NCBI RefSeq assembly: GCF_002843175.1
Contig: NZ_PJEO01000053.1
Span: 1-35,625 of the forward strand
DNA from: Confluentibacter flavum
Lineage (GTDB): Bacteria; Bacteroidota; Bacteroidia; Flavobacteriales; Flavobacteriaceae
Direction of reading: 5' to 3'
DNA length: 35,625 bases
Shown: positions 1-35,625 of the stretch, one piece after another
Position numbering within the stretch: the first letter of the stretch is position 1
Layout of the letters: each line of letters starts with the position of its first letter
The notes under the pieces: generated by a model
Database searches by the model: none
What the model was told of the DNA's origin: nothing
Seen by the model: the letters and a program-made list of their open reading frames with translations, nothing else
Made by a program: the position numbers and the translations under genes

Positions 1-14
1 ACTCGTTGTGCATT
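1..14 (+). repeat. Left terminal inverted repeat of IS982 element
   Basis: ACTCGTTGTGCATT matches the reverse complement of 965-978 at 13 of 14 positions. This is the transposase recognition end; the other end begins ACCC. Confidence 0.8.
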
Positions 15-893
15 TTAAATAATGCTAATTTTAATATTGTTGATGTTTCTATCAAAAATAAACTTATTGATATATTGAATTGTTGTAAGGGCCGCTATTT
101 TAGATAGGATCCTAGTCTTAAATCCTCGAAAAGACTTGGCATAATTACGTCTTATCATAAATTGGTCACATAATTGTGAGAACAATGTCTCTATTCTTTT
201 TCTCTTTTTTCTGAAAATGTAAGGTTGTTTTTTATAATCTTTTTGATTGCTTCTCATAGGTGTATTTAGCTTTATGTTACAGGTTTCAAACAAATTGAGC
301 TGTATTTCTGCTGATAGATACCCTCTATCTCCAATTAAAGTGCAATCGCCCATTTGTGCTTTAATGTCCTTAAGGTAATTGACATCGTGTACCGATGCAG
401 GGCTCAAATCGACACTTTGAAAAACACCTTTAATAGAACAGACGGCGTGCAGCTTATAACCATAATAATTGGAACCTTGGGAGGCACAATAGCCTTTGTC
501 AGGAAAAGCATAGGCATCCTCTTTACAGACTCTCGAACGGGAACTTCGTGATAATTTACAAACCTCTAAAGGCATACTGTCCACTATAAAATAATCTTCA
601 AATTCATTAAAATGAGAGGCTAATCTTAATCGGATATCATCCATGTAACCTACTAATTTCCGTCTTCTTCGATTGTAGACGCTCCTGTCTATTTTTGAGG
701 CAATAATGACAGGGAGCTTTCTAAATAAATCATTCTCACTATCTATTCCCATAAATTCAGCTGTTAAGCTTAAACAAATCAGTTCCAAATCACTCAGCTT
801 CGGTCGACGTCTTTGATAGTCCAAAAGTTGTTCTTTTGATATTTTTTGTAATACTTCCAATATTCTTTCGTAATTTGCATTTAAGTTGTTCAT
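15..893 (-). CDS. IS982 family transposase (DDE)
   Basis: This 292-residue DDE transposase moves the IS by cut-and-paste. The IS982-type catalytic acidic residues are visible in order: Asp in FIVDSMPLEVC (about residue 105), Asp in LIGDRGYLSAE (about residue 189), and Glu in KRIETLFSQL near residue 236. The N-terminal part, with LSDLELICLSLTAEF, is typical of the family. Family members are about 290 aa, so the gene looks full length and has no visible frameshift. It ends 14 bp from the left terminal repeat. The element may be active, although the two terminal repeats are not perfectly matched. Confidence 0.92.
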   Translation of the reverse strand: MNNLNANYERILEVLQKISKEQLLDYQRRRPKLSDLELICLSLTAEFMGIDSENDLFRKLPVIIASKIDRSVYNRRRRKLVGYMDDIRLRLASHFNEFEDYFIVDSMPLEVCKLSRSSRSRVCKEDAYAFPDKGYCASQGSNYYGYKLHAVCSIKGVFQSVDLSPASVHDVNYLKDIKAQMGDCTLIGDRGYLSAEIQLNLFETCNIKLNTPMRSNQKDYKKQPYIFRKKRKRIETLFSQLCDQFMIRRNYAKSFRGFKTRILSKIAALTTIQYINKFIFDRNINNIKISII

Positions 894-964
894 AATTAAT
901 GTTTTATCGCTAAAACAATTTACTGATTATCAGTAATATGGACAACTTTTTTCTTTTAAATCAT

Positions 965-978
965 AATGCACAACGGGT
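965..978 (-). repeat. Right terminal inverted repeat of IS982 element
   Basis: Read on the minus strand it is ACCCGTTGTGCATT, the partner of the left end at 1-14. It lies about 70 bp upstream of the transposase start codon, as expected for the 5' end of an IS982 element. Confidence 0.8.
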
Positions 979-1063
979 TAATAATATGTTCTTTAAAATA
1001 TGCCGACAGTTTCAGAAGCTAGTTCAGAAATTATTGGTTTTCGCTCATTTTGTGTTTTTTTGT

Positions 1064-1227
1064 GCTCCAAAGGCGCAGAATATTAACAGATTCTAATCAT
1101 TTTATTTATTTAGCTCCGCAGGCGCGAAATATTAACAGATCGTAATCATTTTTATTTATTTAGCTCCGTAGGAGCGAAATATTAATAGATTTGTATTTTA
1201 TTGTTTATTTGTTTAGCTCCAGAGGAG
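1064..1227 (+). repeat. Four direct copies of a GCTCC-NNN-GGAGC hairpin repeat (REP type A)
   Basis: Hairpin cores lie at 1064-1076, 1113-1125, 1163-1175 and 1215-1227, with a period of about 50 bp. Each has a 5-bp stem (GCTCC/GGAGC; the first two carry GGCGC and so one mismatch) and a 3-nt loop. The first three are followed by GAAATATTAAYAGAT or a close variant. The spacers are AT-rich (TTTATTTATTTA). Arrays of this kind beside a Y1 transposase gene are REP-like sequences. The fourth copy abuts the 3' end of the RAYT gene and lacks the tail. Confidence 0.85.
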
Positions 1228-1232
1228 CGACA
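1215..1232 (+). repeat. 18-nt inverted repeat flanking RAYT, downstream copy
   Basis: GCTCCAGAGGAGCGACAT is exactly the reverse complement of 1708-1725. The pair brackets the RAYT coding region almost precisely: this copy touches the stop codon at 1233, and the other sits 16 bp upstream of the start. It contains the REP type A hairpin GCTCC-AGA-GGAGC. Confidence 0.85.
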
Positions 1233-1691
1233 TTATTCATCCGTAAAAATATATTCATTTTTAAAATCAATTTCACAAGCCTTTAAAAAATCAATGTATT
1301 CTTCTTTAAACGTTTGCACCTTATGATGCTCTTCTTGATTCTTTATGTAATTTACAATTTTAGGTATTTGTGATTGCCCCAATGTAAATGCACCAAAACC
1401 TGTTTGCCATTCAAATTTTCCTTTAATAAATCTTTTTTCATTAATCCATTTAGAAGAATTTGCTTTTATATCCCTCACTAAATCTGATAAATTACAATTT
1501 GGTTTTGTCCCTATTAAAAGATGGATATGGTTTGGTATTCCATTAATAATAAATAGTTTTTGGTCTTTATTGGCAATGATGCCAGAAATATATTTATATA
1601 ATTCGTCTTTCCATTTTGTTGCTATATGGTTTTGCCGTCCTTTTACTGCAAAGACGATATGAAAATATAATTGTGTATAGGTATTTGCCAC
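1233..1691 (-). CDS. REP-associated tyrosine transposase (RAYT, IS200-like Y1_Tnp)
   Basis: This is a single-strand DNA transposase of the HUH Y1 superfamily, expected to nick and join at REP hairpins. From a GTG start at 1691 the protein has 152 residues and begins VANTYTQLYFHIVFAVKGR, the usual RAYT/IS200 N-terminus. The HUH motif is H55-I-H57 (NHIHLLIG). The likely nucleophile is Y115 in VNYIKNQEEHH. GFGAFTLGQSQI is the conserved strand before it. The frame stays open to an ATG at 1829, but those 46 extra codons run through hairpin repeat DNA, so I reject the longer start. The gene lies inside its own repeat cluster and between exact inverted 18-mers. Confidence 0.85.
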   Translation of the reverse strand: MANTYTQLYFHIVFAVKGRQNHIATKWKDELYKYISGIIANKDQKLFIINGIPNHIHLLIGTKPNCNLSDLVRDIKANSSKWINEKRFIKGKFEWQTGFGAFTLGQSQIPKIVNYIKNQEEHHKVQTFKEEYIDFLKACEIDFKNEYIFTDE

Positions 1692-1707
1692 TTTTATGTG
1701 TTTAAAG

Positions 1708-1725
1708 ATGTCGCTCCTCTGGAGC
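1708..1725 (-). repeat. 18-nt inverted repeat flanking RAYT, upstream copy
   Basis: On the minus strand this reads GCTCCAGAGGAGCGACAT, identical to 1215-1232. It lies in the leader of the RAYT gene and could be a substrate or regulatory hairpin for the enzyme. Confidence 0.85.
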
Positions 1726-1739
1726 TGAAATGCAATGTT

Positions 1740-2250
1740 AGATTTTTTTCTATTAATATATTGCCACGCTGTGGCTGTTATATTTTTTGTTTTTTTTATG
1801 ATAAAAGTTTTTTGTTCATGACGTAACATTCTATTAATATATTATTGCCATGATCTGGTTGTTGTCTATTGAAATATAGCTTCCCTGTGGCTTTTAGACC
1901 CTTTGTTCTTGTTGAGCTAAACGTTTTTCGTTTATGGCGTAACCATTCTATTAATATATTGCCAGGTTCTGGTTGTCGTCTATTGAAATATTGCCACGCT
2001 GTGGCTTTTAGACCTTTTGTTCTTGTTGAGCCAAACATTTTTCGTTTATGGCATAACCATTCTATTATTATATTGCCATGCTGTGGCTGTTATCTATTGA
2101 AAAATAGCCACTCTATGGTTGTTGTACCTTTTGTTTTTTTTGTGCTAAACGTTTTCGTTTATGGCATACCACTTTATTAATATATTGTCACGTTCTGGTT
2201 GTTGTCTATTGAAATATAGCCTCCCTGTGGCTGTTGTGCTTCTTGTTCTT
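1740..2250 (-). repeat. REP type B hairpin array with ~115-bp tandem units
   Basis: GCCAC-GCT-GTGGC hairpins occur at 1763-1775 and 1993-2005, with a near copy at 2075-2087 and more degenerate copies between. From 1827 the array is organised in tandem units whose equivalent positions are 1827, 1944, 2058 and 2170 (spacings 117, 114 and 112). Each unit holds two hairpins, one after CTATTAATATATT and one after CTATTGAAATAT, then a spacer with GTTTATGGCATAACC or a variant. On the minus strand the hairpin is followed by AATATATTAATAGAA. No gene is supported here: open frames on both strands simply translate the repeat. Confidence 0.82.
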
Positions 2251-2255
2251 TTTGT

Positions 2256-2320
2256 GCTCCGTAGGAGCAAAATATTAATAGATTATATTTTATTTTTTAT
2301 TCGTTTAGCTCCAGAGGAGC
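2256..2320 (+). repeat. Two further REP type A hairpins
   Basis: GCTCC-GTA-GGAGC at 2256-2268 carries the AAAATATTAATAGATT tail. GCTCC-AGA-GGAGC at 2308-2320 has no tail. They are in the same orientation as the array at 1064-1227 and close the repeat region on its right side. From 2321 to 2430 I see only AT-rich spacer before the transglutaminase stop codon. Confidence 0.8.
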
Positions 2321-2430
2321 GGCCATTAGGATATAAAATTGCTTCAATATTTTTATATCCACACCAAACGAATATAGTCAATATTTCCCACAAGCCAAAA
2401 TGAAAATCAGGAGTAATAAAAAAAAGAATT

Positions 2431-3321
2431 TTAAACCGCAGGTCTAATATCCACCGCTACTTTCATTTTGTTTTTACCGGTGCTGTAAATAACGCCTTTT
2501 AGTGGTGGGACATCGTAATAATCACGACCCCAAGACACGACAATGTGTTGGTTTTTGGGTATTTGGTTGTTTGTGGGGTCAAAATCCACCCAACCAAATT
2601 TAGGGATATACATAGAAAACCAGGCATGGGAGGCATCGGCACCTATTAATTTTTCTTTTCCGGGTGGTGGCACGGTTTCAATATAACCACTAATGTAGCG
2701 TGCCGGCAATCCAACCGAGCGTACACAGGCAATGGCAATTTGTGCAAAATCTTGGCAAACCCCTTTCTTCTCTTTCATAACATCGTGTATGGGTGTTGCG
2801 ACATTGGTAAACTCCGAGTTAAACTCAAAGTCGGTGTAAATACGTTGCATTAACTCATAAGCCGCTTCAAAAATAGGTCTGTCAGGCTTAAAAGATATAT
2901 CTGCGTAGGCTTTTATTTCAGGCGAAATGCCAGCAATGAGGATAGATTCCAATACATATTGACGGATATCCAATATTGGTTCTTGATAGCTTTTTAATGC
3001 TATTAACGCTTGTTGTAATGTGATACTTTTGCCTTCTATAGATTCGTCAATATTGGGTTGTAAACTATAATCCCGAAGTATTTTGCTATGGGTGGCTACT
3101 TTTAGTTCAGTATGATATTTTTGAATGGAAAATCGGGTAACGGTATTACCGAAAAAATCCAATTTTTCTGAAATTTCGCTCGGTGTTGGACTAATGACTA
3201 TTTGATAATCCAATACGGTTTGTCCAAGCAGATCTTTTGGTTTCAACGTGGCTAGATTATGGCAAAAAGTCACCCCGCTTTCATAAAAATAACTGGTAGT
3301 ATGTGATACTTGAAAAACCAT
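2431..3321 (-). CDS. Transglutaminase-like cysteine protease/peptidase
   Basis: This 296-residue protein has an N-terminal beta-rich region typical of bacterial transglutaminase N-domains (residues 1-85) and a transglutaminase-like core. The catalytic triad is visible as C189 (GVCQDFAQ), H232 (ASHAWFSMY) and D248 (WVDFDPTNN). There is no signal peptide, so it is likely cytoplasmic. It is the third gene of a three-gene operon, starting 2 bp after the ATP-grasp/alpha-E gene. Proteins of this class in this context are predicted to cleave or transfer amide bonds, possibly acting on the peptide product of the ATP-grasp enzyme. The actual substrate is unknown. Confidence 0.88.
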   Translation of the reverse strand: MVFQVSHTTSYFYESGVTFCHNLATLKPKDLLGQTVLDYQIVISPTPSEISEKLDFFGNTVTRFSIQKYHTELKVATHSKILRDYSLQPNIDESIEGKSITLQQALIALKSYQEPILDIRQYVLESILIAGISPEIKAYADISFKPDRPIFEAAYELMQRIYTDFEFNSEFTNVATPIHDVMKEKKGVCQDFAQIAIACVRSVGLPARYISGYIETVPPPGKEKLIGADASHAWFSMYIPKFGWVDFDPTNNQIPKNQHIVVSWGRDYYDVPPLKGVIYSTGKNKMKVAVDIRPAV

Positions 3322-3323
3322 GA

Positions 3324-5879
3324 TTAAAGAGGGAAGTTTTGATTAACCAATTGGGTTTGTTGGTATGTATGATTAAAATAGGTGTTTGAAATAGACAATG
3401 ACATGTTGTGCAATAAATCAGCAAGTTCGGAAAGTTCTGTGTCCAGATGTTCCCTTAAGGTGCTATCGTCATTCAATTCCACTAGTTTATTGATATTTAA
3501 ATTTTCAATTTTAATATTGGCCTCTTTTATCAATCTCTGGCATTCGGTAACAGCTTCTGTGTTTTTAGAATGTGGCAATCTATCAATATCTTTTTGGATT
3601 CTTTTAAGTTGATAGGTCAATGATTTTGGATATTCTTTATCAAGTAAAATCAAGTTTAAAACATTTTCTAAACTTAAATACGACTTGTAACTATATCTGT
3701 AAATATTCAAACTTTCGTGACTTGTTAAAAGCGATTCCAATATTTCGTATTGCAAATGTTCTTCTAAATTAAAAACCAAAAGTGAGCGACATTTAGACAC
3801 GTTCATCATGGCCTGTTCGGTTTGTAAACCAATAAAATACATCAAAAGCCCTTGATCTACCAAAATGCTTTCTTCTATAAGACCCATAAAAGCAATTAAT
3901 CTGGTAATAATGCGATCTAAAAGTTTTATGATGTCGGAAATAGCATATTTTTTCTCGTCTTTAAAGCGGCCCCAAATTTTCTGAATCCCATCAAAAACAC
4001 GCCACATATCTTTAGACCATAAGTTTCTTAACGAATAGTATGAATTATTAAAACTGTTGAGCGTTTGCGCAAACGAACCAAGACGTTTGTCATCTTTTAT
4101 GACTGAAAGAATCTCTTTTAACGGATTTTTTAAGGCTTCTTCATTATCCTCGCCAATAAACCCAGGATAGGTATAAGTGATGGTGGTAAGTGATTGAAAT
4201 AAAAATTGTAGTTTTTCTGATTCAATTTTTTGAATATTGAATTGGGAATTACTCATTTGGTTTAGCACCATTCTTAAAAATCGTGCCGTTACAATGGCTC
4301 TACCTAAGTATCTACCAGACCAATAGAGGTTTTCGGCGGTATTGCTTGGTAGGTCATTAATATTTGAAATAGAGATTTTACAAGTATTATCCCAAGCATA
4401 ATGATGCATGCTTGTTTGGGGATTATCCGTAATGATCCAAAAATCTTTACTTACGCCGCCACGTTGGTTGGACACATGCAAATCTTCCCGTTCGGGTGCC
4501 ACCCGAACCAAACCACCAGGCATCACGCTATAGGAGTTTTTCCTTGCGATGGCAAAGGTACGGCACATGACTTTTCTAGGTTCTAAACGCCCATCAACAA
4601 AATCGGGTGCTGTTGAAAATGATATTTTTTCTTGGGCAACAAAGCGATAAGGGTTAGACTGTATTTCCCGTTTTAGCTTTTCTAATTGGTTGGCATCCAA
4701 AAATTCACAGAAAAATAAACTTTCCCTGTTAGAACGGTCAATGCGTTTCACTACAAAATTAGAGAGGTTGCTTAAAACATATTGGCGTTCTTTTTCTTGT
4801 CCGCACCACCAAGATGCTATTTGTGGCAATATTAAATCTTCATTTAAGAAATATTTGGAAATCGCATTCATAAAAGGAATGAGACCCGAATTTTCCAGTA
4901 CACCGCTTCCAATAGGATTGATGATGGTGACATTTTGATTCCTAACTACATCCAACAAGCCGGCAACACCTAGATAAGAATCTTCACGTAACTCCAAGGG
5001 GTCCATATACACATCATCCACACGTCTTAAAATAACATCCACTTGTTTGAGTTCTTTTAAGGTTTTCATCCACACCTTGCCGTTGCGCACCACCAAATCG
5101 TTCCCGGTTACCAATGGGCATCCTAAAAATGACGACAAATAGGAATGCTCAAAATAAGTTTCATTTAAAGGGCCTGGGGTAAGAATAACAATATTCGGGT
5201 TGTCCTTATTATTATGGGCAGCATCAATAAGCATTTGATTGAAACCATAAAAGAAGCTAGAAGAATGTTGTACATGTATGTTTTTAAATATAGAAGGAAC
5301 GGCTCTATTTATGGCATATCTATTTTCTAGGGCATAACCCATACCAGAAGGCGCTTGTGTGCGGTCGTTAACTACCCACATTCGTCCATCGGGACCTCTG
5401 GATAAATCAGCAGAATGGATTAATAAGTTTTTAGATGTTTTATAGTCTATTTGGTCGCATTGCCTTAGAAATCCTCTATGGGCAAAAACAACTTCATGGG
5501 GAATGACCCCTTTTTTAATTAATTCGCGTTTGCCATAAATGTCTTTTAAAATCAAATTTAATAGTTCGGCGCGCTGAATAATCCCTTTTTCTATGGTTTT
5601 CCATTCATTTTCATGGATTAAAAAAGGTACCACATTCAAATTCCAAGGGCGGTGCATCCCTTTGGGGTCGTTATAGACATTGTAGGTTACCCCAGTTTCA
5701 TCCATCAACCAATCAACTTCATTTTGCTTATTGATTAATTCTTTCAACCCTAATTGATTGATGTTTTCAAGTAAGGTTTCCCAATTGGGATTTATGGTCA
5801 TATTAGATTTCAATACCTCATCATAATTTCTATTTTCAGAAAAATAATTTTGAAATAATATGTTGGAGTCTAATATCAT
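3324..5879 (-). CDS. Circularly permuted ATP-grasp / alpha-E domain fusion protein
   Basis: The protein has 851 residues. Residues 1 to about 505 match the circularly permuted ATP-grasp type 1 family (COG2308-like): NDRTQAPSGMGYALENR at 171-187, DVILRRVDDVYMDPLELRED at 281-300, NPIGSGVLEN at 321-330 and MPGGLVRVAPE at 453-463. From about 512 the alpha-helical alpha-E domain (COG2307-like) begins with TAENLYWSGRYLGRA. In many genomes these are separate adjacent genes, so this is a fusion. ATP-grasp enzymes form amide bonds through acyl phosphates, and this family is predicted to ligate amino acids or a peptide. The gene follows the transglutaminase-DUF2126 gene by 13 bp and precedes a second transglutaminase by 2 bp. 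Confidence 0.9.
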   Translation of the reverse strand: MILDSNILFQNYFSENRNYDEVLKSNMTINPNWETLLENINQLGLKELINKQNEVDWLMDETGVTYNVYNDPKGMHRPWNLNVVPFLIHENEWKTIEKGIIQRAELLNLILKDIYGKRELIKKGVIPHEVVFAHRGFLRQCDQIDYKTSKNLLIHSADLSRGPDGRMWVVNDRTQAPSGMGYALENRYAINRAVPSIFKNIHVQHSSSFFYGFNQMLIDAAHNNKDNPNIVILTPGPLNETYFEHSYLSSFLGCPLVTGNDLVVRNGKVWMKTLKELKQVDVILRRVDDVYMDPLELREDSYLGVAGLLDVVRNQNVTIINPIGSGVLENSGLIPFMNAISKYFLNEDLILPQIASWWCGQEKERQYVLSNLSNFVVKRIDRSNRESLFFCEFLDANQLEKLKREIQSNPYRFVAQEKISFSTAPDFVDGRLEPRKVMCRTFAIARKNSYSVMPGGLVRVAPEREDLHVSNQRGGVSKDFWIITDNPQTSMHHYAWDNTCKISISNINDLPSNTAENLYWSGRYLGRAIVTARFLRMVLNQMSNSQFNIQKIESEKLQFLFQSLTTITYTYPGFIGEDNEEALKNPLKEILSVIKDDKRLGSFAQTLNSFNNSYYSLRNLWSKDMWRVFDGIQKIWGRFKDEKKYAISDIIKLLDRIITRLIAFMGLIEESILVDQGLLMYFIGLQTEQAMMNVSKCRSLLVFNLEEHLQYEILESLLTSHESLNIYRYSYKSYLSLENVLNLILLDKEYPKSLTYQLKRIQKDIDRLPHSKNTEAVTECQRLIKEANIKIENLNINKLVELNDDSTLREHLDTELSELADLLHNMSLSISNTYFNHTYQQTQLVNQNFPL

Positions 5880-5892
5880 GAAAAAGGCGCTA

Positions 5893-8800
5893 TTATTTTT
5901 TTCGCAAATCTAAGGTATTTGGAAACTCAAAATTGATTGGAAGCACTTTATATCTGAATTTTTTCTCGCCACCCTTTTGTTTAACGCTTTTATTGGATTT
6001 ATCGGTGTCTTGGGAAATATTTTCCACATCACCTTGGGTATGGCCAAATTCCCAAAAACGACTGATTCTTCTGGATTCCGCTTCATAGCTATTAACAGGA
6101 TAGGTTTCGTATGAACGGCCTCCCGGATGTGCCACAAAATACGTGCAGCCTCCAATGGAACGTCTGTTCCAAGTATCCACGATATCAAAAACCAAAGGCG
6201 TATCCACATCAATGGTTGGGTGCATGGCCGAATACGGGTTCCAAGCTTTATAACGCACACCAGCTACAAATTCTTCTTTTACCGTGGTACTTTTTAAGTC
6301 CACTTTAATGCCGTTACAAGTCAGTACATAACGCTCATTATTGAAATTAGACACCTTAACCTGAAGGCGTTCTACTGAAGAATCAACATACCTCGCCGTG
6401 CCGCCGCCCGTAACTTCTTCTCCAAGAACGTTCCAAGGCTCGATACCAGCTCGTAATTCCAAATGGATATTATTAATTTCAACCATACCATGAAGTGGAA
6501 ACCTAAATTCAAAAAACGGATTGAACCAATCTTCTTTAAATCTATAACCTGCCTTGTTTAATTGGGTAACAATATCTTTAATATCTTCTCTTACAAAATG
6601 TTCAATTAAAAATTTATCGTGTAATTCTGTGCCCCAACGGACTAATTTATGCTCGTAAGGTTTTTTCCAAAACCAAGCCACTAAGGTTCTTACCAATAAG
6701 TTTTGCATCAAACTCATTTGCGGGTGCGGTGGCATATCAAAAGCACGTAATTCTAAAATACCCAATCTCCCAGAAGATGAGTCTGGAGAATATAATTTAT
6801 CGATACAAAACTCGGCACGATGCGTATTTCCTGTAAGATCCGTTAATAAATGTCTGAACAACCTATCGGTCAGCCAAAAAGGGACTTTACCGTTTTTCGG
6901 AATTTGATTAAAGGCAATTTCGAGTTCATACAGGTTTTCCATTCGGGCTTCATCAATTCGAGGTGCTTGACTGGTAGCACCAATAAATGCCCCTGAAAAT
7001 AAATAGGAAAGTCCTGGGTGATGTTGCCAAAACGTCAATAAACTTCGTAACAAACTTGGTTTTCTTAAAAGCGGGCTATCAGCTGGGGTAATGCCACCTA
7101 ATGTGACATGGTTACCACCACCAGTGCCCGTATGTTTACCATCAAGCATGAACTTTTCTGTCCCCAAACGTGATTTTTTAGCTTGGTCGTAAAGGGTTAA
7201 GGTATTATAAGTAAGCTCCTCCCAGTTTTTTGCAGGATGCACATTTACTTCAATAACACCTGGGTCTGGAGTCACTTTCATGGATTCCAATCGGTTATCT
7301 TTTGGCGGGTCATAGCCTTCAATAATCACAGGAATCGATAGTTCTTTAGCAGTTGCTTCAATAGAAGCCATTATATCCAAAAATATTTCGGCACTGTCTA
7401 AAGGCGGCAAAAACAAATGAAGTTTTTCATCCCTAACTTCAGCACATAAAGCTGTTCTTATAAAATAATTGGTTTTCTTTGATGGAATGCCGTTGGTTTT
7501 AATATCGTTCACCCTTTTATTTACAGCTCTTTTATAATTTGGCAGTTTTTTCTTTTTTGAAAACAGGTCTGGTTGATATACCGGAAATTCCTCATGCTCG
7601 GCTTTCTCCACTAAAGAATCTAAAGGTAAACGCAAGCCAACGGGTGAATTTCCGGGAATTAAAAATAAATGCTCTCTTCTAAACTCCCAATGGCAGGTGT
7701 ACCAATCGCCCATGGTATTATTTAAGGGCAACACATAGCCAATGGCTTTTGATGTGCCTTCCTTTAAAATATCTTTTAGCTTGTTTTTTACAAGCATATT
7801 ACCATCTTCTTTGGTGGGGTCAATATCCATAGGCATTTTGCCTTCTTGCCACAGAAAATAAAAGGAATCTTCAAATGTCGGTTTTATCGTGGTGTCAGTA
7901 ATGCCTAAATATTTTGTAAGCGACTTTAGGAATAATTTATCAGCGTCTTTCGGAATTTTAGGATTATCGGAAAATAATGAAAACAGTTTTTTATCATTCC
8001 AAATGTTCTTTCCATCTTTTCGCCAACATAGTTCTATAGTCCATCTTGGTAAGGGTTCTCCGGGGTACCATTTTCCTTGAGCTTGGTGCAACATACCACC
8101 TTTAGCAAACGTATCATATAACCGAACCGATAGGTTTTTTGCCAACTCCCTTTTATGCGGACCGTCTGCATCGGTGTTCCATTCAGGTGATTCCATATCG
8201 TCAATTGATACAAAGGTAGGTTCGCCTCCCATAGTCAGTCTAACATCGCCTTTTTCCAGTTGTTTTTCTACTTGAAACCCCAGTTTATATATGGCCTTCC
8301 ATTGTTCTTCCGTATAGGGTTTTGTAACACGAGGTGATTCAAAAATGCGTTTTACGGAGTTTTCAAAAAAGAATTCCGTTTCACATATATCGGTCATTCC
8401 CGACACTGGAGCGGCACTTTCAAATGAAGGTGTACACGCTAATGGGATGTGGCCTTCGCCTGCCAGTAAACCTGACGTCGCATCAAAACCAATCCAGCCA
8501 GCACCAGGCAAATAGACTTCTGCCCAAGCATGTAAATCGGTAAAATCTGCTTCAGGACCTGACGGGCCATCCAATGATTTTTCATCCGATTTTAATTGTA
8601 CCAAATACCCGGATACAAAGCGAGCTCCAAATCCTAAATGGCGCAATGTTTGAACAAAAAGCCAAGCATAATCCCGGCACGACCCATTTTTCTGGCTTAG
8701 GGTTTCTTCACAAGTTTGTACGCCTGGATCCATACGAATGTTATAATTAAGGTATTCGTATATTTTTCTGTTGATATCGATTAAAAAGTATATGGTTTTT

Positions 8801-9216
8801 CTAGGGGTTTTATCAATGGTTTTGAGAAAATCCATTAATAATTGGCCTCTTTCAGTGACTTCAAGATAGGGCAGCAGCTCTTTTTTGATGGTGTCGTTAT
8901 ACTCAAAGGGGTATTCTTCTGCAGATTCTTCAACAAAGAAATCAAACGGATTTATGGTTTTTAAATCGGCTATGATTTCAACATCAATCGATAATTCTGT
9001 GGTTTTTTCTGGAAAAATCAATCGTGCTAAATAATTACCGAAAGGATCTTGTTGCCAATTAAAAAATTGGTTTTCGGGTTTGATTTTTATAGAATAGGCC
9101 TCTATGGGTGTTCTGCTGTGTGGTGCAGGCCGAAGTCTAAAAATATGTGGAGAAAGTGATACCGGTCTGTCGTATTTGTATAATGTTTTATGTGAAATTA
9201 CAATTTTTAATGCCAT
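5893..9216 (-). CDS. Transglutaminase-DUF2126 fusion protein
   Basis: The protein has 1107 residues and is the first gene of the operon. Residues 1-290 form a transglutaminase N-domain and core with triad C180 (NGSCRDYAW), H229 (DLHAWAEVY) and D245 (WIGFDATSG). From about residue 300 to the end is the large DUF2126 region (COG4196-like), with RLTMGGEPTFVSIDD, GTGGGNHVTLGG and LELRAFDMPPHPQM. The DUF2126 region has been proposed to resemble glutamine-synthetase/ATP-grasp-type amidoligases; I cannot confirm that from sequence alone. The overall length and order are normal for the family. No signal peptide is seen, and the C-terminal tail is Lys-rich. Confidence 0.9.
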   Translation of the reverse strand: MALKIVISHKTLYKYDRPVSLSPHIFRLRPAPHSRTPIEAYSIKIKPENQFFNWQQDPFGNYLARLIFPEKTTELSIDVEIIADLKTINPFDFFVEESAEEYPFEYNDTIKKELLPYLEVTERGQLLMDFLKTIDKTPRKTIYFLIDINRKIYEYLNYNIRMDPGVQTCEETLSQKNGSCRDYAWLFVQTLRHLGFGARFVSGYLVQLKSDEKSLDGPSGPEADFTDLHAWAEVYLPGAGWIGFDATSGLLAGEGHIPLACTPSFESAAPVSGMTDICETEFFFENSVKRIFESPRVTKPYTEEQWKAIYKLGFQVEKQLEKGDVRLTMGGEPTFVSIDDMESPEWNTDADGPHKRELAKNLSVRLYDTFAKGGMLHQAQGKWYPGEPLPRWTIELCWRKDGKNIWNDKKLFSLFSDNPKIPKDADKLFLKSLTKYLGITDTTIKPTFEDSFYFLWQEGKMPMDIDPTKEDGNMLVKNKLKDILKEGTSKAIGYVLPLNNTMGDWYTCHWEFRREHLFLIPGNSPVGLRLPLDSLVEKAEHEEFPVYQPDLFSKKKKLPNYKRAVNKRVNDIKTNGIPSKKTNYFIRTALCAEVRDEKLHLFLPPLDSAEIFLDIMASIEATAKELSIPVIIEGYDPPKDNRLESMKVTPDPGVIEVNVHPAKNWEELTYNTLTLYDQAKKSRLGTEKFMLDGKHTGTGGGNHVTLGGITPADSPLLRKPSLLRSLLTFWQHHPGLSYLFSGAFIGATSQAPRIDEARMENLYELEIAFNQIPKNGKVPFWLTDRLFRHLLTDLTGNTHRAEFCIDKLYSPDSSSGRLGILELRAFDMPPHPQMSLMQNLLVRTLVAWFWKKPYEHKLVRWGTELHDKFLIEHFVREDIKDIVTQLNKAGYRFKEDWFNPFFEFRFPLHGMVEINNIHLELRAGIEPWNVLGEEVTGGGTARYVDSSVERLQVKVSNFNNERYVLTCNGIKVDLKSTTVKEEFVAGVRYKAWNPYSAMHPTIDVDTPLVFDIVDTWNRRSIGGCTYFVAHPGGRSYETYPVNSYEAESRRISRFWEFGHTQGDVENISQDTDKSNKSVKQKGGEKKFRYKVLPINFEFPNTLDLRKK

Positions 9217-9384
9217 CTATTACTTAATTTAAAATCAACTACAATGTAAGTTATTTTTATTTTTTATTTTTAAAAACACTTCCAAAATACTGATATATTT
9301 TATGCTGATAAATTATGATTTTATCATTTTAAAAACAAAGATTTTTGAATTTGTAAAATTAGCGGTAAAAAAATAGCTAATAGT

Positions 9385-9407
9385 AACTTTAATGACAAAT
9401 GAAAGTT
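9385..9407 (-). terminator. Weak hairpin downstream of guaC
   Basis: AACTTT (9385-9390) pairs with AAAGTT (9402-9407) a few bases past the guaC stop on the minus strand. A T-rich run follows only after about 13 nt, so terminator function is doubtful. Confidence 0.25.
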
Positions 9408-9411
9408 GCCG

Positions 9412-10452
9412 TTATTCCGTATAAATCTGATTTTCCTGTTCAGCAACCCTAATAAAAGTGGTCCGTTTGGTAAGTTCTTTTAAACGTCGAGCACCAACAT
9501 ATGTACAAGTGCTTCTTAAACCTCCCAAAATATCCTGCAAGGTGTTATCGACTTTCCCTCTGTATGGAATTTCTACCGTTTTCCCTTCACTAGCTCTATA
9601 TTCAGCAACACCACCAACGTGTTTTTCCATAGCGGTAGAAGAGCTCATCCCATAAAATTTTCTAAAGGGCTTGCCGTTTTTTTCAATAATTTCCCCACCA
9701 CTTTCATCATGGCCAGCAAACATACCACCTAACATGACAAAATCGGCACCAGCACCAAACGCTTTCGCCACATCTCCGGGCGTTGTACAACCACCATCAC
9801 TTATTATTTGTCCGCCCAAACCATGAGCAGCATCAGCACATTCTATAATAGCAGATAATTGCGGATAACCAACACCGGTTTTTATTCTAGTGGTACACAC
9901 AGAACCGGGACCAATACCAACTTTCACAATATCTGCTCCAGATAATAATAGTTCTTCAACCATTTCACCCGTAACCACATTTCCTGCAATAATGACTTTG
10001 TCTGGATATAAACCCCTCATTTTCTTTACAAAGTTCGCAAAGTGTTCAGAATAACCATTGGCAACATCAATACAAATGAATTTAAGTTGTGGATTTCGAC
10101 TAATAATAGTCGCTAATTTATCGGAATCATGTTTGCTAATACCGGTACTTATGGCTACATAATCAGACATAGCATCTTGAGTGTTTTCAAAAAAAAGATT
10201 CCAATCATTAATGGTGTAATGTTTGTGTATAGCCGTAATTAATTTTTTGTTGGATAGGGCGTAAGCCATTTCAAACGTACCAACGGTATCCATATTTGCC
10301 GCCATAATAGGAATGCCTTCCCAGGTGATAGGACTGTGCATAAATTTAAATTCCCTATCTAAATTAACTTCCGATCTGCTTTTTAGTGTGGAACGTTTCG
10401 GACGAATCATAACATCCTTAAATCCTAGTTTTATATCGTATTCTATGCGCAT
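9412..10452 (-). CDS. guaC: GMP reductase
   Basis: GMP reductase converts GMP to IMP with NADPH and ammonia release, returning guanine nucleotides to the purine pool in the cytoplasm. The 346-residue protein has the IMPDH/GMPR TIM-barrel signatures. The catalytic-loop cysteine is C186 in [18 protein letters not shown]. The phosphate-binding [10 protein letters not shown] and [16 protein letters not shown] follow. The short form without CBS domains, and the N-terminus [16 protein letters not shown], separate it from GuaB. It is monocistronic: the neighbouring operon starts 195 bp away and the histidine kinase is divergent. Confidence 0.93.
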
Positions 10453-10553
10453 AAGTATCTGAAATTAATCTAATATCAAAAATATGTCTTTTTTAAGATT
10501 TAGGATTAAAAAAGACAACATATATTAAATGGCACTCAAAAACCATAATTGTT

Positions 10554-10585
10554 TTGTGTATTTAATTAATTATGGATTAAGTTTG
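10554..10585 (+). promoter_or_regulatory. Putative Bacteroidota-type promoter for the histidine kinase gene
   Basis: TTG at 10554-10556 and TAAGTTTG at 10578-10585, separated by 21 nt, match the -33 TTG / -7 TAnnTTTG consensus of Bacteroidota. The predicted start of transcription falls about 10 nt before the ATG at 10602, giving a very short leader. Confidence 0.45.
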
Positions 10586-10601
10586 TTAAAATAATAATTT
10601 A

Positions 10602-12029
10602 ATGGTGTTTTTATCACAATCTAGCAAGTTTTCAAAACGTATCCTTGGGCTGTCTTTTTTAGCATTGGTTGCCATTTCCGTTATTTTTTACTTGTTGTAT
10701 AGTTATATAGATGGAAATAAAGACTTGTATGTTATTGCTACATTGTTACTAATTATTGTAACTATATTACTTATAGCGGTGTTGTATCTTTTATGGACTA
10801 AAGCCCATGATGGCTATATTAAATCTGAGTTGATTAACGATATTGACAAACTTGAAAAAAGCTTAGAAAAAGCCAATTTGCTTGTTGACCATAAATCAGT
10901 TTATTTGGCAAATATGAGCCATGAAATTAGGATACCTCTTAATGCCGTATTGGGAATGCTTAATATGTTGAAAAAAACAAATTTGGATAGTGACCAAATG
11001 GCAGAGGTTGAAATTGCCCAATATTCATCAGAACATTTATTACAGTTGGTGAATATGATTTTAGATAATGCAAAGTTTGAACATGACAATACCAATTTAA
11101 ATTTGGTTGTTATCGATTTAGAGTCAGATTTATCTAAGCTTTTCAAAGTTTTGGAATATCAAGCTTGGGACAAAAACTTAGATTTTGAATTTAAATTCTT
11201 ATCAGAAAAGAAACCTAAATTCTTGTTATTGGGTGACTTATCCAGAATACAGCAAGTGCTTATTAATTTAATTAATAATGCCATTAAGTTTACACATTCA
11301 GGTAAAATATCGGTTACCATACACCAAACGGTTAGTAATGACGATAACCAAATCGTTACTTTTTATGTGAAGGATACTGGGGTTGGGTTGTCGCCATTTG
11401 AAGTTAAAAAAATTTTTAAAATCTCTGAAAATGATGACGTATCAACCATGAAACATTATAGAGGTGGTGGTATGGGTCTTTCCATTTCATACAAACTTGT
11501 GAAATTAATGGGAGGTGAGTTAGAATTAGAAAGTAAAGAGAATGAAGGGTCTATATTTTATTTCAGTTTACAGTTAAAAAAGACCTTGAATCTAAAAACA
11601 GAGATTAAAGAACCTGCAGTTGATTTGCTGAATAAATTCGACTATAAATTTAGTGTACTTGTGGCTGAAGATAATAAAATAAACCAAAAGGTTATTAAGT
11701 TTTTGCTTGAGCAACAAGGGGCAGATTGTACTTTGGTGAGAAATGGACTTGAAGCAGTGAAATTGTATAGTGTTCTCGATTTCGATTTGATTTTTATGGA
11801 TATTTATATGCCAGAAATGGATGGCTATGAAGCCACTAGAACCATAAAGGCAACAGATAAATATGCTAGAACCAACACACCAATAATAGCAGTTTCGGCA
11901 AGTGCTTTTGAAGCTGATATTCAAAAGGCCAAATTATCTGGTGTTGATGATTTTTTGGCAAAGCCGATTGGAACAGATAGGTTGAAAGAATTGTTGGTTA
12001 AATATTCACCACAAAACCAGCCTATTTAA
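10602..12029 (+). CDS. Membrane hybrid histidine kinase with C-terminal receiver domain
   Basis: This 475-residue signalling protein has two predicted membrane helices (about 14-34 and 41-65) with only a few residues between them, so essentially no periplasmic sensor. A short coiled-coil linker (75-95) follows. The HisKA domain carries the phospho-acceptor H107 (ANMSHEIRIPLNAVLGML). The ATPase domain has the N box near N222-N226, DTGVG at 258-262 and the GGGMGLS lid at 288-294. The REC domain (349-470) has D400 (IFMDIYMPEMDG) and K454. There is no DNA-binding output domain, so a separate partner or phosphotransfer protein is expected. The last 4 bp overlap the end of convergent ridA. The stimulus cannot be told from sequence. 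Confidence 0.9.
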   Translation: MVFLSQSSKFSKRILGLSFLALVAISVIFYLLYSYIDGNKDLYVIATLLLIIVTILLIAVLYLLWTKAHDGYIKSELINDIDKLEKSLEKANLLVDHKSVYLANMSHEIRIPLNAVLGMLNMLKKTNLDSDQMAEVEIAQYSSEHLLQLVNMILDNAKFEHDNTNLNLVVIDLESDLSKLFKVLEYQAWDKNLDFEFKFLSEKKPKFLLLGDLSRIQQVLINLINNAIKFTHSGKISVTIHQTVSNDDNQIVTFYVKDTGVGLSPFEVKKIFKISENDDVSTMKHYRGGGMGLSISYKLVKLMGGELELESKENEGSIFYFSLQLKKTLNLKTEIKEPAVDLLNKFDYKFSVLVAEDNKINQKVIKFLLEQQGADCTLVRNGLEAVKLYSVLDFDLIFMDIYMPEMDGYEATRTIKATDKYARTNTPIIAVSASAFEADIQKAKLSGVDDFLAKPIGTDRLKELLVKYSPQNQPI

Positions 12030-12415
12030 AGGTCACGATTAACGGCAATCATACTAATTTCAACATGTACGTCTTTGGGTAATCTTGCAACTTGCACCGT
12101 CTCTCTGGCAGGCGCATTAGCGTCTTCAAAATAACTACCGTATACCTCGTTTATTTGTGAAAAATCATTCATATCACTAATAAAAATGGTTGATTTCACT
12201 ACATTGTCAAAGCTCATGTCGGCAGCATTTAGTACTGCTTTTAAGTTCTCCATAACTTGTTTAGTTTCAGCTTTTATATTGTCTAAAACCAACATTCCCG
12301 TTTCAATATTCATAGCAATTTGACCGGAGAGGTACAATGTCTCTCCGCTCAAAACCGCTTGATTGTATGGGCCAATAGGTGTTGGGGCATTGGGTGTATT
12401 AATAATTTTTCGCAT
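12026..12415 (-). CDS. ridA: RidA family reactive intermediate/imine deaminase
   Basis: This small cytoplasmic trimeric enzyme hydrolyses reactive enamine/imine intermediates such as 2-aminoacrylate from PLP enzymes. The 129-residue protein is full length. The substrate-binding arginine lies in APARETVQVARLP, and the family signature GPYNQAVLSGETLYLSGQIA is present near the N-terminus. It lies 23 bp downstream of lptD on the same strand and may be co-transcribed with it. Its 3' end overlaps the convergent kinase gene by 4 bp. Confidence 0.93.
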   Translation of the reverse strand: MRKIINTPNAPTPIGPYNQAVLSGETLYLSGQIAMNIETGMLVLDNIKAETKQVMENLKAVLNAADMSFDNVVKSTIFISDMNDFSQINEVYGSYFEDANAPARETVQVARLPKDVHVEISMIAVNRDL

Positions 12416-12438
12416 ATAAACTTATATTTCAGAATTAA

Positions 12439-15186
12439 TTATAGTCGTTGATCTGGCTGCCTACGTTTTTCGTATTTAAGGTCTTTTAAGATATTGGATG
12501 ATATACCAATAAAAAAGTTCCATGAACTGTTGGCACTAAAGGGTACCCAACTAAAATCCATGCTCCAACTCAACAAATCACGCTTGAATCGTAATTGGGT
12601 AAACGTAAAACCGTTGTCTTTTAAATCATAACCAGAAGAGGCACCAACAGACCATTTAGGAGACAATTCTATGTCTCCAGAAAACATAAGGGAGTGGGAC
12701 GATATTAAATTTTCCCTTCTAGCATTTGAATAGTTTACCGCATAGGCTAAACGTAAGCTCCATGGGATTTTATTGTTATAAAATTCCGAAGTTGTTTCTT
12801 CTTCATCACCTTCTTCATCTTCAAAATTTTGATTTGAATAATCTTGAGGAAGTCCAAATAAATCATCATCCCTACCACCGTTTCTTACATTCTCTTGAAT
12901 ACCCCTATCGTTTGTGTCCTTTTTATTGTCTTTGCTGGAAAAAGAAGTGCTCATCGTAAAGTTAGCACTTGTAAGCCTGAATAAGCTACCACCGTTATTT
13001 ATATTGAATTTATCAATTTTATTGTTATTGTTGTCCAAAGCATAGGGATCTAAAGTGGCTCCAAAATTGACAGTCAATTTATTATCAAATAATTGTGTGC
13101 CACCGGTCATTCTAATAGGACTCCATTGCAAAGAATCTCCTGCAAGATTATAAGCAGTTGAAAAATTTAAATTGTTTAGTAGAATAACCTTTTTTGGTTC
13201 TGTAGCAGTCGTGTCTTTATCCCTTACTTTGGCTTCAAAATTATTTGATACTGAAAGTCCGACCGAACTTGAAAATGTGTTATTGGGAATTCCAAAAATG
13301 GACCTCTCGAAGCGGGTATATTCGACATCGCTTGTTGTAAGTCCGTCGGCACTTACAACTTCATAGGTGTCATAATACCTGTCAAAAGCAGGATTGATAT
13401 TGTAACTAACAGAAGGTCTTACAATATGTCTTATGGCTTTAATTTTAGTGTCTTTACCTTCTTTTTCAAAATTGAACATTCCATAAATGGTGGTTCCTAG
13501 GCTGGCACCAAAATTATACGTTCTAAAGGTATCAAAGTTATTAACTGTATCTATTACAATTTTTCTATTTAATTCGTCAAAAGATTTTTTTATGGTTTTA
13601 AATGTCCAAACTTCGTTATAATTGGTGCTAGCACTTAAGCTAAAGTGTTTAAATAGTTTAAAGTTTGTGCTTAACGGAATATTGTGTTGAAATCCCGCTT
13701 CGGCATCTTTAAACATTTGCTTTGTAAAGAAAAGAGAATCGGTTGTTCTAATTCTGTTTTCTCCTCTAACATTATATTGTAAACTCACATTTTGGATCAT
13801 GCCCTTTTTGGTACCAACTTTTGGTGCAAAAGGAAAAATCCTGCCAACACTGCCTTGAAAAGTAGGTAGCGTCATATTGATTTCTTGAGTGTTGGTGTTT
13901 TGTGTATGTGTAGCCGTAAGGCTAATATTTGTTTGCGGTTCACCTTGAAATGTTTTTGAATAAGAAACAGAAGATGATAGCGTATTGTTCAACGTACTTC
14001 CTATATTTGCTTGATTAAGGGTGGTTCTATAATAGGTGCTACTACCTAAGTTTACGGACGCTGAGAATCTGGAGTTCGGGCTTGATTTTCCATCTTGGCT
14101 ATGGGACCAGCGCAAATTGTAAACTGTAGATTTTGAATAATCTGGAAACCCACGCTCGCTACTTATCAAGTTCTCATACCTAAACGCAAAGTTCCCTCTA
14201 AATTTATAACGCAAGGCATAGGTGCTTTCCAAACGCAATCCATAACTTCCATTTGTGTAATAATCTCCTAAAACGGCCAAATCAACATAATCGTTTATGG
14301 CAAAATAATACCCGCCATTTTGAAGAAAATAACCTCTTTCGTTCTGTTCGCCAAATGATGGGATAATGACACCGGATGTTTGTGTCTCTGTTTGGGGGAA
14401 AAAACCAAAAGGCAATCCTATGGGTGTTGGTACATCATAAATGAATAAGTTGGTTAAACCTGTTACTATTTTTTTTCCGGGTACAACTTTCGCTTTTCTT
14501 AATAAAAAATAATACTCAGGATCTTCGAGATTTTCGGCTGTGGTGTACTTTCCTCTATTTATAAAGTAAACCGAATCATTTTCCTTTTTTGTTATAGAGG
14601 CAACAACAGTGCCTCCAGATTGTTCTGTTACACTATTATAAATGAGGGCTTTTTCTGTTTTGGTATTATAGATTATAGAATCTGGTTCTACCACATTCTG
14701 GCCTTGGGTAAAAACAGGAGCTTGAATATACGTATTGGTTGAGTCTATAATACCTTTGGCGTAAACGGTGTTTTTGCTATAGTCTACCGTAATACTTCCT
14801 GCTTTTATATTAATGTCGCCATAGGTTATTTCCGCTTCATTGAATAAATAGAGCTGTTTCTTTTTTTGGTTAAATGAAGTATAATCAGTCGCCCTATAAG
14901 TAACAATATCCGTTAAAGTTTCTTTTTTTGGTTTTATGGAATCCGTTACAATGGTATCTTGAGACTTTTCAGAAATTTCAGGAAGCAATAAACTATCAAC
15001 ACTTACTGTAACACTATCTTTAACACTTGGTTCAATAGAGGTTTGTTTTTTTGGGATGTCTTGGGCGAAGCTAAACGTGTTGATAAACACTGTAAAACTT
15101 AATGCAAAAAGTATTTTAAAGTTGTTTGTATGCAACGCTTTTAAATGTATTTTTGTAAAAGTATGGCTCGGTTTTTGAAAAGCCAA
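12439..15186 (-). CDS. lptD: LPS-assembly protein LptD (Bacteroidota type)
   Basis: The outer-membrane translocon component inserts lipopolysaccharide into the outer leaflet. A signal peptide ends near SFSFAQ (residues 36-42). A Ser/Thr/Lys-rich linker follows to about residue 90. The OstA/LptA-like beta-jellyroll (about 92-200; IVTYRATDYTSFNQKKKQLYLF, then ITYGDINIKAGSITVDY) comes next. The remainder, to 915, is a long series of alternating aromatic beta-strands forming the barrel. An Asp/Glu-rich insert lies near 780-810. The start is uncertain: an in-frame TTG at codon 18 would give a more compact signal peptide, and a TAATTTTG -7-like box overlaps the ATG region. The gene diverges from the amidase gene. 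Confidence 0.85.
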   Translation of the reverse strand: MAFQKPSHTFTKIHLKALHTNNFKILFALSFTVFINTFSFAQDIPKKQTSIEPSVKDSVTVSVDSLLLPEISEKSQDTIVTDSIKPKKETLTDIVTYRATDYTSFNQKKKQLYLFNEAEITYGDINIKAGSITVDYSKNTVYAKGIIDSTNTYIQAPVFTQGQNVVEPDSIIYNTKTEKALIYNSVTEQSGGTVVASITKKENDSVYFINRGKYTTAENLEDPEYYFLLRKAKVVPGKKIVTGLTNLFIYDVPTPIGLPFGFFPQTETQTSGVIIPSFGEQNERGYFLQNGGYYFAINDYVDLAVLGDYYTNGSYGLRLESTYALRYKFRGNFAFRYENLISSERGFPDYSKSTVYNLRWSHSQDGKSSPNSRFSASVNLGSSTYYRTTLNQANIGSTLNNTLSSSVSYSKTFQGEPQTNISLTATHTQNTNTQEINMTLPTFQGSVGRIFPFAPKVGTKKGMIQNVSLQYNVRGENRIRTTDSLFFTKQMFKDAEAGFQHNIPLSTNFKLFKHFSLSASTNYNEVWTFKTIKKSFDELNRKIVIDTVNNFDTFRTYNFGASLGTTIYGMFNFEKEGKDTKIKAIRHIVRPSVSYNINPAFDRYYDTYEVVSADGLTTSDVEYTRFERSIFGIPNNTFSSSVGLSVSNNFEAKVRDKDTTATEPKKVILLNNLNFSTAYNLAGDSLQWSPIRMTGGTQLFDNKLTVNFGATLDPYALDNNNNKIDKFNINNGGSLFRLTSANFTMSTSFSSKDNKKDTNDRGIQENVRNGGRDDDLFGLPQDYSNQNFEDEEGDEEETTSEFYNNKIPWSLRLAYAVNYSNARRENLISSHSLMFSGDIELSPKWSVGASSGYDLKDNGFTFTQLRFKRDLLSWSMDFSWVPFSANSSWNFFIGISSNILKDLKYEKRRQPDQRL

Positions 15187-15297
15187 AATTACATATATTT
15201 TTCTGTGATTAATTTAATTATTGAACAAAAAATTTAAATTAAACATTAGCATAAATCCATAGTGTAATAAGTTGCATTTTTAGTCGTTAAAATTCAT

Positions 15298-16425
15298 ATG
15301 AGAACGAAAAGTTTATCCATTTTAGTATTCTTTATAGTCGTATTAACATTATCTTCATTTGTAGTTAATGATGATGAACAAAATAAATCCGACAAGTTTG
15401 TTGTTGTTTTAGATGCAGGTCATGGCGGCAAGGACCCAGGTAATTTGGGCAATGGCTACAGAGAAAAAGACATTGCCTTAAATGTTGTGCTTGGAATTGG
15501 AGAAGAGCTGGAGAAAAATCCAGATATTAAAGTGGTTTATACACGTAAAACAGATGTGTTTGTTGATTTATTCGACAGAGGAAAAATAGCTAATAAAGCA
15601 AATGCAGACTTGTTTGTTTCGGTACACTGTAATGCACATAAATCTCAAGCTTATGGTACAGAAACGTTTGTTTTGGGTATCCATAAAAACCAAACAAATT
15701 TTGATGTTGCAAAAAAAGAAAATGCCGTAATTTTTATGGAAAGCAACCACGAAAGTAAATATGCGGGATTCGACCCCAACTCACCAGAATCAGCCATTAG
15801 TATCATATTAGGTCAAGAAGAATATTTAGATCAAAGTATATTGCTGGCTAGTTTTATTCAAGATAATTTTACCAATAAATTAAAAAGAACTAACAGAAAA
15901 GTAAAACAGGCTGGTTTAATAGTGTTGCACCAAACCGTTATGCCAAGTGTTTTGGTTGAGCTCGGTTTTTTGACAAATAATGCAGAAGGAGCTTATTTAA
16001 ATTCAAAAAAAGGACAAAATGATATGTCATCATCTATTGCAGACGCTATATTAAAATACAAAAAGTCTTTAGATTTAAATGTAGAAGATGGCGGTTTAAT
16101 AAATGAACATTTAGAAGATAATGAAACGCCTGAAACGATTACTACTAATGCTATTAGCTCTGATATAGAGTTTAAAGTTCAAATTTCTGCAGGTCCTAAA
16201 GATTTAATCACAAAACCTTATAATTTTAAGGGACTGGAAGCTGTATCTAAAATAAAAGAAGATGGTTTGTATAAGTATTTTTATGGGTTAACTTCCGATT
16301 ATAATGTTATTAGAAAGCTTGAAGATGAAGCTAAAAGCAAAGGCTATACCTCTTGTTTTATAGTCGCCTTTAAACAGGGAAAAAAAATTCCATTATCCGA
16401 TGCATTAAAAACAACTGCTAATTAA
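15298..16425 (+). CDS. N-acetylmuramoyl-L-alanine amidase with SPOR-like C-terminus
   Basis: This is a zinc amidase that cuts the bond between MurNAc and the stem peptide in peptidoglycan, usually for daughter-cell separation. The 375-residue protein has a signal peptide or anchor at residues 5-23 and an Amidase_3 domain (about 34-255). Its ligands and catalytic residues are visible: H42 (DAGHGGKD), E56 (REKDIALN), H110 (VSVHCNAH) and E221 (VLVELGFLTN). Residues about 290-370 (FKVQISAGPKDL, then YGLTSDYN and GYTSCFIVAF) resemble a SPOR-type peptidoglycan-binding domain. It heads a co-directional run with the MCE protein gene 140 bp downstream and is divergent from lptD. Confidence 0.9.
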   Translation: MRTKSLSILVFFIVVLTLSSFVVNDDEQNKSDKFVVVLDAGHGGKDPGNLGNGYREKDIALNVVLGIGEELEKNPDIKVVYTRKTDVFVDLFDRGKIANKANADLFVSVHCNAHKSQAYGTETFVLGIHKNQTNFDVAKKENAVIFMESNHESKYAGFDPNSPESAISIILGQEEYLDQSILLASFIQDNFTNKLKRTNRKVKQAGLIVLHQTVMPSVLVELGFLTNNAEGAYLNSKKGQNDMSSSIADAILKYKKSLDLNVEDGGLINEHLEDNETPETITTNAISSDIEFKVQISAGPKDLITKPYNFKGLEAVSKIKEDGLYKYFYGLTSDYNVIRKLEDEAKSKGYTSCFIVAFKQGKKIPLSDALKTTAN

Positions 16426-16565
16426 AGGCGTTCTTTTTAAATTTATTTTAAATTTGTCCATCTAAATAAGATTCATTTTGAAATTAGCATATCTTGAAAT
16501 TATAATGTTTGCAAAAATGCTTTTATCCGAATTACATCTTTCTGATTAAACAATACGTATTATAG

Positions 16566-17501
16566 ATGAAAATATCAAAAGAAGTAAAAACCGCCATATT
16601 AGTTATTTTAGGAATTTCCCTATTTATTTTCGGATTCAATTATTTAAAAGGCAAAAATTTATTTGAGTCAACAGACGTATATTATACCAAGTTTGATTAC
16701 AATGCTTTAACTAAAGCCTCCACAGTTACCGTAAATGGTAATGTTGTAGGTAAAATTAAAGATATAAGATATGATTACAACAGTGGGAAAACCATCGTGT
16801 CTTTTACTGTAAACGACAAATTGAAGTTTTCAAAAAGCAGTATAGTACGCATGTACGAAACAGGCTTGATGGGAGGCAATGGTTTAGCAATTATTAATAG
16901 TTTTGAAGGTGAAACTGCTGAGTATGGAGATATGTTACAATCTGAAGTAGAACCAGGGCTCATTACTAGTCTAACAAAAAACTTTTCAGGAATAAGTGAC
17001 AACTTAGATATGACGTTAAGATCAACCGACTCACTTATTAATAATTTAAACAGCATCGTTATTGATGATTCTGAAGAAGGATTGAAAAGAACGATCGCCG
17101 AATTGAATTCAACATTAAAAGGATTTAAGCAATTATCTTCTTCAGCAAATGGTTTGATTTCCAAAAATGATGAGAACATTGCCGTTATACTTGAAAACTT
17201 TAAAACCACTAGCGAAAATTTATCTCTATTAACAACTGAATTAAAAGAAGCTAAACTTGGTAGCACCGTGGAGACCTTAAATAAAACAATTACCAGTTTA
17301 AATACCGTTTTAGCAACCATTGAAAATGGAGAAGGCTCCATGGGTAAATTATTAAACGATGAAGCATTGTATAATAACCTAAAAGGCGCTTCAAAAGAAA
17401 TGGAAGAGTTATTAAGGGATATTAAGCTTCACCCAAAACGCTATTTTAGAATCCTATCAAAAAAAGAAATACCTTATTCAGAAGAGGAGCCAGCTAACTA
17501 A
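16566..17501 (+). CDS. MCE/MlaD family lipid transport protein
   Basis: This is a membrane-anchored substrate-binding component of an Mla-type phospholipid ABC transporter. The 311-residue protein has one N-terminal membrane helix (about 9-27, ILVILGISLFIFGFNYL) and a single MCE domain (about 37-115; YNALTKASTVTVNGNVVGKI and MYETGLMGGNGLAII). A long alpha-helical/coiled-coil region (about 130-290) may form a periplasmic needle. The MlaE/MlaF partners are not in this window. The stop codon is 6 bp before the Fe-S protein gene, which suggests co-transcription. Confidence 0.88.
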   Translation: MKISKEVKTAILVILGISLFIFGFNYLKGKNLFESTDVYYTKFDYNALTKASTVTVNGNVVGKIKDIRYDYNSGKTIVSFTVNDKLKFSKSSIVRMYETGLMGGNGLAIINSFEGETAEYGDMLQSEVEPGLITSLTKNFSGISDNLDMTLRSTDSLINNLNSIVIDDSEEGLKRTIAELNSTLKGFKQLSSSANGLISKNDENIAVILENFKTTSENLSLLTTELKEAKLGSTVETLNKTITSLNTVLATIENGEGSMGKLLNDEALYNNLKGASKEMEELLRDIKLHPKRYFRILSKKEIPYSEEEPAN

Positions 17502-17507
17502 GCATTT

Positions 17508-18815
17508 ATGCATTATTTACCTAACATATTATTTGCCATTGCGCTAATTATTGGTGCAGGTTATTTTGCGAAACATGTAAAAAAACTCATTCGTAATATA
17601 AAATTAGGTCATGATATTGATGTTAGTGATAACAAATCACAACGTTGGAAAAACATGGCGATGATTGCACTCGGGCAAACAAAAATGATGCATAGGCCTA
17701 TTGCTGGAATGTTGCATATTATTGTTTATGTAGGATTTATAATCATCAATATAGAAGTCTTAGAAATAATCATTGATGGTATATTCGGCACGCATCGTAT
17801 ATTCTCCGCAATAGGAAAACCATACGGGATTTTAATAGGTGCTTTTGAAATTTTAGCGGTTTTAGTATTTGTTTCCGTAATTATTTTTTGGATTAGAAGG
17901 AACATTATAAAATTGAAACGTTTCTGGAAATCAGAAATGACCACTTGGCCAAAAAGCGATGCCAATATCATTTTATATTTCGAAATGGTTTTAATGACCT
18001 TGTTCTTGGTTATGAATGCAACCGATGCTCCATTTCAAGATATGAATTCGGGTAATGTAATTAGCCAGTTTATAGCACCTTGGTTCGGTTCTCTATCAGA
18101 AAGCACTCTACATGTTATAGAACGAGCGGCATGGTGGATGCACATTTTGGGTATTTTGGTGTTTTTAAATTATTTGTACTTCTCAAAACATCTTCATATT
18201 TTATTGGCATTCCCCAATACGTATTATGGAAGTTTAAAACCACAAGGACAATTCGATAATTTAGAAGCGGTTACAAAAGAAGTTAGACTGATGATGGATC
18301 CCAATGTAGATCCATTTGCTGCGCCCGCCGAAGGCACAGAAACTGAGACACCGGCCAAGTTTGGCGCCAGCGATGTTCAGGATTTAAATTGGTTACAATT
18401 ATTAAATGCCTATACGTGTACCGAATGTGGACGTTGTACAAGTGAATGCCCCGCCAATCAAACAGGTAAAAAGTTGTCTCCAAGAAAAATCATGATGGAC
18501 ACCCGAGACCGTTTAGAGGAAGTGGGTAAAAATATAGATTTAAATAAAGGAACCTTTAAAGAAGACGGTAAGCAATTGTTGGACAATTATATAACTCAGG
18601 AGGAATTGTGGGCTTGTACATCATGTAATGCCTGTGTAGAGGCTTGTCCGGTAAGTATCAATCCGTTATCCATTATTATGGATATGCGTCGTTATTTAGT
18701 CATGGAACAGTCTGCTGCGCCAGTAGAACTAAATAGCATGATGACCAATATAGAGAATAATGGAGCGCCATGGCCATACAATCAAATGGACAGGCTAAAC
18801 TGGAAAAACGAATAA
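17508..18815 (+). CDS. Membrane-bound 4Fe-4S electron-transfer protein (HdrD/GlpC-like)
   Basis: The 435-residue protein has about five membrane helices in its N-terminal half (1-22, 65-90, 106-129, 152-171, 209-227). The helices carry conserved histidines (H62, H70, H203, H212) that could bind haem b. Two 4Fe-4S motifs follow: C304-C307-C310-C314 (CTECGRCTSECP) and C370-C373-C376-C380 (CTSCNACVEACP). It is the membrane/ferredoxin half of a heterodisulfide-reductase-like complex, and the CCG-domain partner starts 8 bp downstream. It probably passes electrons between quinones and an unidentified soluble substrate. Confidence 0.88.
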   Translation: MHYLPNILFAIALIIGAGYFAKHVKKLIRNIKLGHDIDVSDNKSQRWKNMAMIALGQTKMMHRPIAGMLHIIVYVGFIIINIEVLEIIIDGIFGTHRIFSAIGKPYGILIGAFEILAVLVFVSVIIFWIRRNIIKLKRFWKSEMTTWPKSDANIILYFEMVLMTLFLVMNATDAPFQDMNSGNVISQFIAPWFGSLSESTLHVIERAAWWMHILGILVFLNYLYFSKHLHILLAFPNTYYGSLKPQGQFDNLEAVTKEVRLMMDPNVDPFAAPAEGTETETPAKFGASDVQDLNWLQLLNAYTCTECGRCTSECPANQTGKKLSPRKIMMDTRDRLEEVGKNIDLNKGTFKEDGKQLLDNYITQEELWACTSCNACVEACPVSINPLSIIMDMRRYLVMEQSAAPVELNSMMTNIENNGAPWPYNQMDRLNWKNE

Positions 18816-18823
18816 TTTAACCC

Positions 18824-19615
18824 ATGAGCGAATTACTAAACGTGCCCACTATGGCAGAATTCATGGCTCAAGGCAAACAGCCCGAAGTATTATTTTGGGT
18901 CGGTTGCGCTGGTAGTTTTGATGACAGGGCAAAAAAAATAACCAAAGCCTTTGTTAAATTATTACATAAAGCCAAGGTTGAATTTGCCGTGTTGGGAACA
19001 GAAGAAAGTTGTACTGGCGACCCAGCAAAACGAGCTGGTAACGAATTTTTGTTTCAAATGCAAGCCGTAACCAATATTGAAGTGCTTAATGCTTATGAAG
19101 TTAAGAAAATAGTAACCGCTTGTCCTCATTGCTTCAACACCATAAAAAACGAATATCCAGGATTGGGCGGTAACTATGAAGTGATGCACCACACCCAATT
19201 TTTAAAAGCGTTGCTAGACGAAGGACGGTTAACGATTGAAGGTGGCCAATTTAAAGGAAAGCGCATTACTTTTCACGACCCATGTTATTTAGGCCGGGCC
19301 AATAATGTTTATGAAGCCCCACGCGACTTAATTAAAAAGCTTGAAGCCGAACTGGTTGAAATGAAAAACTGCAAACGCACGGGTTTATGTTGTGGAGCAG
19401 GAGGCGCGCAAATGTTTAAGGAACCTGAAAAGGGCAATAAAGACGTAAATGTGGAGCGAACAGAGCAAGCTTTAGAAGTAAAACCAGAAATCATAGCGGC
19501 AGGTTGTCCGTTTTGTAACACAATGATGACTGATGGTGTAAAGCACAAAGAAAAAGAGAGCGAAGTTGTCATTATGGATATCGCAGAACTTATTGCCAAT
19601 GCCCAAGATTTGTAA
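18824..19615 (+). CDS. CCG-domain Fe-S oxidoreductase subunit (HdrB/GlpC-like)
   Basis: The 263-residue cytoplasmic protein has two cysteine-rich CCG-type domains. The first has C28 (WVGCAG), C63 (ESCTGDPAKR) and C100/C103 (TACPHCFNT). The second has C154 (HDPCYLGR), C189-C190 (GLCCGAGGAQM) and C228/C231 (AGCPFCNTM). In heterodisulfide reductase these motifs hold the non-cubane 4Fe-4S active-site clusters. It follows the membrane Fe-S protein by 8 bp and presumably forms its catalytic partner. The electron acceptor or donor is unknown. Confidence 0.88.
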   Translation: MSELLNVPTMAEFMAQGKQPEVLFWVGCAGSFDDRAKKITKAFVKLLHKAKVEFAVLGTEESCTGDPAKRAGNEFLFQMQAVTNIEVLNAYEVKKIVTACPHCFNTIKNEYPGLGGNYEVMHHTQFLKALLDEGRLTIEGGQFKGKRITFHDPCYLGRANNVYEAPRDLIKKLEAELVEMKNCKRTGLCCGAGGAQMFKEPEKGNKDVNVERTEQALEVKPEIIAAGCPFCNTMMTDGVKHKEKESEVVIMDIAELIANAQDL

Positions 19616-19676
19616 GTTCGTTTATTACTCTTCTTGACAATCAAAAATCGTAAATCAAAAATCGTAAATCAAATCA

Positions 19677-20162
19677 ATGCTAGTAGATTTCAATATATTA
19701 CCAGAAGAATCAAGAGTTTGGATTTACCAAGCCAATCGTTCATTTAATGAAGAAGAGATTGAAGAAATTCAATCGAAGTTAGATGTTTTTATAGAAAATT
19801 GGACGGTACATGGCAGTGATTTGCAGGCAGGGTATCTTATTAAATATAAGCGGTTTATTATAATTGGCTTAAATCAAAACTTAAATAAAGCTTCAGGATG
19901 TTCTATTGATGCGTCTGTTTATTTTATTCAACAATTAGAAAAGGACTATCATGTGGATTTACTGGATAAAATGAATGTCTCTTATAAACAAGGCGATTTT
20001 ATAGCCTACAAAACGCTTCTTGATTTTAAAAAAATGGCAAAAGAAAAAGCCATTTCCAAAAACACCATTGTTTTTAATAATTTAGTGACCACTATTGCTG
20101 AATTTAACGAAAACTGGGAAGTGCCAGCAAGCGAAAGTTGGCACAGTAGATTTATTAAATAG
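19677..20162 (+). CDS. Conserved Flavobacteria protein of unknown function
   Basis: This 161-residue soluble protein begins LVDFNILPEESRVWIYQANRS. Homologues in related genomes often carry the label ABC transporter ATPase, but I see no Walker A, signature or Walker B motif here, so that name is not supported. It starts 61 bp after the CCG protein and is probably part of the same run. A tandem repeat of ATCAAAAATCGTAA lies just upstream. It contains one SxDxSVYF-type stretch (CSIDASVYFIQQLEKDY) of unknown meaning. Confidence 0.75.
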   Translation: MLVDFNILPEESRVWIYQANRSFNEEEIEEIQSKLDVFIENWTVHGSDLQAGYLIKYKRFIIIGLNQNLNKASGCSIDASVYFIQQLEKDYHVDLLDKMNVSYKQGDFIAYKTLLDFKKMAKEKAISKNTIVFNNLVTTIAEFNENWEVPASESWHSRFIK

Positions 20163-20254
20163 GTTATTTTGTCTCCTGTTTTTAAACCTAAAACTTTCAT
20201 ATATCAAATAGAATAATCAATTTTACGGCTTACAAAAAGTGTAAATATAAAATT

Positions 20255-21478
20255 ATGGCGAATGAAATTATTTTACTAAATATTTCAGGACAAGATAAAC
20301 CAGGCTTAACGTCTGCATTAACAGGTGTTTTGGCAGAATACGGGGCTAAAATATTAGATATTGGGCAAGCAAACATTCATGATACCTTATCTTTAGGTAT
20401 GTTATTTGAAATCCAAGCGGGAGAAGATTCAGCAGCCGTTTTAAAAGACTTGCTTTTTAAATCTTATGAGCTTGGCATCACTGCTAAGTTTACGCCCATT
20501 TCACTTGAGGATTATGAAAATTGGGTAGGCTTACAAGGCAAAAACCGATACATTATTACCATTTTAGGAGAAAAACTGGCGGCCACACAAATTTCTGAAG
20601 TTACAAAAGTCATTTCAGAAAAGAACTTAAATATAGATTCCATAATCCGGCTTACAGGTCGAATATCACTATTAAAAAAGGAGGATTATCCAAGAGCCTG
20701 TATCCAATTATCCATTCGAGGGGAAATTACAGATAAAACGGAGTTCACCGCTAAATTCATGCAAATTTCTAGGGAGTTAGATGTAGATATTGCGTTTCAA
20801 GAAGATAATATTTACAGACGAAACCGGCGCTTGGTTTGTTTCGATATGGACTCCACTTTAATACAGGCCGAAGTTATTGATAGATTGGCAGAATTGGCAG
20901 GGGTTGGTGATCAAGTAAAAGCCATTACGGAGGCGGCCATGCAAGGGGAGATAGATTTTAAGGAAAGTTTTATTAGGCGCATGCAACTTTTAAAAGGATT
21001 GAGCGAAGAAGTTCTTCATGATGTTGCGATTAATTTACCTTTAACTAAAGGAGCTAGAAGACTTATTGAAACATTAAAAACCTACGGATTTAAAACGGCT
21101 ATTTTATCAGGGGGGTTTACATACTTCGGTCATTATTTACAAAAGGAGTTAGGTATAGATTATGTTTATGCCAATGAACTGGAAATTAAAGACGGTTTGT
21201 TAACAGGCGGCTATGTTGGCGAAATTGTTGATGGCAACAAAAAAGCAGAATATCTTAAAGAAATCGCCCAAAAAGAAGGTTTACATATAAACCAGACCAT
21301 TGCTGTAGGGGATGGCGCTAACGATTTACCAATGCTAAACCTTGCTGGCTTAGGAATTGCATTTCATGCCAAACCAACAGTAAAAGATAATGCACAAAGT
21401 TCCATCTCTAGTATTGGGTTAGATGGTGTTTTATATTTGTTAGGGTATCACGACAGGCATATAGATTTAATTGAATAG
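20255..21478 (+). CDS. serB: Phosphoserine phosphatase with N-terminal ACT domains
   Basis: SerB hydrolyses O-phosphoserine to serine, the last step of serine synthesis, in the cytoplasm. The 407-residue protein has two ACT-type regulatory domains (about 5-80 and 98-180) before the HAD phosphatase domain. The HAD motifs are visible: D197 and D199 in FDMDSTLIQ, S285 in ILSGGFTYF, K330 region GNKKAEYL, and GDGANDLPM at 352-360. The ACT domains suggest serine feedback control. It starts 92 bp after the preceding gene and has its own leader. Confidence 0.93.
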   Translation: MANEIILLNISGQDKPGLTSALTGVLAEYGAKILDIGQANIHDTLSLGMLFEIQAGEDSAAVLKDLLFKSYELGITAKFTPISLEDYENWVGLQGKNRYIITILGEKLAATQISEVTKVISEKNLNIDSIIRLTGRISLLKKEDYPRACIQLSIRGEITDKTEFTAKFMQISRELDVDIAFQEDNIYRRNRRLVCFDMDSTLIQAEVIDRLAELAGVGDQVKAITEAAMQGEIDFKESFIRRMQLLKGLSEEVLHDVAINLPLTKGARRLIETLKTYGFKTAILSGGFTYFGHYLQKELGIDYVYANELEIKDGLLTGGYVGEIVDGNKKAEYLKEIAQKEGLHINQTIAVGDGANDLPMLNLAGLGIAFHAKPTVKDNAQSSISSIGLDGVLYLLGYHDRHIDLIE

Positions 21479-21616
21479 TTTATTACCACCAACATTTTGT
21501 TTACAAACTTGTTATAAATCTATCTTAAAGTCGTTTTATCTTCTTTTTAAAAGTCTTATTTTGGCATGGTTATTAGTATGTACTACTTACTATTAATGTG
21601 CTTAACAAATCCAACT

Positions 21617-24532
21617 ATGCGTCAAATCTCTTTATATATATTTTTTCTTTTTATAACCTATTCTATATCAGCACAAAAAGTTGAAAACCCATTATTGGCA
21701 AATGATTTTATAGCACAACAAAAATGGGTTGATAGTGTATATGCATCTATGTCACTTCATGAAAAAGTGGGGCAGTTGTTCATGGTCCAAGTCATGTCCA
21801 ATCAAGATGAGAAAATGAAGATCAAAATTATTGAATTGGTTCGTGATTATCATATAGGTGGCATTATTTATTCCTTAGGAGGCCCAGTAAGACAAGCCAA
21901 ATTAAATAACGAATTACAATCCATTTCAAAATTACCCATGCTTATAGGTATGGATGCCGAATGGGGTTTAAGTATGCGTTTAGATTCCACCTATGCGTTT
22001 CCTTGGAATATGACTTTGGGCGCCATAAAAGACAACAAACTTATAGAGCAAACAGGTAGGCAAATTGGTGAGCATAGTAAGCGCATAGGCGTACACTTTA
22101 ATTTTGCACCCGTGGTGGATATTAATACAAATCCGCTAAACCCAATTATTGGCAATCGCTCGTTTGGGGAAGATAAAGACAATGTAACCGAAAAAGCCTT
22201 GGCTTTTATGAAAGGGATGCAAAGTGCTGGTGTATTAGCCAATGCAAAGCATTTTCCGGGGCATGGGGATACCGACCAAGATTCACATAAAACATTGCCC
22301 ACTATAACTTTTGATGAGAAACGTATTGATTCCATAGAACTATACCCGTATAAAAAACTTTTTAAAGAAGGGCTTTCTAGTGTCATGGTTGCACATTTAA
22401 GCGTGCCAAGTTTAGAGCCAAGAGAAGGCTATCCATCTTCTTTATCGGAACACATAGTCACAGATATATTAAAGAACGATTTGGGTTTTCAAGGACTTAT
22501 TTTTACAGATGCGCTTACCATGAAAGGCGCTTCTAATTTCAATGAATCTGGTGAGATTGATTTAGCTGCATTTAAAGCGGGCAATGACGTCATGTTAATG
22601 TCTGAAAATGTCCCAATTGGTATTTCAAAACTTGTAGAGGCCTATAAGAATGGTGATTTTACAGAATCACGTTTAGAACATTCAGTTAAGAAAATATTAC
22701 AAGCAAAATTTAAAGTAGGACTGAATCATTATGAGCCAGTTGGCTTACATAATTTAAACGAAGATCTAAACCGAATTAAAGATGATGTTCTTTACGAAGA
22801 ACTTCTAGAAAACGCCATTACCATTGTTAAGAATGATACTGAATTATTGCCTTTTCGTCAGCTAGAAAACAAAACGATGGCTTATGTGAAATTGGGAGAC
22901 GATGATGGTTCTGTTTTTTTTAATGAATTAAAAAAATATACAAAGATTCACGAAATTGAATCTACAACAATTGATAGTTTGCTTGGCAAATTAAGTGGTT
23001 ATAACACTGTTATTGTCGGATTTCATAAATCGAATAGTACTCCTTGGAAAGATCATAAGTTTACGCCGGAAGAATTAGATTGGTTAAAACAAATCGCAAA
23101 ATCGTATACGGTTGTTTTAGATATTTTTACTAAACCTTATGCGCTTTTGGATGTAGATTCCATAGAAAACATTAAAAGCATTGTAGTAAGTTATCAAAAT
23201 AGCGTGATAGCCCAACAAAAATCTGCCCAACTCCTTTTTGGAGCCATTCCGTCAAAAGGGACTTTGCCAGTATCTATTGGAAGTTATTTTAAAGTAGGCG
23301 ATGGCATAATCAATAATAGTATTAATCGCTTGAGTTATACCATTCCTGAACGGGTTGGTATGAGTTCTGAAAAACTAAAAAAAGTAGATTCTATTGCTCA
23401 AATGGCGGTTGATATGAAAATGACCCCAGGCATTCAGCTTCTAATTGCTAGAAAGGGAAAAGTGATTTACAATAAAAATTTTGGTAAACATACCTATGAT
23501 GGCGATGAAAAAGTTGAATTTGATGATATTTACGATTTAGCCTCCTTAACAAAAATATTGGCAACATTACCTTTAGTCATGGAACTCGAAGAGCAGGGTC
23601 AAATTACATTAGATACAAAGCTTTCAGAAATTTTGCCTGAGTACAAAACCTCAAATAAAAATAATGTTACCATTAAAAGCATGCTGTCCCATTATGCTAG
23701 ATTAAGACCATGGGAACCCTTTTATTATCATACGTTGGATTCCACTAAGAAACCAAGTCCTAAATACTACAGGGATACTTTAAGTAAGGAATTTAATATT
23801 GAAGTGGCAAAGAATTTATTCTTACGTAGTGATTATCAGGATTCTATACAAGAAATAATTAAAGATTCAGAGCTTTTGGATAGACTTCAATACCGTTATA
23901 GTGATTTTCCTTATTTTATTTTAAAGAAATATATTGAGAACTATTACGACAGAACATTAGAACAGTTAACACAAGACCATTTTTATCAATCTTTAGGAGC
24001 TAATTATACCATGTATAATCCGTATTATAAAATTAGCAATACAAATATTGTACCCACAGAAGAGGATAATTATTATAGATACCAAAGAGTACAAGGGTAT
24101 GTGCATGATATGGGAGCAGCTATGCAAAATGGCATTGGTGGTCATGCAGGTGTTTTTAGTAATGCCAATGATGTTGCTAAAATTATGCAAATGTATTTGC
24201 AGAAAGGTTTTTATGGAGGCAAGCGCTATTTAAAACCAGAAACCATAGATAAGTTTAATACCACTTATTATATAGACAAGAAAAATAGACGTGGTGTAGG
24301 ATTTGATAAGCCGCAGTTAAATGGTGAAGGTTCAACCTGTGGTTGCGTTTCCATGAGTAGTTTTGGACATTCAGGGTTTACGGGAACTTATGCTTGGGCG
24401 GATCCCGAAAAAGAAATCGTGTATGTGTTTTTAGCAAATAGAACCTATCCAGTAGAAGGTGATAATTTACTATTAAAGAAAAATATTAGAACCGATATAC
24501 AAAGCTTTATTTATAAAGCTATAGAAGATTAA
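21617..24532 (+). CDS. Secreted GH3 beta-N-acetylglucosaminidase / serine hydrolase (beta-lactamase fold) fusion
   Basis: From ATG 21617 the protein has 971 residues and starts with a clean signal peptide MRQISLYIFFLFITYSISAQ. The frame is open from 21566, but that start would put 17 extra residues before the signal. The GH3 domain (about 35-380) has KHFPGHGDTDQDSH and the nucleophile Asp in LIFTDALTMKGA (about D298). An intermediate GH3 C-domain-like region follows. The C-terminal third (about 578-960) is a class C beta-lactamase/serine hydrolase fold with SLTK (Ser about 643, Lys about 646), YSDFPY and HSGFTGTYAW. It probably acts on peptidoglycan fragments in the periplasm. It lies upstream of bshA on the same strand. 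Confidence 0.9.
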   Translation: MRQISLYIFFLFITYSISAQKVENPLLANDFIAQQKWVDSVYASMSLHEKVGQLFMVQVMSNQDEKMKIKIIELVRDYHIGGIIYSLGGPVRQAKLNNELQSISKLPMLIGMDAEWGLSMRLDSTYAFPWNMTLGAIKDNKLIEQTGRQIGEHSKRIGVHFNFAPVVDINTNPLNPIIGNRSFGEDKDNVTEKALAFMKGMQSAGVLANAKHFPGHGDTDQDSHKTLPTITFDEKRIDSIELYPYKKLFKEGLSSVMVAHLSVPSLEPREGYPSSLSEHIVTDILKNDLGFQGLIFTDALTMKGASNFNESGEIDLAAFKAGNDVMLMSENVPIGISKLVEAYKNGDFTESRLEHSVKKILQAKFKVGLNHYEPVGLHNLNEDLNRIKDDVLYEELLENAITIVKNDTELLPFRQLENKTMAYVKLGDDDGSVFFNELKKYTKIHEIESTTIDSLLGKLSGYNTVIVGFHKSNSTPWKDHKFTPEELDWLKQIAKSYTVVLDIFTKPYALLDVDSIENIKSIVVSYQNSVIAQQKSAQLLFGAIPSKGTLPVSIGSYFKVGDGIINNSINRLSYTIPERVGMSSEKLKKVDSIAQMAVDMKMTPGIQLLIARKGKVIYNKNFGKHTYDGDEKVEFDDIYDLASLTKILATLPLVMELEEQGQITLDTKLSEILPEYKTSNKNNVTIKSMLSHYARLRPWEPFYYHTLDSTKKPSPKYYRDTLSKEFNIEVAKNLFLRSDYQDSIQEIIKDSELLDRLQYRYSDFPYFILKKYIENYYDRTLEQLTQDHFYQSLGANYTMYNPYYKISNTNIVPTEEDNYYRYQRVQGYVHDMGAAMQNGIGGHAGVFSNANDVAKIMQMYLQKGFYGGKRYLKPETIDKFNTTYYIDKKNRRGVGFDKPQLNGEGSTCGCVSMSSFGHSGFTGTYAWADPEKEIVYVFLANRTYPVEGDNLLLKKNIRTDIQSFIYKAIED

Positions 24533-24623
24533 ATAAAAAAAATGAAACATTCATAATTATAAGAATAAAATGATTAATTATGATGTTACATCTGAACATT
24601 AAAAAGCAAATAAGCATAAACAG

Positions 24624-25760
24624 ATGAAAATAGGTATTGTATGTTATCCAACATTTGGAGGTAGTGGTGTAGTAGCTACTGAGCTTGGTTTAGAGCTTTC
24701 TAAACGCGGACACGAAATTCATTTTATTACCTATAACCAACCTGTAAGGCTAGAGTTATTGAGCAATAATGTGCACTACCATGAGGTAAATGTACCAGAA
24801 TATCCGTTGTTTCATTATCAGCCTTACGAACTGGCTTTATCTAGCAAATTGGTAGATATGGTGAAACTTCATGGTATAGAATTATTACATGTACACTATG
24901 CCATTCCTCATGCCTACGCAGGTTATATGGCAAAGAAAATGCTGCAAGAAGAAGGCATTTATGTACCTATTGTTACTACATTACATGGCACAGATATTAC
25001 GCTTGTTGGTAGCCACCCATTTTATAAACCAGCAGTAACGTTTAGTATCAACAAATCAGATGCCGTAACGACCGTGTCACAAAGTTTAAAAGATGATACA
25101 CTAAGATTGTTCGATATAAAAAAGGACATTCACGTCGTACCAAATTTTATTGATTTAGATAAATACAATCACATGTTTACAGACTGTCAACGTGGTATGA
25201 TGGCTATGGATAATGAAAAAATAATTACACATATTAGCAACCTTAGAAAAGTAAAGCGTGTTCAGGATGTCATCACTATTTTTTATAATATTCAAAAACA
25301 AATGCCCGCTAAATTAATGTTGGTAGGAGAGGGACCTGAAAAAGAAAAGGTAGAAAGACAATGTAAACAATTAGGTATTTTTGATAAGGTGATTTTCTTT
25401 GGAAAAAGTAACGAAATTGATAAGATTTTATGTTTTAGTGATTTATTCATATTACCATCAGAAACCGAAAGCTTTGGTTTGGCTGCATTAGAGGCTATGG
25501 CATCAAGTGTACCCGTAATTTCAACCAATACAGGAGGTCTGCCCGAAGTAAACGAGCAAGGTTTTTCTGGTTTTTTAAGCAATGTTGGTGATGTGGACGA
25601 AATGACAAAGAATGCATTATATATTTTAAGTGATGCCACAAGATTAAAAACGTTTAAAAATAATGCCAGAAAGCAAGCTTTAATCTTCGATTTACACAAA
25701 ATTGTACCGAAATATGAATCTATTTATGAGGATACTTTAAAAAAGTGTTTGGCGTTATAG
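24624..25760 (+). CDS. bshA: N-acetyl-alpha-D-glucosaminyl L-malate synthase (bacillithiol synthesis)
   Basis: This GT4-family glycosyltransferase joins UDP-GlcNAc to L-malate, the first step of bacillithiol synthesis. The 378-residue protein has the BshA signature N-terminus KIGIVCYPTFGGSGVVATELG, then LLHVHYAIPHAYAG and TTLHGTDITLVGSHP. The retaining-GT EX7E-type motif is in LPSETESFGLAALEAMASSVPVIS. It is a full-length single-domain protein. The leader contains a short AT-rich palindrome (CATAATTA/TAATTATG, around 24550-24580) of unknown role. A strong terminator follows. The other bsh genes are not in this window. Confidence 0.94.
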   Translation: MKIGIVCYPTFGGSGVVATELGLELSKRGHEIHFITYNQPVRLELLSNNVHYHEVNVPEYPLFHYQPYELALSSKLVDMVKLHGIELLHVHYAIPHAYAGYMAKKMLQEEGIYVPIVTTLHGTDITLVGSHPFYKPAVTFSINKSDAVTTVSQSLKDDTLRLFDIKKDIHVVPNFIDLDKYNHMFTDCQRGMMAMDNEKIITHISNLRKVKRVQDVITIFYNIQKQMPAKLMLVGEGPEKEKVERQCKQLGIFDKVIFFGKSNEIDKILCFSDLFILPSETESFGLAALEAMASSVPVISTNTGGLPEVNEQGFSGFLSNVGDVDEMTKNALYILSDATRLKTFKNNARKQALIFDLHKIVPKYESIYEDTLKKCLAL

Positions 25761-25783
25761 AACAAATTAAGAATGCTGCTTAT

Positions 25784-25814
25784 TGTTTATGATTTTGATA
25801 AACAGTGTTTTTTT
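25784..25814 (+). terminator. Rho-independent terminator after bshA
   Basis: TGTTTAT (25784-25790) and ATAAACA (25798-25804) form a 7-bp stem with a 7-nt loop. GTG and seven T residues follow, ending at 25814. It ends transcription of the serB-GH3-bshA side just before the convergent VOC gene. Confidence 0.7.
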
Positions 25815-26310
25815 AATCATTTTCATTTAGCAAATCATTTAAATCTAATGGCTTTGTAAACATATCTATAGAGCCATCTGCTTTTCTGGGCCATGCTTCT
25901 TTAGGCCTATCCCAATAAAGCTCTACGCCATTTTTATCAGGATCATCTAAATACAACGCTTCAGAAACGCCATGATTTGCTGCGCCTGTTAATGGATAGT
26001 TATTATCCAAAAGCCTTTTAAATATGGTTGCTAGGTCCTTTCTTGTTGGATACAATATGGCAGTATGAAATAATCCAACAGATTGTTTTGGGGCAGGAGG
26101 TTGGTTTTTACTATGCCAAACATTTAAGCCAATGTGATGATGATAACCGCCAGCCGAAATAAAAACCGCATCAGGACCATATCTAGTAATGATTTCAAAA
26201 CCTAGTAAACCACAATAAAAGTCTAATGCACGATTTAAGTCAGCCACTTTCAAATGTACGTGTCCTATTCTAGTGTTTTCTGGTATTTTGTATGTATTAT
26301 AATTATCCAT
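25813..26310 (-). CDS. VOC family protein, extradiol dioxygenase (CatE)-like
   Basis: The 165-residue protein has the vicinal-oxygen-chelate fold. Likely metal ligands are H19 (HVHLKVADL), the His in VGLFHTAILYP, and the Glu in GVELYWDRP, a H-H-E set as in catechol 2,3-dioxygenases and some glyoxalases. It is about half the length of classical CatE proteins, which have two repeats, so the true reaction is uncertain. It is cytoplasmic and monocistronic, convergent with bshA and downstream of the beta-barrel gene. Confidence 0.8.
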   Translation of the reverse strand: MDNYNTYKIPENTRIGHVHLKVADLNRALDFYCGLLGFEIITRYGPDAVFISAGGYHHHIGLNVWHSKNQPPAPKQSVGLFHTAILYPTRKDLATIFKRLLDNNYPLTGAANHGVSEALYLDDPDKNGVELYWDRPKEAWPRKADGSIDMFTKPLDLNDLLNEND

Positions 26311-26335
26311 TCAATATGCTTTTCATCTTGTAAAT

Positions 26336-26343
26336 CAAATATA
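26336..26343 (-). promoter_or_regulatory. Putative -7 box of the VOC gene
   Basis: The minus strand reads TATATTTG, matching TAnnTTTG, about 26 nt before the start codon at 26310. No TTG was found at the usual -33 distance, so support is partial. Confidence 0.3.
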
Positions 26344-26350
26344 AGCATAA

Positions 26351-26376
26351 AAAAAGCGCCTTGATGGGCGCTTTTA
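26351..26376 (-). terminator. Terminator after the beta-barrel protein gene
   Basis: AGCGCC (26355-26360) and GGCGCT (26367-26372) pair perfectly around a 6-nt loop, with flanking A and T runs on both sides. On the minus strand a run of seven T follows the hairpin, so it should stop transcription from the gene ending at 26397. It could also work on the plus strand. Confidence 0.75.
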
Positions 26377-26396
26377 AAATATATAAGTTTTACTTA

Positions 26397-26888
26397 TTAG
26401 AATTGATAACGAATACCTAAGGCAATATCAAAATCTAAATCATCATTATTATATGAATCATTTCCAAAACCTAATTCTGGTCTAAAATCCAATGAAAGCA
26501 ATAATGGGATGTCAAAATTATATTCTATACCAATATCTCCAGCAAGGAAGAAAAAGGTGTCGCTGTATTCATTTCCATTTTGGTTATCAAAACTAAAAGA
26601 GCCTAATCCACCACCAGCACCAACATACCAATTAAAATTCCCTTCTAAAGGAAATACCCATTGGTACAAACCAGCAAGTTTGAAACCATCATAGTTTTTA
26701 CCATCTCTCCAGCCTAGATCCAATTCCAATCGGTTATTGTCACCTAGTGCGTGTTGGTATGATATTTCTGCACCAAAGCCATCACTATCTCCTAATCTTA
26801 AACCAAGAGCATTTTTTGAAATTTCTTGCGCATTTGATGAAAATGCAAAACCTAATAGTGTAATGGAAAATAAAAGTAATTTCTTCAT
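26397..26888 (-). CDS. Small secreted outer-membrane beta-barrel protein
   Basis: The 163-residue protein has a clear signal peptide (MKKLLLFSITLLGFAFSSNAQ). Repeated amphipathic strands follow (LELDLGWRDG, WYVGAGGGLGSFSF, LSLDFRPELGFG) and end in IALGIRYQF, the C-terminal aromatic expected for outer-membrane barrels. It probably forms an 8-stranded barrel. The function is unknown. It is monocistronic with a strong terminator, and a 222-bp AT-rich region lies upstream. Confidence 0.78.
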   Translation of the reverse strand: MKKLLLFSITLLGFAFSSNAQEISKNALGLRLGDSDGFGAEISYQHALGDNNRLELDLGWRDGKNYDGFKLAGLYQWVFPLEGNFNWYVGAGGGLGSFSFDNQNGNEYSDTFFFLAGDIGIEYNFDIPLLLSLDFRPELGFGNDSYNNDDLDFDIALGIRYQF

Positions 26889-27110
26889 AATTTAAGTGTT
26901 TATGTTTTTGAGTATATACGTTTGAAATAATAAAAAAGATTTGATTTTATTATTCGTTATACCATTGCAAAAATAATGCTAAAATTCAATTTAAGCATTA
27001 CAAATGTATATTATTATGCATGTTCACTACATTATGACTGTTTGACGATTTAATTAGCAAAAATACTAATGAGGCATTTTAAAAATGGAATAAATTAAAT
27101 GGAATGGTAT

Positions 27111-27953
27111 TTATAATCGTTTTTCTTGTTTAAAGATAGTGATGGCGGCTATTAAATCTTTTACTTGTAAATCGTTTACATCTTCATCAACAAAAAAAGG
27201 TGCTAGTTTATCTTTATTGTAATGGTAAAGTTTCCAACGTTTAAATTGGTATTCTAGAGCCGTAAAATGTTCTGTCCAATCACCAGAATTCAAATAAAGG
27301 GTATAGCCTTTTTTGGTTTCCTTTATTTCCATTTTTGGATGGTGTATGTGTCCACAAATTACATAATCATAACCGTTTTCTATGGCAAGGTTAGAGATTA
27401 CTTTTTCAAACGTATTTATAGCCTTGGAAGAGTTTGTTGTGTTATCCTTTATATTTTTTGATTTGGAATATTTTTCCTTTCCTAGCCTTTCTAAAAGCAA
27501 ATTATACCATCTATTTATGAATAAGAGAATGTTATATCCGTAACTTCCTAATTTGGCCACCCATTTTGTATTTTTAATAGAAATATCAAAAACATCACCA
27601 TGGAAAAACCATGCTTGTTTGCCATCAAGCGTTAATACTTTTTTATCAACAATTGAAATATTGCCAATTGTTGTACCACTAAACTTTCTTAATAATTCAT
27701 CGTGGTTGCCTGTTATGTATATAACCTCCACACCATTGGCGGCCATATCCATAATTTTTTTGATAACTTTAAGATGATGTTTAGGAAAATAATGCTCATT
27801 AAATTGCCAAACATCAATAATATCACCGTTTAGAATTAGCTTTTTAGGTTCAATATTATTTAAGTAATTGAATAGTTTTTTGGCATGGCATTCGTTGGTT
27901 CCCAAATGTACATCGGAAATAACGGCAATTTCTAATTTTCTTTTGATTATCAA
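27111..27953 (-). CDS. LpxH-like metallophosphoesterase (UDP-2,3-diacylglucosamine diphosphatase family)
   Basis: The 280-residue calcineurin-like phosphoesterase shows all metal motifs: SDVHLGTNE near residue 14, NGDIIDVW near 42, GNHDE near 81, FFHGDVFD near 114 and GHIHHP near 203. The SDVHLG and DVWQFNEHYFP features place it in the LpxH/LpxH2-like group. A role in lipid A synthesis is possible but not proven, because this group includes paralogues of unknown substrate. It is a cytoplasmic or peripheral membrane enzyme. It diverges from aroC across 189 bp. Confidence 0.82.
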   Translation of the reverse strand: MIIKRKLEIAVISDVHLGTNECHAKKLFNYLNNIEPKKLILNGDIIDVWQFNEHYFPKHHLKVIKKIMDMAANGVEVIYITGNHDELLRKFSGTTIGNISIVDKKVLTLDGKQAWFFHGDVFDISIKNTKWVAKLGSYGYNILLFINRWYNLLLERLGKEKYSKSKNIKDNTTNSSKAINTFEKVISNLAIENGYDYVICGHIHHPKMEIKETKKGYTLYLNSGDWTEHFTALEYQFKRWKLYHYNKDKLAPFFVDEDVNDLQVKDLIAAITIFKQEKRL

Positions 27954-28142
27954 GGTTAAGTTTTACGTCATTTACAAAGAACGCATTATAACATTACCTA
28001 ATCTTTAATTTTAAATTAACTATTTATAAGTATATGGTTATGTAATTGTTATGACATCTTATTGGGGTTTAATTATTGGGCTTTTTGTAATTTCATTTTT
28101 CTATCTCTAATATTAGATTTACTTTAGCAAAAAAAATAATTT

Positions 28143-29204
28143 ATGGCTGGAAATTCTTTTGGAAAACTGTTTAATCTTACCACATTTGGGGAGTCTCATG
28201 GTGTTGCTTTGGGAGGTGTTATTGATGGATGTCCATCTGGATTAGATATTGATATTGATGCCATACAAAATGACCTTAACAGAAGAAAACCGGGACAATC
28301 TGAAATTGTTACCCAACGTAAAGAACCAGATACGGTGAAGTTTTTATCAGGAATTTTTGGGGGCAAAACAACAGGAACGCCCATTGGTTTTATTATTGAA
28401 AACGCCAACCAGAAATCCAATGATTATTCGCATATAAAAGATGTGTATCGTCCAAGTCATGCCGATTACACTTATGATAAAAAATATGGCGTGCGCGATT
28501 ATCGTGGTGGCGGACGTAGTTCTGCGCGTGAAACCGTTTGCAGAGTGGTAGCAGGCGCTATTGCTAAACAACTTTTAAAAGATGTTAAAATTTACGCTTA
28601 TGTATCATCTGTAGGCGATATTGTTCTAAACAAACCGATTAACGAATTGGATTTTACCCTTACGGAATCAAACATTGTACGTTGTCCAGATACTGAAACA
28701 GCCGACAAAATGATTGAACGGATTAAGGAAATCCGTAAAGAAGGTGATACCATTGGGGGTACTGTGGGATGTGTTATTAAAAATGTCCCTGTTGGTTTAG
28801 GCGAACCTGTTTTTGACAAATTGCATGCAGAGCTAGGGAAAGCCATGTTATCCATAAATGCCGTAAAAGGATTTGAATATGGCAGTGGTTTTGAAGGTTC
28901 TAAAATGAAAGGTAGCGAGCACAACGATATTTTTAATGCCGATGGTACAACCAAAACAAATCTGTCAGGTGGTATTCAAGGAGGCATTAGTAATGGTATG
29001 GATATTTATTTTAATGTCGCTTTTAAGCCAGTCGCCACCATCATGCAAAGCCAAGAAACCATAGATAACCAAGGCAATGTCGTAGATATGCATGGTAAAG
29101 GTCGTCATGACCCTTGTGTAGTTCCTAGAGCGGTACCGATTGTAGAAGCTATGGCAGCTTTGGTATTGGCCGATTTTTATTTAATCAATAAGCTCTATCA
29201 TTAG
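28143..29204 (+). CDS. aroC: Chorismate synthase
   Basis: Chorismate synthase converts 5-enolpyruvylshikimate-3-phosphate to chorismate using reduced FMN, the last step of the shikimate pathway. The 353-residue protein has signature motifs [19 protein letters not shown] at the N-terminus, [14 protein letters not shown] near residues 118-131 and the C-terminal [18 protein letters not shown]. It is full length. The start ATG is preceded by an A-rich stretch, as is usual here. No other aro genes are nearby. Confidence 0.96.
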
Positions 29205-29315
29205 TCGCTCGTTCCTGCTTTTTTACATAAGCGGTAAACTACATAATTAAGATTACGTTTTTCAGTATTTATTAATATCTTAGTCAGCATACTTCAAACG
29301 TCAAGACTTTAGGAT

Positions 29316-30761
29316 ATGAAAAAACTAGCGCTACATTGGAAAATATTAATAGGAATGACCCTTGGGATTATTTGGGCATTGCTATCCAGTTCTTTAGGGT
29401 GGAGCGCTTTTACCATAAATTGGATAGACCCATTTGGCACTATTTTTATTAACCTTTTAAAATTAATTGCCGTTCCGTTAGTGTTATTTTCTATTATTGG
29501 TGGTGTTGCTAATATTGGTGATCCTGCTAGTTTAGGACGCATGGGTGGAAAAACCTTGCTTATTTATCTTTTAACGACCGTTATGGCTATTTCTTTAGGA
29601 TTGCTATTGGTTAATGTCATAAAACCAGGGAAACTTATAGATGAAGACAGTAGAATTGATAATAGAATAAATTACGAAATTTGGGCAGCTTCTGAAGGAC
29701 ACGAGGTTAAGGATGGTATCAATTATTTACAAGATCCAAATTTAAAGGATAGAGTTCAAGAAATTTCTAAACTATCAAACGCACAACTTAGCGAAGCTTC
29801 GGTTTCGGATAAGATTGAAAATGTAAAAAATCAGGAACAAGTGTCACCGTTACAACCTTTGGTTGATATTGTACCGGAGAACTTTGTCGCTGCTTTATCC
29901 AACAATGGACTGATGCTCCAAATCATATTTTTCGCTTTGTTTTTTGGAGTTTGCTTACTTTTTATTGATAACGAAAAATCACAACCTGTTTTAAATATTG
30001 TGGATGGCATTAATGAGGTATTCTTAAAAATGGTCGATTTGGTGATGCAAGCAGCACCATTTTTTGTATTTGCATTGCTGGCAGGCGTGGTTAGTAAAAT
30101 GGCAGGAAATGATATAGGGAAAGTTATAGAGATTTTTAAAGGATTAAGCTGGTATTCCTTGACCGTTTTAATTGGGTTACTGCTCATGATTTTTGTAGTA
30201 TATCCCGGAATTTTAAAGCTATTCGTAAAAAAAATACCGTATTTGGGCTTTTTTAAAGCCATGGGACCGGCACAAACCTTAGCCTTTTCAACTTCAAGTA
30301 GTGCCGCAACACTTCCTGTAACTATGGAATGTGTGGAACAGAATTTGGGTGTGGATAAAAAAGTCAGCAGTTTTGTATTGCCTATTGGTGCCACCGTAAA
30401 TATGGATGGTACGAGCTTATATCAAGCAGTAGCTGTTATTTTTCTGGCGCAATTGCACATGATAGATTTAACATTTGGTCAGCAATTAACCATTGTAATT
30501 ACCACGACCTTGGCATCTATTGGATCTGCAGCTGTTCCTAGTGCTGGATTAGTAATGCTGATTGTTGTTTTAAATTCCGTAGGGTTAAATCCGGCATGGA
30601 TAGCCATTATTTTTCCAGTGGACAGAATTTTAGATATGTTCAGAACAGTTGTTAATGTAACCGGAGATTCTGTTGTGTGTTCCATTATTGCTGATGGCGA
30701 AAATATGCTTCATTTTGAAGATATAAAAGACCCATCAAAAACCTTTGATTTGGATTCTTAA
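29316..30761 (+). CDS. Dicarboxylate/amino acid:cation symporter (DAACS family)
   Basis: This inner-membrane importer takes up glutamate, aspartate or C4-dicarboxylates with H+ or Na+. The 481-residue protein carries the family hallmarks: the serine-rich re-entrant loop STSSSAATLPVTMECVE, the transport motif GATVNMDGTSLYQAV, and the second re-entrant region near IGSAAVPSAGLVML. Residues about 105-185 form a hydrophilic loop between helices that is longer than in Escherichia coli GltP. The substrate cannot be chosen from sequence alone. The sulfurtransferase gene starts 10 bp downstream, so the two are probably co-transcribed. Confidence 0.92.
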   Translation: MKKLALHWKILIGMTLGIIWALLSSSLGWSAFTINWIDPFGTIFINLLKLIAVPLVLFSIIGGVANIGDPASLGRMGGKTLLIYLLTTVMAISLGLLLVNVIKPGKLIDEDSRIDNRINYEIWAASEGHEVKDGINYLQDPNLKDRVQEISKLSNAQLSEASVSDKIENVKNQEQVSPLQPLVDIVPENFVAALSNNGLMLQIIFFALFFGVCLLFIDNEKSQPVLNIVDGINEVFLKMVDLVMQAAPFFVFALLAGVVSKMAGNDIGKVIEIFKGLSWYSLTVLIGLLLMIFVVYPGILKLFVKKIPYLGFFKAMGPAQTLAFSTSSSAATLPVTMECVEQNLGVDKKVSSFVLPIGATVNMDGTSLYQAVAVIFLAQLHMIDLTFGQQLTIVITTTLASIGSAAVPSAGLVMLIVVLNSVGLNPAWIAIIFPVDRILDMFRTVVNVTGDSVVCSIIADGENMLHFEDIKDPSKTFDLDS

Positions 30762-30771
30762 AAGTAATGTC

Positions 30772-31602
30772 ATGTCGAAACTATTAATTAAACACCCTAC
30801 CGTTTCAGTTGAATGGCTTTTTAATCATTTAAATAATGATAATTTGGTCATTTTGGATGGTTCTATTAAAAAAGTCGTTAATCCATCTTTAGGTGCTTCA
30901 GAAGTCCAAATACCAAGCACACGCTTTTTTGATTTAAAAGACGTTTTTAGTAATGTATCTGCACCATTTCCAACTACGTTTCCATCCGAAGAACAATTCA
31001 CAAAAGAAGCACAAAAATTGGGAATACATACGGATAGTGCAATTGTAGTTTATGATGATAAAGGTATTTATTCAAGTGCGAGAGTTTGGTGGCTTTTTAA
31101 GGCTATGGGTCATGACAATGTAGCGGTTTTAGATGGTGGCCTGCCTGAATGGATTAAAAGTGGTTATAAAACAGAAATAAAAGCAAAAACTACCATAAAA
31201 AAAGGAAATTTTGTGGCAAAGTACAAATCTGGATTGATGACGTTTTTTGATGAGGTAAAAGAAGCCTCCGAAAAAAAATCACATCTCATAATTGATGCAC
31301 GATCTGAAGCCAGATTTAAATGTTTGGAACCAGAACCAAGAGCTGGATTACGAATGGGAACCATACCAAATTCCATGAACTTACCTTATGAGGATTTGCT
31401 AAATGAAAACAAATTGATACCAGAACAAGCCATTGAATCTAAATTTCACAAAGTGGCGAATAAAGAAGATAAACTTATTTTTTCGTGTGGTTCAGGTATT
31501 ACGGCCTGCGTTTTAGCTTTAGGGGCTTCAATTTCAGGATATGAAAATATCTCGGTTTACGATGGTTCGTGGACAGAATGGGGAAGCTTGGTCAACGATT
31601 AG
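30772..31602 (+). CDS. Sulfurtransferase, 3-mercaptopyruvate type (two rhodanese domains)
   Basis: The enzyme moves sulfur from 3-mercaptopyruvate or thiosulfate to an acceptor thiol. From ATG 30772 it has 276 residues. An upstream ATG at 30745 would overlap the symporter gene and add 9 residues, so I prefer the later start. There are two rhodanese domains. The C-terminal one holds the active-site Cys (about C239) in CGSGITA, closer to the CGSGVTA of mercaptopyruvate sulfurtransferases than to the CRKGVT of thiosulfate rhodaneses. The inactive N-terminal domain has VVYDDKGIYSSARVWWLF. The stop lies 2 bp from the end of the convergent DCC gene. Confidence 0.88.
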   Translation: MSKLLIKHPTVSVEWLFNHLNNDNLVILDGSIKKVVNPSLGASEVQIPSTRFFDLKDVFSNVSAPFPTTFPSEEQFTKEAQKLGIHTDSAIVVYDDKGIYSSARVWWLFKAMGHDNVAVLDGGLPEWIKSGYKTEIKAKTTIKKGNFVAKYKSGLMTFFDEVKEASEKKSHLIIDARSEARFKCLEPEPRAGLRMGTIPNSMNLPYEDLLNENKLIPEQAIESKFHKVANKEDKLIFSCGSGITACVLALGASISGYENISVYDGSWTEWGSLVND

Positions 31603-31604
31603 TC

Positions 31605-32024
31605 CTATCCCAAAAACTTACTTTTTAATTTTGGGGTTGGTATCATGCATGATTCTTTTTTGCCGTACCATTTATATCTGTTTTTGGCAATATAATCATA
31701 CACCCAATTTCTGATAAAAGCGGGTATTATAAGAAACACACTCATTACATTAATTGGAAATCCTAAATGACTCGCTATTTTTAAAGCGGCCGTAGATTTG
31801 TAATCGATGCCTTTTTTTGGCGTATAAAGTAAAATGGAATCTGTTTTATTCGTATCAATATGATAAGCTTTAATAATGTATTTCCCGATTTCGCTTTGCA
31901 ATGCCGCAAAAAGAAACATGTTTTTTCTATCATGCTTTATTATATATTGCACCGAAGCGTTACAAAGGTTGCAAACGCCATCAAAGAGAATTAGTTTTTT
32001 GTTATTTGGGAGATTCAATTCCAT
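31605..32024 (-). CDS. DCC-family thiol-disulfide oxidoreductase-like protein (DUF393)
   Basis: The 139-residue protein has the family motif FDGVCNLCNASV near the N-terminus, with Asp, Cys and Cys spaced as in DUF393/DCC proteins, then YIIKHDRKNMFLFAALQSEIG. These are thought to be thioredoxin-fold redox proteins. No membrane helix is certain, though a hydrophobic stretch lies near VMSVFLIIPAFIRNWVYDYIA. It starts 17 bp downstream of the YfiM-like gene on the same strand, a likely two-gene operon. Confidence 0.85.
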   Translation of the reverse strand: MELNLPNNKKLILFDGVCNLCNASVQYIIKHDRKNMFLFAALQSEIGKYIIKAYHIDTNKTDSILLYTPKKGIDYKSTAALKIASHLGFPINVMSVFLIIPAFIRNWVYDYIAKNRYKWYGKKESCMIPTPKLKSKFLG

Positions 32025-32041
32025 ACCTTAAAGATACAAGG

Positions 32042-32401
32042 CTATTCAATAGGAACAAACGATACACGCTTGTTTCTTCGGTTTCCGACAAATAAATTAA
32101 TGGTGACTGTTGCTGTTAAGCCGCCTAAAGAGGTCGCTATCATTTCGCCTGTATCGAATTTATTATTTTCTTGGGTACCATCATAAGCTTCTTTGGCAAA
32201 GCCAGCAAGGGTTGATGTTCCTAAACTATACCAAAAAGCCTTCTTCTTATTTTTAGTAATGCTGTAAACCATGGCATAAGTGGTAGCTGAAATTAAAGCC
32301 CCAGTGCCAAAATGCAATTTGTCATCTCCCGAAATAAATTGCGCATTACAGATTTTAGTGCTGGCAAAGAATATTAATAAAAGTACCATTAATGGTTTCA
32401 T
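32042..32401 (-). CDS. YfiM-like small envelope protein
   Basis: The 119-residue protein has a signal peptide (MKPLMVLLLIFFASTKICNAQ) and a DKLHFGTGALISA motif. AGFAKEAYDG and DTGEMIATSLGGLTATVTINLFV follow. This DKxxHF / AKExYD / small-residue helix pattern resembles YfiM/DUF2279-type envelope proteins. The function is unknown. Two hydrophobic helices suggest membrane association. It is the first gene of a pair with the DCC protein. Confidence 0.7.
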   Translation of the reverse strand: MKPLMVLLLIFFASTKICNAQFISGDDKLHFGTGALISATTYAMVYSITKNKKKAFWYSLGTSTLAGFAKEAYDGTQENNKFDTGEMIATSLGGLTATVTINLFVGNRRNKRVSFVPIE

Positions 32402-32538
32402 AGTTTATATATTTAGCTCTGATTAAGAAGTTAAATCTATAATTTTTAATTTTGAAAGCTTTATAATTTCGTTTTTATAAGCTTTTTGTACGATTAAAAG
32501 TTGTAAACTATTATTAATAAACATTTTGAAATTATTAT

Positions 32539-33525
32539 ATGAAAATTAGAAAATTAGGAACGAACGGTTTTAATGTTAGTGAAGTGGGTTTAGGTTGTTG
32601 GCAATTAGGAGGCAATTGGGGTATTGATATCTCTAAAGACGCCGCTTTTAATATTTTAAATGAAGCCGTTAAAAATAACATCACGTTTTTTGATACGGCT
32701 GATGTTTACGGCGACGGAAAAAGTGAAACCTTAATAGGCGAATTTTTAAAAACCTGTGACACCCCAATACGTGTCGCTACTAAATTTGGTAGGGCAGGAA
32801 ATGCGTATCCAAACAACTACACAAAAGATGTGTTGAGGCAAACGGTTGAAGGCTCTTTGGAGCGTTTGGGTGTTGACTCTTTAGACTTATTACAACTGCA
32901 TTGCATACCACCACAATACTTAAAGGACGGTGCTGTTTTTAACTGGCTTCGCGATTTACAAAAGGAAGGACTCATTAAACATTTTGGCGCGAGTGTTGAA
33001 ACCGTAGAAGAAGGTCTTGTTTGTATGGAACAAGAAGGATTACTGTCATTACAAGTCATCTTTAATATTTTTAGACAGAAGTTGGTAACTGAATTATTTC
33101 CGCAAGCAGAAGCAAAAGGCGTTGGTATTATAGTGCGATTGCCATTGGCAAGTGGCTTATTATCAGGTAAGTTTGATAATAAAACAACGTTTGCAGAAGA
33201 TGATCATCGAAACTTTAATAGAAACGGAGAGGCTTTTAATGTTGGTGAAACCTTTGCAGGCTTGCCATTTGAAAAAGGATTGGAGTTGGTAGAGCTTATC
33301 AAAAATAATGTATTGCCAAACAACCTAACCATGGTTCAACTCGCTTTGCGTTGGATATTAGACCATAAAGCGGTTAGTAGCATCATTCCTGGAGCGAGTT
33401 CACCAAAACAAGTCATTTCTAATGCCCAAGTATCCCATTTACAAGGGTTGTCCCCAGAAGTGCATGCTGCTTTGATAGAGTTGTATAAAACACAGATACA
33501 TAATCATATTCGTGGAGGGTATTGA
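32539..33525 (+). CDS. Aldo/keto reductase
   Basis: The 328-residue NAD(P)H-dependent carbonyl reductase has a TIM-barrel fold. The catalytic tetrad is visible: D52 (FFDTADVYG), Y57, K82 (VATKFGRAG) and H121 (LLQLHCIPP). The C-terminal cofactor region WILDHKAVSSIIPGASSPKQV is typical of the general stress/YdjG-like group. It is cytoplasmic and monocistronic, divergent from the YfiM-like gene. The physiological substrate is unknown. Confidence 0.9.
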   Translation: MKIRKLGTNGFNVSEVGLGCWQLGGNWGIDISKDAAFNILNEAVKNNITFFDTADVYGDGKSETLIGEFLKTCDTPIRVATKFGRAGNAYPNNYTKDVLRQTVEGSLERLGVDSLDLLQLHCIPPQYLKDGAVFNWLRDLQKEGLIKHFGASVETVEEGLVCMEQEGLLSLQVIFNIFRQKLVTELFPQAEAKGVGIIVRLPLASGLLSGKFDNKTTFAEDDHRNFNRNGEAFNVGETFAGLPFEKGLELVELIKNNVLPNNLTMVQLALRWILDHKAVSSIIPGASSPKQVISNAQVSHLQGLSPEVHAALIELYKTQIHNHIRGGY

Positions 33526-33702
33526 TAGTTTAACACCAAAGTTTGTTTGATTAATTTTTTATGATAAAATGAATAAAATATAAAAGGACAAAACATGTTA
33601 AAAACTTCTGCTTATCCTGCCACATTGGTTGGATTAGCAGATGAAAGTTCCGGATATAATCAAGTTAGCCACAAGCTAAAAAAAACCGACATAGAGCTAA
33701 AT

Positions 33703-34179
33703 ATGGCACTTAGAGAATTGAAAAAGGAGTTGAACCAAATGACCAAAACTGAAATCATTAAACTGATTTTGGAGATGTATAAAAAAATTCCTGACGCAAA
33801 AAACTACTTGAACATATTCACAACGGGCGACATAGAACAGCTGACAGAAAAATATAAAAAAGAAATCGAGAAATATATTTATCCAAATGGGAGAAATTTG
33901 GATTTACGTGAAACAGAAGCTCGAAAAATAATTCGCACAGTTAGCAAAATGAATATCACGGAACTTAATGTTGAATTGGAATTACATTATGTAAGCTGTT
34001 GTCTAGAAATTATTGAAGATTTTGGATATTGGGATGAAAATTATTATATAGCATTAGAGAAAATGTTTGACAACGCAATAAATGGAATTTCGGAACTTGG
34101 AATGGAAGATAAATATAACGAGAAAATAATGTTTTTATCCTCAAAAGCAAGTGAATACGGAATAGAATTAGAGTATTAA
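33703..34179 (+). CDS. DUF6155-like protein of unknown function
   Basis: From ATG 33703 the protein has 158 residues and starts MALRELKKELNQMTKTEII, then LILEMYKKIPDAKNYLNIF. This N-terminal pattern and the following charged helices look like DUF6155. It is predicted all-helical and soluble. The frame stays open for 36 codons upstream to an ATG at 33595. That stretch does not resemble the family start, so I take the shorter form, but the longer one cannot be excluded. The gene sits between the aldo/keto reductase and a palindromic element carrying an IS110-family insertion, so it is probably accessory. Confidence 0.7.
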   Translation: MALRELKKELNQMTKTEIIKLILEMYKKIPDAKNYLNIFTTGDIEQLTEKYKKEIEKYIYPNGRNLDLRETEARKIIRTVSKMNITELNVELELHYVSCCLEIIEDFGYWDENYYIALEKMFDNAINGISELGMEDKYNEKIMFLSSKASEYGIELEY

Positions 34180-34190
34180 CAAAAAAAGCC

Positions 34191-34308
34191 TATGGTAAAC
34201 ACCATGTATAAAAAATGCTAGTTTTAGCTAACATAAAGGTTGTTGCGTGTTTGCTGGCTTCCGATTTTCCTTCGGATAATCCTCGCCTCAAACACGCAAC
34301 TATCCAAG
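34191..34308 (+). repeat. Left part of a large imperfect palindrome interrupted by an IS110-family element
   Basis: The core is an exact 12-bp inverted repeat, GTTGCGTGTTTG (34242-34253) and CAAACACGCAAC (34289-34300). Nested inside it is TCCGA (34260-34264) / TCGGA (34272-34276). Outside it, on the left, TATGGTAA and ATGTAT lie at 34191-34210. Their expected right-hand partners are missing here but occur at 35539-35560, beyond the IS. There is no coding potential. It starts 11 bp after the DUF6155 stop codon. Confidence 0.75.
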
Positions 34309-34333
34309 AACTGTGTTAAAAAACAAGTAATTA

Positions 34334-35314
34334 TTAATTTAAATTCACTAAAACACTTCTATAGTTCTGATCATATATCAACCCTGATTTTGCTAAGGCA
34401 AATGCTTGTTTTAAAAGCTTATTACAGACAGCTATCAATGCTACTTTTTTACTCTTTCCTTTTGCTACAATTCTATTAAAGATGTCTCGACATGCCTTAT
34501 TATGTTTCTTGGCAGAGAGACTGCACATGAACAATGTTTTTCTTAATCGTCTATTTCCCATTTTACTTATCCTTGGTCTAGACCTTATACTGCTACCTGA
34601 CTGTCTTATCATAGGGGTCAGACCTGCAAAAGAGCAAAGCTCTGAAGCTTTGTTGAAGCGTTCAAAACCTCCTGTCAGAACAATCAATAACATACCTGAC
34701 CTTCTCCCTATTCCAGGAATACTCTCCACCCGTGTAAGTAGATCTTGATTGTCTTGTTTTACCAACTCCAGTAATGAACCTTCTAGTTTATCTATCTCGT
34801 TTTTCAAGTATTTCAAACTCCTTTTTAGTGACCTTACCACATTGCCACAGGGAGAACCCATGGACTCTTCTGTCTGTAACTTGTTTTTAAGTGCTGTCGC
34901 TTGTTTTGTATATAAGTTGGTCAGGCCTATGATTTGAGAACAAGCTATTTGAGTGCCACTCTGGCCTTTCCACAGACGAAGTTCAGCCCCAGAGCTTACG
35001 GCATATTCATAGATCATATGTGAGTCTCTTTTGTCTGTTTTTATTTTTGTCAATCGCATCTGGATAAAGCGTTTTATGGACAAAGGATTCTCAACACTTA
35101 CAGCGACTCCTTTTTCATATAAATAATAGGATAGGCGTAAGTGATAAACTCCCGTAGATTCCATCACGCAATGAGAAGACTTGTTGGTTAATCTCAAAAA
35201 CTTTTTAAAACCGGATAGGTCATTTTTAAACTGATAATGCTTACTATCTGATCCCGTAACATCGAAGACATCTTTACTTATGTCTATTCCGAAATAATTT
35301 GTATTTTCACTCAT
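34334..35314 (-). CDS. IS110 family transposase (DEDD)
   Basis: The 326-residue RNA-guided recombinase carries the RuvC-like DEDD residues: D11 (FGIDISKD), E52 (VMESTGVYH), and D94/D97 (KTDKRDSHM). The C-terminal transposase 20 domain (PGIGRRSGMLLIVLTGGFERF, then ELCSFAGLTPMIRQSGSS) holds the probable catalytic serine in the QSGSS segment. It is full length and intact. In the best studied relatives (IS621) the protein works with a bridge RNA made from the non-coding end. The long 5' non-coding region and short 3' region place it with the IS110 rather than the IS1111 group. Confidence 0.93.
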   Translation of the reverse strand: MSENTNYFGIDISKDVFDVTGSDSKHYQFKNDLSGFKKFLRLTNKSSHCVMESTGVYHLRLSYYLYEKGVAVSVENPLSIKRFIQMRLTKIKTDKRDSHMIYEYAVSSGAELRLWKGQSGTQIACSQIIGLTNLYTKQATALKNKLQTEESMGSPCGNVVRSLKRSLKYLKNEIDKLEGSLLELVKQDNQDLLTRVESIPGIGRRSGMLLIVLTGGFERFNKASELCSFAGLTPMIRQSGSSIRSRPRISKMGNRRLRKTLFMCSLSAKKHNKACRDIFNRIVAKGKSKKVALIAVCNKLLKQAFALAKSGLIYDQNYRSVLVNLN

Positions 35315-35341
35315 CTGTATGAAGTTTACGAAAAAAGTGGT

Positions 35342-35479
35342 CTACTAGCTTTTCTGCATCTTAAAAACGAGATCTAAAGTCTCACAGAACTGTTCGAAAT
35401 AATAGTAGCAAAGAGAGGGGATTGTCATGGAAAACGAGATCGCAGTCTCAATACACGAAATAACCTTAATCCTCTCTTT
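35342..35479 (-). ncRNA. Predicted bridge RNA (seekRNA) of the IS110-family element
   Basis: Two adjacent stem-loops lie upstream of the transposase. The 5' one pairs 35410-35423 (AAAGAGAGGGGATT) with 35468-35479 (AATCCTCTCTTT), one bulge. The 3' one pairs 35342-35347 (CTACTA) with 35403-35408 (TAGTAG), plus TTCTG/CAGAA inside. Both end in a GAGA/TCTC hairpin and hold large internal loops. In RNA sense, the 5' loop carries GUGUAU, equal to the target bases before the CT core; its 3' side has UCCA, complementary to TGGA after the core. The second loop carries ACAGUUCU, equal to the right end of the element with the core; its 3' side UUUAAG can pair with CTTAAG at the left end. RNA ends are not determined. 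Confidence 0.72.
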
Positions 35480-35538
35480 TTGTTCTTTCTGATTTGATAC
35501 TTAATTTATAACTTTATATTTGATAAGGCTAACTTAAG

Positions 35539-35560
35539 ATACACATACACCTTACCACAT
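35539..35560 (+). repeat. Right remnant of the palindrome split by the IS110-family element
   Basis: ATACACATACACCTTACCACAT followed by AT contains ATACA and TTACC(AC)ATA. These are imperfect inverse partners of ATGTAT and TATGGTAA at 34191-34210. Joining it to 34308 restores an outer arm around the 12-bp inverted repeat. Confidence 0.55.
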
Positions 35561-35590
35561 ATTTTGAGAAAACGAGTCAGATTTGGAATT

Positions 35591-35609
35591 TTTACCAATT
35601 TTTGGTAAA
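35591..35609. repeat. Perfect 8-bp hairpin at the right edge
   Basis: TTTACCAA and TTGGTAAA pair around a 3-nt TTT loop, followed by TTTG. It could be the end of a terminator for a gene beyond the window or a protein-binding palindrome. No gene is visible beside it within the window. Confidence 0.4.
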
Positions 35610-35625
35610 TTTGATAAAATTTAAA

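What the first reader, a model, noticed from the sequence alone, without database searches (positions are those of the whole stretch)
34309..35538. IS110-family element whose bridge RNA guides can be read against its own ends and its own target
The transposase-sense strand gives, at the insertion site, GTGTAT-CT-TGGATAG, and at the joined element ends, ACAGTT-CT-TAAGTTAG. The non-coding region folds into two loops. The first contains GUGUAU on its 5' side and UCCA on its 3' side (complement of TGGA). The second contains ACAGUUCU on its 5' side (8 nt identical, including the core) and UUUAAG on its 3' side, which pairs with CTTAAG with one G-U wobble. Four independent guide segments thus fit the layout known for IS621-type bridge RNAs: left guide equal to the top strand, right guide complementary to it. 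This gives a readable target rule for a Bacteroidota IS110 element.
Basis: partly seen in the sequence, partly recalled or inferred. Interest (0 to 1): 0.85.

Follow-up and report, generated by a model that had tools for sequence, protein, structure and literature searches.

The report
RNA-guided insertion sequence in cassette sites

Summary
The element is real: an IS110-group insertion sequence on the minus strand, best delimited as 34306-35538 (1233 bp), with a 326-aa DEDD/Tnp_20 recombinase and an upstream two-loop bridge RNA whose helices covary in 41 relatives. The guide-target reading holds beyond the window: in 58 elements, left target guides covary with left flanks, and in 37, right target guides with right flanks, above re-paired controls. 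The proposed target with a shared CT core is not supported. Uninterrupted sites, including the same cassette in another genome and four copies of the repeat subtype in the window's genus, read GTGTAT-GG/GA (or close variants) without CTT. CTT therefore belongs to both ends of the element, inserted at GTGTAT^GGATAG. In that register both loops line up, and target (AT, GG, GT...) and donor (TT) share no fixed core. The target is an attC-like site of single-orientation cassette arrays, near a tyrosine recombinase below the TIGR02249 integron-integrase cut-off. New variant of a known kind, analogous to IS1111 elements that target attC. Sequence inference only; nothing was tested at the bench, and rare CTT-bearing sites without an element keep the CT reading alive as a minority view.

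The parts
34306..35538 (-). IS110-group insertion sequence, 1233 bp, CTTAAG...ACAGTTCTT; left end at 35538, right end at 34306
   Evidence: Ends set by comparison with uninterrupted sites and by 58 related elements; longest exact inverted repeat between the terminal 40 nt is 5 nt
34334..35314 (-). IS110 recombinase gene, 326 aa
   Evidence: PF02371 6.2e-22, PF01548 4e-18; phmmer hits ISCro4 9t56 7.1e-34 and IS621 8wt6 7.2e-34
35330..35489 (-). Predicted bridge RNA: outer helix, target-binding loop, donor-binding loop
   Evidence: 41-sequence alignment: 96.2% of cells paired, 10 pairs with changes on both sides; ends of the transcript not determined
35451..35460 (-). Left target guide UUUCGUGUAU; last 6 nt identical to left target GTGTAT (35544-35539)
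35427..35434 (-). Right target guide UUUUCC plus core-facing AU; UCCAU pairs ATGGA of the uninterrupted target
35385..35394 (-). Left donor guide AACAGUUCUG; ACAGUUCU identical to the right end ACAGTTCT(T)
   Evidence: Per-position identity 0.84-1.0 at positions 1-8 in 37 elements
35356..35367 (-). Right donor guide UUUUUAAG pairing the left end CTTAAG, then core-facing AU and handshake-like positions GC
   Evidence: 0.92 paired (G-U allowed) when AAG faces CTT; handshake-like positions pair the target at 71 of 74
35539..35556 (-). Left part of the interrupted attC-like repeat, ending GTGTAT
   Evidence: Compare intact repeats
34198..34305 (-). Right part of the interrupted attC-like repeat, GGATAGTTGCG...ATACATGGTGTT
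   Evidence: Same subtype intact in L117; 93% match elsewhere in own genome, C19
33595..34179 (+). Cassette gene, DUF6155 protein (start codon uncertain)
   Evidence: PF19652 7.1e-9; same cassette without the element in G172

Best explanation
An IS110-group element moves as a circle with abutted ends (..ACAGTTCTT|CTTAAG..). Its upstream non-coding region gives a bridge RNA. One loop reads the target: the left guide pairs the bottom strand of about 8-10 nt left of the insertion point, and the right guide pairs the top strand of about 5-6 nt to the right. The other loop reads the circle junction in the same register. Insertion is between GTGTAT and GG/GA of an attC-like cassette site and adds no target bases; CTT at both ends is element-borne. 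Target and donor share no fixed core dinucleotide. Shown from sequence: the ends, uninterrupted sites, helix covariation, guide-flank covariation. Inferred: transcription of the RNA, the circle, strand order, and absence of a core requirement.
For: Recombinase and solved relatives. Five relatives about 89% identical in the same target. Uninterrupted sites without CTT: 146 of 150 listed places of 151 (hand tally), all but two of the listed places (read by eye), same cassette L112 and four copies in L117. Left target guide against flank 377/477 versus 267.5 +/- 10.7, and without the window class 323/414 versus 256.8 +/- 7.2. Right target guide 160/185 versus 145.4 +/- 2.4, and donor-loop handshake-like positions 71/74 versus 64.7 +/- 1.3, p 1e-4 (G-U allowed, 37 elements). 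Right end CTT in 53 of 53 elements with a found right end. Natural right-end|left-end junctions: CTT|CTTAAG in L036 and three places of G112, CTT|CATAAG in G206. Bridge-RNA helices. ISEc21 of the IS110 family inserts without duplication and its circle has abutted ends (PMC11187229, section 12 read).
Against: No RNA or circle was observed. Position 9 is poorly matched by the left guides (0.33 in the target loop; 0.03 in the donor loop). Beyond its first six bases the right target guide does not settle the frame: position -3 pairs slightly better with CTT present (1.00 against 0.87, Watson-Crick) and position -2 much better without (0.00 against 0.47). The first handshake-like base pairs both partners (own target 0.89, own donor 1.0), so only the second discriminates. 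A few sites carry CTT, CT or ACTT without an element (G053, G076, G023, L044, two in own genome), as a CT-core excision would leave. Five of 53 left flanks end in TT like the donor. Tandem junctions may come from insertion beside an existing copy rather than from circles. In one search the number of further pair types (21) is no higher than in shuffles (20.9).
Confidence: 0.72

Rival explanations
1. Canonical IS621-type reading: target and donor share a CT core; the element entered a pre-existing GTGTAT-CT-TGGATAG site and excises through CT.
For: Rare sites with CTT and no element exist: G053:C12 left half, G076:C14, L044, G000:C37. In IS621 the core is included in all four guides (PMC11208160, passages).
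Against: CTT is missing from 149 of 150 listed intact left halves and from all but two listed right halves, from the same cassette and the same repeat subtype. The target loop has no CU at the core positions, and its guides fit the CTT-less target in the same register as the donor loop.
Confidence: 0.1
2. The circle carries one CTT (ACAGTT-CTT-AAG); it is cut with a stagger around CTT, the target is cut blunt, and gap filling gives CTT at both ends.
For: Explains both element ends and the CTT remnants as reverse reactions; left and right donor guides both cover CT.
Against: No single-CTT junction among the nine matches in 395 genomes; the four that belong to this family read CTTCTT (three) or CTTCAT (one) (the pattern misses some ends, e.g. 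L036). Six single-CTT hits in viral contigs are unrelated sequence. ISEc21 circles have directly abutted ends.
Confidence: 0.14
3. The shared target reflects a few old insertions carried about with mobile cassettes, not repeated guided transposition.
For: Targets are parts of mobile-looking cassettes; relatives of the window's cassette occur in several genomes.
Against: Elements with different guides sit at matching different targets (L009, L010, L040, L041, L074, L078); elements with identical or near-identical bridge RNA in one genome sit beside different cassettes (L018/L062, L022/L064).
Confidence: 0.04

Closest known systems
IS621 / ISCro4 (IS110 family bridge-RNA recombinases)
   Same: DEDD plus Tnp_20 recombinase (phmmer about 7e-34), upstream non-coding RNA with target and donor loops, same guide order, handshake-like positions (PMC11208160 and PMC11208158, passages seen; nothing read on ISCro4)
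   Different: IS621 target and donor share a CT core read by all guides; here the target core varies (AT, GG, GT...) and the donor is TT
ISEc21 (IS110 family, seekRNA)
   Same: Upstream non-coding region, insertion without extra bases, circle with abutted ends (PMC11187229, section 12)
   Different: Its target is a conserved stretch inside IS3 transposase genes; here an attC-like repeat
IS1111 members that target attC (ISKpn4, ISPst6, ISPa25)
   Same: Target recombination sites of gene cassettes with an RNA guide (PMC11187229, section 9 and passages)
   Different: IS1111 members have the RNA downstream and subterminal inverted repeats; here the RNA is upstream and no exact inverted repeat longer than 5 nt was found
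Integron gene cassettes / attC
   Same: Single-orientation arrays, cassette ends complementary to each other, a tyrosine recombinase near the array end
   Different: Recombinase below the TIGR02249 cut-off; GTTRRRY rare, 7 of 167; about 10-nt end boxes

Membership tests
IS110 family (IS110 group) | DEDD_Tnp_IS110 and Transposase_20 domains | tested here: met
   both above Pfam cut-offs
IS110 family (IS110 group) | Catalytic acidic residues and SGSS serine | tested here: met
   Alignment to ISCro4 (GIDISK, ME, KTD..D, SGSS aligned); which residues are catalytic is taken from IS621
IS110 family (IS110 group) | Longer non-coding region upstream of the gene | tested here: met
   224 nt upstream, 28 nt downstream
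IS110 family (IS110 group) | No subterminal inverted repeats (against IS1111) | tested here: met
   Longest exact inverted repeat between terminal 40 nt is 5 nt; imperfect repeats not tested
IS621-type bridge RNA | Two-loop structured RNA | tested here: met
   five helices, 96.2% paired, 10 pairs changed on both sides against 5.0 +/- 0.9 in shuffles
IS621-type bridge RNA | Guides match target and donor, left like top strand, right complementary | tested here: met
IS621-type bridge RNA | Core dinucleotide shared by target and donor and read by all four guides | tested here: not met
   not filed as IS621-type in this respect
IS621-type bridge RNA | RNA expressed and bound by the recombinase | not testable with these tools
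   Needs RNA sequencing or pull-down
Integron (the target system) | IntI integrase | tested here: not met
   TIGR02249 184-210 bits against cut-off 265 in three array recombinases; NF040815 (tyrosine recombinase/integron integrase) 201-230 bits, one of three over its cut-off 220
Integron (the target system) | attC R' box GTTRRRY | tested here: not met
   7 of 167 right ends and 7 of 156 left ends; the consensus itself is recalled
Integron (the target system) | Array of same-orientation sites whose cassette ends are mutually complementary | tested here: met
   in eight stretches every detected repeat on one strand; 7.1 of 10 identical against 3.7 +/- 0.14 re-paired, 136 pairs
Integron (the target system) | attI site and cassette promoter | not tested
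   -

The most novel reading that the evidence does not exclude
A family of IS110 bridge-RNA elements specialised on the recombination sites of a so far undescribed integron-like cassette system of Flavobacteriaceae, with two subfamilies aiming at opposite ends of the same attC-like site, and able to recombine target and donor that share no core dinucleotide.
Probability: 0.5. Interest if true: 0.8.

Novelty: new variant of a known kind. Interest (0 to 1): 0.64.

Why it matters
In IS621 a core shared by target and donor is strongly preferred (PMC11208160, passages). A natural family in which the target core varies while the donor core is fixed would widen the set of sites that bridge recombinases can write to, and makes the core requirement directly testable. 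The elements also point to cassette arrays, dozens of sites long, with a recombinase below the integron-integrase cut-off. The IntegronFinder 2.0 passage seen (PMC9024848) names Salinibacter as the Bacteroidetes member with a complete integron, and its main text has no word beginning Flavobacter; a review lists integrons in Bacteroidota without detail (PMC8618304, passage).

Tried and rejected
Rfam scan of the window: nothing at gathering threshold. Single-sequence folding: no signal. A TGTGTATCTTGNNTAGTNGCGTG site elsewhere in the own genome: none, up to 3 mismatches. Viral contigs: no double-CTT junction; six single-CTT hits are unrelated sequence. Uninterrupted allele by a genus search around L007: the call failed. 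The idea that the base before CTTAAG (G or T) comes from the donor was dropped: intact sites vary in the same way. Classifying the target as canonical attC was dropped. Literature: no paper on IS110 in attC-like sites of Flavobacteriaceae, or on integrons there, appeared among the rows listed by searches (best rows only; subscription journals and preprints are mostly not held).

Dropped rows: of 58 elements, 5 lack a found right end and were left out of right-side counts; 53 of 58 guide/flank rows were kept after removing duplicates and flanks under 10 nt. Of the 49 bridge-RNA references printed, 41 were aligned, chosen by hand for diversity; L084 was left out as a composite. 37 of 41 entered the donor-loop counts. 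Element detection used motif patterns that require the target loop and CTTAAGTT or ATTAAGTT, so diverged members are missed; the right-end pattern required CAGT.CT with the last T optional. Cassette pairs are neighbouring repeats 200-3500 bp apart with readable ends; undetected repeats between them count as mismatched pairs.

Full report
Anatomy. The minus strand of 34306-35538 reads CTTAAGTTAG... to ...ACAGTTCTT and holds one 326-aa gene. The protein carries PF01548 and PF02371; the only two solved sequences that phmmer finds are ISCro4 (7.1e-34) and IS621 (7.2e-34), and in the ISCro4 alignment the acidic motifs and the SGSS serine line up. There are 224 nt of non-coding DNA before the gene and 28 nt after it, and no exact inverted repeat over 5 nt at the ends, which is the IS110 rather than the IS1111 layout as described in PMC11187229 (passages). 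A DNA search of the own genome found this one complete copy and one partial relative.

Relatives. The genome-contig scan gave ten loci: five about 89% identical in protein (two Formosa, Bizionia, Algibacter, Lacinutrix) and five at 52-59%. DNA relatives occur in 119 of 397 sampled genomes of the window's family. A motif search of the loci then held gave 58 elements with readable guides and left flanks, 53 of them with a found right end.

Bridge RNA. The window sequence alone folds no better than shuffled sequence (z 0.48). In 41 aligned relatives a five-helix structure (outer helix, two loop stems, two guide-separating hairpins) is paired in 96.2% of cells, with 10 pairs changed on both sides against 5.0 +/- 0.9 in shuffles and a covariation score of 0.174 against 0.089; sliding the partner by one to three bases drops pairing to 47-57%. 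The number of further pair types (21) does not exceed shuffles (20.9).

Guides. Each target loop has 11 nt between the conserved AAGGTTA (or AAGATTA) and the hairpin. Its first 10 nt align with the 10 nt left of the element, with identity 0.76-0.97 at positions 1-7, 0.62 at position 8, 0.33 at position 9 and 0.21 at position 0; any other register is worse (0.74 against at most 0.51). Own pairs beat re-paired ones: 377 of 477 against 267.5 +/- 10.7 (maximum 310 in 20,000), and 323 of 414 against 256.8 +/- 7.2 (maximum 289) without the window's class. Examples of different guides with different targets: L009 UAUGCAU, L041 UAUAGCC, L040 UCUACC, L078 UUAUAC, and L074, whose right guide AACU goes with a right flank AGTT. 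Right target guides pair the right flank at 160 of 185 positions (G-U allowed) against 145.4 +/- 2.4 (37 elements). Not every element fits: L026 matches poorly on the left, and the left flank of L036 is another element's right end. Shuffles ignore relatedness, so the figures are indicative.

Where the insertion point is. Intact copies of the repeat read otherwise. With a variable gap allowed between TGTGTAT and TTAGTNGCGTG, 149 genomes gave 151 places (sum of the table), 150 listed; by hand tally 146 have exactly two bases (nearly always GG or GA), one has CTTGG, three have other fillings. For the other end of the repeat, all but two of the listed places read ATACACG-N-TGTTG with one base; the exceptions carry TCTT and TACTT (read by eye). 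The cassette interrupted in the window occurs in G172 (542 of 648 aligned columns identical), where the site reads GTATAT-GAAAAGTTGCG, and the window's repeat subtype occurs four times in a genome of the same genus as GTGTAT-GGAAAGTTGCG. None of these is the window's own locus without the element; that allele was not found. The simplest reading is that the element is CTTAAG...ACAGTTCTT and went in between GTGTAT and GG without adding target bases. The published ISEc21 inserts without duplication (PMC11187229, section 12).

Register of both loops. With these ends the donor loop falls into the same register as the target loop. The left donor guide equals the right end at positions 1-8 (0.84-1.0) and fails at position 9 (0.03); position 9 is also badly matched in the target loop. 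The right donor guide pairs the left end best (0.92) when its AAG faces the first CTT. The two positions after the core of the donor loop pair target positions 7 and 6 in 71 of 74 cells (p 1e-4), and those of the target loop pair the donor (1.0 and 0.78), like the handshake guides of IS621 (PMC11208158, passages). The control is mixed: the first of these bases also pairs its own partner (0.89 and 1.0), only the second does not (0.08 and 0.22). Past its first six bases the right target guide by itself does not decide between the frames. With the uninterrupted target, the window's right target guide pairs UCCAU with ATGGA.

Core. In IS621 the CT core is shared by target and donor and read by all four guides (PMC11208160, passages). 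Here the last two bases of the left flank are AT (20), GT (13), GG (6), TT (5), AA (4), GA (2), AG, TG and GC (1 each) in 53 elements, while the right end is CTT in 53 of 53. Natural right-end/left-end junctions in tandem copies read CAGTTCTT|CTTAAG in L036 and three places of G112 and CAGTACTT|CATAAG before a truncated left end in G206; the other five of the nine matches are unrelated sequence, and none is a single-CTT junction. A circle with abutted ends is therefore the simplest donor. A few sites have CTT, CT or ACTT but no element (G053, G076, G023, L044, and two in the own genome); a third odd site of the own genome, with CTGG, lies just outside the window at C55:36233. They may be excision remnants; they also keep the CT-core reading alive as a minority view.

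The target. The repeat is about 125 bp, starts YAACG..GTGTAT and ends ATACACGNTGTT in its commonest form. The window class inserts at its first half-site and the TATACACG class at its second. In eight array stretches every detected repeat has one orientation (47 of 47 in G018, 46 of 46 in G072). The first bases of each cassette tend to be the reverse complement of its own far end: 7.1 of 10 identical on average over 136 neighbouring pairs against 3.7 +/- 0.14 re-paired; 85 of 136 reach 8 or more. This is the logic of integron cassettes with longer end boxes. In eight genomes searched for PF00589, each with several tyrosine recombinases, one of 376-394 aa lies about 1-6 kb from detected repeats in seven loci of six genomes; the own genome has one (413-codon open frame, 268 aa from its first ATG) near a repeat on C32, and G144 was not examined further. 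Three of them score 184-210 bits on the integron-integrase model (cut-off 265), in two stretches, and 201-230 bits on NF040815 (cut-off 220, one of three over it); that the break marks the IntI-specific insert is my inference from recall. GTTRRRY is met by 7 of 167 right ends. I call the sites attC-like and do not file the system as an integron.

Verdict. What is new is the register without a shared core, supported across a family, and the target system.

Noticed in passing
L058-L061, L126-L143 (e.g. G018:C1:2718000-2797999): Large single-orientation gene-cassette arrays with an attC-like repeat and about 10-nt complementary cassette ends (with a frequent G/A difference at the eighth base after GTT), near a tyrosine recombinase below the integron-integrase cut-off with about 100 extra residues before its SAM-like domain; possibly an undescribed integron-like system.
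   Followed up: partly
L119 (G112:C2:53500-61500): Two 54-bp miniature derivatives with both IS ends, each directly beside a right end of a related element (CAGTTCTT|CTTAAG...CAGTTCTT|TGTTG).
   Followed up: partly
G053:C12:172353, G076:C14:5942, G023:C32:4627, G000:C37:54009, G000:C53:33405: Attachment-like repeats carrying CTT, ACTT or CT at the IS insertion point but no element: possible excision remnants.
   Followed up: partly
L084 (G097:C22): Composite element: window-type left end and target loop followed by sequence like a TATACACG-type donor loop and right end.
   Followed up: no
L134-L137 (G018): A cassette of about 430 bp starting GTTATGTACA occurs at least five times in one array (five paired copies; six start boxes).
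   Followed up: no
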